A stretch of DNA of 64,000 bases, from the NCBI RefSeq assembly GCF_001298735.1, contig NZ_CYSP01000011.1:120170-184169 (forward strand), given 5' to 3'. The notes beneath the pieces were generated by a model. It was not told the DNA's origin, did no database searches, and was given only the letters and a program-made list of their open reading frames with translations. This DNA comes from Propionispora sp. 2/2-37. GTDB lineage: Bacteria > Bacillota > Negativicutes > Propionisporales > Propionisporaceae. Positions 1 through 64,000 of this stretch are shown in pieces; positions within the stretch are counted from its first letter, which is position 1; every line of letters starts with the position of its first letter. The position numbers and the translations under genes are program-made.

Positions 1-279
1 TACGGCCCCCAACAGATACACCACGGCCAGACTGAATCCGGCCCGCATAACCATCCGCCGCTTGCCGGACTTATCGGCACGCCGCCCCCAGTAGGGCGCC
101 AGAATGGCAGCCACAAAAAAAGTTGCGGCAAAGACAACACCCGACCACATATTCACCGCCGCCGGACTTACTCCCAAATCCAAAAGATAAAGCGGTAAAA
201 ACGGTATTACCATAGTATAGCTTGAACTAGACAACATCGCACCAAAAGCCAGCACTCCAAGATTTTTACGCCAATCCAC
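1..279 (-). CDS. MFS transporter, N-terminal part (runs off the window)
   Basis: The leftward reading frame gives about 93 residues and is open to the window edge. It begins VVDWRKNLGVLAFGAM and contains LPLYLLDLGVSP followed by a membrane segment and GRRADKSGKRR. The latter is the loop 2-3 signature (G-x-x-x-D-R/K-x-G-R/K-R-x) of the major facilitator superfamily. I placed the start at GTG 279 because a GGAGGG ribosome site (286-291) sits six bases upstream. Substrate cannot be told from this fragment. It is separated from the next gene by a terminator. Confidence 0.75.
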   Translation of the reverse strand, partial: MDWRKNLGVLAFGAMLSSSSYTMVIPFLPLYLLDLGVSPAAVNMWSGVVFAATFFVAAILAPYWGRRADKSGKRRMVMRAGFSLAVVYLLGAV

Positions 280-366
280 AACGAACCCTCCAACGTTTCC
301 CAAACCTACCCGTATTTACTCATTATACCGCCGCTTATCAAAAAATCGCAATGCCCGGTTCGCAAA

Positions 367-411
367 AAGAAGACCTTAATCCCTGAGCCGTCGGGGATTA
401 TAGGCCTTCTT
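367..411 (-). terminator. Rho-independent terminator after the YhaM-like gene
   Basis: Arms of about 17 bases (367-383 and 393-411, one or two mismatches) close over a short loop. In the leftward direction they are followed by TTTTTG. It sits 12 bases past the stop of the 423-1409 gene. Confidence 0.75.
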
Positions 412-422
412 GAAGCCACTGC

Positions 423-1409
423 TTACCGATTATGCTCCTGAGCCGGTTTCTCACGTTCGGCAAAAGTTGCCTTATACAGCTTCCGGTTCTGCAGCAGCCA
501 GACCTTATCGGAAAAGCTGCCGGCCTTCGTATTGTCGAGAACTTTGTTCATATCATACATCCGGGCATCAATGATGTCCAGATAATGCAGCACTTCGGCT
601 TCCGGTATCATCGGCCGCTTGGGGCTGCCAAACTCCGGTTCATAATGATGCGACAAAATCATATGCTGCAGCAACAGGGAAATTTCGCCGTCAGCACCGA
701 TTTTTTTTGCTGTCTGGTCAATGAGCTTGATGCCCTGCACAATATGGCCCAACAATTCGCCTTCCGGCGTGTATTCGGATACAATCCCCAGTTCTCCCGC
801 CTTCATCTCGTCCAGTTTGGCGATATCATGGAGAATGACTCCGGCATATAGCAAATCCCGGTTAATTCCGGGGTAAACCTGGGTAATTTTTTCGCCAAGC
901 TGCAGCATGGTCAGAATATGAAACAGCAGGCCGGAACGCACGGCATGATGATTCTGTTTGGCCGCCGGATAAATAAGCAGTTTATCCTTCTTATTTTCGA
1001 TAATCGTGCTTACAATTTTATGCAGATCACTATGTTGAATGGCTGCTATGTATTGCAGCAATTCCTGGTACATGCCTTCCGCCTCACGGGGCGCAACAGG
1101 CACAAACTCCGCAATATACAGGCCGTCTTCCGGTGCAGAAAGCCTGATCTTCTCAATTTTCAGCTGCAGCCTGCTCTGCCATTCAAAAATGGTCCCCCTG
1201 ACTTTAACAAGGATTTGCTGACGGAACCGGCTTTCGTCTTCCGGTTTGCAGTCCCACAGTTTGGCATTGATCTCCCCGCTTTGGTCAGCCAAAGTCAAAT
1301 CTAAATAACGTTTATTATTATTTGATGTTTTACAATCTACCGATTTAATCAGAAAAAAATTTTGTACACTGTCTCCGGGTTTCATCTCGCTGATTTTCTT
1401 ATTCTCCAT
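423..1409 (-). CDS. yhaM: YhaM-like 3'-5' exoribonuclease (OB fold plus HD domain)
   Basis: 328 residues. The N-terminal 95 residues look like an OB-fold nucleic-acid-binding domain (KRYLDLTLADQSGEINAKLWD). It is followed by an HD phosphohydrolase domain with H-A-V-R-S-G-L-L-F-H and the LHDIAK metal-binding motif near residue 195, and a late LSHHYEPEFG motif. This order and length match the Bacillus YhaM / staphylococcal Cbf1 family, which trims single-stranded RNA and DNA from the 3' end with divalent metal. It is a single-gene unit with a GGGAGAG ribosome site and its own terminator. Function is assigned by family; activity is not shown by sequence alone. Confidence 0.88.
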   Translation of the reverse strand: MENKKISEMKPGDSVQNFFLIKSVDCKTSNNNKRYLDLTLADQSGEINAKLWDCKPEDESRFRQQILVKVRGTIFEWQSRLQLKIEKIRLSAPEDGLYIAEFVPVAPREAEGMYQELLQYIAAIQHSDLHKIVSTIIENKKDKLLIYPAAKQNHHAVRSGLLFHILTMLQLGEKITQVYPGINRDLLYAGVILHDIAKLDEMKAGELGIVSEYTPEGELLGHIVQGIKLIDQTAKKIGADGEISLLLQHMILSHHYEPEFGSPKRPMIPEAEVLHYLDIIDARMYDMNKVLDNTKAGSFSDKVWLLQNRKLYKATFAEREKPAQEHNR

Positions 1410-1569
1410 AACTCTCTCCCACTATTGTCCATTACATGCTAACGCCTGCCCCAGATGCGGCCAGCCGTTTTAAGAATTATTTTCTAGAGAAAAGCCTAAA
1501 ATCCTTCTTAATCTTCAGGCAAAGCAAGGCTCCAGCAGGAAAAGCAGGCGGTCTTTTTTGCCGGCTATA

Positions 1570-3156
1570 TTATTTGCCCACTTTTACATCCAGCTCAAAC
1601 ATGCGGTTCCAGGGAAAGGCTACCTGAATATCGTCAGGATCAAGCCATAGGTAGCTGCGGCAGAAGAGCTGCAGCCTATGTTCCACCCGGTTCGCGATCT
1701 GCGGGGCCAGCCAATTTAAATAATCCGCCTTCCCTTGATTGGGATACAGCACTTCCAGGCAGATTTCCTTTCTGACATTGGCCTGATACGCCCAGTCATC
1801 CAAATAACGCACCGCCAGCAGCCGTTTACGGTCTTTGTCGGTCATCGCAGGTGCCAGCATTCCCTGCCCGATCGCATACCCCAAAGTATTGCTTGCCGTA
1901 TTCCAGCCGGAATAAGCAGCAACTTTATCGAGCAGGCGGCGTGTAAACATGCCCTGCAGCAGGGAATTATCGGCGCCATTGGCAAAAGCGATATCCGCTA
2001 CAGCTACCGGAATGCCCGCACTAACCGTCTGTTCGACCAGTGTAAGCAGTTGCCCGGTGCTCTCCCTGTTTATGATATAATTAGAAAAATCATCGGCCTC
2101 TTCCGTTCTTCCTGATAACGGCGTATTTACCGCCAGTACCAGATCAGCCTCCTGTGGCTCCTGAATAATAACGCCGCCGGCGGCAATAATATGCTCCGCC
2201 ACCGTCCGGCCAACAGGCTGGTCCTCATAACTGGCAACAGTCCCGGGCCCTGCCCCCGCGGCGTACAGGATTTTAACTGCCGGCCTCTTTCCTGACAGTT
2301 GGTTGCAGGCCCGGGTCAATAGGATCATCCCCAATTGATCGGCCCCCGGAAAGGAAGCATACTTTTCGGACGGCAGCGCAGCCGCAAGCTGCGCCAGCTG
2401 GCGCCATTCCCTGTGTGACTGGGAAAATGGGGCGGCATCATCCCGCCCTAAGATAAGGTAGTCTACGGCCTCCTGCCCGACTAACCCGATTAATTCGGCG
2501 TTAATCCGGTAATTCTTAGTGCGGCGGCTCAACCAATCGTTCAAATGGGCTTCGGAAATCACGGTTTGCAGTTGTGTCAGCCTGTTTTGCTTGTCCGGTG
2601 TCAGCTGGCGGCATTGCGCTTCATCCTGCAGCGCAGTCAGCCAAAAAATATGATTGCCTTCCTGTTCATAATAAGACGGTTCCATCCCGCCGCTGCTTCG
2701 CTGGGGTGATCGCATAACAGTGGCAAAAACAAAAATAGGAATGTGAGGATTTTCTTTCTTCAGCTGCCGGAAAGACTGCAAACGTTCTTCCAAACCGTAA
2801 ATGGGTATATTATGGGTACGGGAATTCACTAACCCGCCATAAAGCAGCGTATCTGCCGATAACACCAGGGCATCAGCCTGCGGGGCACATTGCCGGACCC
2901 ATTGCCACAGCACCTCCGGCCGCCCCTCATGACCGCGCCCTGCCAAAAACTCCACCGGCGGTAGAATAATCTCGTAATTTGCCGCCTTGACCGTCTCCAC
3001 CACATACTGCAGCGAGACCGGCCGGTCATCTGCCGGAACATACAAAATGGTTTTTGCAGAGGCCACGGCAGGTACCAGAATCAATAACAAACTCAGCATG
3101 ACGATTTTATAACCGGCTCGTTTCGACCAAGCAGGCGGCTTTATTACCTGCTTCAT
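1570..3156 (-). CDS. DUF4127 family secreted protein
   Basis: 528 residues from the preferred start. It carries a cleavable-looking signal peptide (hydrophobic core MLSLLLILVPAVASA), then the family hallmark ILYVPADDRPVS, followed by SADTLLYGGLVNSR and LGRDDAAPFS. These blocks identify DUF4127, whose biochemical function is unknown. An ATG 63 bases further upstream is possible, but ATG 3156 is preceded by GGGGTGGTGG and puts the signal peptide at the N terminus. The D-D-R-P and R-D-D-A-A motifs suggest a metal- or sugar-phosphate-handling enzyme, but that is speculation. The protein should be exported to the periplasm or cell surface. Confidence 0.82.
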   Translation of the reverse strand: MKQVIKPPAWSKRAGYKIVMLSLLLILVPAVASAKTILYVPADDRPVSLQYVVETVKAANYEIILPPVEFLAGRGHEGRPEVLWQWVRQCAPQADALVLSADTLLYGGLVNSRTHNIPIYGLEERLQSFRQLKKENPHIPIFVFATVMRSPQRSSGGMEPSYYEQEGNHIFWLTALQDEAQCRQLTPDKQNRLTQLQTVISEAHLNDWLSRRTKNYRINAELIGLVGQEAVDYLILGRDDAAPFSQSHREWRQLAQLAAALPSEKYASFPGADQLGMILLTRACNQLSGKRPAVKILYAAGAGPGTVASYEDQPVGRTVAEHIIAAGGVIIQEPQEADLVLAVNTPLSGRTEEADDFSNYIINRESTGQLLTLVEQTVSAGIPVAVADIAFANGADNSLLQGMFTRRLLDKVAAYSGWNTASNTLGYAIGQGMLAPAMTDKDRKRLLAVRYLDDWAYQANVRKEICLEVLYPNQGKADYLNWLAPQIANRVEHRLQLFCRSYLWLDPDDIQVAFPWNRMFELDVKVGK

Positions 3157-3266
3157 TTTCAAGCAACCACCACCCCGGCCTATATCAAGTTTTTTTATAA
3201 TGTCCAAAATATAGGCCAATCATACAGGCAGTCCAGGGTAAAACTGGGCGCGGTGCACGACGATAA

Positions 3267-3288
3267 GGGACGAGCAGCCACTCGTCCC
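3267..3288. repeat. REP-like hairpin, copy A
   Basis: GGGACGAG and CTCGTCCC form a perfect 8-base stem over CAGCCA. Similar G-rich/C-rich hairpins lie at 54002-54020 and 57255-57273, all in non-coding DNA. No T-run follows, so it is not an obvious terminator. Confidence 0.5.
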
Positions 3289-3370
3289 CAAACTAAAGAC
3301 CGAAGACACTTCCACCGTCCCCGCGTCTTCGATGGAAATTCGATAAGAAATTCCAGGTAGTTCTATAATG

Positions 3371-3412
3371 ACAACAGACGGCTCCCGGCTTACGCCGGTT
3401 GCCGTCTGTTGT
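3371..3412 (-). terminator. Nested stem-loop downstream of hcp
   Basis: A perfect 12-base stem (3371-3382 with 3401-3412) encloses an inner CCGGC/GCCGG stem. It lies 44 bases after the hcp stop. There is no clean T-tract, so it may act as an mRNA 3' stabiliser rather than an intrinsic terminator. Confidence 0.55.
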
Positions 3413-3455
3413 TGTATCATAGGGTTCCCCTGGCACGGCAGCCCCCATCCAAAAG

Positions 3456-5096
3456 CTACGCCATAAATCGTTCCAGGTCGTCCGCCACGCTGCCAACACC
3501 GCCGATTCCGAAATTGTCCACCAGCACTTTTGCTACATTCGGTGATAAAAAGCCCGGTAACGTCGGCCCTAAGTGAATATTTTTAACCCCTAAATGGAGC
3601 AATGCCAGCAAAACGATAACCGCCTTTTGTTCATACCAGGCAATATTGTAGGCAATGGGCAGTTGATTCACATCTTCAAGCCCAAAAACCTCTTTTAATT
3701 TCAGTGCAATCACTGCCAGCGAATAGGAGTCGTTGCATTGTCCGGCATCCAATACGCGGGGAATACCGCCGATGTCGCCAAGTTCCAATTTGTTGTAACG
3801 GTATTTGGCACAGCCGGCCGTCAGAATCACCGTATCCTGCGGCAGCGCCTTGGCAAACTCACTGTAGTAACCCCTGCTTTTCATGCGCCCGTCACAACCG
3901 GCCATAACAAAAAACTTCTTAATGGCACCTGCTTTTACAGCCTCAATCACTTTGTCTGCCAGACTTAATACCTGATGGTGCGCAAAACCGCCGACGATTT
4001 CACCCTGTTCCAGAGCAACCGGAGGTTTGCATTGTTTGGCGTGGTTAATGATTGGCGAAAAATCCTTTGCCCTTCCGTCCACCCGGTCGGGAATCCGCTT
4101 TACGCCGTCAAATCCGACCACTCCGGTAACATACACCCGGTCCCGATAGCTTGCTTTCGGAGTGATCAGACAATTCGTTGTCATTAAAATCGGTCCGTTA
4201 AAAGTCTCAAACTCTTTATCCTGCAGCCACCAGGCATTGCCGTAATTACCTACGAAATGGTCATATTTCTTAAACGCCGGATAATAATGGGCAGGAAGCA
4301 TTTCCCCATGGGTATACACATCTACTCCGGTACCCTTTGTCTGTTCCAGCAGTTCCGCCAAATCCTTCAGATCATGACCGCTGATTAAAATGGCCGGATT
4401 ATTCCGCACTCCAATATTAACTTTGGTAATTTCAGGGTTGCCGTAAGTGGTGGTATTGGCCCGGTCCAAGAGAGCCATAACCTCTACACCGAATTTACCG
4501 CATTCCAGCACCAGGGCCACCAGTTCATCAACACCCAATTGATCGTCGGTCGTGGCCTCCAGCGCCTGCTGCATAAAGGCAAACAAATTTTCATCCTGAT
4601 ACCCCAGCGTAAACGCATGTTCCGCATACGCCGCCATTCCTTTTACGCCATAAATCAGCAGTTCCCGCAGCGAACGTACATCTTCATTTTCGGTTGTCAA
4701 AATGCCGACCGTGGTGGCCTTAACATCAAAATCTTCCGGCGCAGCCGACCATACGGCGCTGTCATGGGCCGCTTCAAAAGCAAGCCCTGCCTTGGCCAGA
4801 TCTGCTTTAACCGCATCGCGGACAGCCAGCGCCTGCTGAATCCTGTCGACAAAATATTGCCGGTCAAAATTCGCATTGGTAATGGTGGCAAATAAAGACT
4901 CCATGACAAACCGGTCAACTTTCGGTTTGGCCAAGCCGGCCTGTCTGGCACGAATATGATATATGGAAATACCTTTTAATGTATAGATCAACAAATCCTG
5001 CAAATTGGCAACATCCGCCGTTTTTCCGCAAACACCGCGCAGTGTGCAGCCTGTCCCCTTGGCGGTTTCCTGACATTGATAGCAAAACATTCCCAT
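3456..5096 (-). CDS. hcp: Hybrid-cluster protein (prismane; hydroxylamine/NO reductase)
   Basis: 546 residues, full length for the anaerobe type. The N-terminal cysteines C5, C8, C17 and C23 (C-x2-C-x8-C-x5-C) bind the [4Fe-4S] cluster. Later conserved cysteines ([47 protein letters not shown]) and glutamates bind the hybrid Fe-S-O cluster. Family members reduce hydroxylamine in vitro and are now viewed mainly as nitric-oxide reductases or S-nitrosylases that protect anaerobes from nitrosative stress. A strong GAGGAGG site precedes the ATG. It is transcribed alone from a CRP/FNR-type promoter described separately. No Hcr reductase gene is adjacent; rubrerythrin lies just upstream on the same strand but has its own leader. 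Confidence 0.96.
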
Positions 5097-5150
5097 GAAA
5101 ATAATCCTCCTCTATTTATCGTTTTCCCTAAATCCGGGTTGTATAGGATT

Positions 5151-5193
5151 ATCATATAGGAAACCGTAAGGATGCGCTGTGACATAAGTCACA
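5151..5193 (-). promoter_or_regulatory. Class II CRP/FNR-family activated promoter of hcp
   Basis: A perfect dyad TGTGAC-ATAA-GTCACA occupies 5178-5193, and a -10 box TATGAT lies at 5151-5156 (leftward). With the start of transcription near 5144, the dyad centre falls at about -41.5, the canonical class II activator position. No good -35 is present, as expected if an activator replaces it. In clostridia and Desulfovibrio hcp is controlled by HcpR, a CRP/FNR relative. HcpR is the best candidate here, though none is encoded in the window. Confidence 0.72.
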
Positions 5194-5257
5194 ATGCCGG
5201 CTTTTTATGCAAAAAGATGTTACGCTAACAATATGGCCGCCGACTTATTCTTTTTCA

Positions 5258-5851
5258 TTAATATGTTTCTACAAACACCTCAAAATAAGCTTTCGGATGA
5301 ACACATGCCGGGCAGACTTCCGGAGCCGCATCCCCTTCATGTATGTATCCACAGTTACCACATTTCCAGAAAACCTTGCCATCCTTCTTGAAGACTTTGC
5401 CTGTGGCAATGTTTTCTGCCAGTTTATTGAACCTGGTTTCATGCCGCACTTCAGCCGAGGCAATCATTCTATAGGCGGCGGCAATTTCCGGAAATCCCTC
5501 TTTTGCAGCCACTCTGGCAAATTCCGGGTATAATTCGGACCATTCTTCATTTTCACCGCTGGCAGCCGCTTTCAGATTGTCCAGTGTAGTTCCCTGGGCT
5601 ACCGGATAGGAAGCCGTGATTTCCAGCATGGCAGGCAGTTCCTCCTTCAGTCCTTCCAGCAGGAATTTGTAAAACCGCTTACCATGCTCTTTTTCGTTTT
5701 CCGCGGTTTCAATAAAAATATTTTTGATCTGCTTATAACCTTCTTTATCGGCAACCGAGGCATAATAAGTATACCGGGTGCGGGCCTGGGATTCTCCCGC
5801 AAAAGATTTTAATAAATTTTCTGCAGTCTTCGTTCCTTTTAAACTTTTCAC
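5258..5851 (-). CDS. rbr: Rubrerythrin
   Basis: 197 residues. It has an N-terminal diiron ferritin-like domain with E-x-x-x-R and E-N-E-x-E-H motifs (FAGESQARTRY, ETAENEKEHGKRF, ASAEVRHETRF). The C-terminal rubredoxin domain binds iron with C-x2-C and C-x2-C (CGNCGYIHEG, CPAC). Rubrerythrins reduce hydrogen peroxide in the cytoplasm of anaerobes using electrons from NADH via rubredoxin-type donors. I chose GTG 5851 because GGAGAGG lies five bases upstream and the protein then starts VKSLKGTKTAENL, the usual N terminus. An ATG 48 bases further upstream has no ribosome site. Confidence 0.95.
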   Translation of the reverse strand: MKSLKGTKTAENLLKSFAGESQARTRYTYYASVADKEGYKQIKNIFIETAENEKEHGKRFYKFLLEGLKEELPAMLEITASYPVAQGTTLDNLKAAASGENEEWSELYPEFARVAAKEGFPEIAAAYRMIASAEVRHETRFNKLAENIATGKVFKKDGKVFWKCGNCGYIHEGDAAPEVCPACVHPKAYFEVFVETY

Positions 5852-5900
5852 AAGATCCTCTCCTTTATATTGATATGTTAGCATAACACCGCAAAACAAC

Positions 5901-5915
5901 AGATAACAATTATCC
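5901..5915. promoter_or_regulatory. Possible PerR-like operator upstream of rubrerythrin
   Basis: AGATAACAATTATCC contains the dyad GATAA-CAA-TTATC and resembles the Firmicute PerR box (TTATAAT-N-ATTATAA) in its ATAA..TTAT core. It lies about 50 bases before the rbr start. PerR control of rubrerythrin is established in clostridia; the match here is imperfect. Confidence 0.35.
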
Positions 5916-5960
5916 GTTGATGTTATTTGTTATTTAATGTCAATTACCTGTCAACCCCTT

Positions 5961-7208
5961 TTACGCACTAATACAGTTACGCCCCTTCTCTTTCGCCTGG
6001 TACAGAGCCGAATCAGCCAGTTTAATTACTTCCCCGGGATTTTTGGCTTTACGCCCGGCTTCAGCCACACCAATACTGACGGTGACACTAAGTTGTTTGC
6101 CTCTGGTTTTACCGGAAGAACGCACGGTAAGCTTGCTGGTCTCAATGGTTTTACGCAATTCTTCCAAAGACGCCATGGCTTCCTCCATGCTTTTTCCCGA
6201 AAATAGTATGGTAAATTCCTCACCGCCATAGCGAAACGCCCTGCCGGTCTTAAACTGTCTCATAATCCCGGCAATGAACCGCAGCACGTCATCCCCGGCA
6301 TCATGGCCGTAGGTGTCATTGAATTTCTTAAAAAAATCAACATCCAGCATGGCAATAATATAATGCCCATCCAGACACAACATGGCTTCATTAAGCGACC
6401 GGCGTGACGGCAGGCCGGTCAGTTCATCCAAATAAGCCTTAAAATAGTAATCCTGAATAACGGATATGATAATAATCAGACCGGCTGCAGTATAAAAAAA
6501 CGCAACAGCACCCGGAACGGGATAGGCATGCTGTGCCCAGGCCACGGCCAGCAGAAAGCTCAGGGTAGTGATTTTAAAATGAGTATTCATTTTCCGGCGC
6601 CGCACGGCAAGAAAAATAAAGGTCAGGAAAAAGCCCAAAACAGCCGTATCCGGGAGCGGGGTGGGCAGCCGAAAAGAAAAATCAATCCAACCGGCAGCCA
6701 ACGCCCCAAGCAGCGCAGCATCACCGGTTAGCAGAGGCATCAACAGCACCGCACCTTCCAGCGCCAGCAGAGTAAAACATTGTTTTCCCCGGCGGGATGT
6801 TATCCCGTACTCGGAAATATAGGAAAAAAAGAAAATATTAAGAGGCAGAAACACGCTCACTGCCGCATAGGTATTTTTGCCTGCCAAAGAACCAAAAGGA
6901 AGATAGGCCAGCACCAGTTGGCTCAGTAGCAGCGTAAGCAAAAGAAAAAAAGCACGGCTCCTGTTAAAAGCAAAGGTAATCACGCTTCCAAAAGCCAGCA
7001 TCATATAGGATACAGCCGATAAAGAAGACAATACATTCGAAGGCAAGGCACCCCATTGTGTAAACAGGCCGCCGGCAACCAGCAGGATACCGGCCGGTGT
7101 GTTCCGCAAAGCAGCCAGAAGATAATTCAGCACGGTTACAGCTATTTTTTTTACAACCGGCTGCCAGAATGCGGTTTTGTCTTTTTTGGTCCTGCGGATC
7201 TTTTTCAT
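5961..7208 (-). CDS. Membrane-anchored GGDEF diguanylate cyclase
   Basis: 415 residues. The N-terminal half holds seven or eight hydrophobic segments (for example VLNYLLAALRNTPAGILLVAG and AFFLLLTLLLSQLVLAYL). The C-terminal half is a GGDEF domain: DELTGLPSRRSLNEA, DVDFFKKFNDTYGHDAGDDVL and the active-site loop YGGEEF. GGEEF is a catalytically competent variant for making cyclic di-GMP from GTP. The expected RxxD inhibitory site just before the loop is absent (FKTGRAF), so product feedback may be missing. ATG 7208 is preferred over an upstream ATG because GGGGAGG lies six bases before it. The signal sensed by the membrane part is unknown. Confidence 0.88.
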   Translation of the reverse strand: MKKIRRTKKDKTAFWQPVVKKIAVTVLNYLLAALRNTPAGILLVAGGLFTQWGALPSNVLSSLSAVSYMMLAFGSVITFAFNRSRAFFLLLTLLLSQLVLAYLPFGSLAGKNTYAAVSVFLPLNIFFFSYISEYGITSRRGKQCFTLLALEGAVLLMPLLTGDAALLGALAAGWIDFSFRLPTPLPDTAVLGFFLTFIFLAVRRRKMNTHFKITTLSFLLAVAWAQHAYPVPGAVAFFYTAAGLIIIISVIQDYYFKAYLDELTGLPSRRSLNEAMLCLDGHYIIAMLDVDFFKKFNDTYGHDAGDDVLRFIAGIMRQFKTGRAFRYGGEEFTILFSGKSMEEAMASLEELRKTIETSKLTVRSSGKTRGKQLSVTVSIGVAEAGRKAKNPGEVIKLADSALYQAKEKGRNCISA

Positions 7209-7345
7209 CTCATACCTCCCCAAGATCAGAAAGACTACCGTCAAGAATTATTATAGTCATATTCGCCAATATCCGACCTTTACCTGCAAATTCTCCGGTT
7301 TCAGCACAAAATCCTCTGGCTATGCAAAAAATAACCAATTTGTGT

Positions 7346-7351
7346 TATAAT
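7346..7351 (+). promoter_or_regulatory. Extended -10 promoter of the DedA-type gene
   Basis: TGTTATAAT (TGn plus TATAAT) lies about 50 bases before the ATG at 7404. No strong -35 is seen, which suits an extended -10 promoter. Confidence 0.5.
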
Positions 7352-7403
7352 CAAAAAGCAATCGCAACACCCGTTTTGTGAACAATCCAAGAAAGGAACT
7401 GTT

Positions 7404-7988
7404 ATGGATCAAATTTTACAGTTTTTAGAAGGTTATGGTATTTGGGGACTTTTTCTCCTATCGTTCCTTGAATCTTTTATCTCCCCCATTTTACCCGATG
7501 TTATGCTCATCCCCATGGTACTGGCCGAACCCTCTCAGGCCCTTTACTATTCGACTGTCGCCACCGCCGCATCAGTCGGCGGCGGCTTTATCGGCTACGG
7601 TATCGGCAGCCGGTTTGGCACGCTGGCTCTGCACAAGTTCGTACCGCCGCGCCATAGCAAAAAAATCGAAAACTGGTTTACTAAATATGGCGGCTGGGCC
7701 ATCTTTTTAGCATCACTCGCCCCCATTCCCTATAAGTTTGTCTCCATCTCAGCGGGCACTTTTCGCACCAATCTCCTGGTTTTCTTTCTTGCTTCCATTT
7801 TAGGCAGGGGGAAACGATTTCTGCTCATCGGCATCATTGTCCATTATCTGGGTCCGGAGGCTTTGCAGCTATTCCAACAAATACCCACTCACTGGATTCT
7901 GGCAGGCATTGCCCTGTGTGCCGCTGTCGTGGCACTGTATTATTATTATAAAAAACAAAAAAATATCCCTGAAAAGCAACCCGATTAA
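7404..7988 (+). CDS. DedA/YqaA-family VTT-domain membrane protein
   Basis: 194 residues with about five membrane segments. The core GGGFIGYGIGSRFG, the FTKYGGWAIFLASLAPIPYKFVSISAG block and LGRGKRFLL are the VTT/SNARE-associated signature of the YqaA branch of DedA proteins. The family acts in lipid scrambling and envelope homeostasis (undecaprenyl-phosphate or phospholipid flipping). The arginine and the P-x-P motif typical of functional members are present. GAAAGGAAC precedes the ATG. It is a single-gene unit. Confidence 0.85.
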   Translation: MDQILQFLEGYGIWGLFLLSFLESFISPILPDVMLIPMVLAEPSQALYYSTVATAASVGGGFIGYGIGSRFGTLALHKFVPPRHSKKIENWFTKYGGWAIFLASLAPIPYKFVSISAGTFRTNLLVFFLASILGRGKRFLLIGIIVHYLGPEALQLFQQIPTHWILAGIALCAAVVALYYYYKKQKNIPEKQPD

Positions 7989-8458
7989 CAGAAAGGAAGG
8001 TACGCAAAACGAAAGTTTCAACTACCTTCCCTTCGCCTATCGAGTACGTATCATGGCAGTAAAGCAGCGTCGCAATCGTCACAACCGTCTATCGGCCGTC
8101 CAATAACATAAGTAGAGATAACGTATATATAAGGCAGTTGCCTTATATATACGTTATCTCTACTTCATACACACCGATGCTATAATAGTCACAATAATAG
8201 CGGGATGGATTGAGTATCCGGATAGTTCCTGAAACGAAGCAGAAGGCCGAACAGTCTTTCTCTGCACTTAAAGATAGCCCTAATAACCGGTACGGCCTGC
8301 CGTTTGAATGAAACTACCGCATTATATGCGGAAACACCCGCCGCCAAAGCCAATGAACCGGCTAATAGCGGCAAAGGTTTTGCTGTGACCGGAAGGTTGA
8401 AAACCCGGAATCGATTCCAGGGTAAAACGCCGTAAGAAAATACCTCTTTTGCTTCTCT
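7989..8458. other. Gene-free stretch with a large palindrome
   Basis: No open frame here has a ribosome site or recognisable protein content. The only clear structure is the perfect palindrome at 8110-8165. The right end (about 8436-8500) can fold into a long AT-rich stem around AAAATACC/GGTATTTT that may terminate the leftward small gene. Confidence 0.6.
8110..8165. repeat. 56-bp perfect palindrome
   Basis: Two 27-base arms (8110-8136 and 8139-8165) are perfectly complementary with only GT between them. The arm begins AAGTAGAGATAACG and ends AAGGCA. There is no flanking T-run, and it lies about 120 bases past the nearest gene end. It could be a bidirectional terminator, a regulator site or a mobile relic. 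Confidence 0.85.
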
Positions 8459-8686
8459 CTATTTGAGAAGATAATTACGGGGTATTTTTTCATTTTCAAA
8501 TGCAACCTCGACATCTTTGATATATTCAAAGTCAAATATTCCCCCGTCATTATTTGCCGAATAAAGCGATTTATCATCGACCAGTAAAAAATAACTCTTG
8601 TCCTCTCCACTGTAAAGCACTTTGCATGTTAACGATTTTAGCTCGACACACTCATAGATCTTTTCTTTAAGTTTAAAAATAATCAG
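8459..8686 (-). CDS. Small uncharacterised protein, probable CTG start
   Basis: About 75 residues, acidic and lysine-rich (KLKEKIYECVELKSLTCK, FEYIKDVEVAFENEKIP). I recognise no family. The frame stays open up to an ATG at 8770. However, a consensus promoter on the same strand (TTGACG 8762-8767, TATAAT 8738-8743, 18-base spacing) would start RNA near 8731, downstream of that ATG. The only strong ribosome site in the transcribed part, GGAGGG at 8694-8699, sits seven bases before CTG 8686. I therefore favour a CTG start. It is divergent from an Xre-type regulator with overlapping promoters, which suggests that regulator controls it. Confidence 0.5.
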   Translation of the reverse strand: MIIFKLKEKIYECVELKSLTCKVLYSGEDKSYFLLVDDKSLYSANNDGGIFDFEYIKDVEVAFENEKIPRNYLLK

Positions 8687-8717
8687 GAATAATCCCTCCT
8701 TACCTGAACAAAGTAGA

Positions 8718-8767
8718 TTTTCAGTAATGCAAATCCAATTATAATACTTACTTATAGCATGCGTCAA
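8718..8767. promoter_or_regulatory. Overlapping divergent promoters
   Basis: Leftward: TTGACG (8762-8767), 18 bases, TATAAT (8738-8743). Rightward: TTTTCA (8718-8723), 16 bases, TATAAT (8740-8745). The two -10 boxes overlap within ATTATAAT, so polymerase can occupy only one promoter at a time. Confidence 0.6.
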
Positions 8768-8794
8768 CAAGTTACCCTTATAGGGGGGGATTAT

Positions 8795-9085
8795 ATGTAC
8801 GATTTCGGAATGAGATTAAGAAAATTACGGGAAGATAAGAAATTAACACAGATACAGGTGGCCAAGCGCTTAAACCTGCATAAATCCAGTATATATGGCT
8901 ATGAAAACAATATCAGAACACCCTCTTTAGAGGTACTTAGCCAATTGGCCTTGTTCTACGGCGTAACGACCGATTATCTGCTTGGCCATGAAAATAGGCG
9001 TATTATTTGTGTTGACGGTCTTACAGAAAGGCAAATGGAAATTATAAATATATTACTGCTGGAGTTCAAGCAGGGAAAAGCTTAA
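8795..9085 (+). CDS. Xre/Cro-type helix-turn-helix regulator
   Basis: 96 residues. The HTH_3 domain occupies residues 6-62: FGMRLRKLREDKKLTQIQVA, then LHKSSIYGYENNIRTPSLEV and YGVTTDYLLGHE. This is the SinR/Xre DNA-binding fold. The short C-terminal tail is probably for dimerisation. ATG 8795 is chosen because GGGGGGA precedes it by four bases; an upstream in-frame ATG at 8759 lies next to the likely transcription start and has no ribosome site. It probably represses its own promoter and the divergent small gene. A strong terminator follows. Confidence 0.85.
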   Translation: MYDFGMRLRKLREDKKLTQIQVAKRLNLHKSSIYGYENNIRTPSLEVLSQLALFYGVTTDYLLGHENRRIICVDGLTERQMEIINILLLEFKQGKA

Positions 9086-9098
9086 AATTGTCTAGGTT

Positions 9099-9143
9099 TC
9101 ATAAAATAAAACTGGCCGTTTCTCGGCCAGTTTTATTTTATGA
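9099..9143 (+). terminator. Terminator of the Xre-type regulator gene
   Basis: A 20-base perfect stem (9099-9118 with 9124-9143) closes on TTTCT. Its right arm is T-rich (CGGCCAG then TTTTATTTTA). It sits 14 bases after the stop codon. Confidence 0.8.
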
Positions 9144-9198
9144 CTGTCGATTAATCATCGACATAGGTTGAAGCAAGATCGACGGTTAATCGACAGTC
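9142..9198. repeat. Inverted repeat beside the terminator
   Basis: GACTGTCGATTAA (9142-9154) pairs perfectly with TTAATCGACAGTC (9186-9198) across 31 bases, which themselves contain ATCGAC repeats. It lies between two genes that converge. It could be an operator or a second terminator. Confidence 0.5.
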
Positions 9199-9253
9199 TG
9201 AGAGAGGCACCTAAACGGAGCTTTTATGCACCGCCCTTTTTCCTCTCCCCAAA

Positions 9254-9862
9254 TCAATCCCGCCGCTTTCTTTCAACTGTCGCAACCTTATGGAAAACGT
9301 TATCGCCAAAATCAGGTTCCCGTGGCTTCTGCTTATTCCGCTGCTGCTCCGGCTCTACCAGGTTTTCCGCCAAGGATTGCACCACACTTAGCAGATATTC
9401 ATAGTCTCTTTTGTTTACTGTTTGAAATTCTTCTTTCACTAAAAAACCAAACTGCCCGTTAGGTTCAATAGTACCCCACTCTACCTCCTCGGCACTGGCT
9501 ATGCCTGCCTGGCGCAGTTCCATCTCCAGCTGTTGTACAGTCACCCGTACCCGTTTTAAATTGTCCCACCGTATGTTTCCGTCTTCAATTAACAGCACCG
9601 GTTCACCTGTAAAGATTTTCTTCAAGAGAGGAATCCGGATTTCCAAATATTCGATAAGGACCAGTGTCAATACGGCTATGGTAACTACCGCAAAAGTGCC
9701 GCTCAATTCCCTGCCGACAAGAGGCTCAATCAGCACAGTTCCCACCGCCAGCATAACCACCGTTTGGGCAACAGTCATCTGCGACAGTGATTTACGTCCG
9801 GCAACGCGCAAAATCAATGTGCCGTAAAGAATGGTCAAAATGGTTTTCCATGACAAATCCAT
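9254..9862 (-). CDS. DUF421 (YetF-type) membrane protein
   Basis: 202 residues. It has three N-terminal hydrophobic segments, then the family core LRVAGRKSLSQMT, VAVGTV-like and PLLKKIFTGEPVLLIEDGNIRWDNLKRVRVT. These mark DUF421, typified by Bacillus YetF/YrbG/YkjA, whose soluble domains have been linked to spore-germination complexes and membrane redox. I set the start at ATG 9862 because AGGAGG lies eight bases upstream; the ATG at 9880 is part of that site. The C terminus is charged and lysine/arginine-rich. Confidence 0.85.
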   Translation of the reverse strand: MDLSWKTILTILYGTLILRVAGRKSLSQMTVAQTVVMLAVGTVLIEPLVGRELSGTFAVVTIAVLTLVLIEYLEIRIPLLKKIFTGEPVLLIEDGNIRWDNLKRVRVTVQQLEMELRQAGIASAEEVEWGTIEPNGQFGFLVKEEFQTVNKRDYEYLLSVVQSLAENLVEPEQQRNKQKPREPDFGDNVFHKVATVERKRRD

Positions 9863-9937
9863 TCCAACGTCCTCCTTCACTTTGCTTACAATAGTATGCC
9901 GCGCTGCCGCCAGAATCTATCCTGCCGCAATCATACC

Positions 9938-9966
9938 GAAGAGGCAGCCAACAGCCGGCTGCCTCT
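9938..9966. terminator. Hairpin between msrB and the DUF421 gene
   Basis: A perfect 11-base stem (9938-9948 with 9956-9966) over a seven-base loop lies 50 bases after the msrB stop. It has no T-tract. Confidence 0.5.
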
Positions 9967-10016
9967 TCTGCTGTCTTGGGTTCCGTACATAAACTGTCTA
10001 TTGCCGCTTAGTCCGA

Positions 10017-10490
10017 TTAAACACCAGGCCGTTCTTCCTTTTCAGTAAATAAAGCCCTATACTCCCCATATCCCTCTGCCTCCAGTTTGGCCAGCGGGAT
10101 AAACCGCAGCGCCGCTGAATTGATGCAATAGCGCAGACCTGTCGGTTCCGGTCCGTCCGGAAACACATGCCCCAGATGGGAATTAGCTTTTTTGCTGCGC
10201 ACTTCGGTGCGGAGCATAAAATGACTGCGGTCTTCCCGTTTTACCAGTCGCTGCGCCGCCAGTGGTTTGGAGAAACTCGGCCAGCCGCAGCCGGAATCAA
10301 ATTTATCCAGCGAACTAAACAAGGGCTCGCCGGATACAACATCAACATAAATACCCGCTTCCCGATGATTCCAGTATTCATTTTGAAAAGGCGGTTCGGT
10401 AGCACTGTTCTGAGTCACTTCATACTGTATCTTGGTAAGCTTTTGACGCAGTTTTTCCTTCTTTTCCCTGTCCCCGTCTTCTTTTTCCAT
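10017..10490 (-). CDS. msrB: Peptide-methionine (R)-S-oxide reductase
   Basis: 157 residues. The SelR fold motifs are clear: [49 protein letters not shown] and the catalytic segment [11 protein letters not shown], where the cysteine reduces methionine-R-sulfoxide. The two C-x2-C zinc pairs of many MsrB proteins are absent, so this is the zinc-free form. An unusually charged 20-residue N-terminal extension ([15 protein letters not shown]) precedes the domain; there is no signal peptide. Role: repair of oxidised methionine in the cytoplasm. Confidence 0.95.
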
Positions 10491-10646
10491 AGCAACACCC
10501 CCGCAGAAAATACTACTCTTATTATACCACAGCCTTTTATAAAACCATTCGTTACTAATTCACTATAAGATAATTATTATTAATTAATAAATGCACTTGA
10601 TATTTTATGAAATAACTGGTAAAATATTAAACAACAAGATAATTAT

Positions 10647-10701
10647 AAGCCTGCGTCAGGCTTCAGTATATACATACAAAACCGAGTATACTAATGTATA
10701 T
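10647..10701. promoter_or_regulatory. Hairpin and dyad before the nitroreductase gene
   Basis: AAGCCTG-CGT-CAGGCTT (10647-10663) forms a small perfect hairpin. ATATACAT (10668-10675) is repeated inverted as ATGTATAT (10694-10701). Both lie within 80 bases upstream of the start and could be operator sites. Confidence 0.4.
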
Positions 10702-10726
10702 CCAAATGACAGGAGGAAGACAAAGT

Positions 10727-11326
10727 ATGGATAAAAATTTTTCGACCGCTGTGAAAGACAGAAGAACATTTTACAGTATAGGCAAAGACGTAGCCATTAC
10801 CGATATACGCATCCAGGAAATCATTCATGAAGCGGTAAAGCATGCCCCTTCCGCTTTTAATTCCCAAAGTGCCCGCGTTATTCTTCTCTTAGGCGGCCAG
10901 CATGACCAATTATGGGATATTACCAAAGAAACGTTAAGAAAGGTGGTACCGGCCGATAAATTTGGACCGACGGAAGAAAAGATCAATTCTTTCCGCCGCG
11001 GCTATGGTTCGGTGCTCTTCTTTGAGGATACCGCAGTAGTGGAAAGCCTGCAAAAACAATTTCCGCTGTACAAAGATAACTTCCCCATATGGTCGCAGCA
11101 GTCATCCGGCATGCTGCAGTACATCATCTGGACAGCGTTGGAAATTGACGGTTTGGGAGTTTCTCTGCAGCATTACAACCCCTTGATCGATAACGAAGTT
11201 AAGCAAACCTGGAACATCCCCGACAACTGGAAGCTAATTGCTCAAATGCCGTTCGGTAAACCCACAGCAAAACCCGACGCCAAGGAGTTTAGCCCGTTGG
11301 AAGACCGCATAAAAATTTATAAGTAA
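10727..11326 (+). CDS. Nitroreductase-family FMN oxidoreductase (Frm2/HBN1-like)
   Basis: 199 residues. It opens with a typical nitroreductase N terminus (VKDRRTFYSIG) and continues with APSAFNSQSARVILL, which contacts FMN. The middle YGSVLFFEDTAVVESLQKQF and QSSGMLQYIIWTALEIDGLG blocks match the Frm2/HBN1 branch found in fungi and Firmicutes, which reduces nitroaromatics and affects fatty-acid or redox signalling. ATG 10727 follows AGGAGG by nine bases; the in-frame ATG 33 bases upstream has none. It is monocistronic, ending at a shared convergent terminator. Confidence 0.87.
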   Translation: MDKNFSTAVKDRRTFYSIGKDVAITDIRIQEIIHEAVKHAPSAFNSQSARVILLLGGQHDQLWDITKETLRKVVPADKFGPTEEKINSFRRGYGSVLFFEDTAVVESLQKQFPLYKDNFPIWSQQSSGMLQYIIWTALEIDGLGVSLQHYNPLIDNEVKQTWNIPDNWKLIAQMPFGKPTAKPDAKEFSPLEDRIKIYK

Positions 11327-11327
11327 G

Positions 11328-11362
11328 AAAGGACCTGATCTCCCTGTGAGATCAGGTCCTTT
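11328..11362. terminator. Bidirectional terminator
   Basis: AAAGGACCTGATCTC pairs perfectly over CCTGT with GAGATCAGGTCCTTT, between convergent genes ending at 11326 and 11367. A- and T-rich ends suit termination in both directions. Confidence 0.85.
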
Positions 11363-11366
11363 ATGT

Positions 11367-12308
11367 TTATCTTGCTGCCCGCGCCAGTGTTTTTCGCTGC
11401 TCCAGATTAGCCAGCAAAATAGCCAGCAGCGTTAGCAGTCCGCCTACAAGCTGGCTGGGAAAAACCCGCTCGCCTAATACCAGGTACCCGCTTACGACGC
11501 CGACAACAGGAATTACATTCAGATAAAGGGTGGTAATGGCGACATCCAGTCTCTTCAAGACATAAATGTATAAAACATAGCAGATCACCGAACAAAAAAC
11601 AGCCAAAAATACCACATGGCATAAGGCCAGCAGGGAAAATGGCTGCCAGTCTTTGTATTCGGTCAACGATAAGGGAATAAGACACAGAGTGCCGAAAAAA
11701 GTCTGATAGGTCGTCAACACTACGCCGGAATACCTGCCCTGTAGCGATTTATTCAACAGGGTATATACCGCCCAGGATAACATAGCTCCTACAATCAGTA
11801 AATTCCCCTGAAAATTGGTGGAATTAAAATCCAGTTCGCCATTGGCCGTAACCGACAAGTAACTGCCGGCAATTCCAATAAACACACCGCATAATTTAAC
11901 CGCGGATATTCTACTGCGAAAAACCAGTACATCCAGACCAATCGTAATGATCGGTACAAGCGCAACGATTAGCGAGGCATTGGCCGCCGTCGACAGTCTG
12001 ACTCCCATGTTTTCAAAGTAGAAGTATAGAGTAATGCCAAAAATACCGCCTAACACCATACGCGGTATATCGCTCCTGGCTAATGAGGCGTCCGGCTCGA
12101 GACGCCTCATGGCTACCCACAGCAGCAGCGATGCCATAGTAAACCGCAGCAAAGCCATAGTAACGGGCGGTATCTCACTTACGGCTATTTTAATGCTGAT
12201 AAAGGAAACTCCCCAGAATAACGCTACGATACTCATGACCACATTGGCGATCAATATTTCATTTTTCCGGCAGTTTAGCCACTGCCCCGGTTTTACGGCC
12301 TGTTTCAT
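11367..12308 (-). CDS. DMT-superfamily transporter (EamA type)
   Basis: 313 residues with ten predicted membrane segments in two EamA repeats. These run from MSIVALFWGVSFISIKIAVSE, with PPVTMALLRFTMASLLLW, to VVSGYLVLGERVFPSQLVGG. Family members export amino acids and other metabolites. ATG 12308 is chosen because AGGAG precedes it and the first membrane helix follows directly; the much longer open frame upstream lacks any transporter content and overlaps the AraC gene. It lies 107 bases downstream of an AraC-type regulator on the same strand, a common regulator-exporter pairing. Confidence 0.88.
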   Translation of the reverse strand: MKQAVKPGQWLNCRKNEILIANVVMSIVALFWGVSFISIKIAVSEIPPVTMALLRFTMASLLLWVAMRRLEPDASLARSDIPRMVLGGIFGITLYFYFENMGVRLSTAANASLIVALVPIITIGLDVLVFRSRISAVKLCGVFIGIAGSYLSVTANGELDFNSTNFQGNLLIVGAMLSWAVYTLLNKSLQGRYSGVVLTTYQTFFGTLCLIPLSLTEYKDWQPFSLLALCHVVFLAVFCSVICYVLYIYVLKRLDVAITTLYLNVIPVVGVVSGYLVLGERVFPSQLVGGLLTLLAILLANLEQRKTLARAAR

Positions 12309-12414
12309 TGTCACAACTCCTATCGATGTCCATATCTCACCATTATAGTCTGCCGGTCCCTGTCTGTATTGTAAAAAATTGCTGTTACGCAAGGATATCA
12401 TCAATAAAAACGTC

Positions 12415-13209
12415 CTAGGACAGTTGCTGGTACTTGTCCGGTGTAGTGCCGGTATAACTTTTAAAAGCCTTGTTAAAATGACTTTGGTCATAGAAGCCGG
12501 CCTCATAGGCAACAGCGGCCGCCGCCCGCTGTTTGCGCAGTTCCTGTTTGGCATAGTTAATCCGCAGCAGCAGTTGGTAAGCATGCGGCGGAATATAAAA
12601 CTGCCGTTTAAACATCCGGAGCAGGTAGAACTTATTTAACCCCGCTACGCTTTCCAACTCCGCCAGCGTAATCTTTTCCAAAAAATGCTCTTGAATATAG
12701 GCTTGGATTACTTTCATTTTTTTCTGCTCATTTGGCAACAGCCGCCTTTCCTGGCCGCTGTTTTGCAGCACTTCGGCAAACAATGACAACATACTCGTTT
12801 CTCTCGCCAGCGTATCGGCCGGGCATTGAAAATTTGCCAATAAACGGTTGATTCTGGTGAGGCTTTTTGCCTCTGAAACAACTCTTACCAGCGGCTGTAC
12901 CGGCCTGTCCTGCAGATTGCGTTCAAACCAGCCGGCCTGTACAAACAGCATACGATATCGCCATGGACGCCCGCTTTCCGGATTGCAGGCATGAACCACA
13001 TTCGGCGGAATCAGCACCAGATTGTTTTTCTCCACCGGCACAGTGCGCTCTTCAACCCACAGCAACGTTTTACCCTGATCGATAATCCCGAGGGAATATT
13101 CTTCATGTATATGTTTTTTATAAGAAAGTTCATTAACGGAATGACATCGTTTAAATTCAAATAACGGTAGCCCTTCATCCCGGTAAAAATGTACACTGCC
13201 CACAGGCAT
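12415..13209 (-). CDS. AraC-family regulator with cupin sensor domain
   Basis: About 264 residues. The N-terminal AraC-ligand cupin contains HIHEEYSLGIIDQGKT and NLVLIPPNVVHACNPE. The C-terminal double helix-turn-helix has ITLAELESVAGLNKFYLLRMFKRQ and EAGFYDQSHFNKAFKSYTGTTPDKY. The start is uncertain: GTG 13212, ATG 13209 and GTG 13203 all follow AAAGGG closely. It probably senses a small metabolite and controls the downstream DMT exporter. Confidence 0.9.
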   Translation of the reverse strand: MPVGSVHFYRDEGLPLFEFKRCHSVNELSYKKHIHEEYSLGIIDQGKTLLWVEERTVPVEKNNLVLIPPNVVHACNPESGRPWRYRMLFVQAGWFERNLQDRPVQPLVRVVSEAKSLTRINRLLANFQCPADTLARETSMLSLFAEVLQNSGQERRLLPNEQKKMKVIQAYIQEHFLEKITLAELESVAGLNKFYLLRMFKRQFYIPPHAYQLLLRINYAKQELRKQRAAAAVAYEAGFYDQSHFNKAFKSYTGTTPDKYQQLS

Positions 13210-13337
13210 CACCCTTTATACTATACCACGCCGGCTTTTAAAATCACACTATTTTCGTCCGGCTTCCGCGTTAGCTGCCTCGCATATTTATTACGGTTTA
13301 GGGTAAGCTATAGTAAAATCACTAGGGAGGAAACTAC

Positions 13338-13835
13338 ATGGCACTGCAATTGACCCAAAAAGAAAAACAATTACTGCAGGACCAAATAACCCATGAAGAA
13401 GTCTGTATAAAAAAATACCAGCAGGGTGCCCAGCAAGCCAGCGATCCGAAACTGAAACAATTATTTCAATCCTACGCCCAGCAGGAACAGCAGCATTTGA
13501 CAACCATTAACTCCATACTCAGCGGTCGGGTGCCGCTAATGAACCAAAGCGGGCAACAGGGGCAGCAGGCACAATCGCAGCAAAGCGCAACACAAAACAA
13601 GGCATCCGCACAAGCTTCCGGTTCTTCGCCGGCAGCCAGTCAGGCCGATGCCGCATTATGCCAGGATATGCTGATGACCGAAAAATACGTTTCCGGCGCC
13701 TATGATACCGCTATTTTTGAATTCACCGATACCAATGTCCGTCAGGCATTAAACCACATTCAAAAAGAGGAGCAGGAACACGGCGAGGGGATTTCCAGCT
13801 ACCTGCAGAGCAACGGTATGTACAACGTCCAGTAA
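13338..13835 (+). CDS. cotF: CotF-type spore coat protein
   Basis: 165 residues. Two ferritin-like helical segments (LTQKEKQLLQDQITHEEVCI and LCQDMLMTEKYVSGAYDTAI) are separated by a glutamine/serine/alanine-rich linker. This is the Coat_F pattern; such proteins are deposited in the spore coat. GGGAGG precedes the ATG. It is followed 20 bases later by a spore SASP gene, so the two probably form a sporulation operon. It is good evidence that the host makes endospores. Confidence 0.85.
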   Translation: MALQLTQKEKQLLQDQITHEEVCIKKYQQGAQQASDPKLKQLFQSYAQQEQQHLTTINSILSGRVPLMNQSGQQGQQAQSQQSATQNKASAQASGSSPAASQADAALCQDMLMTEKYVSGAYDTAIFEFTDTNVRQALNHIQKEEQEHGEGISSYLQSNGMYNVQ

Positions 13836-13855
13836 TAAACAGGAGGTCATGTGCT

Positions 13856-14047
13856 TTGGATGCTAACCGCGCTGAACAAATTATGAACTCTCCCGCTATT
13901 ATCGGCGTTCAATACCGGAATAATGATGTCTGGATTGAAGATGTCGATAAGGAGACCAATACGGCTCATGTAACCTATTTGGAAAAACGCAATACCCTGC
14001 ACGTCAGTATCGACCAGCTCATCGAAACCGGGCCGGTAAAACAGTAA
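13856..14047 (+). CDS. sspH: Small acid-soluble spore protein, H type (TTG start)
   Basis: 63 residues beginning LDANRAEQIMNSPAIIGVQY, then VWIEDVDKETNTAHV and a C-terminal LIETG. This matches the SspH family (M-D-x-x-R-A-x-x-I, V-x-Y, V-x-I-x-x-V). No ATG or GTG fits; TTG 13856 lies nine bases after AGGAGG. H-type SASPs are minor core proteins expressed in the forespore. It is cotranscribed with cotF, with a terminator immediately downstream. Confidence 0.82.
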   Translation: MDANRAEQIMNSPAIIGVQYRNNDVWIEDVDKETNTAHVTYLEKRNTLHVSIDQLIETGPVKQ

Positions 14048-14064
14048 AAAGGCATATCGCACTA

Positions 14065-14100
14065 CAACCAGGTAGGAGACAACCCACCTGGTTGTTTTTT
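14065..14100 (+). terminator. Terminator of the cotF-sspH operon
   Basis: CAACCAGGT (14065-14073) and ACCTGGTTG (14086-14094) are followed directly by six T residues. Confidence 0.9.
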
Positions 14101-14774
14101 CAGGTCCGTACGACAGAAGCCAGTAAAGGCAGTTTTCCCTCCATCGCCAGCCTCAAGCGGCATTCAACCTCATCCCAGTTAATAATATCCACCAAAGAAC
14201 GGACATACCTTTCCCGGTTGTTCTGATAATCCAGATAATAGGCATGTTCCCAGGCATCCAGGACCAGGATGGGAATGGAGCCCCACTGGGTCAGGTTTTG
14301 GTGCTTTTCGGCATTTAAAATCTCCAAAGCATTCCAGGCTGGATTCCAGACGAGGATTCCCCAGCCTGATGCTTCCACTTTGATGGTTGCCTGGATCAGT
14401 TGTTCCATAAAAGCATCAAAGTGTTTAAACCGGCTGGTAATCTTTTTAAGAGTCAGCGGTCCGGGTTCGCTCTCCAGACCGCAGGGAGCCAGTATCGTCC
14501 AGTATATGCTGTGCAATATATGCCCGGAACCCTGAAAAGCCAATTCATTTTCCCAATATTTAATATAAGAATAATCATTTTGCTGTCTGGCTTCCGCCAA
14601 TTTAATTTCCGCCTGATTTAACCCTTCCACATAAGCCAAATGATGCCGGTCGTGATGAATTCTGAGCGTTTCTTCACTAATGACCGGGACCAGGGCATCA
14701 TAGGGATAAGGCAGCGGCGGCAGGCGATGCCTGCCAATCGGAACACGTTTGCCGGTTGTTTGATCTAGGGGCAC
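14100..14774 (-). CDS. sod: Iron/manganese superoxide dismutase family protein
   Basis: 224 residues. All four metal ligands can be seen: the first His in RIHHDRHH (residue 40), the His of HILHSIYW, and Asp and His in LVLDAWEHAYY. The WGILVWNP block replaces the usual W-G-W/S-L. The protein carries a proline-rich N-terminal extension. The gene resembles the spore-associated SodF/SodA variants of Bacillus, and its position beside spore genes hints at a role in coat cross-linking. It could equally be a general superoxide detoxification enzyme. Confidence 0.9.
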   Translation of the reverse strand: MPLDQTTGKRVPIGRHRLPPLPYPYDALVPVISEETLRIHHDRHHLAYVEGLNQAEIKLAEARQQNDYSYIKYWENELAFQGSGHILHSIYWTILAPCGLESEPGPLTLKKITSRFKHFDAFMEQLIQATIKVEASGWGILVWNPAWNALEILNAEKHQNLTQWGSIPILVLDAWEHAYYLDYQNNRERYVRSLVDIINWDEVECRLRLAMEGKLPLLASVVRT

Positions 14775-14849
14775 GTTGTAACAACCTCCTCATCGTCAGT
14801 GTAGCAGCACTTTACTATTAGGTTATTACCGGACCCGGGTATTGGTTAC

Positions 14850-14880
14850 AAAAAAAAGAAAGCCGCCTGCGGCTGCTTTC
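14850..14880 (-). terminator. Terminator of cheX
   Basis: AGCCGC (14861-14866) pairs with GCGGCT (14869-14874). In the leftward direction a run of TTTCTTTTTTTT follows. It lies five bases after the stop. Confidence 0.85.
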
Positions 14881-14884
14881 GCGC

Positions 14885-15340
14885 TTAGTTTACCCCTATG
14901 CCAATTTGAAAAGGTTGATTATCGGCCAGCATTTCAAATACGATACAACTGCCGTTGCAAACCTTAAACTGTGAAGTAGACTGTGACAACGCCGGCGGAG
15001 CCAGTTGAATCGCCATTCCTTCATTATTTAAAGCGTTGGCGGCATTGGCGGCAACCATATTCGCCATTTCACAAAGGGCACTTTGCGCCATGGAATCCAA
15101 TTGATTCACAGCAGCCCCCATCATAATCGTAGAAGATAATCCCCTGGCCGCTTCCACGGTCATATTGAAAACAACATTGCCGGTGACCTGATTGGCCAAA
15201 CCTACATTAATGGTAACGCCTAACGCCTCAATATATTGATCCTTGGGAAAAACCTTGGTCCGTTCCACGGTTTTAAACCCCAGTTGCGGTAATACGCTTG
15301 ATATAGCGGCAATAAACGGATTCACAAAACTTGCGTCCAT
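14885..15340 (-). CDS. cheX: CheX-like CheY-P phosphatase family protein
   Basis: 151 residues. It begins DASFVNPFIAAISSVLPQLG, a typical CheX opening. It contains the signature ALCEMANMVAANAANAL with the catalytic Glu and Asn (E-x-x-N) that hydrolyse phospho-CheY. Family members end excitation in chemotaxis or other response-regulator circuits. It is a lone gene with its own terminator; no other chemotaxis genes are in the window, so its partner response regulator is unknown. Confidence 0.85.
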   Translation of the reverse strand: MDASFVNPFIAAISSVLPQLGFKTVERTKVFPKDQYIEALGVTINVGLANQVTGNVVFNMTVEAARGLSSTIMMGAAVNQLDSMAQSALCEMANMVAANAANALNNEGMAIQLAPPALSQSTSQFKVCNGSCIVFEMLADNQPFQIGIGVN

Positions 15341-15477
15341 ACATCGTTCTCCTTCCCCGGCGTGTTACATAGTGCCATATTAATATTTTCGTAAATAATT
15401 TAGTAACTATTAATGAGACTGGAAGTATATTTATATAGTACCCAGGTCCTAAAGATCAGCCCTGACAAGCAGAATTA

Positions 15478-15515
15478 AGGCCCGTAATCTTTTTATACGT
15501 AAAAATTACGGGCCT
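15478..15515. terminator. Hairpin between HD hydrolase and cheX genes
   Basis: AGGCCCGTAA pairs with TTACGGGCCT, and an inner TTTTTA/TAAAAA stem closes a TACG loop. It is placed 108 bases after the 15623 gene end. It may terminate that transcript. Confidence 0.6.
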
Positions 15516-15622
15516 CTGCATGGTATGGTCTCCGGAATAACGGACGACAGCTGGAACAGCAGGTTTCAGGAAATAAAATTATCGCACTATCCTGGAATCA
15601 GTTGAATTGATCCGGATAGATA

Positions 15623-16219
15623 TCAGCGGCGCAAAATTCCCCTGGTCACCGCATCCTCAACAATATGCCGAACATATTCCCACAAAGCCGGTGCAGTTTT
15701 CTCCAGAACGGCATAACGCTCATAGACCTTAGCGCTGGTCACACCCGGCTTTTGCCAGGTATGGCCGGCAGTATGCATATTCAGCAACAGCGGTTCCAGC
15801 CGGTCAAGACACGCGGCAAAACGGGCTTCGGACGTTGCCATTTCCTCAAATTCATCCCATAATTCCCGTATCTCCCGGCTTTGATCGGCAGGCAAAAGCT
15901 GAAACAACCGTTCGGCTGCCTTTAATTCCCTCTCCCGTTTATCCAGGTTGGCCTTTTCGTCATAGCAGAAAGTATCCCCGGCGTCGATTTCCACCAGATC
16001 GTGGATAAGGACCATCTTTATCACTTTGAGAACATCCAATGCAGCCGCCGTTACCGCATATTCGGACAACAAGACCGCCATAACAGCTAAATGCCAGGAA
16101 TGTTCCGCGTCATTTTCATTCCGCTTGGCCCCGGTGATTACGCTTTGCCGGAGCACCTGTTTCAATTTATCGATCTCCACAATAAATTCCATTTGTTTGT
16201 TCAAGCGCTCGCTTATCAA
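15623..16219 (-). CDS. HD-domain hydrolase (YfbR/HDDC2-like 5'-nucleotidase)
   Basis: 198 residues. It has KRNENDAEHSWHLAVMAVLLSE, then LIHDLVEIDAGDTFCYD. The latter is the HD metal site with the extra E-x-x-x-G-D typical of YfbR and HDDC2. These enzymes dephosphorylate deoxynucleoside monophosphates. The C-terminal half is helical and lacks other domains. It is transcribed alone. Confidence 0.82.
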   Translation of the reverse strand: MISERLNKQMEFIVEIDKLKQVLRQSVITGAKRNENDAEHSWHLAVMAVLLSEYAVTAAALDVLKVIKMVLIHDLVEIDAGDTFCYDEKANLDKRERELKAAERLFQLLPADQSREIRELWDEFEEMATSEARFAACLDRLEPLLLNMHTAGHTWQKPGVTSAKVYERYAVLEKTAPALWEYVRHIVEDAVTRGILRR

Positions 16220-16329
16220 TTAAAATCGCCATCCTTGTATCCTTTTTAACCTGTTTCTTAAATTAAAATACCGCCTTCGGGCGCAAAATCCTGCTATGTG
16301 AAAACAAGTATTATTTTTACCGCAGGACA

Positions 16330-16524
16330 TTAGCCATACTGTGCGGACTGCTTAACGATGCCGTCGAACAAAATCTCGTTGAAGCCTGAGGCCATTTTAA
16401 TTTTATTTGGATTTTCTATCATAATCAGGAAAAAATCCACATAGTATTTATAAGCCCCCAATTTTTGAATTATATTGATTCTTCCATCTTTTGGTTTATA
16501 ATAAAAGTATGCACATTTGTTCAT
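16330..16524 (-). other. Doubtful 64-codon open frame in the hppA upstream region
   Basis: The interval between the HD gene and hppA (16220-16630) holds one leftward frame of 64 codons (starts MNKCAYFYYKPKDG). No ribosome site precedes it, composition shifts from AT-rich to GC-richer inside it, and I recognise no family. It may be a gene remnant. A TGTAT..ATACA dyad near 16595 could belong to the hppA promoter. Confidence 0.25.
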
Positions 16525-16630
16525 TTTGGCAAAGTAAACTAACTCTACTCAGACTGCTGTATCTTTACATCGCATACACCGGACAATGCTCCCTGTATGA
16601 TAAATACATCGCAAAAAGGAGTGGTAATCA

Positions 16631-18691
16631 GTGGATTTGTCATTTATGATTCCGTTGTCGGGAGGAGTGACCGTCCTGGTCATTCTGTACCTTATCCGCT
16701 ATGTTTTTAAAGCGGACCGGGGTGATGAGACCATGCAGGAAATCGCCCTGGCAATCCGTCAAGGCGCCATGGCGTTTCTTAAACGGCAATACAGCACCAT
16801 CGCTATCATGACGGTTATTGTTGCCATCCTGCTGAGTTTGTTGAGTAAGGACGGGGTACATACCCCCCTGGCTTTCGTAATTGGAGCGGCCTGCTCGGCC
16901 ATAGCCGGGTTCATCGGCATGTATGTGTCGGTTAACGCCAACTTGCGGACCGCTTCGGCTGCCAGAAGCAGCCTGAACGAGGCGCTCAAAATCTCTTTCC
17001 GCGGCGGTTCGGTGACCGGCCTGGCGGTAACCGCCCTGAGCCTTTTGGGGGTGGCCGGTTTGTTTTACGGGTTCAACGGTTTCAATAACCCGCAGGAGGC
17101 ACCGCTTTTGATCGTAGGCTTCGGTTTCGGGGCCAGCTTTGTCGCTTTGTTCGCCCAACTGGGCGGCGGCATTTATACCAAGGCTGCCGATGTGGGTGCC
17201 GATCTGGTCGGCAAGGTGGAAGCCGGGATTCCTGAGGATGATCCGCGCAATCCGGCGGTGATTGCCGACCTGGTGGGCGATAATGTCGGTGACTGCGCCG
17301 GACGTGGGGCCGACTTGTTTGAATCCACGGCGGCGGAAAATATCGGGGCGATGATTCTGGGGATTGCTCTTTTCCCGGCCTTTGGCGTCAACGGCATTTT
17401 GTTTCCGCTGGTGGCCCGTGCCTTTGGCCTGCTGGCCTCCATTGTCGGTATTTTCTGCGTGCGGACAACCGATGCCGGGACAAAGGACTCCAACCCTATG
17501 GCGGCTTTAAATCTCGGTTATGCAGTCACCAGTATTTTATCTATTATTGCCATGTACTTTGTAACCGACCAAATGATTAATATAAAGGGCAGTGGCCTGT
17601 ATTTCTTTGCCTGCGCCGTCATCGGCATCATTACCAGTTATTTGTTCGTGTTGGTAACCCAGTATTATACCGATCTGAAATACCGCCCGGTCAGGGAAAT
17701 CGCCCGTTCCTGCCAGACCGGACCGGCCACGACCATTATTACCGGATTTTCCGTCGGCCTGGAGAGCGTGGTCGCTCCGGTCATCATCATCTCCGCCGCC
17801 CTGCTTTCCTCTCATTACCTCGGTGCCGCCAGCGGCCTTGCCGGCGGCGGTGTATATGGCACGGCGGTAGCCACCATGGGGATGCTGTCGACCTGCGCGT
17901 TTATTCTGGCGATGGATACTTTTGGCCCTATTACCGATAATGCCGGCGGTATTGTGGAAATGTCCCGGCAGCCGGCCAAGGTGCGCTTTATTACCGATCT
18001 TCTGGACGGCTGCGGCAACACCACCAAGGCTATTACGAAAGGGTACGCCATCGGCAGTGCGGCGTTAGCCACTTTTCTGTTGTTTGCCGCCTATCTGGAT
18101 GAAGTCCAACTGCTGGACAAATCCTTTAACCGTATTGTGGATATCGGCAAACCGGAAGTGTTTGTCGGCGGCTTTTTGGGGGCCATGCTGGTCTTCCTCT
18201 TTACTTCGACGGCCATCAGGGCGGTCAGCAATGCGGCGCAGTATGTCATTAAGGAGGTGCGCCGTCAGTTTGCCGATATACCGGGCATTATGGAGGGAAC
18301 GGCCAAACCCGATTATGCCACCTGTGTCGATATTGTTACGCGGGGGGCGTTAAAGCAGATGGTTCTGCCGGGCATTATTGTCGTGGTTGTCCCCATCCTG
18401 GTCGGTATACTCCTGAAGGCGGAGGCTGCGGCTTCCTTGCTGATGATTGCCACGATAACCGGGATTCTCATGGCACTGTTGCTGAATAACGGCGGCGGCG
18501 CCTGGGACAACGCTAAAAAATGCATTGAGCTTAGCGGGTTATATGCCGGGAAAAATTCGGAGGCCCATAAGGCCAGCATTGTCGGCGATACGGTCGGTGA
18601 TCCGTTTAAGGACACCGCAGGCCCTTCGCTGCACGTACTGATTAAACTGCTTAGTACCATTACTCTGGTACTGGCCGCCTTTTTTGTCTAA
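16631..18691 (+). CDS. hppA: Membrane-bound proton-translocating pyrophosphatase
   Basis: 686 residues, GTG start behind AAAAAGGAGTGG. About 16 membrane segments. Substrate motifs are intact: ADVGADLVGKVEAGIPEDDPRNPAVIAD, GDNVGDCAGRGADLFES and the C-terminal GDTVGDPFKDTAGPS. The position that sets potassium dependence reads GNTTKAITKG: a lysine replaces the alanine of potassium-dependent enzymes. The pump should therefore be potassium-independent and proton-pumping (established for the family). It couples pyrophosphate hydrolysis to build a membrane gradient, useful in an energy-limited anaerobe. It is monocistronic, with a convergent terminator. Confidence 0.95.
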   Translation: MDLSFMIPLSGGVTVLVILYLIRYVFKADRGDETMQEIALAIRQGAMAFLKRQYSTIAIMTVIVAILLSLLSKDGVHTPLAFVIGAACSAIAGFIGMYVSVNANLRTASAARSSLNEALKISFRGGSVTGLAVTALSLLGVAGLFYGFNGFNNPQEAPLLIVGFGFGASFVALFAQLGGGIYTKAADVGADLVGKVEAGIPEDDPRNPAVIADLVGDNVGDCAGRGADLFESTAAENIGAMILGIALFPAFGVNGILFPLVARAFGLLASIVGIFCVRTTDAGTKDSNPMAALNLGYAVTSILSIIAMYFVTDQMINIKGSGLYFFACAVIGIITSYLFVLVTQYYTDLKYRPVREIARSCQTGPATTIITGFSVGLESVVAPVIIISAALLSSHYLGAASGLAGGGVYGTAVATMGMLSTCAFILAMDTFGPITDNAGGIVEMSRQPAKVRFITDLLDGCGNTTKAITKGYAIGSAALATFLLFAAYLDEVQLLDKSFNRIVDIGKPEVFVGGFLGAMLVFLFTSTAIRAVSNAAQYVIKEVRRQFADIPGIMEGTAKPDYATCVDIVTRGALKQMVLPGIIVVVVPILVGILLKAEAAASLLMIATITGILMALLLNNGGGAWDNAKKCIELSGLYAGKNSEAHKASIVGDTVGDPFKDTAGPSLHVLIKLLSTITLVLAAFFV

Positions 18692-18714
18692 AACAAAAAA
18701 ATCATCCTGATAAA

Positions 18715-18754
18715 AAACAGGTGCTGTTCGCTTTGCGCATAACAGCACCTGTTT
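18715..18754. terminator. Bidirectional terminator hppA / DUF1540
   Basis: AAACAGGTGCTGTT pairs perfectly over 12 bases with AACAGCACCTGTTT, between convergent genes. Confidence 0.85.
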
Positions 18755-18779
18755 CTTTACTGTAACCTGCCGGCAGGCC

Positions 18780-19103
18780 CTACCCTTCCAGCTTGAAGCT
18801 GGAACAGGCGGTATGGGTATAATAATCCACGTTCTCACCGCCGCTCACCTGGATGCTCTCCAGGGTACACAGGTGGTTGCTGTTGTAGGTGCAGCTTTCC
18901 ACCGAACACTGCAGACAGTCGCAGGAGCCTTCACTTAACACATTGTTGGTTAACCGGGAATAATGACTTTTATCCAGAAAGGAACTGCAGCTGGTGTCAC
19001 TATGCTTTTGAGCGGAAGGTCCCACAATATCCACACAGTTGGCGTAACATACCTGCTTTTTATTATGGGAACAGCTAACCACATTGCAGTTAATTTTATC
19101 CAT
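18780..19103 (-). CDS. Double DUF1540 cysteine-rich protein
   Basis: 107 residues with two tandem copies of the DUF1540 pattern: CNVVSCSHNKKQVCYANCVDI..CSSF and CLQCSVESCTYNSNHLCTLE..CSSF. Each copy has about five cysteines that probably bind a metal. It is common in clostridia and Negativicutes, but its function is unknown. It lies 12 bases downstream of reverse rubrerythrin, so the two are probably cotranscribed; this suggests an iron or oxidative-stress role by association. Confidence 0.85.
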   Translation of the reverse strand: MDKINCNVVSCSHNKKQVCYANCVDIVGPSAQKHSDTSCSSFLDKSHYSRLTNNVLSEGSCDCLQCSVESCTYNSNHLCTLESIQVSGGENVDYYTHTACSSFKLEG

Positions 19104-19115
19104 TGATTTTCCTCC

Positions 19116-19658
19116 TTATTTAAAATACCGGTCCAGCAGTCCTTTAAAAGCACAGCCGTGCCGCGCTTCATCCTTACACATTTCATGCACGGTATCATGA
19201 ATGGCATCCAGATTATGCTGCTTGGCAAGCGTGGCCAGCTTCTTTTTCCCCTCGGCCGCCCCATACTCGGCTTCGACCCGAGCACTCAAGTTGGCTTTCG
19301 TATCGGCCGCCACCACCTCGCCTAAAATTTCGGCAAATTTGGCAGCATGTTCAGCCTCCTCAAAGGCGATGCGTTTATACGCTTCGGCAACTTCCGGATA
19401 CCCCTGCCGGTCAGCCTGGCGCGACATGGCCAAATACATGCCTACTTCGGTACATTCCCCGGTGAAATTAGCCCGTAAGCCATCCAGAATTTCCATAGGG
19501 ATGTCCTTGACAATACCGATCCGGTGCTCATCCGCCCAGGCCAGCTCTCCGGCCATCTCCTTGAACTTATCCTTCAGGGCTTTACAGACAGGACATTTTT
19601 CCGGCGGTTCCGGTCCTTCATGAACATAACCACATACGGTGCATACAAACTTTTTCAA
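19116..19658 (-). CDS. Reverse rubrerythrin (N-terminal rubredoxin domain)
   Basis: 180 residues. The rubredoxin domain is first ([14 protein letters not shown]), followed by the diiron ferritin-like domain ([45 protein letters not shown]). This is the inverted order of reverse rubrerythrin, which in Clostridium is the terminal component of an NADH peroxidase/oxidase and is PerR-controlled. AGGAGG precedes the ATG. It is the first gene of an operon with the DUF1540 protein. Confidence 0.93.
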
Positions 19659-19816
19659 TACATGTTCCTCCTAACCTGCTAGAATAAGGAAATTAAACAT
19701 ACCCCTATAGTGTTGGATTCTCCCGAAGTTTTATACTATATACCGGCGACAAATAATATCTTATGCTTTTATTATTGCGCTTTTTCATCACATACAGGTG
19801 CACAGGAAAAATAACA

Positions 19817-19857
19817 AAAGACCGAGAAGCAGGCAAATTGCCCCGACTCCGGTCTTT
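19817..19857 (-). terminator. Terminator of the ars operon
   Basis: AAAGACCG and CGGTCTTT form the outer stem with an inner GGCAATTTGCC hairpin. It lies 24 bases after the arsA stop, with TTT running on leftward. Confidence 0.7.
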
Positions 19858-19880
19858 CTAAGATTTTATCTCGTTAATTT

Positions 19881-21632
19881 CTAAATTAACTTGAATAATT
19901 CCTGTCCCTGCACTTCGTTGTTGTACCACTTTATCAATACCGTATTCTTTTGGGACACTTCGGTGACCTTATTGATCCACTCCACTTCACTTTGGGCCTT
20001 GGATATTAGCAGCGGACTGTGTGTATTGGTCAGGTATAGGCTGGAGTTGACAACCCACCACTTAGAATGAATGCCGGCCCGTCTGAGATCTTCTGCCAGC
20101 CGCATAGCTTCATAAACAGGAGTGGCTTCCGGCAGCGTTATAATCACCACCTGTGTCTCATCTGCATTGCGGAGCCTGGGAAGAAGTGCCTGTACACTGG
20201 CCGGAATATCTCCCTGACTCTTTTGAATTTCTTTATGGTAACTTTGGGTAGCATCCAGCAAAAGGAGTGTATGCCCTGTAGGCGCCGTATCCACAACAAC
20301 CACCTGATCCTCATCGGCTTGATCAACCAGCTCGGCAAAAGCCCGGAATACGGCAATCTCCTGGGTACAGGGTGAGCGTAAATCTTCTTCAATATAGGCC
20401 AGATCGGCGTCACCTACGGATTCTCTGGCCTTAGCCAGCACTTCTGTCTTATATTTTTCCAGCTCCAGCTTTTCATCGATATGACTTACTGTTAAGCTTT
20501 CGCTTCCATTTAGCATAAATTTCAGATGGTGGGCCGGATCCGTTGTCGTAAGATGGACCCTGGCTCCCTTATCAACCAGTCCCAATGCAATCGCCGCTGC
20601 CACCGTACTTTTTCCGACACCGCCCTTGCCCATAGTAAAAATAACTTTTTTGTGTGACGTGTACACATCTTCAATAAGATCGCTTAATCCGTGAACTGCA
20701 GCAATGGTGCTTTTTGCGCTTTTTCCCCCGAAAGAATCATCGTTTAACAGTTTGCGGATGCTGTCTATCCCATAGATGTTATAGGCACGCAGGGGAATAA
20801 AGTAGGTGGTAAGCGTTTTCAGCTGTTCTGGCATAGCGTCAAGGGCCTGCTCTTGCTTTTCATAAAGATTACGCGCAACTTCATCCTCCGGAGCATCCAA
20901 TATCAAGCGCCCGTTGATGATCAACATTTGATTGCCGACACCAATATCTAACAGCTCCCTAAATGCCCGTTCAGCTTCCAGCAATGGCGTTTTTTCCGGT
21001 CTGGCAACCAGTATCATGATGGTCATACTCTTATCCACCAGGGTTGCCACTGCATTTTTATACATTTGTTTATTCTTTTCCAGTCCGGATAATTGCCCCA
21101 GACAGGAAGCCCCATGCGTATTTTCATTGATAAAGGTACTCCAGGCCGAAGGAAGCTGCAGCATACGCAGGGTATGGCCGGTAGGTGCCGTATCAAAGAT
21201 AATGAAATCATAGCGGTCTTTTAGGGTTTCATCAGTCAGGAAGTGCGAAAATTCATTAAAGGCTGCAATTTCCACTGTGCATGATCCCGACAATTGTTCT
21301 TCCATGTTGGCCAGAACGGCCGGAGGCAACAACCCTTGATACGGTGCAATCATTGCTTCTTTGTATTCGCGTGCCGCTTCCACCGGATCCAAATTGATCA
21401 CGGTAAGATCAGGGACCTCCGGTATTGCCGTGCCTTTATTATCAAGGGCGATGCCAAATACATCCTGTAAATTGGAAGCAGGATCGGTGCTGATCAGCAG
21501 AACCCTCTTCCCGCTATCCGCTAAACTGACCGCCGTAGCACAGGCGGTTGAAGTTTTTCCTACCCCTCCCTTGCCGGTAAAAAATATATACTTAGTCAGG
21601 CCGGCCCGCTCCGGTATATAGATTTCAGCCAT
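19881..21632 (-). CDS. arsA: Arsenical pump-driving ATPase ArsA
   Basis: 583 residues, two homologous halves as in the classical ArsA. P-loops GKGGVGKT (residues 20-27) and GKGGVGKS (second half) are present, each with DTAPTGHTL switch motifs. The three cysteines that bind As(III)/Sb(III) in the Escherichia coli protein appear in matching contexts (SGSCTVEIAAF, GASCLGQL, RSPCTQEIAVF). It hydrolyses ATP to drive arsenite export through ArsB or Acr3. Its ATG overlaps the arsD stop (TAATG), so the two are translationally coupled. No permease gene follows. Confidence 0.95.
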   Translation of the reverse strand: MAEIYIPERAGLTKYIFFTGKGGVGKTSTACATAVSLADSGKRVLLISTDPASNLQDVFGIALDNKGTAIPEVPDLTVINLDPVEAAREYKEAMIAPYQGLLPPAVLANMEEQLSGSCTVEIAAFNEFSHFLTDETLKDRYDFIIFDTAPTGHTLRMLQLPSAWSTFINENTHGASCLGQLSGLEKNKQMYKNAVATLVDKSMTIMILVARPEKTPLLEAERAFRELLDIGVGNQMLIINGRLILDAPEDEVARNLYEKQEQALDAMPEQLKTLTTYFIPLRAYNIYGIDSIRKLLNDDSFGGKSAKSTIAAVHGLSDLIEDVYTSHKKVIFTMGKGGVGKSTVAAAIALGLVDKGARVHLTTTDPAHHLKFMLNGSESLTVSHIDEKLELEKYKTEVLAKARESVGDADLAYIEEDLRSPCTQEIAVFRAFAELVDQADEDQVVVVDTAPTGHTLLLLDATQSYHKEIQKSQGDIPASVQALLPRLRNADETQVVIITLPEATPVYEAMRLAEDLRRAGIHSKWWVVNSSLYLTNTHSPLLISKAQSEVEWINKVTEVSQKNTVLIKWYNNEVQGQELFKLI

Positions 21633-21988
21633 TAACAACAACCGCCTTTACAACAGCAGTTGCCATGTTCTTTCTGGCTCTTTATCACCAGTCCTGTCCA
21701 CAGGGTAAATTCTTCATTTGCAGGATATTCTTTCGTCTTTACGATCTCGCCATCCACAATGGTAATCGGCAGTACTTCCGGCCCATCTTGCTGCAGCCGG
21801 CTCTGCACCGCCTGGTTCTTGATAAAATCCTCCGGCTGGCTGGCAAGGTTAAAGCGGGAGATATCGGCTCCCTGCTGTTTTAAATTTTCAATTACGGTGG
21901 CAACCCGCAGTAATTCTTTGTCCACGCTGGCTCCACACACCCCGGTGGAACAACACATGGCCGGATCATAAATCAAGATTTTTTTCAT
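21632..21988 (-). CDS. arsD: Arsenic metallochaperone ArsD
   Basis: 118 residues. It starts MKKILIYDPAMCCSTGVCG with the vicinal C-C and a third cysteine that bind As(III). A C-terminal CCCKGGCC cluster gives additional cysteine pairs seen in long ArsD forms. It passes arsenite to ArsA. ATG 21988 was chosen over a GTG nine bases upstream because GGAG spacing is better. It is coupled to arsA by stop/start overlap. Confidence 0.93.
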   Translation of the reverse strand: MKKILIYDPAMCCSTGVCGASVDKELLRVATVIENLKQQGADISRFNLASQPEDFIKNQAVQSRLQQDGPEVLPITIVDGEIVKTKEYPANEEFTLWTGLVIKSQKEHGNCCCKGGCC

Positions 21989-22011
21989 CTTTGTCACTCT
22001 CCTGTTTTATT

Positions 22012-22410
22012 TTAAATCGCCTTCGTTTTAATGCGTTGCAGTAAATCTTCGACCTTAGTTTTGATGATATCCCGGGTGCGGCGGAATTCTTCGTCGCTTT
22101 TGCCGCTGGGATCTTCCAAGCCCCAGTCTTCGCGATGACTGCAGGGCAAGAACGGGCAAGCAACATTGCAGCCCATGGTAATAACGATATCCGCCGGCGG
22201 AATATCCTGCAGCAGTTTGGGCTTTTGCCGCAGTTCCATGTCAATGCCGATTTCTTTCATAATACGTACTGCAACCTGATTGATGCTGTCACGTTTGTCC
22301 GTGCCGGCGGAAAAGGATTCAAACACGCCCAGCCCCAGTACCCGTCCAAAAGCCTCTGCCATCTGCGAGCGGCAGGAATTGTGCACACAAATAAAGGCTA
22401 CTCGTTTCAT
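22012..22410 (-). CDS. arsC: Arsenate reductase, thioredoxin-type (low-MW phosphatase fold)
   Basis: 132 residues. The P-loop CVHNSCRSQMAEA is C-x5-R-S at the N terminus, and GCNVACPFLPC carries the resolving cysteines near residues 80-88; DWGLEDPSG is the acid loop. It reduces arsenate to arsenite with thioredoxin. It lies between arsR and arsD, with short gaps of 41 and 23 bases. Confidence 0.95.
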   Translation of the reverse strand: MKRVAFICVHNSCRSQMAEAFGRVLGLGVFESFSAGTDKRDSINQVAVRIMKEIGIDMELRQKPKLLQDIPPADIVITMGCNVACPFLPCSHREDWGLEDPSGKSDEEFRRTRDIIKTKVEDLLQRIKTKAI

Positions 22411-22451
22411 TTACGTTTCTCTCCTGTCATTCAAATTATCTTACTGTAATT

Positions 22452-22760
22452 TCAACAATCATGCTTCTTCTGGTCGGAAGCAAACTGATACGCAGCGCCG
22501 GCTTCGTTTAACAGTGTCGCTAAAAACGGATATTGCTGATAAACGCTTTCGGGAATCCAGTAATACACCCATTGGGCTGTCTTTTCAGCTTCAATAAGAC
22601 CGGCCAGGCGCAGACGCGTCAGGTGTTTTGACGTAGCCGACTGCGAGATATTCAGCAGGGGTTCAATTTCACATACACAGCGTCTTCCGCCGCGCAGGTA
22701 GCACATAATGGCCAAACGGTTAACATCGGCAAGTGCTTTCAATATATCAACATATTTCAT
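22452..22760 (-). CDS. arsR: ArsR/SmtB-family arsenic-sensing repressor
   Basis: 102 residues. It is a winged helix with LKALADVNRLAIMCYL, the sensor segment RRCVCEIEPLL (C-V-C metal site in helix alpha-3) and SQSATSKHLTRLRLAGLIEAE as the recognition helix. A C-terminal KKHDC cysteine is also present. It represses the operon and releases on As(III)/Sb(III). It is the first gene of arsR-arsC-arsD-arsA. Confidence 0.93.
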   Translation of the reverse strand: MKYVDILKALADVNRLAIMCYLRGGRRCVCEIEPLLNISQSATSKHLTRLRLAGLIEAEKTAQWVYYWIPESVYQQYPFLATLLNEAGAAYQFASDQKKHDC

Positions 22761-22789
22761 AAGACCACTCCACAGGCTTATATATTATT

Positions 22790-22809
22790 ATATTCCCATA
22801 TTGGAATAT
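22790..22809. promoter_or_regulatory. Probable ArsR operator
   Basis: ATATTCC-CATATT-GGAATAT, a 7-6-7 dyad within AT-rich DNA, about 30 bases before the arsR start. An AT-rich dyad of this size is typical for ArsR/SmtB repressors. Confidence 0.55.
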
Positions 22810-22888
22810 ATGATATATAATTATAAAATAAAATGACGAAAAATACAATACTACCCTGATGCAGGTAAAAAGAACTGCCGCCGATTGT

Positions 22889-24019
22889 TCAGACCAAACC
22901 GGCGACAGCCTCAATTTGCTGCCGGCGCAGCCATGCTCCGCGTTCACTTCCCTTTAGCCCTGCGGGCATAACTCCTGTTGCTGCATCCATCCTTGCTTTT
23001 ATCAAATGCAAATCCGGAATAGGCAGCGATACCGCCCTGGCAATCCGGTTAAATTCATCCAGCCGCAACGCCCCCCTGCTTAAAGCGTGAACAGCATCCA
23101 CTATATTTTCCGGGGCAGCCTGCTTTAATAACGCCCTCATCTTCCCAACAGCCACCGCAGCAGCAAGCCAATCTCCCGGCAAGGTCATGCGCTGATTCCA
23201 ACGCTCCAGGCTTTCTCTAATCAAATGCAGCCCCAGCACGGCAAACCGGCTCTTCGCTTCCGGCATGGTTGCCGCTACCTTGTCCAGGTCTTCCATACTG
23301 CTTTGAAACTCAACTACCGGCAGTTCGGCTACCTCAACAAAAGTGGCCTGCAACAGTCCTGCTGCAGCCAGGACTTTAAAAAACGCCGAAGGTTCCTGCG
23401 CTTCCATCAGAACTTTCCTTAATTCGGCCATCATCCTGGCCACCGGTTCATTGGCTAATTCTCCGGCAGTTGCCCGGGCTAAGCGAAGTGTACAGGGATC
23501 GACGGAAAAACCCAGACGGGCGGATTGACCGGCCAGGCGCAGTGAACGTATCGGATCATCGGAAAAATGCCGGCTGGTAGCGCGCAAAATGCCGGACTGA
23601 AGGTCTTGTATCCCCCCGAAAGGATCAATCACCTCGCCGGTTAAACAATCCACGGCGATGGAATTGACCGTCGTATCGCGGCGCAGGAGATCTTCTTCGA
23701 TCGTAACGTTTGGATTGGACTGTATTTTAAAGCCTTTATACCCGCTGCCAACCTTACGCTCCGTCCGGGCAAAAGCCACCTCACACTTCTCGTTTTCAAG
23801 CCAAAGACAAAATACGGGAAATGCTTTACCGTATTCCTCAGCAGCAGGAAAAAGCATCTTAAATTGTTTTTTTACCATACCGGTAACACAGTAGTCCCTA
23901 TCCTTGGGCTTCATACCCCGTAACGCATCGCGGACACAGCCACCCACCCGGTACAGGCGGCCTCCGTTGGCGGCAATCATTCGAGCAAACTCCTGCTCGG
24001 TCAGCCAAGGCTTCTCCAT
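22889..24019 (-). CDS. CCA tRNA nucleotidyltransferase / poly(A) polymerase family protein
   Basis: 376 residues. Class II nucleotidyltransferase head: LYRVGGCVRDALRGM, KDRDYCVTG (catalytic D-x-D), then EEDLLRRDTTVNSIAVD and the RNA-binding ATSRHFSDDPIRSLRLAG. It lacks an HD domain. Its length is near that of short CCA-adding enzymes but the C-terminal half is divergent. It could be a CCA- or A-adding tRNA repair enzyme or a poly(A) polymerase; sequence alone does not decide. ATG 24019 follows GAGGGG. Confidence 0.85.
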   Translation of the reverse strand: MEKPWLTEQEFARMIAANGGRLYRVGGCVRDALRGMKPKDRDYCVTGMVKKQFKMLFPAAEEYGKAFPVFCLWLENEKCEVAFARTERKVGSGYKGFKIQSNPNVTIEEDLLRRDTTVNSIAVDCLTGEVIDPFGGIQDLQSGILRATSRHFSDDPIRSLRLAGQSARLGFSVDPCTLRLARATAGELANEPVARMMAELRKVLMEAQEPSAFFKVLAAAGLLQATFVEVAELPVVEFQSSMEDLDKVAATMPEAKSRFAVLGLHLIRESLERWNQRMTLPGDWLAAAVAVGKMRALLKQAAPENIVDAVHALSRGALRLDEFNRIARAVSLPIPDLHLIKARMDAATGVMPAGLKGSERGAWLRRQQIEAVAGLV

Positions 24020-24160
24020 GATTAGCCCCTCACCTCCCACAAGACGGTTGTCTGTTTTTCGTAAACTGTGACGCCGGGTAATCCGTGCATAAACTTATTA
24101 TTATCATAGCGCATACCCTGCCTAAATACAAACCGTATTCTTGCTAAGCCGCTGCCTCCC

Positions 24161-24919
24161 CTACAGCATACGTTCCAGAAAAGCCCGTGTCCGCGGATGA
24201 GCGGGAGCGGTAAATATGGCTTCCGGGGCACCCTCTTCCACGATCTCGCCGTTATCCATAAAAATAACCCGGTTGGCCACTTCCCGGGCAAACGCCATCT
24301 CATGGGTAACCACCAGCATGGTCATATGCTCTTCAGCCAGCTGACGCATGGCTTTCAGCACTTCACCGGTCAGTTCCGGGTCCAGTGCTGAAGTCGGTTC
24401 ATCGAACAGCATGATGTCCGGTTTCATGGCCAAAGCCCGCGCAATGGCCACCCGTTGTTTTTGTCCGCCGGACAAACGGGAGGGATAATTATTGCGTTTT
24501 TCCGCCAAGCCAACCTTACGCAGCAGCGCTTCAGCCTCGGGTATAATGTGCTCCGGTTTAACACCTTGCACCAGGATTGGTGCCTCAATTAGATTTTCCA
24601 GTACCGTCAAATGGGGAAACAAATTAAACTGTTGAAAGACCATGCCCATTTTACCGCAAATCCGCCGGACTTCGGCATCGGACACGTAACGGCTCCGCCC
24701 GTCTGCTCCCGGCGAAACCAGCAATTCACCGCCAATTTTTATACTGCCCCGTTCAATGGTTTCCAGATGATTTAAGCAGCGCAAAAAGGTACTTTTTCCT
24801 GATCCCGACGGACCGATAACCGCTACCACTTCCCCCTTTCCCACTGTCAGGGAAACACCTTTCAAAACTTCTAAATTTTGAAAGCGTTTATAAATGTCAT
24901 ACGCTTCAATTATTTTCAT
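24161..24919 (-). CDS. Polar amino-acid ABC transporter ATP-binding protein
   Basis: 252 residues. Walker [10 protein letters not shown], signature LSGGQKQR and Walker [15 protein letters not shown] with the H-loop VVTHEM are all present. Sequence type is GlnQ/HisP. AAGGAG nine bases upstream supports ATG 24919; earlier in-frame ATGs overlap the permease end (TATGATGAG). It is the last gene of the operon SBP-permease-ATPase. Confidence 0.95.
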
Positions 24920-24932
24920 TTTACTCTGCTCC

Positions 24933-25586
24933 TTACTCATCATAGGCGGCATAGCGCCGCTCCAGTTTCTGGAACAGCCAGGTCAGCACCAGTGTCATAA
25001 CCAGGTAAAAACCGGCCGCCACCAAAAACGGCGTAGTGGAAAAGTCGCGCTGCACGATCGTCCTGGCGGTACGTAAAAGATCATTCATGGCCAGCACATA
25101 AATCAGTGAAGTGTCTTTCACCAGAGTGATGGTCTCATTGCTGATGGGTGGCAAAACCCGGCGGACCACCTGTGGCAGGATAATGCGCCGCATGGTTTGT
25201 ACATAGTTCATCCCCAGCACTTTGGCCCCCTCATACTGCCCCCGGTCAATAGACTGAATGCCGGCACGAAAAATCTCCGCAAAATAGGCAGCATAATTCA
25301 AAACAAAGGCTAATACTGCCGCCGGAAAATCATCCAGCCTGATCCCGATATACGGCAATAGCGGCAGCGCAAAATAGACAAATAATAATTGCAGCATGAG
25401 TGGTGTTCCCCTAAACAGCCAGATATAAACACCGATTCCACCGCTTATGACCCGGTAGCGGGAAATACGCCCCAATGCCAACAATAATCCCAATGGCAAT
25501 GACAGCGCAATCGTTACAAAAAACATCCGGAGCGTTACCACCGTACCGTCGAGCATTGGTCCGATTATCGTCCCTACATATTCCAT
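24933..25586 (-). CDS. Polar amino-acid ABC transporter permease
   Basis: 217 residues, five or six membrane segments. Binding-protein-dependent transport motif [21 protein letters not shown] (EAA loop). HisM/GlnP type, N terminus [20 protein letters not shown] 25586 follows AGGAGAG by six bases. It forms the membrane channel, probably as a homodimer because only one permease gene is present. Confidence 0.94.
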
Positions 25587-25627
25587 AAACAACTCTCCTG
25601 TATCGTAATCATCCAAGCTGCCCCCGT

Positions 25628-25663
25628 GCAAAGTGCCAATGGCGGTTGCCATTGGCACTTTGC
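25628..25663. repeat. Intercistronic stem-loop between binding protein and permease genes
   Basis: GCAAAGTGCCAATGGC (25628-25643) pairs perfectly with its complement at 25648-25663 over GGTT. It has no T-run, so it probably stabilises the upstream binding-protein mRNA while allowing some read-through to the permease. Confidence 0.75.
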
Positions 25664-25676
25664 GGCTGGCTACTTA

Positions 25677-26447
25677 CTATTTAACAATTTCGGCTCCAAA
25701 CCACTTCTGGGAAAGGGCTGCAGAAGTGCCATCCTGTTTCATATCATCCAACGCTTTCTGTATTTTTTCCAGCAGTTGTTTATCGTCCTTACGCAGGCCC
25801 ACACCGTACTCCTCTACACCGAAATGGTCGGTAAGCACGGCATATTCACCGGGTTTCTTCGCAATATAGTAACGTCCTACCACTTCATCAACAACAACCG
25901 CCGACAGACGGCCGGCTTTTAAATCCATCAAAGCCGCCACATTATCACCATATTTTTTTAATTCTTTAAAAGACTGTAATACAGCCGCTTCTTTTTCGAT
26001 CGCTTCCACGCTGCTGCTGCCGTCCTGAGTACCGACAACCTGTCCGGCTAAATCCGCTTTGTTCTTAATCGGTGAATTGGCATTTACAATAATAATCTGA
26101 TGATTTTCCATATACGGTTTAGTAAAGGCGATATTCTCCCGGCGTTTTTCCGTAATGGTCAATCCGTTCCATAAAACATCGACCCGTTTACCGTTTAGTT
26201 CCGCCTCCTTGCTGCTCCAGTCAATGGGCTTAAATTCCACTTCCAGCCCCGCTCTTTTGGCAGCTTCTTTGGCCATATCAATATCAAAACCCACGATTTC
26301 GTTATTTTCATCTCTAAAACCCATCGGCGGGAAATTATCGTCCAGTCCAACTACGATTTTTTTTGGTCCTGTATTTCCGCAGCCGGCCGCCAGCAACCCA
26401 AACAGCAACAACCCCAATACCGCACACAACACTTTTTTCACATGCAT
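25677..26447 (-). CDS. Amino-acid ABC transporter substrate-binding lipoprotein
   Basis: 256 residues. Lipoprotein signal with lipobox LAAGC at residues 19-23. SBP family 3 domain: VGLDDNFPPMGFRDENNEIVGFDIDMAKEAAKR, then the arginine of TITEKRRENIAFTKPY that contacts the amino-acid carboxylate. It delivers a polar amino acid (glutamine, arginine or cystine are possibilities) to the permease. It is the first gene of the operon, with GGGGGAA before the ATG. Confidence 0.94.
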   Translation of the reverse strand: MHVKKVLCAVLGLLLFGLLAAGCGNTGPKKIVVGLDDNFPPMGFRDENNEIVGFDIDMAKEAAKRAGLEVEFKPIDWSSKEAELNGKRVDVLWNGLTITEKRRENIAFTKPYMENHQIIIVNANSPIKNKADLAGQVVGTQDGSSSVEAIEKEAAVLQSFKELKKYGDNVAALMDLKAGRLSAVVVDEVVGRYYIAKKPGEYAVLTDHFGVEEYGVGLRKDDKQLLEKIQKALDDMKQDGTSAALSQKWFGAEIVK

Positions 26448-26472
26448 TCCCCCACGATAAAAAATTGATCAT

Positions 26473-26503
26473 CTCTATTTTACTTTAGTACAGTAAATTA
26501 GAG
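26473..26503. promoter_or_regulatory. Dyad in the promoter of the amino-acid ABC operon
   Basis: CTCTATTTTACT (26473-26484) and AGTAAATTAGAG (26492-26503) form a 12-base inverted repeat with one mismatch around TTAGTAC. It lies about 30-55 bases before the binding-protein gene. It is a likely operator for an amino-acid-responsive regulator that I cannot name. Confidence 0.5.
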
Positions 26504-26709
26504 AATCACTAAAAAGTGATGAATTTTAACATTATACCTCTTTACTTAACCGCTTACTCCGCTTTTCTCGAAATATCACACTTTTCAATATTCATATAGG
26601 AAAGACATTTCCGGGAAATGTCTCTAACAAAAAAAGAACGATGACTTACTCACCATTCTTTCACAGCCTTCGTCCCTGATTTCATATTAAGCTGCCGTTC
26701 CGTACTTCG

Positions 26710-26750
26710 CTACTGCCGATAACTCACTAATCAATCGCAATCGGCAGTAG
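26710..26750 (-). terminator. Stem-loop downstream of the HAD phosphatase
   Basis: CTACTGCCGAT and ATCGGCAGTAG pair perfectly over 19 bases, 37 bases after the HAD gene stop. A second small hairpin (AGACATTT/AAATGTCT, 26603-26623) lies further on. The remainder of 26504-26787 holds no gene that I can see. Confidence 0.55.
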
Positions 26751-26787
26751 CCTGTGCCGCTGGACTGGCAACAGTAAATTGCCAACT

Positions 26788-27603
26788 TTACGTAAGAATA
26801 TATTTTCGTATCGCATGGGCAACGCCATCTTCATCATTCGACAAAGTTACATACTTTGCTGCCTGTTTTACGGCTTGTTCCGCATTGGCAACCGCAATCG
26901 GCAAGCCTGCCAGTTCCATCATGCTGATATCATTGTAATTATCGCCAAATACCATAGTATGAGCCAGATCAATTCCCTGCCTGTTGGCAAAATACTGTAG
27001 TGCCGCTCCTTTGGAAACGCCCTGCGGCATGATATCAAGCCCATCCTTTTCCGACGAAACGATGGAAAGCAATCCAGCACGATTATGCTGCCCTTCAAAT
27101 TTCCTGACCTGCTCTGCACTAAGTCTCCAAATGAATAATTTCAGTAAACTTCCCAGCGGCAACTCTTCAGCTTGGGTCAATTCTTTAAGAGGAACCCGGA
27201 ACTCCGGGTCTACCTTATTGTTATACTGATGAAACAGCTGTACCCTTTTGCTATCGGGCCGGCAATAAATACAATCATAGGTGCTGACAGTAAAGTCATA
27301 CCCACGTCTAATACAATACTCAACCATAGTCCGGTCATGGTCACAAGGGAGATGCCGGCTATAAATAACCTCACCCGTGCTCTGCTCACGTATCAAGCTG
27401 CCGTTACAGGAAATAATCGGTGCCGAGACCCCTATTTGCTTTGCCAGAGCCTTTACATAAAGATCATTGCGCCCGGTGGCCAGTATTACCGTGATCCCGC
27501 ATTCCTGCAACTGCTGTATTGCCTTAACGCTTTCTTCACTTATCTCCATGTTCGAGTTCAGCAATGTGCCATCCAAATCGCATACACAACACTCAAATTT
27601 CAT
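26788..27603 (-). CDS. Cof-type HAD-superfamily phosphatase
   Basis: 271 residues. Motif I CDLDGTLLNS with the nucleophile Asp, motif II ILATGRN, motif III lysine in SKGAALQYF, and motif IV VFGDNYNDISMM. The large C2 cap between II and III marks the Cof/YidA type, which dephosphorylates sugar phosphates or flavin precursors. It lies just downstream of the PTS-operon activator on the same strand, so it could remove toxic phosphosugars from that pathway, though this is only context. Confidence 0.9.
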   Translation of the reverse strand: MKFECCVCDLDGTLLNSNMEISEESVKAIQQLQECGITVILATGRNDLYVKALAKQIGVSAPIISCNGSLIREQSTGEVIYSRHLPCDHDRTMVEYCIRRGYDFTVSTYDCIYCRPDSKRVQLFHQYNNKVDPEFRVPLKELTQAEELPLGSLLKLFIWRLSAEQVRKFEGQHNRAGLLSIVSSEKDGLDIMPQGVSKGAALQYFANRQGIDLAHTMVFGDNYNDISMMELAGLPIAVANAEQAVKQAAKYVTLSNDEDGVAHAIRKYILT

Positions 27604-27633
27604 AAAATCCCCTTTTCCCGCTACACTACCCTT

Positions 27634-30447
27634 TTACATGCAACTCCGGGCTGGTAAAGTATTTAAGAAATAGCAAATCTCCGAGTCGGGCACCTCCAGC
27701 CTGATCCGAACCGCTGCCGCCCGCACAATACCTTTTAGATATTGGAATTCGTCCTGCCGTTCCGACTGTATTTGACTACTCCAGGCAGGACTTTGCAAAG
27801 CTTCTCCGGCATGAATCCGGTCAAACATACAGGCAGCATGCAAATAGATACGCACAACGGCATCCTGAGAGATCTGTCCCTTGAAGAAATAATCGCTGAC
27901 TCTTTCCACCAAAGTTTCACAACATCCCCGAACCTGATCGACCGGCAGAGTCTTAACAAATTTATTCAGTTGACCGGCAAGCAGCGTATAAACTTCAGTG
28001 GCCAAAGCTCCGTCAATACCGGACAGGCTTGAATCCTCCGGTTCCATTTTCAATAATGCACAAATCCGGCTGATACCGTCCGGGGAAAACAGTTCACTGA
28101 CATGGATAAACGGCAGCCCGCTGATCTGAGGATCAAAGCTGCCTACGGCGATGCGCAACTGCTCACCTAATTCCGCAACCATTGATTTAATGTCGTTCAT
28201 TGCCCCTGCCGTGATGAAATTCATATCGCGCGCCGCCGGAATGCTTTCCAGCAGAATTTCCTTGATTTTTTCCGCAACCCCCTCACCGCTGGAGCAGGTA
28301 ACCAAAATAACTTCTTTCCCCTCATCGCGTTTAGGCTTCCTGCGCTGCCTCAGAGTCAGCGTATACTCATCGTAAGCCTCATAAATATTACTGACCGCCT
28401 GCTCCAGATTATCATCCGTTGTCAGAACCCTTCGTCCCGCTTCCAGAACCAACGCCGTAGTCACATTAGGAATGATGCGCAGCGGAACATGCGTGGCGTT
28501 GGTCAGCATATTTTCCATCGTCACCAGAAACCCCATATCAACAAGAATAATAACGCCCTGGCCTTCGTTGGCCTTTAAGATAACCTCCTGCAATTCCTCT
28601 ACCGTTTTCGCATTGCTTTTATTTAAAGGAATATCATAAGCTTTTACATGATCGGTTCCCAGCAGATTATTGGCTACTTCGGCCATATTCTGCGCAGTTC
28701 CCCGGCCGTGCGCCACAATAATCAGACCGATATGCGATCTCATGATATCTTCAGAACCATGAATCAAAAACATGGCAACAAAACCAAGTTCATCCGGGGA
28801 CATCTTAACGCCGAGTTTGTCATTCAGCATCGCAGCATTGTCAATGACTACGCCATAGGCGTGGCTATGCTCTGTTTTAATGGCTTTAAGATTGGGATTA
28901 TAAATAATTCGCCCGGAAGCAACCCGTTCTTTAAACTGCTGCAAATGCAGGGCCAGTGCTACCAAGGTTTTGCGCCCGTATTTGCGGCCCAGTTTTACGG
29001 CAGCGTCATTTAGCAGCAGGCTTGCCGCTTCCCAGATCTCCTGTTGAATAATACTGACGGGCATGTCGGAATTTTCCGGCTTAAAGAAGGCCTGTACAAC
29101 GGAACCAAAATATTTCTCCAAGTCCTTCCCTACCTGGCTCTCTATATCTTCATCCGACATCTGCATCTGCCGGTAGCTGCCAATCTTTTTATCAATATAG
29201 CCATATAAATCAATAGGAAGATCGTAGTCATTCAGGAGGCTTTGTACTAAGGGCTGCCCCCCTGGTTCGACCAGAATACCTTCTTTAAATATCCTCTGTA
29301 TGGAAGCATCCATCACTTCCTGCTTGCGGACCATCGAGAATATTCTTTGCGGAATGACCGTATTGTCCACCGTCAGCTTTCCCACCGACGAGGCCAAAGA
29401 AGCCAAATAACTTTTAGCGCAGCAAAGCTGCAGGTCATTGCGCAATTCCCCAATATTAGCCGGACAATTATAATAGGCAAAGGTCTCCAAAGCCTCCCCG
29501 GAAATCCAGATTGGCAAACCTAACCGTATGGCCTCCTGTTTAACAAAATGGGCGATTAAGGCAATCCTCTCCTTGACCGGCCGTTCGCTGATCCGCGGCA
29601 GGGTGATCTGTACCGGAATACGTCGCCGGAATGTCGTTAACAAAGAACTTGAAATATCTTCCGACGTGGCGCAAATAAGCATCAACTGCGCTTTCCGTTC
29701 TTCCCGGGTTTCCCCCAGCCTCCGGTACATCCCCTTGTCCACCAGCATAAACAGTAATTCCTGCCCGGCCGGTGGCAATCGATGAATCTCATCCAAAAAC
29801 AGGATACCACCGCTGGCTCTGTCCACCAGCCCTTCGTGTTCCTCAACAGCACCGGTAAAAGCCCCTTTGACGTAGCCAAAAAGTTGCGACAGCAAGAGTT
29901 GCGAATTGTCTGCATAATCGGCACAGCAAAATGTGATAAAGGGTACTTTCTGATGATTTTGTTCAGATTGCCAGATTTGATCCGCATACCGCCACATGGC
30001 TTCCGCCATCAGACTCTTACCGACACCCGTCTCACCGCAAATTAACGTATGCAAACCGTTGGGCGGATATACTACCGCAGCCTTGGCCAGTTCAATTTGC
30101 GCCTTGATACTACCCTCGCTGCCTACAATACCGGAAAAGGCGCTGCACTTATTATCGTTCTCCGGCTGCTTTGGCCCGCTGCCAGCGTCCTCTTGCCCGG
30201 ATAGGAATTGCCGGGAGGGAAGTTTTGACTCTGCTTTGGCAGTCGAAACATACAGTACAGGACGTATTCCCTGCTTTCTTACGCAGCCTAATTTACATAA
30301 TTTATTAAGGTCCGCCGAAGCATCACTACGGTGAATAGCTAACGCTGCCGCAACCGTTGCCGCGCTTACCCCCGGCTCAATTCTCTTAATGATCGCTTCC
30401 GCAGTGCTGCGTTCTATATATTCTCTTACTTTATCAATTCTAGCCAT
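27634..30447 (-). CDS. LevR-type sigma-54-dependent PTS activator
   Basis: 937 residues from ATG 30447 (GGGGAG six bases upstream). Order: N-terminal winged-helix DNA-binding region (1-70); AAA+ domain with Walker A GETGVGKS (138-145) and the sigma-54-contacting GAFTGA loop (195-200); PRD1 near 430-530; mannose-type EIIA-like domain with IIVAHGRGT; a degenerate EIIB-like region; and PRD2 at the C terminus. PTS enzymes phosphorylate the histidines to couple activity to substrate supply. It sits at the end of the PTS operon and should activate the sigma-54 promoter at 36005-36020. The domain plan is that of LevR/ManR/DgaR. Confidence 0.94.
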   Translation of the reverse strand: MARIDKVREYIERSTAEAIIKRIEPGVSAATVAAALAIHRSDASADLNKLCKLGCVRKQGIRPVLYVSTAKAESKLPSRQFLSGQEDAGSGPKQPENDNKCSAFSGIVGSEGSIKAQIELAKAAVVYPPNGLHTLICGETGVGKSLMAEAMWRYADQIWQSEQNHQKVPFITFCCADYADNSQLLLSQLFGYVKGAFTGAVEEHEGLVDRASGGILFLDEIHRLPPAGQELLFMLVDKGMYRRLGETREERKAQLMLICATSEDISSSLLTTFRRRIPVQITLPRISERPVKERIALIAHFVKQEAIRLGLPIWISGEALETFAYYNCPANIGELRNDLQLCCAKSYLASLASSVGKLTVDNTVIPQRIFSMVRKQEVMDASIQRIFKEGILVEPGGQPLVQSLLNDYDLPIDLYGYIDKKIGSYRQMQMSDEDIESQVGKDLEKYFGSVVQAFFKPENSDMPVSIIQQEIWEAASLLLNDAAVKLGRKYGRKTLVALALHLQQFKERVASGRIIYNPNLKAIKTEHSHAYGVVIDNAAMLNDKLGVKMSPDELGFVAMFLIHGSEDIMRSHIGLIIVAHGRGTAQNMAEVANNLLGTDHVKAYDIPLNKSNAKTVEELQEVILKANEGQGVIILVDMGFLVTMENMLTNATHVPLRIIPNVTTALVLEAGRRVLTTDDNLEQAVSNIYEAYDEYTLTLRQRRKPKRDEGKEVILVTCSSGEGVAEKIKEILLESIPAARDMNFITAGAMNDIKSMVAELGEQLRIAVGSFDPQISGLPFIHVSELFSPDGISRICALLKMEPEDSSLSGIDGALATEVYTLLAGQLNKFVKTLPVDQVRGCCETLVERVSDYFFKGQISQDAVVRIYLHAACMFDRIHAGEALQSPAWSSQIQSERQDEFQYLKGIVRAAAVRIRLEVPDSEICYFLNTLPARSCM

Positions 30448-30535
30448 GCCAGTCTCCCCTGTCTCTTGGAGAATACTTAATACCGTCAAGCCCTGTAACC
30501 TGCTACAAGAATAATCGCTATGGATACAATACTTC

Positions 30536-31588
30536 TTAACCGGAATATAATGGAACACCGAAGTCGGCGGAAATGGCCTTAAGCTCGGACAGCAATCCGG
30601 CAGGTACCGAAACCCCCGTTGTCAGGGTTTGTTTTTCCGTGTTTTGTTCCCGTTCTCCCGGCAGATAGATTTCGGTAATACCGGCAGCCCTTTCCCCAGT
30701 CTTGACCTGCTGTAAAAAGGCCTCGGCCCGTTCATAGTAACTGTCCAGTCCGAGAAATGCATCAGCCTTCATTACAATAATCAAGTGTCCCATATTTGCT
30801 TGCTTTTGTCCAGAGGAATAGGAAGCAACATTCTTTCCGAAAGCAGCCCCGGTGAAAACACCGCTTAAATGATCTACTGCCAGAGCCAACGCATACCCTT
30901 TCGGTCCGGCCATCGGTAAAATCATTCCCTTAAGAGCTGCCTCCGGGTCGGTTGTCGGCCGTCCGTCCTCGTCCAAAGCCCACCCAACCGGGATAGCAAT
31001 CCCCTGTTTCGCAGCCGCAATAATTTTTCCTCTGGCCACAACGCTAGTAGCCAGATCAATCACCACCGGCTCCTTATTTTTTCTTGGCAGGCCGATGGCA
31101 ACCGGATTCGTACCTAAGACAGCAGATTTACCGCCCCACGGCGGCATAGCCGCCAAAGCGTTGGTTAAAACGAGCGCAACATAGTTCCCCCTGGCGGCAA
31201 GCTCACAATAATAACCGGCTGCGCCGAAATGATTGCTGTTTCTAACGCCGGCAACGCAGATGCCCGACCGCCCTGCTGAGTCCATGGCAGCCTGAAGCGC
31301 TCTGCTGCCCACCACGGCTCCTAGCCCGTTGTCACCATCCACCGCAATCACAGCCGGCCAGGTATTTTGAATGCTGATTTGGGGACGGCAGTTTATTGTC
31401 CCGTTGCCCAGCCGCATCAAATACCGGGGAAAACGGCTGATGCCATGGGTGCCGACTCCCCACAAGTCCGCTTTAATTAAGTTGGCAGCAACACATTCCC
31501 CGTCTGCCACAGGTACTCCGGCTTTGTGAAGTACCTGTACCATAAATGTTTGCAGACCTTCAACCGGCAAACGCACTTGATCACTCAA
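30536..31588 (-). CDS. Malate/L-lactate dehydrogenase-family oxidoreductase (Ldh2/YlbC type)
   Basis: 350 residues. NAD(P)-binding blocks of the Ldh2 family: LWGVGTHGISRFPRY, NSNHFGAAGYYCELAARGN, GTNPVAIGLPRK and LPMAGPKGYALALAVD. Members oxidise or reduce 2-hydroxy/2-keto acids (ureidoglycolate, sulfolactate, 2,3-diketogulonate). The best start is TTG 31588, six bases after GGGAGGG; the upstream frame has no ribosome site. It is the last enzyme gene of the PTS operon, so its substrate is probably the imported sugar acid or an aldolase product. Confidence 0.9.
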   Translation of the reverse strand: MSDQVRLPVEGLQTFMVQVLHKAGVPVADGECVAANLIKADLWGVGTHGISRFPRYLMRLGNGTINCRPQISIQNTWPAVIAVDGDNGLGAVVGSRALQAAMDSAGRSGICVAGVRNSNHFGAAGYYCELAARGNYVALVLTNALAAMPPWGGKSAVLGTNPVAIGLPRKNKEPVVIDLATSVVARGKIIAAAKQGIAIPVGWALDEDGRPTTDPEAALKGMILPMAGPKGYALALAVDHLSGVFTGAAFGKNVASYSSGQKQANMGHLIIVMKADAFLGLDSYYERAEAFLQQVKTGERAAGITEIYLPGEREQNTEKQTLTTGVSVPAGLLSELKAISADFGVPLYSG

Positions 31589-31625
31589 ATGAATTCCCTC
31601 CCGTGTCTTGCCGATTGCCGGCAAA

Positions 31626-32459
31626 TTATTTAATAATGCCTAATGCGCCGCCAATCAGGGCAAATGCAAATAAAGACAATAAAATATTGATGATCCGGTA
31701 CCCTTTCATGACTGCCCGCCAGCTCACAAGAGTAATCACTAACGGCAATGCTTTGGGGACAATCTTGTCAAGCAAATCTTTAAAGACAATTTCCTTCCCT
31801 CCCAGAACAGCAACAAAGCCCACATCCACCGTTATAAACTTGCAGACCATAATTCCCAGGACAAACAAACCCATTATGGAAAAAAAGGTGGTAATCGTTT
31901 TAAACAAACCGCCCTCCAGCAAGGTGGTAACCGCCGATGTCCCCAATTGGTAGCCTTTTCTGATACTGAAGCGGGTAACAAAGAAATCATATCCTAATAA
32001 GGCCAGGGCAAAAACCAACGGACCCATCAGACTCCCTGACGCTGCCCAGCCCAGGCAAATTCCCAATATGACCGGTTTATACAAGGCCCCGGAAATGGTA
32101 TCGCCAATCCCGGCTAAAGGCCCCATGAGCGAACTTTTCAAATCGATAATGGTTTGTTCCGAGATATCCTCCCCTTTGGCCTTTTGCTCTTCCAAGGCAA
32201 TGGTAATACCGTGAATAACGGCACCCCAGCGGGGTTCGGTATTAAAAAACATCATATGACGCTTTAAGCCGGCGATCACTTCTTCCTGCTTATCAGGGTA
32301 CAGTTTTTTAAGTATCGGCCCCATCATTGATGCAAAACCCCCGGCCTGCATCCGCTGATAATTATATGACAAATGACTCATCAGCCACCAGCGCAGCGTA
32401 GCCATTTCCAGATCTTTTGCTGTCAAGCTTACTTCCTTGCCTTCCATCTTTTCCTTCAT
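31626..32459 (-). CDS. PTS mannose-family IID component
   Basis: 277 residues. Characteristic cytosolic front MATLRWWLMSHLSYNYQRMQAGGF and PILKKLYPDKQEEVIAGLKRHMMFFNTEPRWG, then GPLAGIGDTISGAL and membrane segments. It forms the translocation unit with IIC. It overlaps the IIC stop by one base (ATG/TAA junction at 32459). Confidence 0.95.
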   Translation of the reverse strand: MKEKMEGKEVSLTAKDLEMATLRWWLMSHLSYNYQRMQAGGFASMMGPILKKLYPDKQEEVIAGLKRHMMFFNTEPRWGAVIHGITIALEEQKAKGEDISEQTIIDLKSSLMGPLAGIGDTISGALYKPVILGICLGWAASGSLMGPLVFALALLGYDFFVTRFSIRKGYQLGTSAVTTLLEGGLFKTITTFFSIMGLFVLGIMVCKFITVDVGFVAVLGGKEIVFKDLLDKIVPKALPLVITLVSWRAVMKGYRIINILLSLFAFALIGGALGIIK

Positions 32460-33217
32460 TATATTTCATCCTCCTCAGCGGCACTGGCTTGTACTTTAGG
32501 CTGCAAAGAAATGTAGACATAACCCATGGCAGCACCGATAAATGCACCAAACAGTAAATTGTTCATCCCTGTAAATGCGCTAATGACAAAACCCAGCCCG
32601 AAAAATACCAGAAGCTCCTTCCGGGCCATATATTTGAGCAGCATGGCTACACCAACAGCCGGCAGTACCTTGCCCACCGTGTTAAACCCTGCTATGCCCC
32701 AGGCCGGAACGGCAGCCAGCAGTCCTTCAATGACATCCGGCCCATAATAAGCAGCCAAAAAAGCAGGTATTCCACGTACAACCATAACGACAAACTGCGA
32801 AGGGATGGCCTGCAGCAGCATAATGCCCCTTACATCGCCCCTTTCGGCATATTTATCCTGTATGGACGGCAGCATGGAGTTTACCGACATAAACAGAATC
32901 CAGGCATAGTTGCCGATAACGCCGATGGATACGGCCATGACAACCGCTTGCTCAATACTGATATTACTTTGAATAGCTACTGCCGTCCCCAACAGTCCTG
33001 CCGAATAAAGATCCGAAGGATTGGCACCGCCGGTGCTGTTCCAGCCTAGAAAGGCTACATTGATGGCGGCACCGATAATCATTCCCTCAACCGGTTGTCC
33101 ATAAATCAGGCCCACCCAGAATCCAGCCATAATCGGCTCGCGAATCAGCCACCACCCCAAAGGATTGGATGAGCATTGCATCCAGGCCAGTAATCCTACT
33201 AAAACAGCTTGAAACAT
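32459..33217 (-). CDS. PTS mannose/sorbose-family IIC component
   Basis: 252 residues with several membrane segments. Family signature EPIMAGFWVGLIYGQPVEGMIIGAAINVAFLGWNSTGGA, then LQAIPSQFVVMVVRGIPAFLAAYYG. It carries the sugar-binding membrane channel. It is translationally coupled to IID. Confidence 0.95.
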   Translation of the reverse strand: MFQAVLVGLLAWMQCSSNPLGWWLIREPIMAGFWVGLIYGQPVEGMIIGAAINVAFLGWNSTGGANPSDLYSAGLLGTAVAIQSNISIEQAVVMAVSIGVIGNYAWILFMSVNSMLPSIQDKYAERGDVRGIMLLQAIPSQFVVMVVRGIPAFLAAYYGPDVIEGLLAAVPAWGIAGFNTVGKVLPAVGVAMLLKYMARKELLVFFGLGFVISAFTGMNNLLFGAFIGAAMGYVYISLQPKVQASAAEEDEI

Positions 33218-33241
33218 GACTTTCCCCCCTAATCTATTCCT

Positions 33242-33733
33242 TTAAAAGCTTATGTCAGTTGCCACTTTGCTATATTCCATCTTGGCATCTTCCGGTGTTG
33301 CCTGAAAAAATATGTTTACACCCTTCGCGCTCATCTCATTTAACATATCTGCATCTTCCTGATTTAAAGTCATATTCTGGTAAACAGCTTTTCTGCCCGG
33401 CCCTGCGCCTAACCCGCCAATCTGCAATTGGTCAATCGGGAATCCCTTCTCCCAGGTCTGCTTGGCGGTACTAACGTCTTTAAACAGAATCAGTGCGGTA
33501 CCATCACCCAGGTTATTCTTGTTCCAGGCTTTAATAAAGGTGTCAATACTGACAACACTGCATTTGACACCCGGCGGTGTTGCCATTTTGTAAATATTAC
33601 TCATTACCGAGTCCTGGGCCAGGGTATTGTTTACAACTATAATTTTGGTAGCCTCCGTCTGTTTTAACCATTTAGCCACTACTTGTCCATGTATCAAACG
33701 AAAATCAATGCGTATAAGAGAAATTTTGGCCAT
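33242..33733 (-). CDS. PTS mannose-family IIB component
   Basis: 163 residues. Phosphorylated histidine in IDFRLIHGQVVAKWLKQ at residue 15, followed by IIVVNNTLAQDSVMSNIYKMA. It passes phosphate from IIA to the sugar. GGGAGGG precedes the ATG. Confidence 0.95.
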   Translation of the reverse strand: MAKISLIRIDFRLIHGQVVAKWLKQTEATKIIVVNNTLAQDSVMSNIYKMATPPGVKCSVVSIDTFIKAWNKNNLGDGTALILFKDVSTAKQTWEKGFPIDQLQIGGLGAGPGRKAVYQNMTLNQEDADMLNEMSAKGVNIFFQATPEDAKMEYSKVATDISF

Positions 33734-33771
33734 TGTACGCCCTCCCTGTATTGATCAATCTGCCTGGCCGG

Positions 33772-34197
33772 TTACAAACTGTCCAGTTCCTGCATTTCCA
33801 CCAGAATATTTTGGCAGCCGTTTTTCCCGGCCCTGACAACGGCTTCCACCAGAGCCTGTCCCCGCAGAGTCAGGCGGGAAGAGGCGGCTTCGATCAGCAT
33901 GCCCAGGCTTAAACCGGCAACGGCAGTAATATTTTTGGTAGTCGAGATAGCGGCCGAAATGTTGGCCGGGGTCCCCCCAAATAAATCGCTGATCAGCAAC
34001 GTTCCTTCCGGCATGGCTGCCAAAACATTTTGAATTTCCTGCATAAAATCGGCCGGATCCATGCCCGGCATTAACGAACATGCCGTAACACTTTCCATAT
34101 GGCCGATAATCATTTCCGCACTTTTCACTAATTCTTCACCAAAACGGCCATGGGTTACCACAATAATTCCCGGTATTACATCGTTAACATCTGACAA
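33772..34197 (-). CDS. PTS mannose-family IIA component
   Basis: 141 residues. Active-site histidine in IIVVTHGRFGEELV, then EGTLLISDLFGGTPANIS. It accepts phosphate from HPr. The C terminus continues about ten residues beyond the fold. It is a separate IIA, not fused to IIB. Confidence 0.94.
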   Translation of the reverse strand: MSDVNDVIPGIIVVTHGRFGEELVKSAEMIIGHMESVTACSLMPGMDPADFMQEIQNVLAAMPEGTLLISDLFGGTPANISAAISTTKNITAVAGLSLGMLIEAASSRLTLRGQALVEAVVRAGKNGCQNILVEMQELDSL

Positions 34198-34229
34198 TAT
34201 GATCGCCTCCTTTGTCTATAAGGCCTGAT

Positions 34230-34886
34230 TTACCTCCTGAATTGACGAGCCTTAGCAATGGCTTCAACAAATTCTCTGGCAGCTAAAGTAACCTTATTAT
34301 AATCTCCGTCTTTTTTATGGGCCTTGGTAATATAACTTCCTACACCTACAGCATCACAACCGGCTTCAATCCACTCATGGACATTCTGCGGTGTAGCTCC
34401 TCCGGTAGGGATAATTGATGCCTGAGGTATTGGCGCTTTAATCGTTTTGACGTACTGGGGTCCCAGTGAGTCGGCAGGGAATAGTTTGACCATATCGGCA
34501 CCGGCTTCCAGTGTTTCCAGCACATCCTTGGGCGTCATGGCCCCCACTACGGATATAGCCTGATAGCGATTACTCATTTTTATCATTTCAGCGTTCAGAT
34601 GCGGACTTACTAAAAGTTCGGCTCCGGCGAGAATAGCCGCCCTTGCTGTCTCGGCGTCCAGCACCGTTCCTGCGCCAATAACCACCTCTCCGTTTTGATA
34701 CGTCCGGGCCAAAGACTCAATAATGCTGAGCGCACCGGGCACGCTCATCGTCACTTCCACCGCACCGACACCCCCTTTGATGCAGGCTTCCGCCACTTTA
34801 TGGGCTTCTTCCGTATTGTCGCTGCGAATAATAACCACAATGCCCCCGTGCATAATCTTACATAAATTCTCGAATTTTTTACTCAT
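34230..34886 (-). CDS. KDPG/KHG-type aldolase
   Basis: 218 residues. Schiff-base lysine in GADMVKLFPADSLGPQYVKTI, the catalytic Glu in GVGAVEVTMS, the GAGTVLDAETA phosphate loop and PTGGATPQNV. It cleaves 2-keto-3-deoxy-6-phosphogluconate or -galactonate to pyruvate and glyceraldehyde 3-phosphate. ATG 34886 follows GGGAGG. Placed in a PTS operon, it indicates that the substrate is a hexonic acid or a sugar that becomes a keto-deoxy-phosphate. Confidence 0.93.
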   Translation of the reverse strand: MSKKFENLCKIMHGGIVVIIRSDNTEEAHKVAEACIKGGVGAVEVTMSVPGALSIIESLARTYQNGEVVIGAGTVLDAETARAAILAGAELLVSPHLNAEMIKMSNRYQAISVVGAMTPKDVLETLEAGADMVKLFPADSLGPQYVKTIKAPIPQASIIPTGGATPQNVHEWIEAGCDAVGVGSYITKAHKKDGDYNKVTLAAREFVEAIAKARQFRR

Positions 34887-34943
34887 TATCCATTCCTCCC
34901 TTATTTTCTTAAGATGATTTGGAAACGGCATACGGATCTAATC

Positions 34944-35906
34944 TCATGGTTTACAGGACACACGATACTTAGGCTCAAGTCCGGACAGTACCCTGACAAC
35001 TTCTTCCGCCGCCATAACCCCGGCACCAATAATAGCTTCCTGGGTATATGCCCCGGCATGGGCAGTAAGAACAACATTTTTCAGTTCTCTTAGTGGTGAT
35101 GCGACCGGGGGTTCCTGTACATAAACATCCAAGGCCGCTCCGGCAATCAGCCCTTGCGTCAAAGCGGTATATAAATCCTCCTCAACAATCAGTTCGCCCC
35201 GGGCTGTGTTGATAATGCAGGCCGTCCGTTTCATCAGGCGCAGTCTGTCGAGGTTAACCATGCCCGCGGTCTCTGCCATGGCCGGCGCATGCAAGGACAC
35301 AAAATCAGCTTGCCTGAATAATTCATCCAGGGCAACATAGCGCACGTTATATTGCTCAATAAACTCCTGTCTCGGATATACATCATAGGCAAGGATCTTC
35401 ATACCAAAGGCCGAAGCCCGTTTGGCGACCTCACCGCCAATATGTCCCATGCCAACGATTCCCAGTTTTTTCCCGGAAAGTTCCATACCGGTATGCCGAT
35501 ACCACTCGCCCCGCCGGATGGAAACATCCATTTGCGGGATTTGCCTGGCTATCGACAACAGCAATCCCACTGCCAGATCGGCTACCGATTTACTGTTCGC
35601 ACCCGGAGTTATCGTGACGGCTACGCCGTACTGTTCTGCTGCAGTTGTATCAATGGAATTGTAGCCTACTCCCTGTTTGGCGATTACCTTAAGTGTCGGC
35701 GCCCCGGCAGCAATAACTGCCGCAGTAATTTTTTCGCTTCCGGCAATAACGCCGCTTACTCCTTTCATCATTTCCAAAAGTTCTCGTTCATTCAATGCAC
35801 GGTCATAAGGATTTACTATGATTTCATATCCCTGTGCCTTTAGAATACCTATAGCTTCAGGTGAACGTGACCGTTCCCTGGATCCGACCAGGACCTTTTT
35901 TCCCAT
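34944..35906 (-). CDS. D-2-hydroxyacid dehydrogenase (SerA/GyaR-like)
   Basis: 320 residues. NAD-binding motif GIVGMGHIGGEVAKRASAFG, the catalytic arginine in INTARGELI, Glu in YVQEPP and His in TAHAGAYTQEA. Family members interconvert 2-keto and D-2-hydroxy acids. It is the first gene of the PTS operon, read from the sigma-54 promoter about 90 bases upstream. It may prepare the imported acid for the aldolase route. Confidence 0.92.
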   Translation of the reverse strand: MGKKVLVGSRERSRSPEAIGILKAQGYEIIVNPYDRALNERELLEMMKGVSGVIAGSEKITAAVIAAGAPTLKVIAKQGVGYNSIDTTAAEQYGVAVTITPGANSKSVADLAVGLLLSIARQIPQMDVSIRRGEWYRHTGMELSGKKLGIVGMGHIGGEVAKRASAFGMKILAYDVYPRQEFIEQYNVRYVALDELFRQADFVSLHAPAMAETAGMVNLDRLRLMKRTACIINTARGELIVEEDLYTALTQGLIAGAALDVYVQEPPVASPLRELKNVVLTAHAGAYTQEAIIGAGVMAAEEVVRVLSGLEPKYRVSCKP

Positions 35907-36004
35907 TTGCCACCAACCCCTATTTTTAGAAGAATCTCATGACCGTAAAGGGCCACTCAAACCAGTCAATAACCTCCCCCTTTATGAAGTACGACTACAC
36001 AATA

Positions 36005-36020
36005 TGCAATAATCGTGCCA
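36005..36020 (-). promoter_or_regulatory. Sigma-54 promoter of the PTS/aldolase operon
   Basis: Leftward TGGCAC-GATTA-TTGCA is an exact match to the sigma-54 consensus (GG at -24, GC at -12). Transcription should start near 35994, about 90 bases before the first gene. The operon's own LevR-type activator contains GAFTGA, so promoter and regulator fit. Confidence 0.9.
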
Positions 36021-36054
36021 CTACACATCCCAGGCGCAATATCACTGCATTTTA

Positions 36055-36111
36055 CCAACAATAAAACCCGATAGTGTAGTAAAAAACTACACTATCGGGT
36101 TTTATTGTTGG
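36055..36111. repeat. 57-bp perfect palindrome upstream of the sigma-54 promoter
   Basis: Two 26-base arms (36055-36080, 36086-36111) are perfectly complementary around AAAAA. The inner part is CCCGATAGTGTAGT; the outer part is T-rich. The centre lies about -89 from the predicted start of transcription, where LevR-type activators bind. It could equally be the terminator of the DUF445 transcript that ends at 36231. The rest of the gene-free interval 35907-36230 shows nothing else. Confidence 0.85.
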
Positions 36112-36230
36112 AATTATACATATATGAAAAATTGCAAAGATTATAGATGCCTGCTTTGCAAATTTACCTTGCAATAATTGTCAATATCTTCTTTGCCGGA
36201 AACATGAAGAAGGTAAAAAATAGCTTCGGC

Positions 36231-37535
36231 TTAACGCCAAAGTCCTCCAACCGCCGGAGAATGAAGGAATTGTAACAGAAGATAAATCGCCAGACCGGCT
36301 AATCCCCCTACCACCGAACCATTAATCCGGATCCATTGCAGATCTTCCCCGGTTTTCTCCTGTATCAGGCGGTTCAGTTCTTTATCTGATAAAGCCTGCA
36401 GTGCATCCCGGACAACCATGCCGATAACCTGATGATCGTTTTCAATGATATGACGGGCCGCCTCCTGTAAATAATGTTCTAATCCGTCCTGAAACTCCCG
36501 ATTGCTGCAAAAAGCCTGCCAGTACTGTTCCATAACTGCCAGCAGCCATGCGGTCACTGGCCCCTCACCGGCAGCGTCCTGCTCCTGGTCATCCTGCCGC
36601 ACCTCTAACCGCAAGGCCTCCAGTGCATCAAGGATAATCTGCCGCCAGGGAATTTGTTCCATAACCCCGTCCTTCCATTCTTCAATAGCATGGTTCCAGC
36701 CCGGGTCTGTAGCCAGCTGTTCGGCAACTTCACCCAGCCGGTGATGAATCCAAACCCGCAGGGGATGCTCAGGCTGACGGGACAATTCCCTGAGCAGATT
36801 GACCAGTTCATGCTGAAACGAATCCGCGGTTCCCGCCAAGTCAAAAGCATTGGTCCTTTCATTCAGCCATTCTAAAATCATTCCCAGTAAATTGCCGGTT
36901 TTCCGTTGTTTGTAGTGTTGCAAATAGTCATATATCGTTTGCCGGGCAACATCCTTTTCCGCCAATGCAGCAAGTTCCATAAACAGAATGGTTATAAACT
37001 GTTCATCCTTGCGATGGGTTAAAACCCATTTGGCCAGAGAATGTACCGTCTCTGTCAAACGTAACTGCCGGAGCTTTTCTTGCAGTTCATTTTCCAGTAC
37101 CGACGCCATCTGAACAAGATTCAGCCTAAAAAATAAATTTCTGCCATGCCGGATAGCCATACTGCAAAATTCTTGTCTCACGTCAGGTTTTTCCAGCCAC
37201 CGGAGCAGCATATCCACCAAGCGGACACTTTGTATGCGTTCCACTAATTTCTCTTTCGTTAAAAATTCATACGTTACCATCCCGGCGGCCGCCTCAATAA
37301 TTTTCAGGCGATTGCGGGGTATAATCGCCGTATGCCAGGGAAAGCCTAAAGGTCTTTTAAATAACGCGGTTACGGCAAACCAGTCGGCAATGCCTCCGAC
37401 CAAGGCTGCTTCCATCGCCACAAAAAAAGCCTGACTAAAAAACCAATCGCGATAGCTGAGTCTCAACCCCCAAGAGATCAAAAACAAGATAAAAACAATT
37501 AATAATACCCGGTCTGCCCGGTTATAGCGTTTCAT
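36231..37535 (-). CDS. DUF445 membrane protein, copy 2
   Basis: 434 residues. N-terminal double membrane segment containing the family core GGIADWFAVTALFKRPLGFPWHTAIIPRNR, a long helical middle, and a C-terminal anchor GSVVGGLAGLAIYLLLQFL. DUF445 proteins (YheB/YjiN) are envelope proteins without a proven activity. It lies four bases downstream of a paralogue with the same plan, so they form an operon and probably a heteromer. Confidence 0.9.
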   Translation of the reverse strand: MKRYNRADRVLLIVFILFLISWGLRLSYRDWFFSQAFFVAMEAALVGGIADWFAVTALFKRPLGFPWHTAIIPRNRLKIIEAAAGMVTYEFLTKEKLVERIQSVRLVDMLLRWLEKPDVRQEFCSMAIRHGRNLFFRLNLVQMASVLENELQEKLRQLRLTETVHSLAKWVLTHRKDEQFITILFMELAALAEKDVARQTIYDYLQHYKQRKTGNLLGMILEWLNERTNAFDLAGTADSFQHELVNLLRELSRQPEHPLRVWIHHRLGEVAEQLATDPGWNHAIEEWKDGVMEQIPWRQIILDALEALRLEVRQDDQEQDAAGEGPVTAWLLAVMEQYWQAFCSNREFQDGLEHYLQEAARHIIENDHQVIGMVVRDALQALSDKELNRLIQEKTGEDLQWIRINGSVVGGLAGLAIYLLLQFLHSPAVGGLWR

Positions 37536-37539
37536 CTGT

Positions 37540-38787
37540 TCACCATAACCTTTCCAACCAGTAAGTCAAAACGAACAGCAGCATACCTGCAATCCCTCCC
37601 ATCAACGAACCGTTAATGCGGATCATCTGCAAATCATCGCCTACTTTGCTTTCGACAAACTCGCTTAAGCGTTCATCAGTAAACTGCTGTAACTGTTCTC
37701 TCACCATCCCGGTTACTTGACTGCGATATTGTTCGTTATACACTTCCAGCTGTTTCGTTACCCATGTATCCAAAACGGCCTGCTGCACCGCATTGCCTTT
37801 AAACTCTCTGACCAAGGTATCCATAATTTGATCGGCATACTTCCGGCATTCTTCACCGCCAGCGGCGGCTGACTCCAGCAGACGGCAGCCATACCGGCTG
37901 AGTTGCGGCTCCAGCTCCGGATTATCGCGAATACAGTAATTTTTCCAATTATCCAGCCGCTTTTTTAGGTCCCCGTCACCTTCCATCTGTACAATAAGCT
38001 CTGCCAGCCAGGTCTTGAGTTTGTGCCGCAAGGGGTGATCGGTACTTTTTAGTTCGCGTAAGATTTTGTGGATTCTAGCTTCCGCCGAATCTACCAGGCG
38101 GTCGGACAGTAAATCGAGCAGCCAGCTTACAAACTTATGCCGTTTCGTTCCCCGCTCATATCCTTTTCCCACTTCCGCAAACAACCCCTGCAAGATTTTG
38201 CGGTTCTCCCGCTGTCCGACAATACAGTCAAGCTCATCCAGAAGAAAATTGATGATCTGCTCATCATAACCTCGCTGTATTGTCCAGGCCAGGACATGGG
38301 CGGTAATAGGCGAAAGAGAGATTTGTCCGGCATGCTGCCGCAGCAAATCTGCCAGCAGACGCCCTACGATATGGGCATCCAATTGCTGCAAACCGAGTTG
38401 CAGCACGGTATGCAGCATCTGCCTGCTGTGCTGCTTTCCCGGACTTTCCTCCAAATAACGGATTAACAATCCGGAAGCTCCGCCATAGCGGGACAGGGTA
38501 TGCCGAATATTATCCGTTGTCAATAAATCATCCTCAACAAAAGCCACCAATTCCCTAAAAATCCGTTCACGGTTTTGGGGGATGATCGCTGTCCGGTAAG
38601 AAAAACCCAATGGTTTGCGAAACAGGGCCGTCACGGCGAACCAGTCCGCCAACCCGCCGACCATAGCCGCCCAGCAGCCGCTGTTGATCAGACCGCCATA
38701 AAAATAAGTGCTGTAAGGATAGCTGACAAAATAGCCCAGGGTAGCAAGCCCTAGCGCGGCAGTTGCCCCGAACCGGATATTACTCAT
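37540..38787 (-). CDS. DUF445 membrane protein, copy 1
   Basis: 415 residues, the same architecture as its downstream neighbour: MVGGLADWFAVTALFRKPLGFSYRTAIIPQNR at the front, helical middle with repeated E/R-rich segments, and INGSLMGGIAGMLLFVLTYWLERLW at the end. The two share the motif but differ widely elsewhere, an old duplication. Start ATG follows GAGGTGG. Confidence 0.9.
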   Translation of the reverse strand: MSNIRFGATAALGLATLGYFVSYPYSTYFYGGLINSGCWAAMVGGLADWFAVTALFRKPLGFSYRTAIIPQNRERIFRELVAFVEDDLLTTDNIRHTLSRYGGASGLLIRYLEESPGKQHSRQMLHTVLQLGLQQLDAHIVGRLLADLLRQHAGQISLSPITAHVLAWTIQRGYDEQIINFLLDELDCIVGQRENRKILQGLFAEVGKGYERGTKRHKFVSWLLDLLSDRLVDSAEARIHKILRELKSTDHPLRHKLKTWLAELIVQMEGDGDLKKRLDNWKNYCIRDNPELEPQLSRYGCRLLESAAAGGEECRKYADQIMDTLVREFKGNAVQQAVLDTWVTKQLEVYNEQYRSQVTGMVREQLQQFTDERLSEFVESKVGDDLQMIRINGSLMGGIAGMLLFVLTYWLERLW

Positions 38788-38857
38788 AAAAATCCACCTC
38801 GCGTTTCACCCTTACCGGAAAGAATCCACTCTACTGGTACATTATATTCACCGTGCT

Positions 38858-38932
38858 CTACTTAGCCAGCAAGGCTGCCTGTATATCCAAATCCCTTCCC
38901 GGTTTTAGTGTGATTATATCCTCCCGGTTCAT
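38858..38932 (-). CDS. 24-codon ORF resembling the N terminus of phage DUF2591-type proteins
   Basis: Leftward ATG 38932 follows AGGAGGG with nine bases spacing and encodes MNREDIITLKPGRDLDIQA then a short tail and TAG. The LKPGRDLD pattern recalls the start of small phage proteins (L-x-P-G-R-E-L-D-x-L-V-A). It is either a true micropeptide or the stump of a truncated gene. It lies between the YbaK gene and the DUF445 operon. Confidence 0.4.
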   Translation of the reverse strand: MNREDIITLKPGRDLDIQAALLAK

Positions 38933-38963
38933 CCTGCATGCCCTCCTATTCTTTGGCGGAAAA

Positions 38964-39440
38964 CTATTCCTGCCAGTTTTTGCAAACGTCCACCCATTTC
39001 AGGGCCTGCGCATATTGATACAATTCATCGCAATGTAATTCAATGGCTGAATTGCTGCTCCCGCAGGCGGGAAATACCGTCTCAAACCGGTTAAGCGAAA
39101 TATCGGTATAAATGGTGACGTTCTGATTCTCAATAGCAAACGGACAGACACCGCCTACTGCGTGCCCCGTCCATTCCAGAACTTCTGCCGGTGTCAGCAT
39201 TTTAGGCTTAATGCCGAACTCCGCTTTAAATTTGCTATTATCAATCCGGGCGTCACCGGCGGCGACTACCAAAATGCAGCCGCTTTCCTGCCTGAAAGAA
39301 AGCGTCTTTGCTATGCGGGCCGGTATTACCTGCAAGGCCTGTGCCGCCAGCTCCACCGTTGCGCTGGACACCTCAAATTCCAGTACATCGTTGTCTCTTC
39401 CGTACTGTTTAAAATACGCTTTTACTGCTTCAATTGCCAT
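38964..39440 (-). CDS. YbaK/ProX-type aminoacyl-tRNA deacylase
   Basis: 158 residues. The fold shows IPARIAKTLSFR with the catalytic lysine, VVAAGDARIDNSKFKAEFG, GHAVGGVCPF and a late FPACGSSNSAIEL. These are signatures of the YbaK/PrdX editing family that hydrolyses mischarged tRNA(Pro) (Cys or Ala). The gene stands alone with the usual length. Confidence 0.9.
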   Translation of the reverse strand: MAIEAVKAYFKQYGRDNDVLEFEVSSATVELAAQALQVIPARIAKTLSFRQESGCILVVAAGDARIDNSKFKAEFGIKPKMLTPAEVLEWTGHAVGGVCPFAIENQNVTIYTDISLNRFETVFPACGSSNSAIELHCDELYQYAQALKWVDVCKNWQE

Positions 39441-39640
39441 TTAACATTCTCCTTGGGCTTAAAAAGAAGGCTCTTTTCAAGTTATTTTACACAATAATCT
39501 TTTACATATTTCCCATGAAAAAAGCAAACTCCTGCCGGAACTTGTAAAGTCTGAAGAGTAATAGTGTACTGTCATTTCTCTCCTTCGTCAGCAAAAACCT
39601 GCTCTGTCAGCCTCGCGCGGAGGCCGTAAATGCCTTTCCT

Positions 39641-40747
39641 TCAGCGCTTATTCAGCCCGCCCCGGGCATCAACGGCAAGATATCCCTCCACCATGCCCTC
39701 CCGGTGCCCGATCAAAAAGCTGGTCATGTTGGCAGCAGCGCACGCATGATTAGGGATGACTTCGATTTTATCGCCCACCTGCAGCCGGGTGCTTCCTTTA
39801 ACTCTCAGTTTGCCCACTTCCTCGGACAAACTGTCAACGGTCAATTCCGGATGGTTCCTAACGCAGCCATAGCCGCTCACCAGGGACAGGCTGTGTGCCC
39901 CCTTGTCCAGCCCCAGGCATTTGCTGCCGGCATCCATGATGAAGGTATCCGCTGCCGGCTGAGAAATAATGGTGGCAAGCACGGTCAGGGCGCACCGTTC
40001 CGCAGGTACCATTCCTAGTGCCACCTGTATGGCATCATAGAAGATATAGTTTCCCGGCCGCAGCATGGTGATAATCGGATTCTGTACCGCAAAAGGTATG
40101 GTCGGAGTGCTGCCGGTAGCCACGATTTCCACCGGGTAGCCCTGTTCCAGCAGCAACTGCCGCGCCTGCTCCAATGCAGCCGCTTCTTCTTGCGCTACTA
40201 TTTTTACGTCCTCCGGTGAGCGTACCCCATACACCTGTCCCGGATGAGTTGCAATCCCCTTAAATTTTAACCGCGTAAACCGTTCTAACCCCCCTGCCAG
40301 GCCGGGCACCTCCTCCGGCCTGACGCCAAAGCGATGCAAGCCGCAGTCAACAATAATCAGATAATCAATTGTCATGCCGGTATCTTCCAGCGCGGCACTC
40401 CATTGCTCAGCGGCTGCAGTTCCATCAAAACTCAGGGTAACATGCGCACTCCGGGCCATAGCCATGACCCGCGAAATATTGGCATGGGCTGCCACCGGAT
40501 ACGCCAGCATAATATGATCGTAGCCGGCTTGTACCAGCCTTTCCGCTTCATCAATCGTGCCGGTTAAGAATCCCTCGGCACCGTATTTTCCCTGCAGCTG
40601 CGCAATAGCCGTGCTTTTATGAGTTTTAAGCATGGGGACCAGTTTTTTGCCATGCTGCCGGCAAAGCGCAGCTATTTCCTGCATATTCCGTTCCAGCTTA
40701 GCCATATCCACTAAAAACCCCGGCGTCGCCAATTGCTCAATTCTCAT
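39641..40747 (-). CDS. D-threonine aldolase / D-serine dehydratase-like PLP enzyme
   Basis: 368 residues. Alanine-racemase-type fold III with the PLP lysine in VPMLKTHKSTAIAQLQ, the YDEAQ-like IDEAERLVQAGYDHIML and the zinc-site His/Cys in VIPNHACAAANM. These mark the metal-dependent D-threonine aldolase/D-serine dehydratase family, which cleaves or dehydrates D-amino acids. ATG 40747 follows AAGGGCGG; an earlier ATG is less likely. Its neighbours process sugars and inositol-type substrates. Confidence 0.87.
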   Translation of the reverse strand: MRIEQLATPGFLVDMAKLERNMQEIAALCRQHGKKLVPMLKTHKSTAIAQLQGKYGAEGFLTGTIDEAERLVQAGYDHIMLAYPVAAHANISRVMAMARSAHVTLSFDGTAAAEQWSAALEDTGMTIDYLIIVDCGLHRFGVRPEEVPGLAGGLERFTRLKFKGIATHPGQVYGVRSPEDVKIVAQEEAAALEQARQLLLEQGYPVEIVATGSTPTIPFAVQNPIITMLRPGNYIFYDAIQVALGMVPAERCALTVLATIISQPAADTFIMDAGSKCLGLDKGAHSLSLVSGYGCVRNHPELTVDSLSEEVGKLRVKGSTRLQVGDKIEVIPNHACAAANMTSFLIGHREGMVEGYLAVDARGGLNKR

Positions 40748-40811
40748 CCAAAAACCGCCCTTCTGTCCCTGACTATAAAACACTGTTATCTTCATTATAA
40801 TCGCTGTCAGA

Positions 40812-40871
40812 TAAAAAAATCCTGCCAGGTTATCAAAAAATAACCGGCAGAAGGTTGCCTATCCAGGCAAC
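40812..40871 (-). terminator. Double terminator after the Gfo/Idh dehydrogenase
   Basis: Leftward from the stop: GTTGCCT/AGGCAAC hairpin (40854-40871), then a longer stem CTGCC..GGCAG with one bulge (40822-40850), then GATTTTTTTATC. It is a strong intrinsic terminator. Confidence 0.85.
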
Positions 40872-40880
40872 TGAAAGATT

Positions 40881-41894
40881 TTATAAGTCAACAAATTTCC
40901 TTTCCACAATTGATTCATTTCCCGCTTTTACGATGGCTACGGCCATTTTTCCATCCAGCCCGCCGACTTGCACTTCGGTATTATCCAAAATGGCATTTAC
41001 GAAACTGCTATCTTCGGCGATATAGGCATCCTTAAACAAATAGGTCCAACTGTGCATGGTGGGACGTTTCAGATCATGATTCTTAGTACAGGTGAGCAAT
41101 TTTTTCTCGTGCATATCGCCAATACAGATCACACCCTCCGTCCCCAGGATCTCAACCCTGGCATCATAACCGTACTGTACATACATGGCTCCGTCGATGC
41201 AGCCCTGCATACCATTGTTGAATTCCATATTCATGATGACGTTATCATAAAAATCGGGGTACCGTTCTTTTACCTCCTTATTTCTAAAATTTCCGCCAAT
41301 AGCAAACACCCTCTTTACGTCGCTGCCGGTAAACCATCTTACCGTGTCGATATCATGGCTGTTCACCTCTGCCAGCGGACCATTGCTCTTTTGGATATCA
41401 AACATCCATTCCCGGGGCTTGCTTGGGCCTCTGGTTTGTGATTTTACCAGAACGACATCACCAATTTCACCATTCTCCACCATTTTTTTTGCTGTCCGGA
41501 AACTGTCGTCAAATCTTCGCATAAAACCAATCTGCAGTTTAACTCCGTGTTTTTCAGCCGCCCGAATCATTTCATCACATTCGGCTACATTCATAGCCAT
41601 CGGCTTTTCACAAAAAATATGTTTTTGGGCTTCAGCGGCCGCCACGGCAATTTCCTTATGGTATTTTGTCGGACAGGCAATAATGACCGCATGTATTTCG
41701 GTATCCCGTAAGACCTCATGATAGTCCTGATACCATTTTTCAATTCCCAGTTCCTGCGCTGCAGCTTTTGCAGTCTGCTCAACTGGATCACATACGGCGA
41801 CAATAGCACCTCGCGGCACGCTTCCTGTAAAATTGCAGGCATGGATCATCCCCGCTCTGCCCGAACCAATCAAGCATACATTGACCTTTTCCAC
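40881..41894 (-). CDS. Gfo/Idh/MocA-family dehydrogenase (inositol 2-dehydrogenase-like)
   Basis: 337 residues. Rossmann motif CLIGSGRAGMIHACNF, the E-K-P signature HIFCEKPMAMNVAECDEM, and the catalytic His/Asp in VNSHDIDTVRWFTGSD. It oxidises a polyol or sugar with NAD(P). The start is GTG 41894 with GAGGCGG five bases upstream; upstream codons overlap deoC. It is the second gene after deoC, so the pair probably degrades a (deoxy)sugar or inositol derivative. Confidence 0.9.
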   Translation of the reverse strand: MEKVNVCLIGSGRAGMIHACNFTGSVPRGAIVAVCDPVEQTAKAAAQELGIEKWYQDYHEVLRDTEIHAVIIACPTKYHKEIAVAAAEAQKHIFCEKPMAMNVAECDEMIRAAEKHGVKLQIGFMRRFDDSFRTAKKMVENGEIGDVVLVKSQTRGPSKPREWMFDIQKSNGPLAEVNSHDIDTVRWFTGSDVKRVFAIGGNFRNKEVKERYPDFYDNVIMNMEFNNGMQGCIDGAMYVQYGYDARVEILGTEGVICIGDMHEKKLLTCTKNHDLKRPTMHSWTYLFKDAYIAEDSSFVNAILDNTEVQVGGLDGKMAVAIVKAGNESIVERKFVDL

Positions 41895-41907
41895 CCTAAC
41901 CGCCTCT

Positions 41908-42588
41908 TTATCTGTTTTTTTCTTTATAGGCTTCCATGATTGCCACTCCGGCACTGGTTCCCAGCCGTTCCGCCCCAGCCTCAACCATCGCCAGTGCTGT
42001 TTCCAGCTCCCTGATACCGCCTGCCGCTTTCACCTTGACCGCCTCACCGACTATGGACTTCATAAGCCTTACATCATTAATAGTGGCTCCTCCTGTGCCA
42101 AAGCCTGTCGAGGTTTTAACAAAATCCGGTTTAACCGCTAAAGCGGTTTGCGCCACAAACCGCTTTTCATCTTCCGTTAAGTAACAATTTTCAAAAATCA
42201 CTTTGGAAATAACGTTATTTTCACGGCAAACTGCTACGATTTCTTCCATTTCCTGCTTGATGTACCCAAAATTTTTATTTTTCAGTTCGGCGATATTAAT
42301 GACATAGTCAATCTCATCCGCCCCTTTTTGGATTGCATCCCGCGTCTCAAATACCTTGCATTCCAAAGTTGTCTGCCCCAGAGGAAAACCAACGGCTGCG
42401 CCCACATGCACAGTCGAACCGGCCAGCATTTTTTTGCAGCGCTCAGTCTGAGCCGGATTAATGGCCACCATTTTAAAATTGTACTGTTTTGCCTCCTGAC
42501 AAAGTTTTTGAAACATGGACTCATCGGCAAACGCTTTCAGGTTTGTGTGATCAATCATATTAGCTAGTTGCTGTGCCGAAATATTCAT
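41908..42588 (-). CDS. deoC: Deoxyribose-phosphate aldolase
   Basis: 226 residues. Schiff-base lysine in PDFVKTSTGFGTGGAT; IDHTNLKA opening; second lysine in VKAAGGIR. It cleaves 2-deoxyribose 5-phosphate to acetaldehyde and glyceraldehyde 3-phosphate. It lies downstream of a DeoR-type gene but is separated from it by a strong terminator, so it has its own promoter in the AT-rich gap. Confidence 0.96.
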   Translation of the reverse strand: MNISAQQLANMIDHTNLKAFADESMFQKLCQEAKQYNFKMVAINPAQTERCKKMLAGSTVHVGAAVGFPLGQTTLECKVFETRDAIQKGADEIDYVINIAELKNKNFGYIKQEMEEIVAVCRENNVISKVIFENCYLTEDEKRFVAQTALAVKPDFVKTSTGFGTGGATINDVRLMKSIVGEAVKVKAAGGIRELETALAMVEAGAERLGTSAGVAIMEAYKEKNR

Positions 42589-42599
42589 TTTCGCTCCCC

Positions 42600-42690
42600 A
42601 TCCTTTTATTTATTTTTATATTCTTTTATTATAATAATTTTCTTTCAATTCGCAAGTATTTAAAAGAAAATAAAAATATTTTTTTATTTC
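42600..42690. promoter_or_regulatory. AT-rich promoter/operator region of deoC
   Basis: Repeats of CTTTTATT (near 42603 and 42623) and the mirrored AAAGAAAATAAAAATA occur in 90 bases of almost pure A/T. DeoR-family repressors bind short repeats of this kind. It lies between the deoR terminator and the deoC start. Confidence 0.4.
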
Positions 42691-42693
42691 TTT

Positions 42694-42725
42694 AAAAAAA
42701 GCTGCTGCAAAAAATTTGCAGCAGC
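42694..42725 (-). terminator. Terminator of the DeoR-family gene
   Basis: GCTGCTGCAAA (42701-42711) and TTTGCAGCAGC (42715-42725) pair perfectly. Leftward they are followed by TTTTTTT. Confidence 0.92.
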
Positions 42726-42746
42726 TGCACCTGAGCCGGATTGTCC

Positions 42747-43514
42747 TTAATCACACAGCAGTATGTTCGCTCCCTCTTGTTCCAGCCGTTCTTTTTCTTC
42801 CGGTAAAATTCCCCTGTCGGTAATAATGGAATCAAAAACATTAACAGCGGCAAAAGAACATAACGTTCTCTTGCCTATCTTCGAGCTATCGCACAACAAA
42901 TACGCCTTTTGTGAAATATCTATCATTTTGCTTTTAATTTCAGCCTGATCGATATTGGGAGTTGTTGCACCGTTGCTAAGTGAAAGCGCGTTGGCCGACA
43001 TAAACAATTTATCTACCGCCAGCATATCCAACAACCTGATGCCGGTCATACCGACCGTGCATTCGAAACTGTTTCTCACCTTGCCGCCAATCAAAATCAA
43101 TGAAATTTCCCTGTTTTTCTGCAACTCCAGGCCAATCTTTAAATCATTGGTAACCACCGTAATATCCCTGGCACTGCTTAGTTCCCGCGCCAGTTCATAG
43201 GTTGTCGTCCCTGAATCAATGATGATAATATCACCGTCTTCAATAAAGCTTCTTGCTTTTCGGGCGATTTGCATTTTCTGCGCTAAATTTTTGTCCCTGC
43301 GCTCCTGGATAGAGTCCTCCGGATTAATATCATAATCACAGATAATAGCACCGCCATGCGTGCGATTAATGTACCCCAATGTCTCCAGTTCCCTAAGGTC
43401 AGTCCTTATCGTTGTCCCCGTTACCCCAAAAGCCGTTACTAATTCCTCCACAGTGACCCGCATTTTCCTGCGTAACAAGTCCATAATCTGCTTTTTTCGT
43501 TCCTCGGCAAACAC
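42747..43514 (-). CDS. DeoR-family transcriptional regulator
   Basis: 255 residues, GTG start behind GAGGTGA. N-terminal HTH: ERKKQIMDLLRRKMRVTVEELV, TGTTIRTDLRELETLGYINRTHGGA. The sugar-phosphate-sensing domain carries DSGTTTYELAREL and GGKVRNSFECTVG. It probably represses deoC and the following dehydrogenase until a sugar phosphate appears. Confidence 0.92.
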   Translation of the reverse strand: MFAEERKKQIMDLLRRKMRVTVEELVTAFGVTGTTIRTDLRELETLGYINRTHGGAIICDYDINPEDSIQERRDKNLAQKMQIARKARSFIEDGDIIIIDSGTTTYELARELSSARDITVVTNDLKIGLELQKNREISLILIGGKVRNSFECTVGMTGIRLLDMLAVDKLFMSANALSLSNGATTPNIDQAEIKSKMIDISQKAYLLCDSSKIGKRTLCSFAAVNVFDSIITDRGILPEEKERLEQEGANILLCD

Positions 43515-43647
43515 CCAATCACCTCATATCCAAAATCATCCCGAACATCGACAGAACACATACGCAGATACAAACAGCCGTTTCACACCCACTGCGCTCC
43601 GGCAAAAATTGTCGGCATCCCTTTCCGGCAAACCACTCCCAGCCGGA

Positions 43648-44160
43648 CTATGATTTGGACCCTTTTTGAAACTGAAGCGCCATCATTAGGTCGTCCAGAA
43701 ACTGATTGGCATCAAGGACCTGCTCATAACTGTAAGAACTAAAATAGTCCGCAATTCTTTTCCCTGCCTGTTCATGCAGCGCAGCGTGCATTTGAAAGGC
43801 TTTCTCACCTAATGGCGTCAACATAAAATAGGTTTCTTTTTGATTATTGTTCAACCGGCAGACTTCGATCATCTGCTTCTTAATCAGTTTAGCCGTTATT
43901 TTCGAGATTCCGCCCTTGGTCATATTCATTTTCCTGGCGATGGCAGTGGTATTCATCCTCTCCGAACTGCCGATGCACTCAATAACATGACACTCTGCTA
44001 AAGATAAATTTGCATCCAGAAATTCTTTATAACCTTTTTCTTTTATAATAGAATGCAGCAATTTTTTCTCGGAATCTTCCATGGTATCAAAATAATTGGC
44101 CAAAGAAGTACACTTTTCTACTAATTGCCTAAGCGCTAACTGTTTATTTTGCATGCTCAT
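43648..44160 (-). CDS. MarR-family transcriptional regulator
   Basis: 170 residues. Winged helix with LSLAECHVIECIGSSERMNTTA, MTKGGISKITAKLIKKQMIE and the wing NNQKETYFMLTPLGEKAF. It diverges from the cyclase-family gene across a promoter that contains two matching operators (44244-44297), so it very likely controls that gene and itself. Confidence 0.92.
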   Translation of the reverse strand: MSMQNKQLALRQLVEKCTSLANYFDTMEDSEKKLLHSIIKEKGYKEFLDANLSLAECHVIECIGSSERMNTTAIARKMNMTKGGISKITAKLIKKQMIEVCRLNNNQKETYFMLTPLGEKAFQMHAALHEQAGKRIADYFSSYSYEQVLDANQFLDDLMMALQFQKGSKS

Positions 44161-44243
44161 ACCCTAACCCTACCCGATTTTACCTGATTATAAACAAGAC
44201 CATTATACCTTAAGTAAAAAAAAAATTAAATTGGTTACAAAAA

Positions 44244-44297
44244 ATTGTTTACAAGGAAACCATTTTGCATTATACTAAAATTGTTTCCAAGGAAATC
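44244..44297 (+). promoter_or_regulatory. Sigma-A promoter with twin MarR-type operators
   Basis: -35 TTTACA (44248-44253), 17 bases, -10 TATACT (44271-44276). Operator 1 (44244-44261) is ATTGTTTACAAGGAAACC; operator 2 (44280-44297) is ATTGTTTCCAAGGAAATC. Each has the dyad TTTNC-AA-GGAAA, 36 bases apart. One covers the -35, the other the transcription start, a classic repression layout. Confidence 0.82.
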
Positions 44298-44320
44298 ATA
44301 AAGATAGAGGGAGTGTTATT

Positions 44321-44902
44321 ATGAAAATCGATTTATCGGTAGCTATTACAGATGAAATACTGAATACCTTTTTAAAACTGAATACCAGCAGAGAAATACC
44401 GTCTGTAGCAAAATTCGGACACATCGGAACACATTTTGATGTTATGGATAAACAATTCTCCTTAGAAAACACCCAAAGGAACGGTAAATTATTCGATGTC
44501 AGCCATGTCCGGGGCCGGGAAATAGGCGTAACGGATATTGATGCTTCCACCATTAGCATCGGAGACTTCGTACTGTTTTATACGGGCTGGCTAAAAGAAA
44601 AACAATATGGAACTGCTGCCTACGTCAAAGATCATCCGGAATTAACCAACGATTTGATCACTCTGCTGGTAAATAAAAAAGTCAGCATGATCGGCATTGA
44701 TTTTGCCGGCATCCGCAAACCCGCAGAGCATCCCCAGGCTGATCAATACTGCGCCGACCATAACGTATTCGTTATTGAGAACCTGGCCAATCTGGATGTA
44801 CTGCTGCAAGAAGCCCTTGAAAAACCATTTCTGGTACACACGTATCCGGTTAATTACCAAAATCTGTCCGGACTCCCCTGCAGGGTAGTTGCCGAGCTGT
44901 AA
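44321..44902 (+). CDS. Cyclase-family hydrolase (kynurenine formamidase-like fold)
   Basis: 193 residues. Metal motif FGHIGTHFDVMD replaces the family H-x-G-T-H-x-D-x-P-x-H, so one late His is not obvious. SIGDFVLFYTGW and MIGIDFAGIRKP complete the swivelling-barrel fold. Members hydrolyse N-formylkynurenine, isatin or related amides using Mn or Zn. Its tight MarR control suggests a detoxification or aromatic-compound role. GAGGGAG precedes the ATG. Confidence 0.82.
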   Translation: MKIDLSVAITDEILNTFLKLNTSREIPSVAKFGHIGTHFDVMDKQFSLENTQRNGKLFDVSHVRGREIGVTDIDASTISIGDFVLFYTGWLKEKQYGTAAYVKDHPELTNDLITLLVNKKVSMIGIDFAGIRKPAEHPQADQYCADHNVFVIENLANLDVLLQEALEKPFLVHTYPVNYQNLSGLPCRVVAEL

Positions 44903-44907
44903 AACCC

Positions 44908-44974
44908 CATCCCGCAATAATGAACCCCTTATTCCCAGGTTTCCTGGAAACAAGGGGTTCATTATTGCGGGATG
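44908..44974. terminator. Long bidirectional terminator
   Basis: Perfect 23-base arms (44908-44930 and 44952-44974) enclose a 21-base loop that itself folds on CCAGG-TTT-CCTGG. It sits between convergent genes ending at 44902 and 44976. Confidence 0.85.
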
Positions 44975-44975
44975 A

Positions 44976-45854
44976 TCACAGCAAGCCGTAGGCTTTCATT
45001 TCACGGCGAAGAAGCTCCAGGTGGCTGTCACTGAGCTCCGTCAGCGGCATTCGACACTGCCCGGCCTTAAAGCCCAGCAAATTGACTGCTGCTTTAATCG
45101 GAATGGGATTAACTTCACTAAACAGGGCCTTAATCAGATTTAAGGTCTTAAGCTGCAGTTTGACGGCCCCCTGAATATCTCCCTGGAAAAACCGCGCGAC
45201 CATATCATGAGTATCCTGTGGAATAATATTGGCCATCGTGGAAATAACCCCCTTGCCTCCCAGTGACAACAATGGCAGGATGGTATTGTCATCACCGGAA
45301 TAGACGGCAAAATCCTCCCCGCAGAGATTGACTACATCACCAACCTGCCCCAGATTACATTCTTTAATTGCGACAATATTATCCAGTTCAGCCAAGTCTC
45401 TGATCACTTCCGGGCTGATATTTAAATTCGTCCTGCCGGGTACGTTGTATAAAATGATTGGTATGCCGACATGTTCGGCAATCAGCTTAAAATGTCCGTA
45501 CAACCCTTTTTGCGTTGTTTTATTATAATAAGGAGTTACAGATAGCAGTCCGTCGGCGCCAACCGCCTCCGCCGCTTGTGACAGGTCAATGGCATGCCGG
45601 GTGTCGTTGCTGCCCGTACCGGCAATAACAGGAACGCGCTTAGCTACCGTTTCCACCGCGAACTTAATGACAGCAATATGCTCTTCATCCGGCATCGTCG
45701 ACGCCTCGCCGGTAGTGCCGCAAATAACAATGGCATCAGATCCTTCTTTGATTTGAAACTCAATCAGTCTGGCTAATTCCTGATAATTAACGCCATTGTC
45801 GGTAAAGGGCGTTACCAAAGCTACTGCAGAACCGGTAAATAATGTCTTTTTCAT
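44976..45854 (-). CDS. dapA: 4-hydroxy-tetrahydrodipicolinate synthase
   Basis: 292 residues. GTTGEAST (threonines of the proton relay), TPYYNKTTQKG with the catalytic tyrosine, YNVPGRTN, and the Schiff-base lysine in IVAIKECN. It condenses pyruvate with aspartate semialdehyde for lysine and dipicolinate synthesis, the latter needed for spores. Two GTTAACAC repeats occur just upstream of the start. Other related N-acetylneuraminate-type lyases are unlikely given these motifs. Confidence 0.95.
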   Translation of the reverse strand: MKKTLFTGSAVALVTPFTDNGVNYQELARLIEFQIKEGSDAIVICGTTGEASTMPDEEHIAVIKFAVETVAKRVPVIAGTGSNDTRHAIDLSQAAEAVGADGLLSVTPYYNKTTQKGLYGHFKLIAEHVGIPIILYNVPGRTNLNISPEVIRDLAELDNIVAIKECNLGQVGDVVNLCGEDFAVYSGDDNTILPLLSLGGKGVISTMANIIPQDTHDMVARFFQGDIQGAVKLQLKTLNLIKALFSEVNPIPIKAAVNLLGFKAGQCRMPLTELSDSHLELLRREMKAYGLL

Positions 45855-46071
45855 TAGTTAACACCTTCTATTCCTATTTTTAGTATCTCAAAATTTGTTA
45901 ACACTCTCATTTTAGCCTATAATTGCCGAAAAAGGAATGTGTAACAACGCTTTAATTTGATAATACAGCAATATAAACATAGATTCTCTACTCTTTCAGG
46001 GCTTTATTCCGGTTCAAAAGAAAAAAAAATGACATACTAGTAGTACGAAAAATCTTCATGGGTGAAATAGT

Positions 46072-47658
46072 ATGCAACTAACTAATTACCAATTGATAGT
46101 ATTCTTAGTCCTGCTATTGCTCTTAGGCCTGCTAGCGCTCTTTTCGCTGGCCAAACCGCTTTTACGTTATGTAGTGAATCGAATTATCGATGATATCATG
46201 TCAAAATTACTTACGGAAGACTATGACCAGAATCTATTCGAGTTGTATCCTTCTTTAAAGCGCTTGTCTGTTTTGAACTTAGTCGAAATGAGTTTACGGG
46301 CTGAAACAGGTAAAATCGTCACGCGTCCGTTAGGCTCACCCAAACGCTTTCCCGGTTTTGATCAGCTCATGTTCTCGCCACGGCAAATGACGAAATTATC
46401 CCTGCCGGAAAACGCCTCCATTGATATGGACGTCATATTGGGCATTCAGGCAGACAAACCGCTGACCGTAAAAATCCCCTTGCTTATCGGAGGTATGGCT
46501 TACGGGCTGGCCCTCAGCGAAGAAGCCAAGCTGGCTCTGGCCAGAGCCTCAAAACTCCTGCAGACCGCCACCTGTTCCGGCGAAGGTCCTTTCTTACCGG
46601 AAGAACCGGAAGAGGCAGGTAAATTCATTTTGCAAATTTGCCGCTGGCCAACCTGGGGAGCAAGGACGGATCAGGAAATTGCCACCGCAGATATGCTGGA
46701 AGTACAAATGGGGCAAGGGGCCGATGTAGGACCAACCAGTGTCGAGGCTGTAAATTTCGAGGGACGGGCTCAGCAATTAAGCGGGTTGGCGCCGAATGAG
46801 CCTGCCGTCGCCCTGCCGGCTCCGCCCGGAGTACAGAGTGAGGCCGACTGGCCGGACTTCATGCGTGATCTCCGCCAACGGGCCAACGGCATCCCCATTG
46901 CCTTGAAAATCATGGCAACCGACCGGCTGGAGGAAGAGTTGTCCGTTGCGGTAAGCCTGGGCTTTGATGTCATTATGATTGACGGCGCCGGCGGCGGTTC
47001 CCATGCAACCGCACCGGTTAAACAGGATGACTTTGGCATCCCCATCCTCTATGCCTTGAAACGGGCCAAACGTTATTTACAGGATAAACCGATCAGTTTG
47101 ATTGTATCCGGCGGTTTTTTTACACCCGGTCAATGTCTTAAAGCTCTGGCTTTGGGCGCGGACGCCATTTACCTGGGCACCATTCCCCTGCTGGCCCTAA
47201 CGCATAACCAGGTCGACAAGGCAACCCCCTGGGAACCGCCAACAACTTTAGTATACTATAATTCTCCGGCGAAAACACAGCTTGATATCGACCAGGCAGC
47301 CATCAGTGTAACCAACGTTTTGACCTCTATGGTTCTGGAAATGGAGGAAGCCATGCGTGCCTTGGGCAAGTCTTCCCTGCAGGAGCTGGGACCGGAAGAT
47401 CTGATCGCCCTCGACACCCTTACCGCCAGTATGACTGGGGTCAAATTAGTGTCAGATGCCACCTCTCCTCCCGCTGATAAAACACTGGATCAATTATGCA
47501 GCGCTTTACAGCAGGCATATCGCCTGGTAAATGTGATGGAGGTGCTATTAGCCGGCCTGAGCACCAATCACTTCTCCGATCCATTATCAAAAAAAGCACC
47601 GGTATCTCCGGCAGCCCGGAAAAAGAAGCTAAAGGCCGGTACCTCTACCGGAAATTAA
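46072..47658 (+). CDS. FMN-binding glutamate synthase-domain protein
   Basis: 528 residues. An N-terminal membrane segment (LIVFLVLLLLLGLLALFSLA) precedes a GltS/GltB-type FMN barrel: MAYGLALSEEAKLALARAS, EVQMGQGADVG, MIDGAGGGSHATAP and VSGGFFTPGQCLKALALGADAIYLGT. The iron-sulfur cysteine cluster of true GltB is not seen, and there is no glutaminase domain. Such stand-alone proteins are common in Negativicutes and archaea; substrate unknown. It is divergent from dapA. Confidence 0.85.
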   Translation: MQLTNYQLIVFLVLLLLLGLLALFSLAKPLLRYVVNRIIDDIMSKLLTEDYDQNLFELYPSLKRLSVLNLVEMSLRAETGKIVTRPLGSPKRFPGFDQLMFSPRQMTKLSLPENASIDMDVILGIQADKPLTVKIPLLIGGMAYGLALSEEAKLALARASKLLQTATCSGEGPFLPEEPEEAGKFILQICRWPTWGARTDQEIATADMLEVQMGQGADVGPTSVEAVNFEGRAQQLSGLAPNEPAVALPAPPGVQSEADWPDFMRDLRQRANGIPIALKIMATDRLEEELSVAVSLGFDVIMIDGAGGGSHATAPVKQDDFGIPILYALKRAKRYLQDKPISLIVSGGFFTPGQCLKALALGADAIYLGTIPLLALTHNQVDKATPWEPPTTLVYYNSPAKTQLDIDQAAISVTNVLTSMVLEMEEAMRALGKSSLQELGPEDLIALDTLTASMTGVKLVSDATSPPADKTLDQLCSALQQAYRLVNVMEVLLAGLSTNHFSDPLSKKAPVSPAARKKKLKAGTSTGN

Positions 47659-47680
47659 CGGAGCAGAACCGGCCTTTTCC
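47631..47680 (+). terminator. Terminator overlapping the end of the GltS-like gene
   Basis: AAAGGCCGGT (47631-47640) pairs with ACCGGCCTTT (47668-47677), then T-rich. The stop codon lies in the loop. Confidence 0.65.
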
Positions 47681-47728
47681 CAGGTCACAATAGGAGCCGG
47701 AACCCGTTTTTTCATTTAGGAAATGGCT

Positions 47729-49303
47729 TCAAGGATTTGGCTCCCTGATGGGAATATTATATTTTTTCATCCGGTTTAGTACTCCTGTGTGAGACAGACC
47801 CAATATTTTACCTACTTGGCGCGATGACCGGTATTTATTGACCGCTTCATAAAGTATGGAGCATTCCGTCTCCTCCAATATTTCCTTCAGTTTGCGGGAT
47901 TTGCCGGTTTTGAAATCCGACTTGGCGGTGGCCCGGGCGGCATGGTCCAGAATAATGTCATCCGGCGTGATTTCTCCCTGTGAAGAAAAGTTAACGGCCC
48001 GTTCCAGTACGTTTTCCAATTCCCGGACATTGCCCGGCCAATCGTATTCTATCAGCTTTTCCATAGCCGGCTTTAATATATGCTTAACATGTTTTTTAAA
48101 TTTATGATTTTTTTTAAACAAAAGACTTTCAATGAGCAGCGGCAAATCTTCTTTACGGTCCCGCAGGGGAGGAATGAACAGGGGGATAACATTCAACCTG
48201 TAGTATAGATCTTCGCGGAATTGATTTTTCTGAAGCATTTGCTCTAAATTACTATGAGTTGCCGCAATAATCCGGACATCAACACTGATTTCCCGGTTGC
48301 CGCCCAGACGCTTAATCGTTCCTTCCTGCAGCACCCGCAGTAATTTTGCCTGCAGGTTGAAGGAAAGATCACCAATTTCATCTAAAAATACCGTTCCGCC
48401 ATTGGCATATTCGAAAAGTCCGGTTTTTCCATACTTTTTTGCTCCTGTAAAGGCTCCCTCTTCATAGCCGAACAGCTCGCTTTCCAGAAGCGCATCCGGC
48501 ATAGCTGCACAGTTGATCGGCGCAAAAATTCTATCCTGCCGCGGACTGGCTGTATGAATCGACCTGGCAAAAAGTTCTTTGCCGGTACCGCTTTCTCCCC
48601 GGATAAGTACGGTCGAATCATTTTGAGCAACCCGTTTTGCCACAGCAATGGTATGCTCCATCACTTTACTTACATGTAAAATTTGATTAAAACTATTAAT
48701 TTCCGGATTGGTTACCGTATACACCAACTCTTCAACATCTTTCATGGATTTTAACACAGCTACCGCACCGGCAACCCCACCGTGGTTGTCTGCTATCGGA
48801 CAGCCGCTGATAAGATAGTGATTTCTTCCTTTGGCGGTAGCAAGCATCACTTCACGGTTGCTGTAAGGACGACCGCTATGCAGTATTTCCAGCAGAGGCG
48901 GCCCTGCCGTAAAAATATCGCTGAGTTTCCGACCGATGACTTTCTCGCTTTTGAGGCTCAGCATTTTTTCAGCGGCCGCATTAAAATGAATGACAACTTC
49001 CTGCCGGTTAATCGCCATAATCCCGTCTCCAATGGTATCCATTACTGTCTTTAATTCCTGTTCCCGTTCCTGGTAAGGCATCTGAAATATCCGGACCACA
49101 TGATTGACTTGCGGGATTGCACTCAGCTTCGCCTCCAGCATGGCTTCTTCCCGAGGGTGTGACAACTCAATTTCCAGATAGGTGATACCGGGCACAACTT
49201 CCATGGATACTATATTCATGTTTTGTTTTGCAAGTATACGCGAAATATCAAAAACCAGCCCAACCCGGTCTTCGTTGCTTATTTTCAGACATAGATTTGC
49301 CAA
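47729..49303 (-). CDS. TyrR-like sigma-54-dependent regulator (ACT-PAS-AAA-HTH)
   Basis: 524 residues. ACT domain at 1-75 (VGLVFDISRILAKQNMNIVS) to sense an amino acid; PAS at 80-190; AAA+ with Walker A GESGTGKE (236-243) and GAFTGA (283-288); C-terminal Fis/TyrR-type HTH (LKEILEETECSILYEAVNKY then SRQVGKILGLSHTGVLNRMK). GAFTGA is intact, so it should activate sigma-54 RNA polymerase, unlike E. coli TyrR. It is divergent from ald, whose promoter is of the sigma-54 type. Alanine or another amino acid is the likely effector. Confidence 0.94.
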   Translation of the reverse strand: MANLCLKISNEDRVGLVFDISRILAKQNMNIVSMEVVPGITYLEIELSHPREEAMLEAKLSAIPQVNHVVRIFQMPYQEREQELKTVMDTIGDGIMAINRQEVVIHFNAAAEKMLSLKSEKVIGRKLSDIFTAGPPLLEILHSGRPYSNREVMLATAKGRNHYLISGCPIADNHGGVAGAVAVLKSMKDVEELVYTVTNPEINSFNQILHVSKVMEHTIAVAKRVAQNDSTVLIRGESGTGKELFARSIHTASPRQDRIFAPINCAAMPDALLESELFGYEEGAFTGAKKYGKTGLFEYANGGTVFLDEIGDLSFNLQAKLLRVLQEGTIKRLGGNREISVDVRIIAATHSNLEQMLQKNQFREDLYYRLNVIPLFIPPLRDRKEDLPLLIESLLFKKNHKFKKHVKHILKPAMEKLIEYDWPGNVRELENVLERAVNFSSQGEITPDDIILDHAARATAKSDFKTGKSRKLKEILEETECSILYEAVNKYRSSRQVGKILGLSHTGVLNRMKKYNIPIREPNP

Positions 49304-49534
49304 GTTTTTCTCACCTCCCTGTTTTGTAAAACAACCCTATTTTGCCAAAAAGGAATTTTTTTCCGATTAACAGTATAACATCGCCAATATCGAAAATAAA
49401 GAATATAATTTATAAATTTTTTAATTTTCAAATTATTTGAGAATCTTACTTTCCATTACCGACAATGATTGTATGATTATGTCGTAATTACACCTATAAG
49501 CAAGTTTATCTTGAGCTTTATAGCATATAAACTG

Positions 49535-49584
49535 AATATTCGGAACAAAATCGTTCCATCTGGAACGATTTTGTTCCGAATATT
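49535..49584. promoter_or_regulatory. Upstream activating site: perfect palindrome of two dyads
   Basis: 24-base arms (49535-49558, 49561-49584) pair perfectly around TC. Inside each arm lies a separate 16-base dyad, GGAAC-N6-GTTCC, at 49542-49557 and 49562-49577. Their centres are 20 bases apart, two helical turns. The pair is centred near -108 from the ald start of transcription, where a sigma-54 activator binds. Confidence 0.85.
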
Positions 49585-49641
49585 GGAATGAAATTACTAC
49601 AAGATATACAAACAATTCCGGATCCATTCGTACTTTCTGCC

Positions 49642-49657
49642 TGGCATAATTCTTGCA
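49642..49657 (+). promoter_or_regulatory. Sigma-54 promoter of ald
   Basis: TGGCAT-AATTC-TTGCA matches the sigma-54 consensus except for the last base of the -24 box. Transcription is expected near 49668, 56 bases before the ald ATG. Confidence 0.85.
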
Positions 49658-49723
49658 CATAGAAAATGGCAGGTACCATGAAAGGTACTTAGTTACTAAT
49701 TTTTCAAACGGAGGTTATGCCTA

Positions 49724-50851
49724 ATGATTATTGGCGTGGCAAAAGAGATCAAAAATAACGAAAGCCGTGTGGGGCTTACACCGGCGGGCACGGAAGTTTT
49801 GCGTAAAGCGGGTCATACCGTCCTTATCGAAAAAGGAGCAGGTGCTGCCTGCGGCTTCACCGATGAAAGTTATCAAAGAACCGGCGGAAAAGTGATTGCC
49901 GATAAAAAAGAACTGTTTGACCAGGCTGATATGATTATCAAAGTAAAAGAACCTTTGGAAACCGAGTACGGACTCTTTCATGAAGGACAAATTCTCTACA
50001 CCTATCTGCATCTTGCGCCGGAGCCTAAATTAGCACAGGCCCTGCTGAAAAAGAAGGTAGTCGGTATAGCCTATGAAACCATCGTCGGACGCAACAACAC
50101 GTTGCCTTTGTTATCGCCAATGAGCATGATTGCCGGCCGGATGTCTATACAAATCGGCGCGCAATTTATGGAGAAGCCCTGGGGCGGAAAGGGTATCCTT
50201 TTAGGCGGTGTACCCGGCGTAGAGGCGGCGCAAGTCGTTATTATCGGCGGCGGCGTTGTTGGCACGAATGCCGCCAAGATAGCCCTGGGAATGGGCGCGC
50301 GTGTCACCGTTCTCGATAAATCCTCAGAACGGCTGGCTTATTTGGATGATATTTTCGGCGGCAGAGTAATGACCGTTATGTCCAACAGCTACAATATTGC
50401 CAACTGGGTTCAAAAGGCCGACCTCTTAATCGGCGCAGTACTGATTCCGGGTGCAAAAACGCCTAAGCTGGTAAGCGAGGAAATGGTTAAGACAATGGAA
50501 GCAGGTTCGGTCATTGTGGATGTGGCCATTGACCAGGGCGGGTCAATAGCTACTATTGACCGGGTTACCACGCACAGTGATCCTACCTTTGTCAAGCATG
50601 GCGTAATTCATTACTCCGTAGCGAATATACCTGGCGCGGCAGCCCGTACCTCCACCCTGGCCTTGACCAACGCAACTTTGGATTATGCACTGCAGATTGC
50701 TAATAAAGGCTGGAAGAAAGCCGTCCTTGACAATGCCGGGCTGGCTAAAGGAGTCAACGTGCTGGAAGGCAATGTGACCTATAGGGCCGTAGCCGAATCT
50801 TTAGATTTACCCTATGTAGCGCTGGAGCAATTAATTGGAAAATCAGCATAA
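49724..50851 (+). CDS. ald: Alanine dehydrogenase
   Basis: 375 residues. Opening IGVAKEIKNNESRVGLTPAG, catalytic lysine in VKVKEPLETEY, catalytic His in YTYLHLAPEP and Rossmann motif VVIIGGGVVGTNAAKIALGMGA. It oxidises L-alanine to pyruvate and ammonia with NAD. GGAGGT precedes the ATG. It is followed by an amino-acid permease, so alanine uptake and breakdown are linked; sporulating Firmicutes also use ald during sporulation. Confidence 0.96.
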   Translation: MIIGVAKEIKNNESRVGLTPAGTEVLRKAGHTVLIEKGAGAACGFTDESYQRTGGKVIADKKELFDQADMIIKVKEPLETEYGLFHEGQILYTYLHLAPEPKLAQALLKKKVVGIAYETIVGRNNTLPLLSPMSMIAGRMSIQIGAQFMEKPWGGKGILLGGVPGVEAAQVVIIGGGVVGTNAAKIALGMGARVTVLDKSSERLAYLDDIFGGRVMTVMSNSYNIANWVQKADLLIGAVLIPGAKTPKLVSEEMVKTMEAGSVIVDVAIDQGGSIATIDRVTTHSDPTFVKHGVIHYSVANIPGAAARTSTLALTNATLDYALQIANKGWKKAVLDNAGLAKGVNVLEGNVTYRAVAESLDLPYVALEQLIGKSA

Positions 50852-50942
50852 GCCATTGTCCCCCAACATACGCCGCCAGCTTTAAACGTACCAAAAATCA
50901 GACGGGAATGAATGCCTGCTGAAAAACATCCGGCCGCTAGCT

Positions 50943-50980
50943 AAAAGGACCATAAATGCAGCTCAATTTATGGTCCTTTT
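50943..50980 (+). terminator. Stem-loop between ald and the permease fusion gene
   Basis: AAAAGGACCATAAA and TTTATGGTCCTTTT pair perfectly over ten bases, ending in TTTT. It would terminate or attenuate ald mRNA before the permease. Confidence 0.8.
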
Positions 50981-51062
50981 ATGGCTTATCGGGAATTACG
51001 CAATTCACGTGGCCTGTAAAAAACGCAATGCATATTAAAAAATTCACGCAAGGAGGGAATTT

Positions 51063-53186
51063 ATGAGTCGGGTAAACAATCATGATCCATCCGAAACTAA
51101 GCTGCGTACTGACCTCGGTCTGATTTCCGCATTATCTTTGGTCGTCGGTATGGTTCTGGGTGCCGGGGCGTTCATGAAGCCGCCGGCCGTACTGGCCGCG
51201 GCAGGCGATTTCAACTGGGCCTTAGCCGCCTGGGGTATCGGCGGTCTTTTTTCCATAAGCGGTGGTTTGACTCTCTGTGAACTGGGCGTTATGTTTCCCC
51301 GTACGGGTGGCATCTATGTCTATCTGGAAGAAATATACGGCCCAAAGGTTGCCTTTTTATATGGCTGGATGACCAGCGTTATTTTCGGCCCGGCCATGGT
51401 GGGGACGTTAACCGGCTATTTCAGTTCCGTCTTCTGCCTGTTATTTACTATCCCGGATTATTACACCTCTGTGGTTGGTGCCGGAGTCCTGGGCTTTATT
51501 GCCTTTATTAATTCCGTCGGCGTAAAACAGGCAGGCTACCTGCAGACGGTGGCAACCTTCTGTAAACTGGTCCCGATTGCATTAATAGCCGTGTTCGGCA
51601 TCTGGAAAGGAAACGGTCAGGTTCCCCTATTCACGGCCAGCGACGGGGCACTGGAGACGACTGCGCCCTTTGCCGTCGCTATTCTTGCAACGCTGTTTGC
51701 CTATGACGGCTGGGCACAGGTTGCCTCAGTAGCCGGTGAAATAAAAAATCCGGGTAAAGTATTGCCGAAAGCCATCATTGGCGGAATACTGTTTCTTGTG
51801 CTAACTTATCTTGCCATTAATGTCGCAATATTCAAAATGTTTGCCGCCGGTGAAATGGTCGCCCTCGGGCATGATGCCTCCTCAATTGCAGCCCAGCGGA
51901 TGTTTGGCCTAATGGGAGGGAATCTGATTGCGGTCGGTATCATGATTTCCATTCTAGGAGGCCTTAACGGCTATGTTATGACCTTATCCCGCACGATCTA
52001 TATCATGGGGCAAAGAAGGCAGATTTTGGGTGCTTCGTTCTTGCGCAAGGTTGACAATGACAGCGGCTCGCCGGTCAATGCGCTATTGGTGCTGGTGGTA
52101 AGCGCCTTTGTTTATTCCCGGCTGCTGGATGCGGACAGACTTTCCGATATTGCGATGTTCTCTGTCTGGCTGTTCTATTTGCTGACGTTCATCGCCGTTA
52201 TCGTCGCCCGGATGACTCATCCGGACCTGCCGCGTCCTTACCGGGTATCGTTTTATCCTGTGGTGCCGCTGATCGCCATTGGCGGAGCCCTCTATGTCAT
52301 CTACGGTATGCTCAGCTATCAATTTTTTAACGGTATAGCCTCCATCGCCCTTACTCTGGCCGGTCTACCGCTGTATTATTATTTAAACAGGACAGAAAAT
52401 AAATCAAACCTGTTTGCAAGATGGAAAACAAAATACATTGTCGGTTTAGGCGCCCTGCTGGTCATGGGATTATTGACGCTGTTTGCCCAGGTAGTTGACC
52501 ATCGCGAAGAAATTAAAGTAGGAATTGTACCTCAGTTCGCGCCTTTTGCCTATGAAGACGGCACAGGCCGGCTCACCGGCTTTGACATCGAGCTGATGAA
52601 TACCATTGCCCAAAAAGCCGGGCTAAAGATCAGCTATCAAATGGTTTCACTCGAGTATATTTTTGATGCCTTAAATCATGAATACGTAGATATTGCCATC
52701 TGTTCATTGTCCGATACTCCGGAACGGCAAAAACGTGTTCATTTTACACAACCGTATATTGAAAAGGGAGGTTTGGCCCTGCTGACCAGACAGGGGGCAG
52801 CCGTCCGGGAGATGAAAGACTTAAGCGGTATAAAAGTGGGTGTTCCCCAAGGATCGACCGCTGAAGACTTTACCCGCAGCAGCCGTCTTTCCAGCGTCCA
52901 GGCTTTTCAATCCAATCCGGACATGATACAAGCTTTTAATCAGGGATGGATTGATGCCATTGTTTTTGACAAGTTGATTTTAGAATATTTCGTTTCGCAA
53001 AAAATGATTACCCAACCGACCATGCTAAAACTCATCCAGCCGGAAAACTATGCAATCGCTTATGCCAATAAACATAAAGAATTGGGAGAAAGGCTGAAAA
53101 GAATACTGTCGGACATGAAAGCTAACGGCGAACTGGAGGCATTATACCAGAAATGGTTCAGTCATGGTGACAATATATTATCGTGA
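51063..53186 (+). CDS. APC amino-acid permease fused to a C-terminal solute-binding domain
   Basis: 707 residues. Residues 1-450 are an APC-superfamily permease with 12 membrane segments (ISALSLVVGMVLGAGAF, FPRTGGIYVYLEEIYGPKVA, AYDGWAQVASVAGEIKNPGK). A 13th hydrophobic segment (YIVGLGALLVMGLLTLFAQV, about 456-475) leads to an SBP family 3 domain at 482-707: KVGIVPQFAPFAYEDGTGRL, GFDIELMNTIAQKAG, TPERQKRVHFTQPY, and KANGELEALYQKWF. The extra helix would put the binding domain outside the membrane. SBP domains normally serve ABC transporters, so this is an unusual fusion. GGAGGG precedes the ATG. It is located downstream of ald. Confidence 0.92.
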   Translation: MSRVNNHDPSETKLRTDLGLISALSLVVGMVLGAGAFMKPPAVLAAAGDFNWALAAWGIGGLFSISGGLTLCELGVMFPRTGGIYVYLEEIYGPKVAFLYGWMTSVIFGPAMVGTLTGYFSSVFCLLFTIPDYYTSVVGAGVLGFIAFINSVGVKQAGYLQTVATFCKLVPIALIAVFGIWKGNGQVPLFTASDGALETTAPFAVAILATLFAYDGWAQVASVAGEIKNPGKVLPKAIIGGILFLVLTYLAINVAIFKMFAAGEMVALGHDASSIAAQRMFGLMGGNLIAVGIMISILGGLNGYVMTLSRTIYIMGQRRQILGASFLRKVDNDSGSPVNALLVLVVSAFVYSRLLDADRLSDIAMFSVWLFYLLTFIAVIVARMTHPDLPRPYRVSFYPVVPLIAIGGALYVIYGMLSYQFFNGIASIALTLAGLPLYYYLNRTENKSNLFARWKTKYIVGLGALLVMGLLTLFAQVVDHREEIKVGIVPQFAPFAYEDGTGRLTGFDIELMNTIAQKAGLKISYQMVSLEYIFDALNHEYVDIAICSLSDTPERQKRVHFTQPYIEKGGLALLTRQGAAVREMKDLSGIKVGVPQGSTAEDFTRSSRLSSVQAFQSNPDMIQAFNQGWIDAIVFDKLILEYFVSQKMITQPTMLKLIQPENYAIAYANKHKELGERLKRILSDMKANGELEALYQKWFSHGDNILS

Positions 53187-53273
53187 TGGCGATGAAAAAA
53201 TCGACAATTTATGATCAATTGAAATATGTATCCGAGAGATTTAATTCTATCAAAGCGAATGATCAAACTTTTT

Positions 53274-53702
53274 CTAAAAAAATCTTTTCCAAAATGGTTT
53301 TGCATCTTCCTGTTTTTTCTCATGCAGTTCCCGCAGGCGTTGATCAACCAAACGATAGTGCCCGTCCAGCATGAGGGATTGTCTCTCCAGAACTTGGCTT
53401 TGTCTGTCTAATTTCCCTTCAAGCTGAGAAATATATTCTTTGATCTCCTGAGTCTGGGCAGCGGCAACCATAGAAAAGGCTTGTTGCAGTTCCTGGATGC
53501 TGATTAGTTTAGAAGCGGGAAGGTTTTCTTTTACAGATTCCCCACTGAGAAATTGACTGGACGGTATAAGCCAGCGTTCACCGGATTCGGTGTTCTCTTT
53601 TCTTGCCTGTATTTCTCCTCTTTCAATTCGCCGCTTGATAGTCTGGATCGACAAATTAAGAAGCTTGGACGCTTCCTTTAACGTGTATTCCTGATTTTCC
53701 AT
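53274..53702 (-). CDS. MerR/excisionase-type HTH protein with coiled coil
   Basis: 142 residues. N-terminal HTH_17 motif YTLKEASKLLNLSIQTIKRR and the wing ARKENTESGERWLIPSSQF, then a long helix with repeated Q/L heptads (EIKEYISQLEGKLDRQSQVL) and a basic end KPFWKRFF. It resembles phage or plasmid DNA-binding proteins. ATG 53702 follows AGGAGG with nine bases. No target is visible. Confidence 0.8.
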   Translation of the reverse strand: MENQEYTLKEASKLLNLSIQTIKRRIERGEIQARKENTESGERWLIPSSQFLSGESVKENLPASKLISIQELQQAFSMVAAAQTQEIKEYISQLEGKLDRQSQVLERQSLMLDGHYRLVDQRLRELHEKKQEDAKPFWKRFF

Positions 53703-53877
53703 TAGGGGATTCCTCCTTGTCATGTGGGAATAATAACGGTTGTCCTACATTATTTGTTTTTTAGATTCTCCGTTATCACCGATTTACCTCCTAAATATTG
53801 GTAATTTATTTATATAAACCAAAATAAATTCCTGGGCATTTATTACGCCAGAGTTAGTGGTATTTCTTCTACTTGTT

Positions 53878-53928
53878 TACATAACAAAGCAGACCGACAT
53901 TTTCACTGTCGGTCTGCTTTGTTATGTA
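53878..53928. terminator. Large perfect stem-loop
   Basis: 22-base arms (53878-53899 with 53907-53928) close on TTTTCAC. The core is AAGCAGACCGACA. It could end a transcript from either side; no gene end is adjacent. Confidence 0.55.
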
Positions 53929-54001
53929 TTTATTTGCTACTCTTTTTTGCTTCTCTTGGCTTTTTATCAGCCTAAAGCCAGTGTGATGTTCTTCTATCTC
54001 C

Positions 54002-54020
54002 GGGACAAGGTTCCTGTCCC
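54002..54020. repeat. REP-like hairpin, copy B
   Basis: GGGACA-AGGTTCC-TGTCCC. Its reverse complement with flank (ACATAGGGACAGG) matches the copy at 57255 (ACATAGGGGCAGG). Confidence 0.5.
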
Positions 54021-54108
54021 TATGTTAGTCGCCACGCTAACAAAGTAGCGGCTATTGTCACATCACACCTCCCATTAATCATATTATGAAAAGTAGGAGG
54101 TGGATTTT

Positions 54109-54246
54109 ATGAATGATGAAGAAAGTCGTGATCTTGTTGGTCATTTTAAAAAACGTTTAGAAAGGCTGGAAGTGCAAATAGCGGAAATAAACAGAAACGT
54201 ATGTGAGATCCTCAGGATAGTCTCTAAACGGGAAGAAGAGGAATGA
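54109..54246 (+). CDS. 45-residue charged small protein
   Basis: ATG 54109 follows TAGGAGGTGGA closely. It encodes MNDEESRDLVGHFKKRLERL and continues as an amphipathic helix EVQIAEINRNVCEILRIVSK with an acidic EEEE end. No family recognised; the predicted all-helical heptad pattern suggests an oligomer or an adaptor. A terminator (54256-54290) follows directly, which supports it as a transcribed unit. Confidence 0.6.
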   Translation: MNDEESRDLVGHFKKRLERLEVQIAEINRNVCEILRIVSKREEEE

Positions 54247-54255
54247 ATTCTGCAG

Positions 54256-54290
54256 TAGCCGTCTATTGGGGGACGGCTATCTTTATTTTT
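54256..54290 (+). terminator. Terminator of the small ORF
   Basis: TAGCCGTC and GACGGCTA pair over eight bases, then TCTTTATTTTT follows. Confidence 0.8.
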
Positions 54291-54380
54291 GGCATAAAAG
54301 AACCTCCCATTGACTGTCAAGCCCATTAGGGATAGCAGGGACGTTCAAAAATGTTTCATTCCTTTTTCTCCTGACATTCT

Positions 54381-54424
54381 AATACCCCCAGTTATAGATT
54401 GATTATTCTACAACTGGGGTATTT
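54381..54424. repeat. Stem-loop between small ORF and GntR gene
   Basis: AATACCCCCAGTT pairs with AACTGGGGTATT over 18 bases with one extra C. There is no gene here apart from the coding-like tail at 54453-54557. Confidence 0.5.
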
Positions 54425-54452
54425 GGACAATGCCCGTTTTTATTGGTTTTGT

Positions 54453-54557
54453 TCAGCCACTTAATTCTAAAATATCCACATCAGGAACTTGCGCTTCCTG
54501 AAGTCCAGTTTCACTCAACGTGCTTTTAGGTATATCAGCGATTTTACTATCATGCCT
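54453..54557 (-). pseudogene. Coding-like tail in frame with the GntR gene
   Basis: Directly after the GntR stop pair TAATAA, the same frame continues for 34 codons to TGA and reads like protein (DSKIADIPKSTLSETGLQEA then PDVDILELSG). It has no ATG and no ribosome site. It may be the relic of an older, longer gene end or of a deleted neighbour. Confidence 0.3.
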
Positions 54558-54560
54558 TTA

Positions 54561-55214
54561 TTACAATTTAAAATATTCGTCCAAGGGGCGTTTCCAATTT
54601 TTTGTAGAATATTGAACTACTAATACTTTGTCTTTCGTTTCAAAAGCATGAATCAGTTGCTTATGTTCCTCAACAGAAATTAAAGAAAGATTTATTTGTT
54701 GATTACAAATTAAGCGTCTAACATGGGCAAGCATCATGGAAAGCATCCCATCGATATATTTATTATTTGTTACTTTCAGGATGATATTATGAAACTCTAA
54801 ATCATGTTGATTTGCAGCAAAAAAACTATTGTTGCGAATGTCATATTCAATCTGGTTGTTCATGCTCTTTAATTCAGAAATTATTTGGTCATTGATTTTG
54901 TCAATTGCCAATTCACAAGCTACACCACTTAAAGCTGCTATTGGAGGTAAAATCAATCTGAGTTCATCTTCGTCGATATGGGTCACAGTCGTTTTTCGTC
55001 CCGGCATTATTTCGACAAAATTTTGAGCTTCAAGTAGCTGAAGGGCTTCTCTAACGGGTGTTCTACTTATTCTCAGAGCTTTTGATAATTCCATATCATT
55101 GATTTTTTCTCCAGGTGCCAACGTTCCATCAATAATCCACTCCCGAATTTGCCTAAACGCGGTTTCTTTTGAAGAAAGTTGTTCTGGTGCAATAAAATTT
55201 TGGGGTATTGGCAT
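54561..55214 (-). CDS. GntR-family (FCD) transcriptional regulator
   Basis: 217 residues. wHTH at 15-75 (REWIIDGTLAPGEKINDMEL, RISRTPVREALQLLEAQNFV) followed by an all-helical FCD ligand domain (ELAIDKINDQIISELKSMNN, DLEFHNIILKVTNNKYIDGM). AT-rich, unlike the genes to the left. It is divergent from an AEC transporter, so it probably controls it, with a carboxylic acid as effector. Confidence 0.92.
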   Translation of the reverse strand: MPIPQNFIAPEQLSSKETAFRQIREWIIDGTLAPGEKINDMELSKALRISRTPVREALQLLEAQNFVEIMPGRKTTVTHIDEDELRLILPPIAALSGVACELAIDKINDQIISELKSMNNQIEYDIRNNSFFAANQHDLEFHNIILKVTNNKYIDGMLSMMLAHVRRLICNQQINLSLISVEEHKQLIHAFETKDKVLVVQYSTKNWKRPLDEYFKL

Positions 55215-55403
55215 TCTAATTACCTCAAATCCTCATTTTAATTCCATTATTTAAAAGAAATCATTGTAGATTATCATCAGGCACTATTATACACCAACAG
55301 TTGTTATTTTCCAATATGAGATATGCAATATATTGCATATTGGAATGAATAAAAGTATAATATTTTGTTGAAACAATATTTTTTACCTGAAAGGAGAAAA
55401 ATT

Positions 55404-56309
55404 TTGAATACAACCGTTATAAATCAAGTTCTTATACTTACCCTTATGATGATAATCGGGGTCATTTTAAGAAAAAAGAAAATAATTACCGATGAGGTAA
55501 ATAAGGGACTTTCCGATATTTTGATGTATGTTACATTGCCTTGTATGATTATTTATTCTTTTAACTTTGAGTTTTCTATGGATATGCTTAAAAATGCTGT
55601 TTTAATTCTTTTTTATTCTTTTTTGATACATATTATTCTTATACTTCTAAGCAAGCTGTTATATTGTAAACTTGAAAGCAGCAAAAAAAGTATATTTAGC
55701 TTTTCCACCGTTTTTTCAAATTGTGGTTTTGTAGGATTTCCGTTGGCTCAAGGCTTATTGGGGAGTATAGGAGTATTCTATACATCTATTTTTACAATTC
55801 CTTTTAATATTTTTATGTTTACATACGGAGTGACACTTTTTACAGATAAAAAGGATTTTAAAAGTATAAGGAAAAATCTTGCAAACTTACCTCTTATGTG
55901 TACTTTATTAGGAATAATAATATTTCTTACTTCCACTAAACTTCCACTGCCATTACTTAAAACTCTGGAGAGTATAGGAAACATGACGACTTCAATTTCA
56001 ATGTTTATAATAGGAGCTATGCTTGCAGATATTAATTTAGAAGATGTATTCAAAGGTTTTGATGTGTATTACTTAAGTCTGATTAAATTAATAATTGCTC
56101 CCATTTTTAGCTTTGCAATTCTTGATCTTATAGATGCTGATAAAACTCTTACTTATTTATGTGTAATTTTAGTAGCAATGCCTACTGCGAGCTTAATAGG
56201 CGTTTTTGCAGAAAAGTATAATGGTGATAAAAGTACTGCTTCTCGGTGCGCTTTTTTGACTACTGTGTTATCTATTATTACAATACCTGGTATTCTTTCC
56301 ATAATATAG
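55404..56309 (+). CDS. AEC-family transporter (auxin efflux carrier type)
   Basis: 301 residues. About ten membrane segments, TTG start behind GGAG. Family blocks: GVILRKKKIITDEVNKGLSD, NCGFVGFPLAQGLLG and AMPTASLIGVFAEKY. Members export or import malate and other organic acids. The gene is strikingly AT-rich with AAA/ATA/TTA codons, unlike the core genes around it, so recent acquisition from a low-GC Firmicute is likely. The TTG is chosen from the ribosome site; the upstream in-frame start at 55365 lacks one. Confidence 0.88.
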   Translation: MNTTVINQVLILTLMMIIGVILRKKKIITDEVNKGLSDILMYVTLPCMIIYSFNFEFSMDMLKNAVLILFYSFLIHIILILLSKLLYCKLESSKKSIFSFSTVFSNCGFVGFPLAQGLLGSIGVFYTSIFTIPFNIFMFTYGVTLFTDKKDFKSIRKNLANLPLMCTLLGIIIFLTSTKLPLPLLKTLESIGNMTTSISMFIIGAMLADINLEDVFKGFDVYYLSLIKLIIAPIFSFAILDLIDADKTLTYLCVILVAMPTASLIGVFAEKYNGDKSTASRCAFLTTVLSIITIPGILSII

Positions 56310-56498
56310 CTGAGTCTATATTATTATGCAATCCTTAGCATCTCATCTCTTAGCTCCTCAAGACACACCCACTTGATACTAACAGGCAAACCCGATGCTC
56401 TACACAAAAAGGATACCGGAAAACCAGTGCGGACATGTAGGATGTTCATAATCTACTTTAACACAACTTCGCTGTATAGAATAAATAAAAGATCGTGA

Positions 56499-57161
56499 CT
56501 ATTTGGTACACTTAAAATAAACCAATGATTTTTGATTGTCTATCTCAACTTGCGAATACATTGTAGATAATCTTAACCTTAATTCCTGAAGCGATTGGAA
56601 AGGTGGCGTAAACCAGCCTTTTTTTGCTAACAAAAAATTGACGATAAAATCTGTGCGTTTACATTGCCCTTTAATATAAAAACATCCGCAAAAGATACCG
56701 TCTTTTTTTAGAACACGCGCAGTTTCAAAAAATGCTTTTTCTTTATCAGGGAACGCGTGGAATCCATTCACGGAAAGGACAATATCAAATGTTTCATCGC
56801 TGAATTTCAGGTTTCCAACATCCCCCTGCATACAAGTAGCATTTCTAATTTTACTATCGGAAAACCTTTTTTGGGCTTGAAGCAACATATCCTCTGAATA
56901 ATCTACACACGTTATTTCAGCCTTTGTCAACGCTCTATATTTATCTAATGTGAATACTCCCGTTCCAACTGGCACATCAAGCAATTTTCCAGCAAAATCG
57001 CTTGGAATCATGTCTAAGACCTTATCAGCTATTTCTATATCGTTTATACCGCTCCAAAAAAACCATATATACAATTTAGACCACCATTTTGTTTGGGTCA
57101 ACGTATCATCATAAATATTTTTTGAGATCGCATATGCTTTTTTAATATTGCTATTACCCAT
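56499..57161 (-). CDS. Class I SAM-dependent methyltransferase
   Basis: 220 residues. SAM motif LLDVPVGTGVFTLDKY, acidic loop ITCVDYSEDMLLQAQKRF, motif II GDVGNLKFSDETFDIVLSVN and VLKKDGIFCGCFY. UbiE/BioC-like type. ATG 57161 follows GGGGTG. Substrate unknown. AT-rich composition again suggests acquisition. Confidence 0.85.
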   Translation of the reverse strand: MGNSNIKKAYAISKNIYDDTLTQTKWWSKLYIWFFWSGINDIEIADKVLDMIPSDFAGKLLDVPVGTGVFTLDKYRALTKAEITCVDYSEDMLLQAQKRFSDSKIRNATCMQGDVGNLKFSDETFDIVLSVNGFHAFPDKEKAFFETARVLKKDGIFCGCFYIKGQCKRTDFIVNFLLAKKGWFTPPFQSLQELRLRLSTMYSQVEIDNQKSLVYFKCTK

Positions 57162-57254
57162 GTTTTCACCCCTAATCACCTTATTTATATAACTAACCTT
57201 CTTGTCTGGCAATAATGATTACAGTCATGGGGAAAATATGGAAAAACGGACATA

Positions 57255-57273
57255 GGGGCAGGTTCTTCGCCCC
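57255..57273. repeat. REP-like hairpin, copy C
   Basis: GGGGC-AGGTTCTTC-GCCCC preceded by ACATA, the same arrangement as copy B in reverse. Confidence 0.5.
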
Positions 57274-57424
57274 ACTTATACCCTATCCATTACACTTTTA
57301 GATATGCCAGCCAGACAATATATTCCATTTTCACTTTTCTCTCTAAGACTGTGTCAATAACCTCGTCCCCCTCGACACTTCACTCAGACGACACCAGAGA
57401 GGAAAAGAGAGGTCAGAGGATTTT

Positions 57425-57490
57425 TGATATGCTCCCCTTGAGGTAGACAGTTTAAATAAAAAAACTGACTACTACAAGGGGAGCATATCA
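57425..57490. mobile_element. MITE-like relic with IS3-type terminal repeats
   Basis: Two 28-base terminal repeats (57425-57452 and 57463-57490) match at 25 of 28 positions, starting TGATATGCTCCCCTTG and ending CAGTT. Only ten bases separate them. TTTT flanks both sides and could be a target duplication. The tips resemble those of IS3-family elements, and the transposase is gone. It could also fold as a 66-base hairpin. Confidence 0.55.
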
Positions 57491-57554
57491 TTTTACGTCC
57501 GCTGACCTCGTTTATTGATGATTTTGAGACAAAAGTACGCGTCACCTTGTCTGT

Positions 57555-57749
57555 TTACTTATCATCAACAAGTTCTAGCTCTTTACCTGGGATTGCAAAT
57601 AATGCTATGGTAATACCATTATTATCTGAAAACTCAACTTCAAAATTCTCCCCGTCATAATCTTCAAGAATAACCCCAATATCCCCTATTTTTATGCCTT
57701 CATCAATATATTTATCAGTTAATAGTCTTACTTTTTGAAATGGTTTCAT
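57555..57749 (-). CDS. DUF4926 protein, probable immunity to the adjacent CdiA toxin
   Basis: 64 residues. MKPFQKVRLLTDKYIDEGIK, then GDIGVILEDYDGENFEVEF and a C-terminal GKELELVDDK. This is the DUF4926 small beta fold found next to toxin domains. It lies 13 bases after the toxin stop on the same strand with a good AGGAGA site, the exact position of a CdiI immunity gene. Neutralisation is inferred from position. Confidence 0.75.
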   Translation of the reverse strand: MKPFQKVRLLTDKYIDEGIKIGDIGVILEDYDGENFEVEFSDNNGITIALFAIPGKELELVDDK

Positions 57750-57762
57750 ATCTTTCCATCTC

Positions 57763-59307
57763 CTACTTTGTAAATCCAGCAAATGGTGTGTTTAATGTTA
57801 AAGAACCATCTGGCTTTATCATCCAACCTGATTTTAAATAACTAGTTTTGCCAGCAGCATCTCCAATGCCAGGAAGCTCAATTTCTATATTGATCCGCTG
57901 ACCAAAGGAGTCTGCCTTTCCAAGTGTATATTCACCCTTTGCAAATTTAGCCGCAGCCTGTTCATTATAAATTTTTATTAGAGATTCAGAATCCTTGACC
58001 CCATATCCTAAATTTTTAAATACCACATCCTTTCCTGGTGCCGCACCGTCCTTAAATATGTACTCAGTAAATTTTCTAATATCAGAGCTTACATTCGAAA
58101 CAGCATTACCCGACCCCTCAGCAATAGCAGAACCACTCGGTATCCGTTCTCCTGTCACTACAACTTCTGGAAGTTGGGGCTCTTTTGCGCCAACACCTAA
58201 TTTTTGAAAGGCACTTGTTCCCTTTGCAGTTGCGTAGGCGGTTAAGACCTGTCCCAACAGTTGACCTTGTGCCTTAGCCTGCGCTTCATCCCCATTATTA
58301 CCTTGGATACTTACAGCCCAATTTTTAAGGCTGTTATATGCTGCTTGCCCAATAGTTGCCGGTAATGTGGGGTCTTGCAACAGTGCCTGGACAAGCTCTT
58401 TTTGTCCTACGGGTGTCATTAGATAGATTAGGTCAATAGTCCCTTTTATGTTGTCTGATATAGTATCTATCAGCGCGGTAGTACGAATGGTCCCCTGTTT
58501 CAGTTGCGCCAGGTTGTATTGTTCTACTGCCCCAGATGCTTGTGAGGTATAAACGGTAATAAAGTCTTCTATACTGGCAAGAGGTATGCCATTTTGTTGC
58601 AGTACGCTACGGATTACGGAAGCTTCCCCTTCTACTGTCGGCTTCCCGTCCGGGAAAACGGCAGTCAAAGCTGCACTTATTTGTGCATTGAGTTCAGCGA
58701 GTTGTTGGTCGGTAGGTTCTTCCCCGTTTTTAGCCCGTAATGCGTCTTTTAAAGCATCTTGCGTATTGGTCAAAAAATATGCAAGAAGGTTATTTTTTGT
58801 TCCACTGACAGCTACAGAACCACCGGTTTGTACATCTCCACCAATGAATTCTGCTACCGTAGCTCCGATAAGGGCACTTGCCCATTGATGCATGGCCGGA
58901 TTGCCTTTGAACATTTCAGTCAGGTGCTTTTGCACCGCTTCATTTATTCCTGCGGCAACAGCTCCTGATAAGGCATCTGCTCCGCTCAGATCTGCCATTA
59001 CTGCTCCAACAAAGGCGTGTAAGGCTATTTTCTGTGGGCTTCCTTCATCCCAATCGTTGGCTTCACTGATTTTATGTACTAGATTAAACGCTACTTCGCC
59101 AAATACCTGCGCCAGTTCTTGTTGTTCTTCTACTGTTTTCTTGTCAAAGATCTTGCCTAAAGCATTGAGTGCATTGGCTGTATCCCGGTTGAGATTGGAA
59201 AGGTCCTGATTCGGATTGTTCCGGATTTCAATGGTTCCCGGTGAAATGGCAGAATGGGTGGTGCTATCCGCAGCTCCGGCTGTGGTTACGCCGATGACGG
59301 GTTCAAG
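57763..59307 (-). pseudogene. CdiA-type exoprotein, C-terminal toxin part (out of frame with upstream part)
   Basis: About 514 codons without a proper start. It begins in the pre-toxin region (EPVIGVTTAGAAD at about 59300), continues TANALNALGKIF, LHAFVGAVMADLSGADALSG and GATVAEFIGGDVQTGG, then a glycine/serine linker. The final 110 residues form a toxin-like domain (KFTEYIFKDGAAPGKDVVF, LGYGVKDSESLIKIYNEQA, ADSFGQRINIEIEL, SYLKSGWMIKPDGSL), similar to DUF6883-type toxins. The frame is shifted by one base relative to the upstream part near 59296-59312. An ATG at 58998 exists but lies mid-domain. Confidence 0.8.
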
Positions 59308-60866
59308 CCTTGTTCGCTCTGTTTGGCATCCGGTTTGGTATTGAGGGTATAGCCTTTGCTGCTGGAGGAGTATTCGGCCTTGTTTTGTATATCACCAAAG
59401 GTCAACGTATCGGTAGAGAGTTTGTTCTTGTCCGGTGTAGCCTCACTGCTGATGACCGCGCCCTGCAGGTCGGTATTGCCTCCTACCGTGATGTCGAAAC
59501 CTTTGTCCCCGGCGTAGATCCCGGCTTGTTCGGTCACACTGGCATAGTCGGAGTTGGTTTTGCCTTTGCTAACAGATCCGGTTATACCGCCATTTGCTCC
59601 GGTACTGAAGCCGATTCCGCTGCTACTGGTTTTCTCTGTATAGGTGTCGGTATCCTGCAGGCTGACGATATTCAGATCGCCTTTACTATCCACTGTCACT
59701 TGATCGCCTTTTACCTGTGAGCCGATGATGTTGGTATCGTTGCCGGACAGGAGCTCCACTTGATCACTGGCGGTAACCACGGTACCGGTATGGGTTGTCA
59801 CCGTGCCATTTCCCTTGCTGCTGCCTTTGCTGACACTGCCAAAGATTCCGGCATTCAGGCTGACACCTGCTGACCAGGAGGAGCTTTCCGATTTGCTGGT
59901 GGTCTGCTGCAAATTCTGAGCGGCGGTAAGGTTAATATCACCGGCAGCATCCAGCTTGACGTCTTTGGCGTCAATTTTTGTTCCCTGCAGGGTCACATCG
60001 TCTGTTGTGGCGGTAATGTTCACGGCTTGACCGGCAGTGATGTTGGACGGATTGACGGTTTCTATATGAACGGTTTGCTCGGTAGTGCTTTTACTGCTGC
60101 CGATGCTGATATTGACGGAAACACCCTTTTTCAGGTTCTCTTTATTGACGCCGCTTTCCAGTTGATCGCTTATCTTTTTAATATCTTGTGAGGCTTTGTA
60201 ATCATAAAGGACTTTCAAGCGTTCATCGCTTACTTCATTAGCCCGTTGGATATGATTTAACGCATCGGTACCCGTATCGACAACACCACCGCCTAACGAA
60301 ACGGTGACGCCGCTTTGTTTGAACTCATATTTGGTCTTGCTGTCGTAGGTGTCTACCGTGTTATCTATGGTAACGTCTTTACCGGTAATATTGATATCCT
60401 TGCCGGCAATCAGGGTGGCTCCGGCACTCTGGACTTGATTGTCGGCGATCATATTCACATTGCCGTCAAGGGAGCCAACCGTACTGCCCACCTGGCCGAT
60501 GATTTTTTCATCAACTGTCAGCTTCTCACTTTTACTGCCAATGGTAAAGCCTAGGCCACCACCGGAAAAGAGGCCGGATTTCTTAGTGTATTTATAGTGC
60601 TCGGAGGCTCCGGTTTCCGCCGCGCTTTCCAGGGTAAGGTCATGCTTGGCGGTTAGGTCAACGTCATTCGTGCCGACCACGCTGCTGGCCTTCAGCGTGA
60701 TATCGTTTCCGGAGTCCATGTCAACCGCATTCCCGGAGATGGTGCTGCCGACTACTTCGTTGACGAGGGAGTGGTCACGTTTGACGGTTGTCTTCTTGGA
60801 AAAGAAACCGGATTTGGTTTTCTTGGATTCGGTTAGGGTTTCATGTTTTTCGGTGACGAGGAACAT
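59286..60866 (-). pseudogene. CdiA-type exoprotein, central part
   Basis: 526 codons. It opens inside a conserved block (VTEKHETLTESKKTKSGFFS, TTVKRDHSLVNEVVGSTISG) and continues with FHA-2 type repeats (LKASSVVGTNDVDLTAKHDL, GDINLTAAQNLQQ, TNIIGSQVKGDQV). The apparent ATG (60866) lies within the junction to the inverted segment and is not a true start. It ends early at TAA 59286 because of the frameshift. In an intact gene it would join the fragments on both sides. Confidence 0.85.
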
Positions 60867-61022
60867 GCACTATGACGAAACCACCATCGGCACCAATCTT
60901 GCCGCAAGCCAAGATATTTCCCTAAAAGCCGCCGGAGATATCACCCTAGCCGGCAGCTCCGCCGTCAGTGAACAAGGCACCGTCAGTGTAGACGCCGGAA
61001 AAGATATCGCCATCCGGGAGTA
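60865..61022 (+). other. Apparent inverted segment inside the cdiA-like gene
   Basis: On the + strand this 158-base stretch reads MHYDETTIGTNLAASQDIS and continues KAAGDITLAGSSAVSEQGTV, VDAGKDIAIRE, then stops. That is CdiA/FHA sequence of the kind that directly precedes KHETLTESKKTKSGFFS, which starts the central part on the - strand. Both flanks are coded on the - strand. The segment is therefore turned around in place. The leftward frames here give unrelated residues (PGWRYLFRRLH) and a stop. Confidence 0.85.
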
Positions 61023-64000
61023 ACGATGACGTTGCTGACACTAGTTCCGTCAATGACGACCTGCTGCCCACCGCCGAAGAGGGCGGTGCTACTGCTGCCA
61101 GGTATTATTTCAATGTCTACCACTTCATCATAAAGAAAATCAATATCAACAGATACGGCCCAAAGGTAGGGATCACCTTCATTTCCAACCTCAAAACTGG
61201 CCAGTGCATAATGTTTTATGGTCTTACTATTACCGCTAAACGCTTGATTAGTAATATTACCCTTACTAAACAGATTTTTTCCTGCCAACAGCCAACTGTT
61301 ATCATTGAGAGTATTCGTTGCTTGAAGGGTTAGATTGCGACCAGCTACGATTTTCCCCTCCGGAGAATCTTTAAGTATTTGCGTTTTAGTACGGCTTTGT
61401 CCTCTGTACAATATTAACTTATTATTATCTTCATGCCCCCATGATTCGATCTGCAGGTCATATCTAAGGAAGCCATCCAGCGCATTCATTTCATCCAACC
61501 CCGTAACAATTATGCCATACCGCCCCCCTTCCTCCAAAGGATACATGCCATCTGTAATGATAGTCTGCGCTGTCTCGAACTCCTGTTTCTTATTCACCAC
61601 CTCGTCAGCGTAAATCACGATATCCCCGTCCGCCTCAATATTGGCCGACTGATTGGTAAGCGTTTTAGCTCTGGTAGTATACTCGCCGTTTTCCTGTTCC
61701 TTACTACCGGCAATATCAATATTGCCCATACTGTAAATAAGCGCTCCATCCTGATTGTCCAGTCCAGTCTTGGCATACAGGTTGACACTGTCGGTAGCCG
61801 CTATAGCTGCCGTCTCCCCGGCATTGACAATGTTGTCTGCCAATACGTTGATATCCCTGCCGAACAGGCTGCCGCCGTTATGTACATCGTCAACCGCCGT
61901 TACGTTCACGTTATCGTTGGCGGCCAAGGTTCCCCCGGCCTGATTATCGACTTGCTGCGCGCTGAGGTCCAGGTTTTCTTCGGCTTCCATGGTGCCGCTG
62001 TTAGTGACGGTTCCCGTTGCCGTTACGTTAAGATCCTTAGCTGCCAGTTTACCTTGGGCATTGTGAACGTCTACTGCCTGAATGTCCAGCTTGCGTCCGG
62101 CCTGCACGGCTCCTTTCTCATTGATAAAGTCCGCCGCTTGCTGCACCAGGGTCAGGTCCTGTCCTGACGTCAGTTCTCCACTCGTGTTGGTCATACCGCC
62201 TGCTGCCTCAATCAGTAGGTTATCAGCACTGACTATCTGCCCGCCGGTATTGTCGAGCGTCTTAGCCCGGATGTTGGCCGCTCCGTTACTGCCAATGAGG
62301 CCCTGCCGGTTATTGAGTGCGTCTGCTACGGTCAGGTGAAGGCCGCTCTGATCCAGACTGATCAGTTTGCCGTTCTCGTTTTGAATGGTTCCGGCCGACA
62401 GCGTTAGGCCTTGGCCTGCCTCGACCGTGCCGTTTTGATTCGCTAGTGCGTTTGTGATTTCCAGGCTGACGTCACCGCTGCCGACCATCACGCCGGACCG
62501 GTTATCCAAATTGTCCGTCTTAGCCGTCAAAGCACCCTGGGCCGATAGCGTCCCCTGCCCATTATCGATTTGACGGCCCTTTAGGGCAAGGGCACCGTTG
62601 CTGATCATTTGGCCCCCGTTATTTAGCAGGTCGCCACTGGCCGTTACGCTGAGTTTGCCGCTGCCGGCATGCTGGATTTGACCCTGGCTGTTATCGAGCT
62701 CGCTGGCGTTAATCGCTAAATTGCCACTATTGGCGGCAATCTCTCCCCCGGTGTTATCGAGTTTGCCGGTATTCAGGACAAAGTCGCTCTGTCCGTATTG
62801 AGCCAGAAGGCCGCTGCGGTTGGTTATATCCTTGGCAGTAAGCTGTAGTTGGTTTGCCCTGGTCTCAGCCGCATCATTGACAAGGGTATTGGCCGCCACT
62901 ATCGTCAGACTGTCATTTGCGGTCAGCTTTCCCCCGCTGTTGTCCATATCGCCGACAGTTGCCGTGATAACTGCGGTATGGCCGGAGTAGGTTTCAGCCC
63001 CACGGATATCCACAGTGGTTCCCTGCAGGGAAAGACTGCCACCGGCCAAGGTTTTCCCGGTCGCTGTTAGGCTGCCATTGGCCAGGAGCGTTAAATTGCC
63101 GGAACTTCCCAATGCTCCCCCGTCAGCCAACCCGGCCGCCAGCGTTCCGGTCGAAACAATGGTTCCTCCTGTTATATCAATGTCGGTATTGCTAGTAATG
63201 ACCCCGCTGGTCGTCAATTGGTCTTGGGCCGCGATCATTGCCCGGCCTTTGCTATAAATGGTGCCTTGATTACGTACTTCTTGCTGCACCAGGTCGAGCT
63301 GGCTGCCGCTGGTAATAGCGGCTCCATCTTCATTGTTTAAACTGCCGCTATGGATTTGCAGACCTTTCAAGGCGGTTAACCTGCCGGAATTGGTTACCGT
63401 TCCGCCCGCACCGACCGTCAGGTTTCCGCCGGCCTGCGCTGCGGTATGTACAGTGACATCGGCTGCTGCCTGAATCGCCACGTCTTTACCGGCTTGCAGT
63501 TTGTCCGCCGCAAAACTTCCGGCACCAATGGTGATATTCTCATTAGCGGAGAATTCGCCGCCGCTTATATCCGTCGTCCCAGCAAAAATCAACAGATCAC
63601 GGCCGGCCTGCAGCGCTCCTTCTGTATTGGTTATCCCTCCGCCGAGTTGTTCTACGCTTAGATCATTGCCGGCTAATACGGCCCCGCCGTCATTATGCAA
63701 TTGTTCAGCGATTGTTAGGGTTACATCCTGTTTGGCACTGATTTCTCCCCCGTTGCTGTTATCCAGGTCTCCCGCGGCTATTGTTACCTTGCCGTTGCCA
63801 CCAATGATTCCGGCCTGGTTTTCCAGTTTTTCTGCCGCCTCAATGCGCAGTTCGCTATCAGCCAGGCTGATGACAGTGCCCTGTCCGTTGGTTATTGAGC
63901 CGGCGTTTAAGGCCAGTGCCTGCTCTGCTTCGATGAGTCCGGTTTGGTTGTCAATCTCCTGCGCCGCAATTCGCATGGCTTTCCGGCTAACGATCTCTCC
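60983..64000 (-). pseudogene. CdiA-type exoprotein, upstream part (runs off the window)
   Basis: Open leftward from the window edge to 60983, over 1000 codons. It is made of degenerate FHA repeats of about 20 residues, of the form L-x-A-x-x-I-x-N-x-x-G-x-I (for example SAGTIQNENGKLISLDQSGL, LDNRSGVMVGSGDVSLEI). Near the end are EQENGEYTTRAKTLTNQSAN and QQVVIDGTSVSNVIV, the FHA/CdiA spacer before the repeat 2 region. The last residues (PGWRYLFRRLH) are antisense of the inverted segment. TpsA-type proteins of this kind are exported by a TpsB/CdiB pore, not seen here. Confidence 0.85.

What the first reader, a model, noticed from the sequence alone, without database searches (positions are those of the whole stretch)
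60850..61040. A ~155-bp piece of the cdiA-like gene is inverted in place
The gene runs leftward, but bases 60865-61022 encode FHA/CdiA sequence (HYDETTIGTNLAASQD...VDAGKDIAIRE) only on the + strand. Read in the reverse sense it would join the upstream VSNVIV part to the VTEKHETLTESKKTKSG part almost seamlessly. Inversion destroys the frame, so no full-length effector can be made in this orientation. A short invertible segment in a surface toxin would be a phase-variation switch of a kind I do not know from CDI systems. I found no strong inverted repeats at the borders, so a one-off rearrangement, template switching or an assembly artefact must be considered.
Basis: partly seen in the sequence, partly recalled or inferred. 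Interest (0 to 1): 0.88.

Follow-up and report, generated by a model that had tools for sequence, protein, structure and literature searches.

The report
Toxin-delivery gene broken by inverted fragment
A CdiA-like surface-protein gene in this bacterium carries a 163-base piece that lies backwards and lacks a stretch of about 1 to 2.5 kilobases that its relatives have, most likely a one-time copying or repair accident that broke the gene rather than an on/off switch.

Summary
The inversion is in the sequence. Bases 60858-61020 encode an FHA/CdiA segment on the + strand, while the gene on both sides runs on the - strand. Of 82 distinct FHA-2 start sites in the 131 loci held, 62 have the matching segment directly upstream on the same strand (50 at exactly 0 nt), 5 have it elsewhere on the same strand, 13 have none detectable, 1 is cut by a contig end, and only the window has it reversed. 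'In place' is incomplete: in the 9 relatives where both ends could be placed, 377-899 residues separate the upstream piece from FHA-2, against 52 in the window. The region between was found in this genome only inside two other long copies. A frame change near 59300 separately cuts off the C-terminal part. Border inverted repeats do not exceed chance, and no recombinase domain appeared in the 16 window proteins scanned. The three other copies found in this genome have the normal orientation. Best reading: a recent one-off deletion-inversion that left a pseudogene. A library chimera cannot be excluded without reads. A phase-variation switch is unlikely.

The parts
60858..61020 (+). Inverted segment (D): FHA-type sequence coded on the strand opposite to the rest of the gene
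61016..64000 (-). Upstream piece (A): FHA-1 repeat region, open to the contig end; the ORF with a start codon is 60983-63976, its last codons lie in the inverted segment
   Evidence: (PF05594)
59286..60866 (-). Downstream piece (E): FHA-2 region, homology begins at 60857; its first codons (60858-60866) come from the inverted segment
   Evidence: (PF13332)
60857..60858 (.). Border E / inverted segment; no clear shared bases (by eye, inferred)
61016..61020 (.). Border inverted segment / A; 4-5 bases could belong to either side (by eye against L037, inferred); relatives have 377-899 residues between A and E
59298..59337 (-). Region of a second lesion: relatives' single frame passes from one - frame to another here
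57763..59391 (-). Pretoxin and C-terminal domain (DUF6883), in another frame than E
57555..57782 (-). Small ORF with DUF4926 just downstream, candidate immunity gene (inferred from position)

Best explanation
This is a CdiA-like gene on the - strand that was most likely broken by a single, recent, non-programmed deletion-inversion: about 1 to 2.5 kb between the FHA-1 and FHA-2 regions is missing and the last 163 bp before FHA-2 lies backwards. Shown by calls: the reversed coding sense, the direct abutment of segment and FHA-2 in relatives, the missing spacing, the second frame change. Inferred: the mechanism. The geometry (one border clean to the codon, the other with 4-5 shared bases, net loss on one side only) would fit a microhomology-guided template switch during repair or replication, in which the copying end passed to the opposite strand, copied 163 bases back to the point it had left, and resumed beyond the missing region. 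The product would be a pseudogene; its C-terminal domain and the downstream small ORF remain as a silent cassette. The absence of stop codons in A, D and E suggests that the event is young.
For: Relatives align A and E to - frames and the segment to a + frame (6 of 11 query frames gave the + hit at the cut-off). Segment and E abut at 0 nt in 50 of 62 same-strand adjacent sites. Spacing A to E is 377-899 residues in 9 of 9 measurable relatives, 52 in the window. The missing region, searched with a 630-residue piece of a Pelosinus relative, is found in this genome only inside copies on C2 and C28. Segment identity to relatives (up to 63%) is like that of E to the same relatives (62% for L097, 62% for L037), so it most simply belonged to this gene. 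All 11 query frames cross to another - frame near 59300. Another copy, on C13, is also truncated and has an in-frame stop, so decay of extra copies occurs in this genome. An overlap of at most 5 bases at either border is too short for an assembler to have made the joins without reads that span them (inference).
Against: No reads were available, and no second assembly of this strain was found: the best non-self protein match to E is 52% identical (120 of 988 hits listed). The contig ends 3 kb away inside the same gene. The A-end alignments behind the spacing are weak in some relatives (21-31% identity). The 4-5 base overlap is read by eye against one relative and could be chance. A two-step history is also possible.
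Confidence: 0.72

Rival explanations
1. Artefact: a chimeric library molecule, amplification product or wrong gap closure placed a reversed fragment next to FHA-2 and dropped the region between; the living strain has a normal gene.
For: Draft genome of 43 contigs with a contamination estimate of 7.36; the contig ends within this gene; several CdiA-like copies in the genome, two of them (C2, C13) within about 2 kb of a contig start and one (C28) running to a contig end. Inverted chimeras are the dominant single-end chimera type in whole-genome-amplified DNA (PMC6515389, passages). The frame change near 59300 could be a sequence error.
Against: The segment, E and the 700 bp around them are single-copy in the assembly, other copies being at most 56% identical to E, so repeat collapse gives no obvious bridge. 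The missing region is not left on any other contig, though short contigs may have been discarded before deposition. The border overlaps are far shorter than an assembler overlap (inference). The last 600 bp of the contig are single-copy in the assembly. Whether this genome was amplified is unknown.
Confidence: 0.2
2. A reversible invertible segment: site-specific recombination flips the 163-bp piece and switches the effector on and off.
For: Clean border at the E side; open, conserved coding on the reversed strand; location in a surface protein, a usual kind of target for invertons (PMC11892184, passages).
Against: Border inverted repeat 5 nt, no better than chance, against 10-40 nt described for invertons (PMC11892184, passages); no reversed relative among the other 81 sites; no recombinase domain in 16 proteins scanned; the missing region and second lesion mean neither orientation would encode a normal protein.
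Confidence: 0.03
3. Two steps: the whole region between A and E inverted first, then most of it was deleted, leaving the reversed end piece next to A.
For: Same final order of pieces; the end of the segment that normally touches E now touches A.
Against: The second deletion would have had to start within a few bases of the first break without removing any of E, which needs a coincidence.
Confidence: 0.05

Closest known systems
CdiA / two-partner-secreted filamentous haemagglutinin family (FHA-1, FHA-2, C-terminal toxin, downstream immunity gene)
   Same: PF05594 upstream, PF13332 downstream, C-terminal DUF6883 domain and a small DUF4926 ORF after it; long uninterrupted relatives in Pelosinus, Sporomusa and others
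   Different: Here the gene is in at least three pieces: reversed segment, missing region, frame change; its 5' end is off the contig
Intragenic invertons (Chanin et al., Nature 2024; seen only as a reference-list entry, content recalled)
   Same: Short reversed piece within a coding sequence that changes the frame
   Different: No inverted repeats at the borders above chance, no reversed/unreversed pair seen, and a net deletion on one side
Microinversions attributed to template switching or microhomology-mediated break-induced replication (human/chimpanzee work, PMC8755829, passages)
   Same: Short precise inversion explained without a dedicated recombinase
   Different: Those are under 33 bp, flanked by inverted repeats and in primates; this one is 163 bp with a deletion of about 1-2.5 kb
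Orphan cdiA-CT/cdiI modules (PMC4927057, passages)
   Same: A toxin/immunity end kept without an intact delivery protein, possible silent reserve
   Different: Orphans there are displaced 3' ends downstream of a working cluster; here the breakage lies inside what was a long gene

Membership tests
CdiA-like effector | FHA-1 repeats followed by FHA-2 repeats | tested here: met
   PF05594 in 60983-63976 and PF13332 in 59286-60866
CdiA-like effector | N-terminal TPS domain and signal, partner CdiB | tested here: inconclusive
   This gene runs off the contig. TPS domains lie on C2, C17, C28 and CdiB-type proteins on C2 and C17, none on C11
CdiA-like effector | One continuous frame from FHA-1 to the C-terminal domain | tested here: not met
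   Reversed segment and missing region and frame change near 59300
CdiA-like effector | Variable C-terminal toxin with a downstream immunity gene | tested here: inconclusive
   DUF6883 domain and an adjacent DUF4926 ORF by sequence; toxicity and immunity untested
Invertible element (inverton) | Inverted repeats of about 10-40 nt at both borders | tested here: not met
   Longest 5 nt; 92% of 2000 random pairs as long or longer; none pairs the two borders
Invertible element (inverton) | Both orientations occur | tested here: inconclusive
   0 of the other 81 homologous sites reversed, but no reads or sibling strain of the same species were available
Invertible element (inverton) | Recombinase gene available | tested here: inconclusive
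   None among 16 window proteins scanned with Pfam; the rest of the genome was not searched for recombinases
Template-switch / microhomology-mediated rearrangement | Short shared bases at borders without longer homology | tested here: inconclusive
   4-5 bases at one border, none clear at the other, judged by eye against one relative

The most novel reading that the evidence does not exclude
A 163-bp piece inside a contact-dependent-inhibition effector gene flips without recognisable inverted repeats and locks the effector off, leaving its toxin and immunity end as a silent cassette that can be reused by recombination with another copy through the shared FHA-2 region.
Probability: 0.04. Interest if true: 0.8.

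Novelty: new member of a known kind. Interest (0 to 1): 0.2.

Why it matters
It is a sharply readable example of how a large CdiA-like gene can die: an inversion and a deletion in one place with no point decay yet in the pieces. If reads confirm it, it gives a dated case of a non-programmed short inversion in a bacterium. It also warns that reversed pieces in surface-toxin genes of draft genomes need a spacing check against relatives before they are called switches.

Tried and rejected
Phase-variation switch: rejected as leading idea on border repeats, the homologous-site survey and the missing region. Segment copied in from another copy in the genome: the other copies are only 29-41% identical to it. 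Segment as an ordinary antisense ORF: rejected, it matches the FHA sequence that directly precedes FHA-2 in relatives. A normal but short gene type in which A touches the segment: not seen in the 9 measurable relatives. One reversed weak hit appeared in L042 (E 0.2), with a + hit of E 1 beside it; I treated it as noise, with its E-value limit of 0.05 and tighter position limits, counts that site among the 13 with no detectable segment. L020 and L081 are one place counted in two registers. In one search only up to 4 candidates per genome were scored and the list was cut. Protein search for a second assembly: only the window's own protein at 100%, next 52% (7997 candidates scored, lengths 0.55-1.75 of the query, so full-length siblings could not appear). 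Literature searches for intragenic inversions, inversions in filamentous haemagglutinin, and CdiA with inversion or pseudogene gave no paper on an inverted segment in a CDI gene; two searches returned nothing, the others were seen as listings and, for two papers, passages.

Full report
What the window holds. The window is part of a 4.12-Mb draft genome in 43 contigs; it lies at C11:120170-184169, and window base 64000 is the end of that contig. The genus is probably Propionispora (Negativicutes): a contig of a same-genus genome (G001, C29, 55527 bases) has the same length as the contig behind a Propionispora vibrioides protein. On the - strand the window ends in a CdiA-like gene: FHA-1 repeats (PF05594), FHA-2 repeats (PF13332), then a C-terminal DUF6883 domain and a small DUF4926 ORF.

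The reversed segment. The + strand of 60858-61020 is open and reads an FHA-type sequence; relatives match it at up to 63% identity, E 8e-22. Thirty relatives' frames matched the + reading at E 1e-3; three matched the - reading, the best of them the window's own frame. In one search, 6 of 11 query frames gave the segment as a + hit at E 1e-3, while all 11 gave FHA-2 on the - strand.

Control survey. I placed the FHA-2 start in the 131 loci then held and found 82 distinct starts. In 62 the segment lies directly upstream on the same strand within 12 nt, 50 of them at exactly 0 nt; in 5 the best hit is on the same strand elsewhere; in 13 none passes E 0.05; one start is at a contig end; the window is the single reversed case. 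L020 and L081 are one place counted twice. The three other copies found in this genome (C2, C13, C28) are in the normal group. The loci come and the own-genome searches, and favour close relatives of this gene.

The missing region. In the 9 relatives where both the end of the FHA-1 piece and the start of FHA-2 could be placed, the spacing is 377-899 residues; in the window it is 52. The relative closest to the FHA-1 piece, a Pelosinus gene (L037), has 678. Some of these alignments are weak (21% identity for the C28 copy, 26% for L049). Allowing for the segment itself, about 320-850 residues (1-2.5 kb) are missing. A 630-residue Pelosinus piece covering that region finds only the two other long copies in this genome, at 40% and 38%. 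So the finding is an inversion with a deletion, not an inversion in place.

Second lesion. All 11 relatives' frames pass without a stop through a place near 59300 at which the window changes frame; E ends at 59286 and the C-terminal part is open in another frame. I did not work out how to undo it.

Mechanism. The border with FHA-2 is clean to the codon in relatives. At the other border 4-5 bases could belong to either side, judged by eye against L037. The two borders share no inverted repeat above chance: 5 nt longest, 92% of 2000 random pairs at least as long; by score 42% at least as good. Pfam scans of 16 window proteins showed no recombinase. This favours an accident of repair or replication such as a microhomology-guided template switch; that step is inferred. 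Work on primate microinversions discusses such routes (PMC8755829, passages), for much shorter inversions flanked by inverted repeats.

Real or artefact. For real: borders and segment are single-copy, the contig's last 600 bp also, the missing region is not left on another contig, and overlaps at the borders are too short to be assembler joins (inference). For artefact: a draft genome, several CdiA-like copies near contig ends, the gene itself cut by a contig end, and no second assembly. Inverted chimeras dominate single-end chimeras in amplified DNA (PMC6515389, passages), but whether this DNA was amplified is unknown.

Decay as background. The C13 copy begins only shortly before FHA-2 and has an in-frame stop there, so 2 of the 4 copies found in this genome are broken. 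The C2 copy is a 2518-aa frame with TPS domain and a CdiB-type protein beside it.

Verdict. An ordinary, if unusually legible, broken gene. The inversion is a sound observation; the switch is not supported.

Noticed in passing
window 57425-57490: A 29-nt inverted repeat with an 8-nt loop resembles DNA just before an HTH gene and an IS3 transposase on a Paenibacillus larvae plasmid; possibly two abutting IS3-type ends left after excision, only inferred.
   Followed up: partly
window 57555-59391: DUF6883 C-terminal domain followed by an overlapping DUF4926 ORF: a candidate toxin/immunity pair kept although the delivery part is broken.
   Followed up: partly
L066 (G000:C13:1-6500), 1848-3797: Another CdiA-like copy that starts only shortly before FHA-2 and has an in-frame stop.
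   Followed up: partly
   Followed up: no
G082:C1:1393419 and G020:C7:110480: Open frames of 7230 and 6685 residues containing the FHA-2 match: very large members of the family.
   Followed up: no
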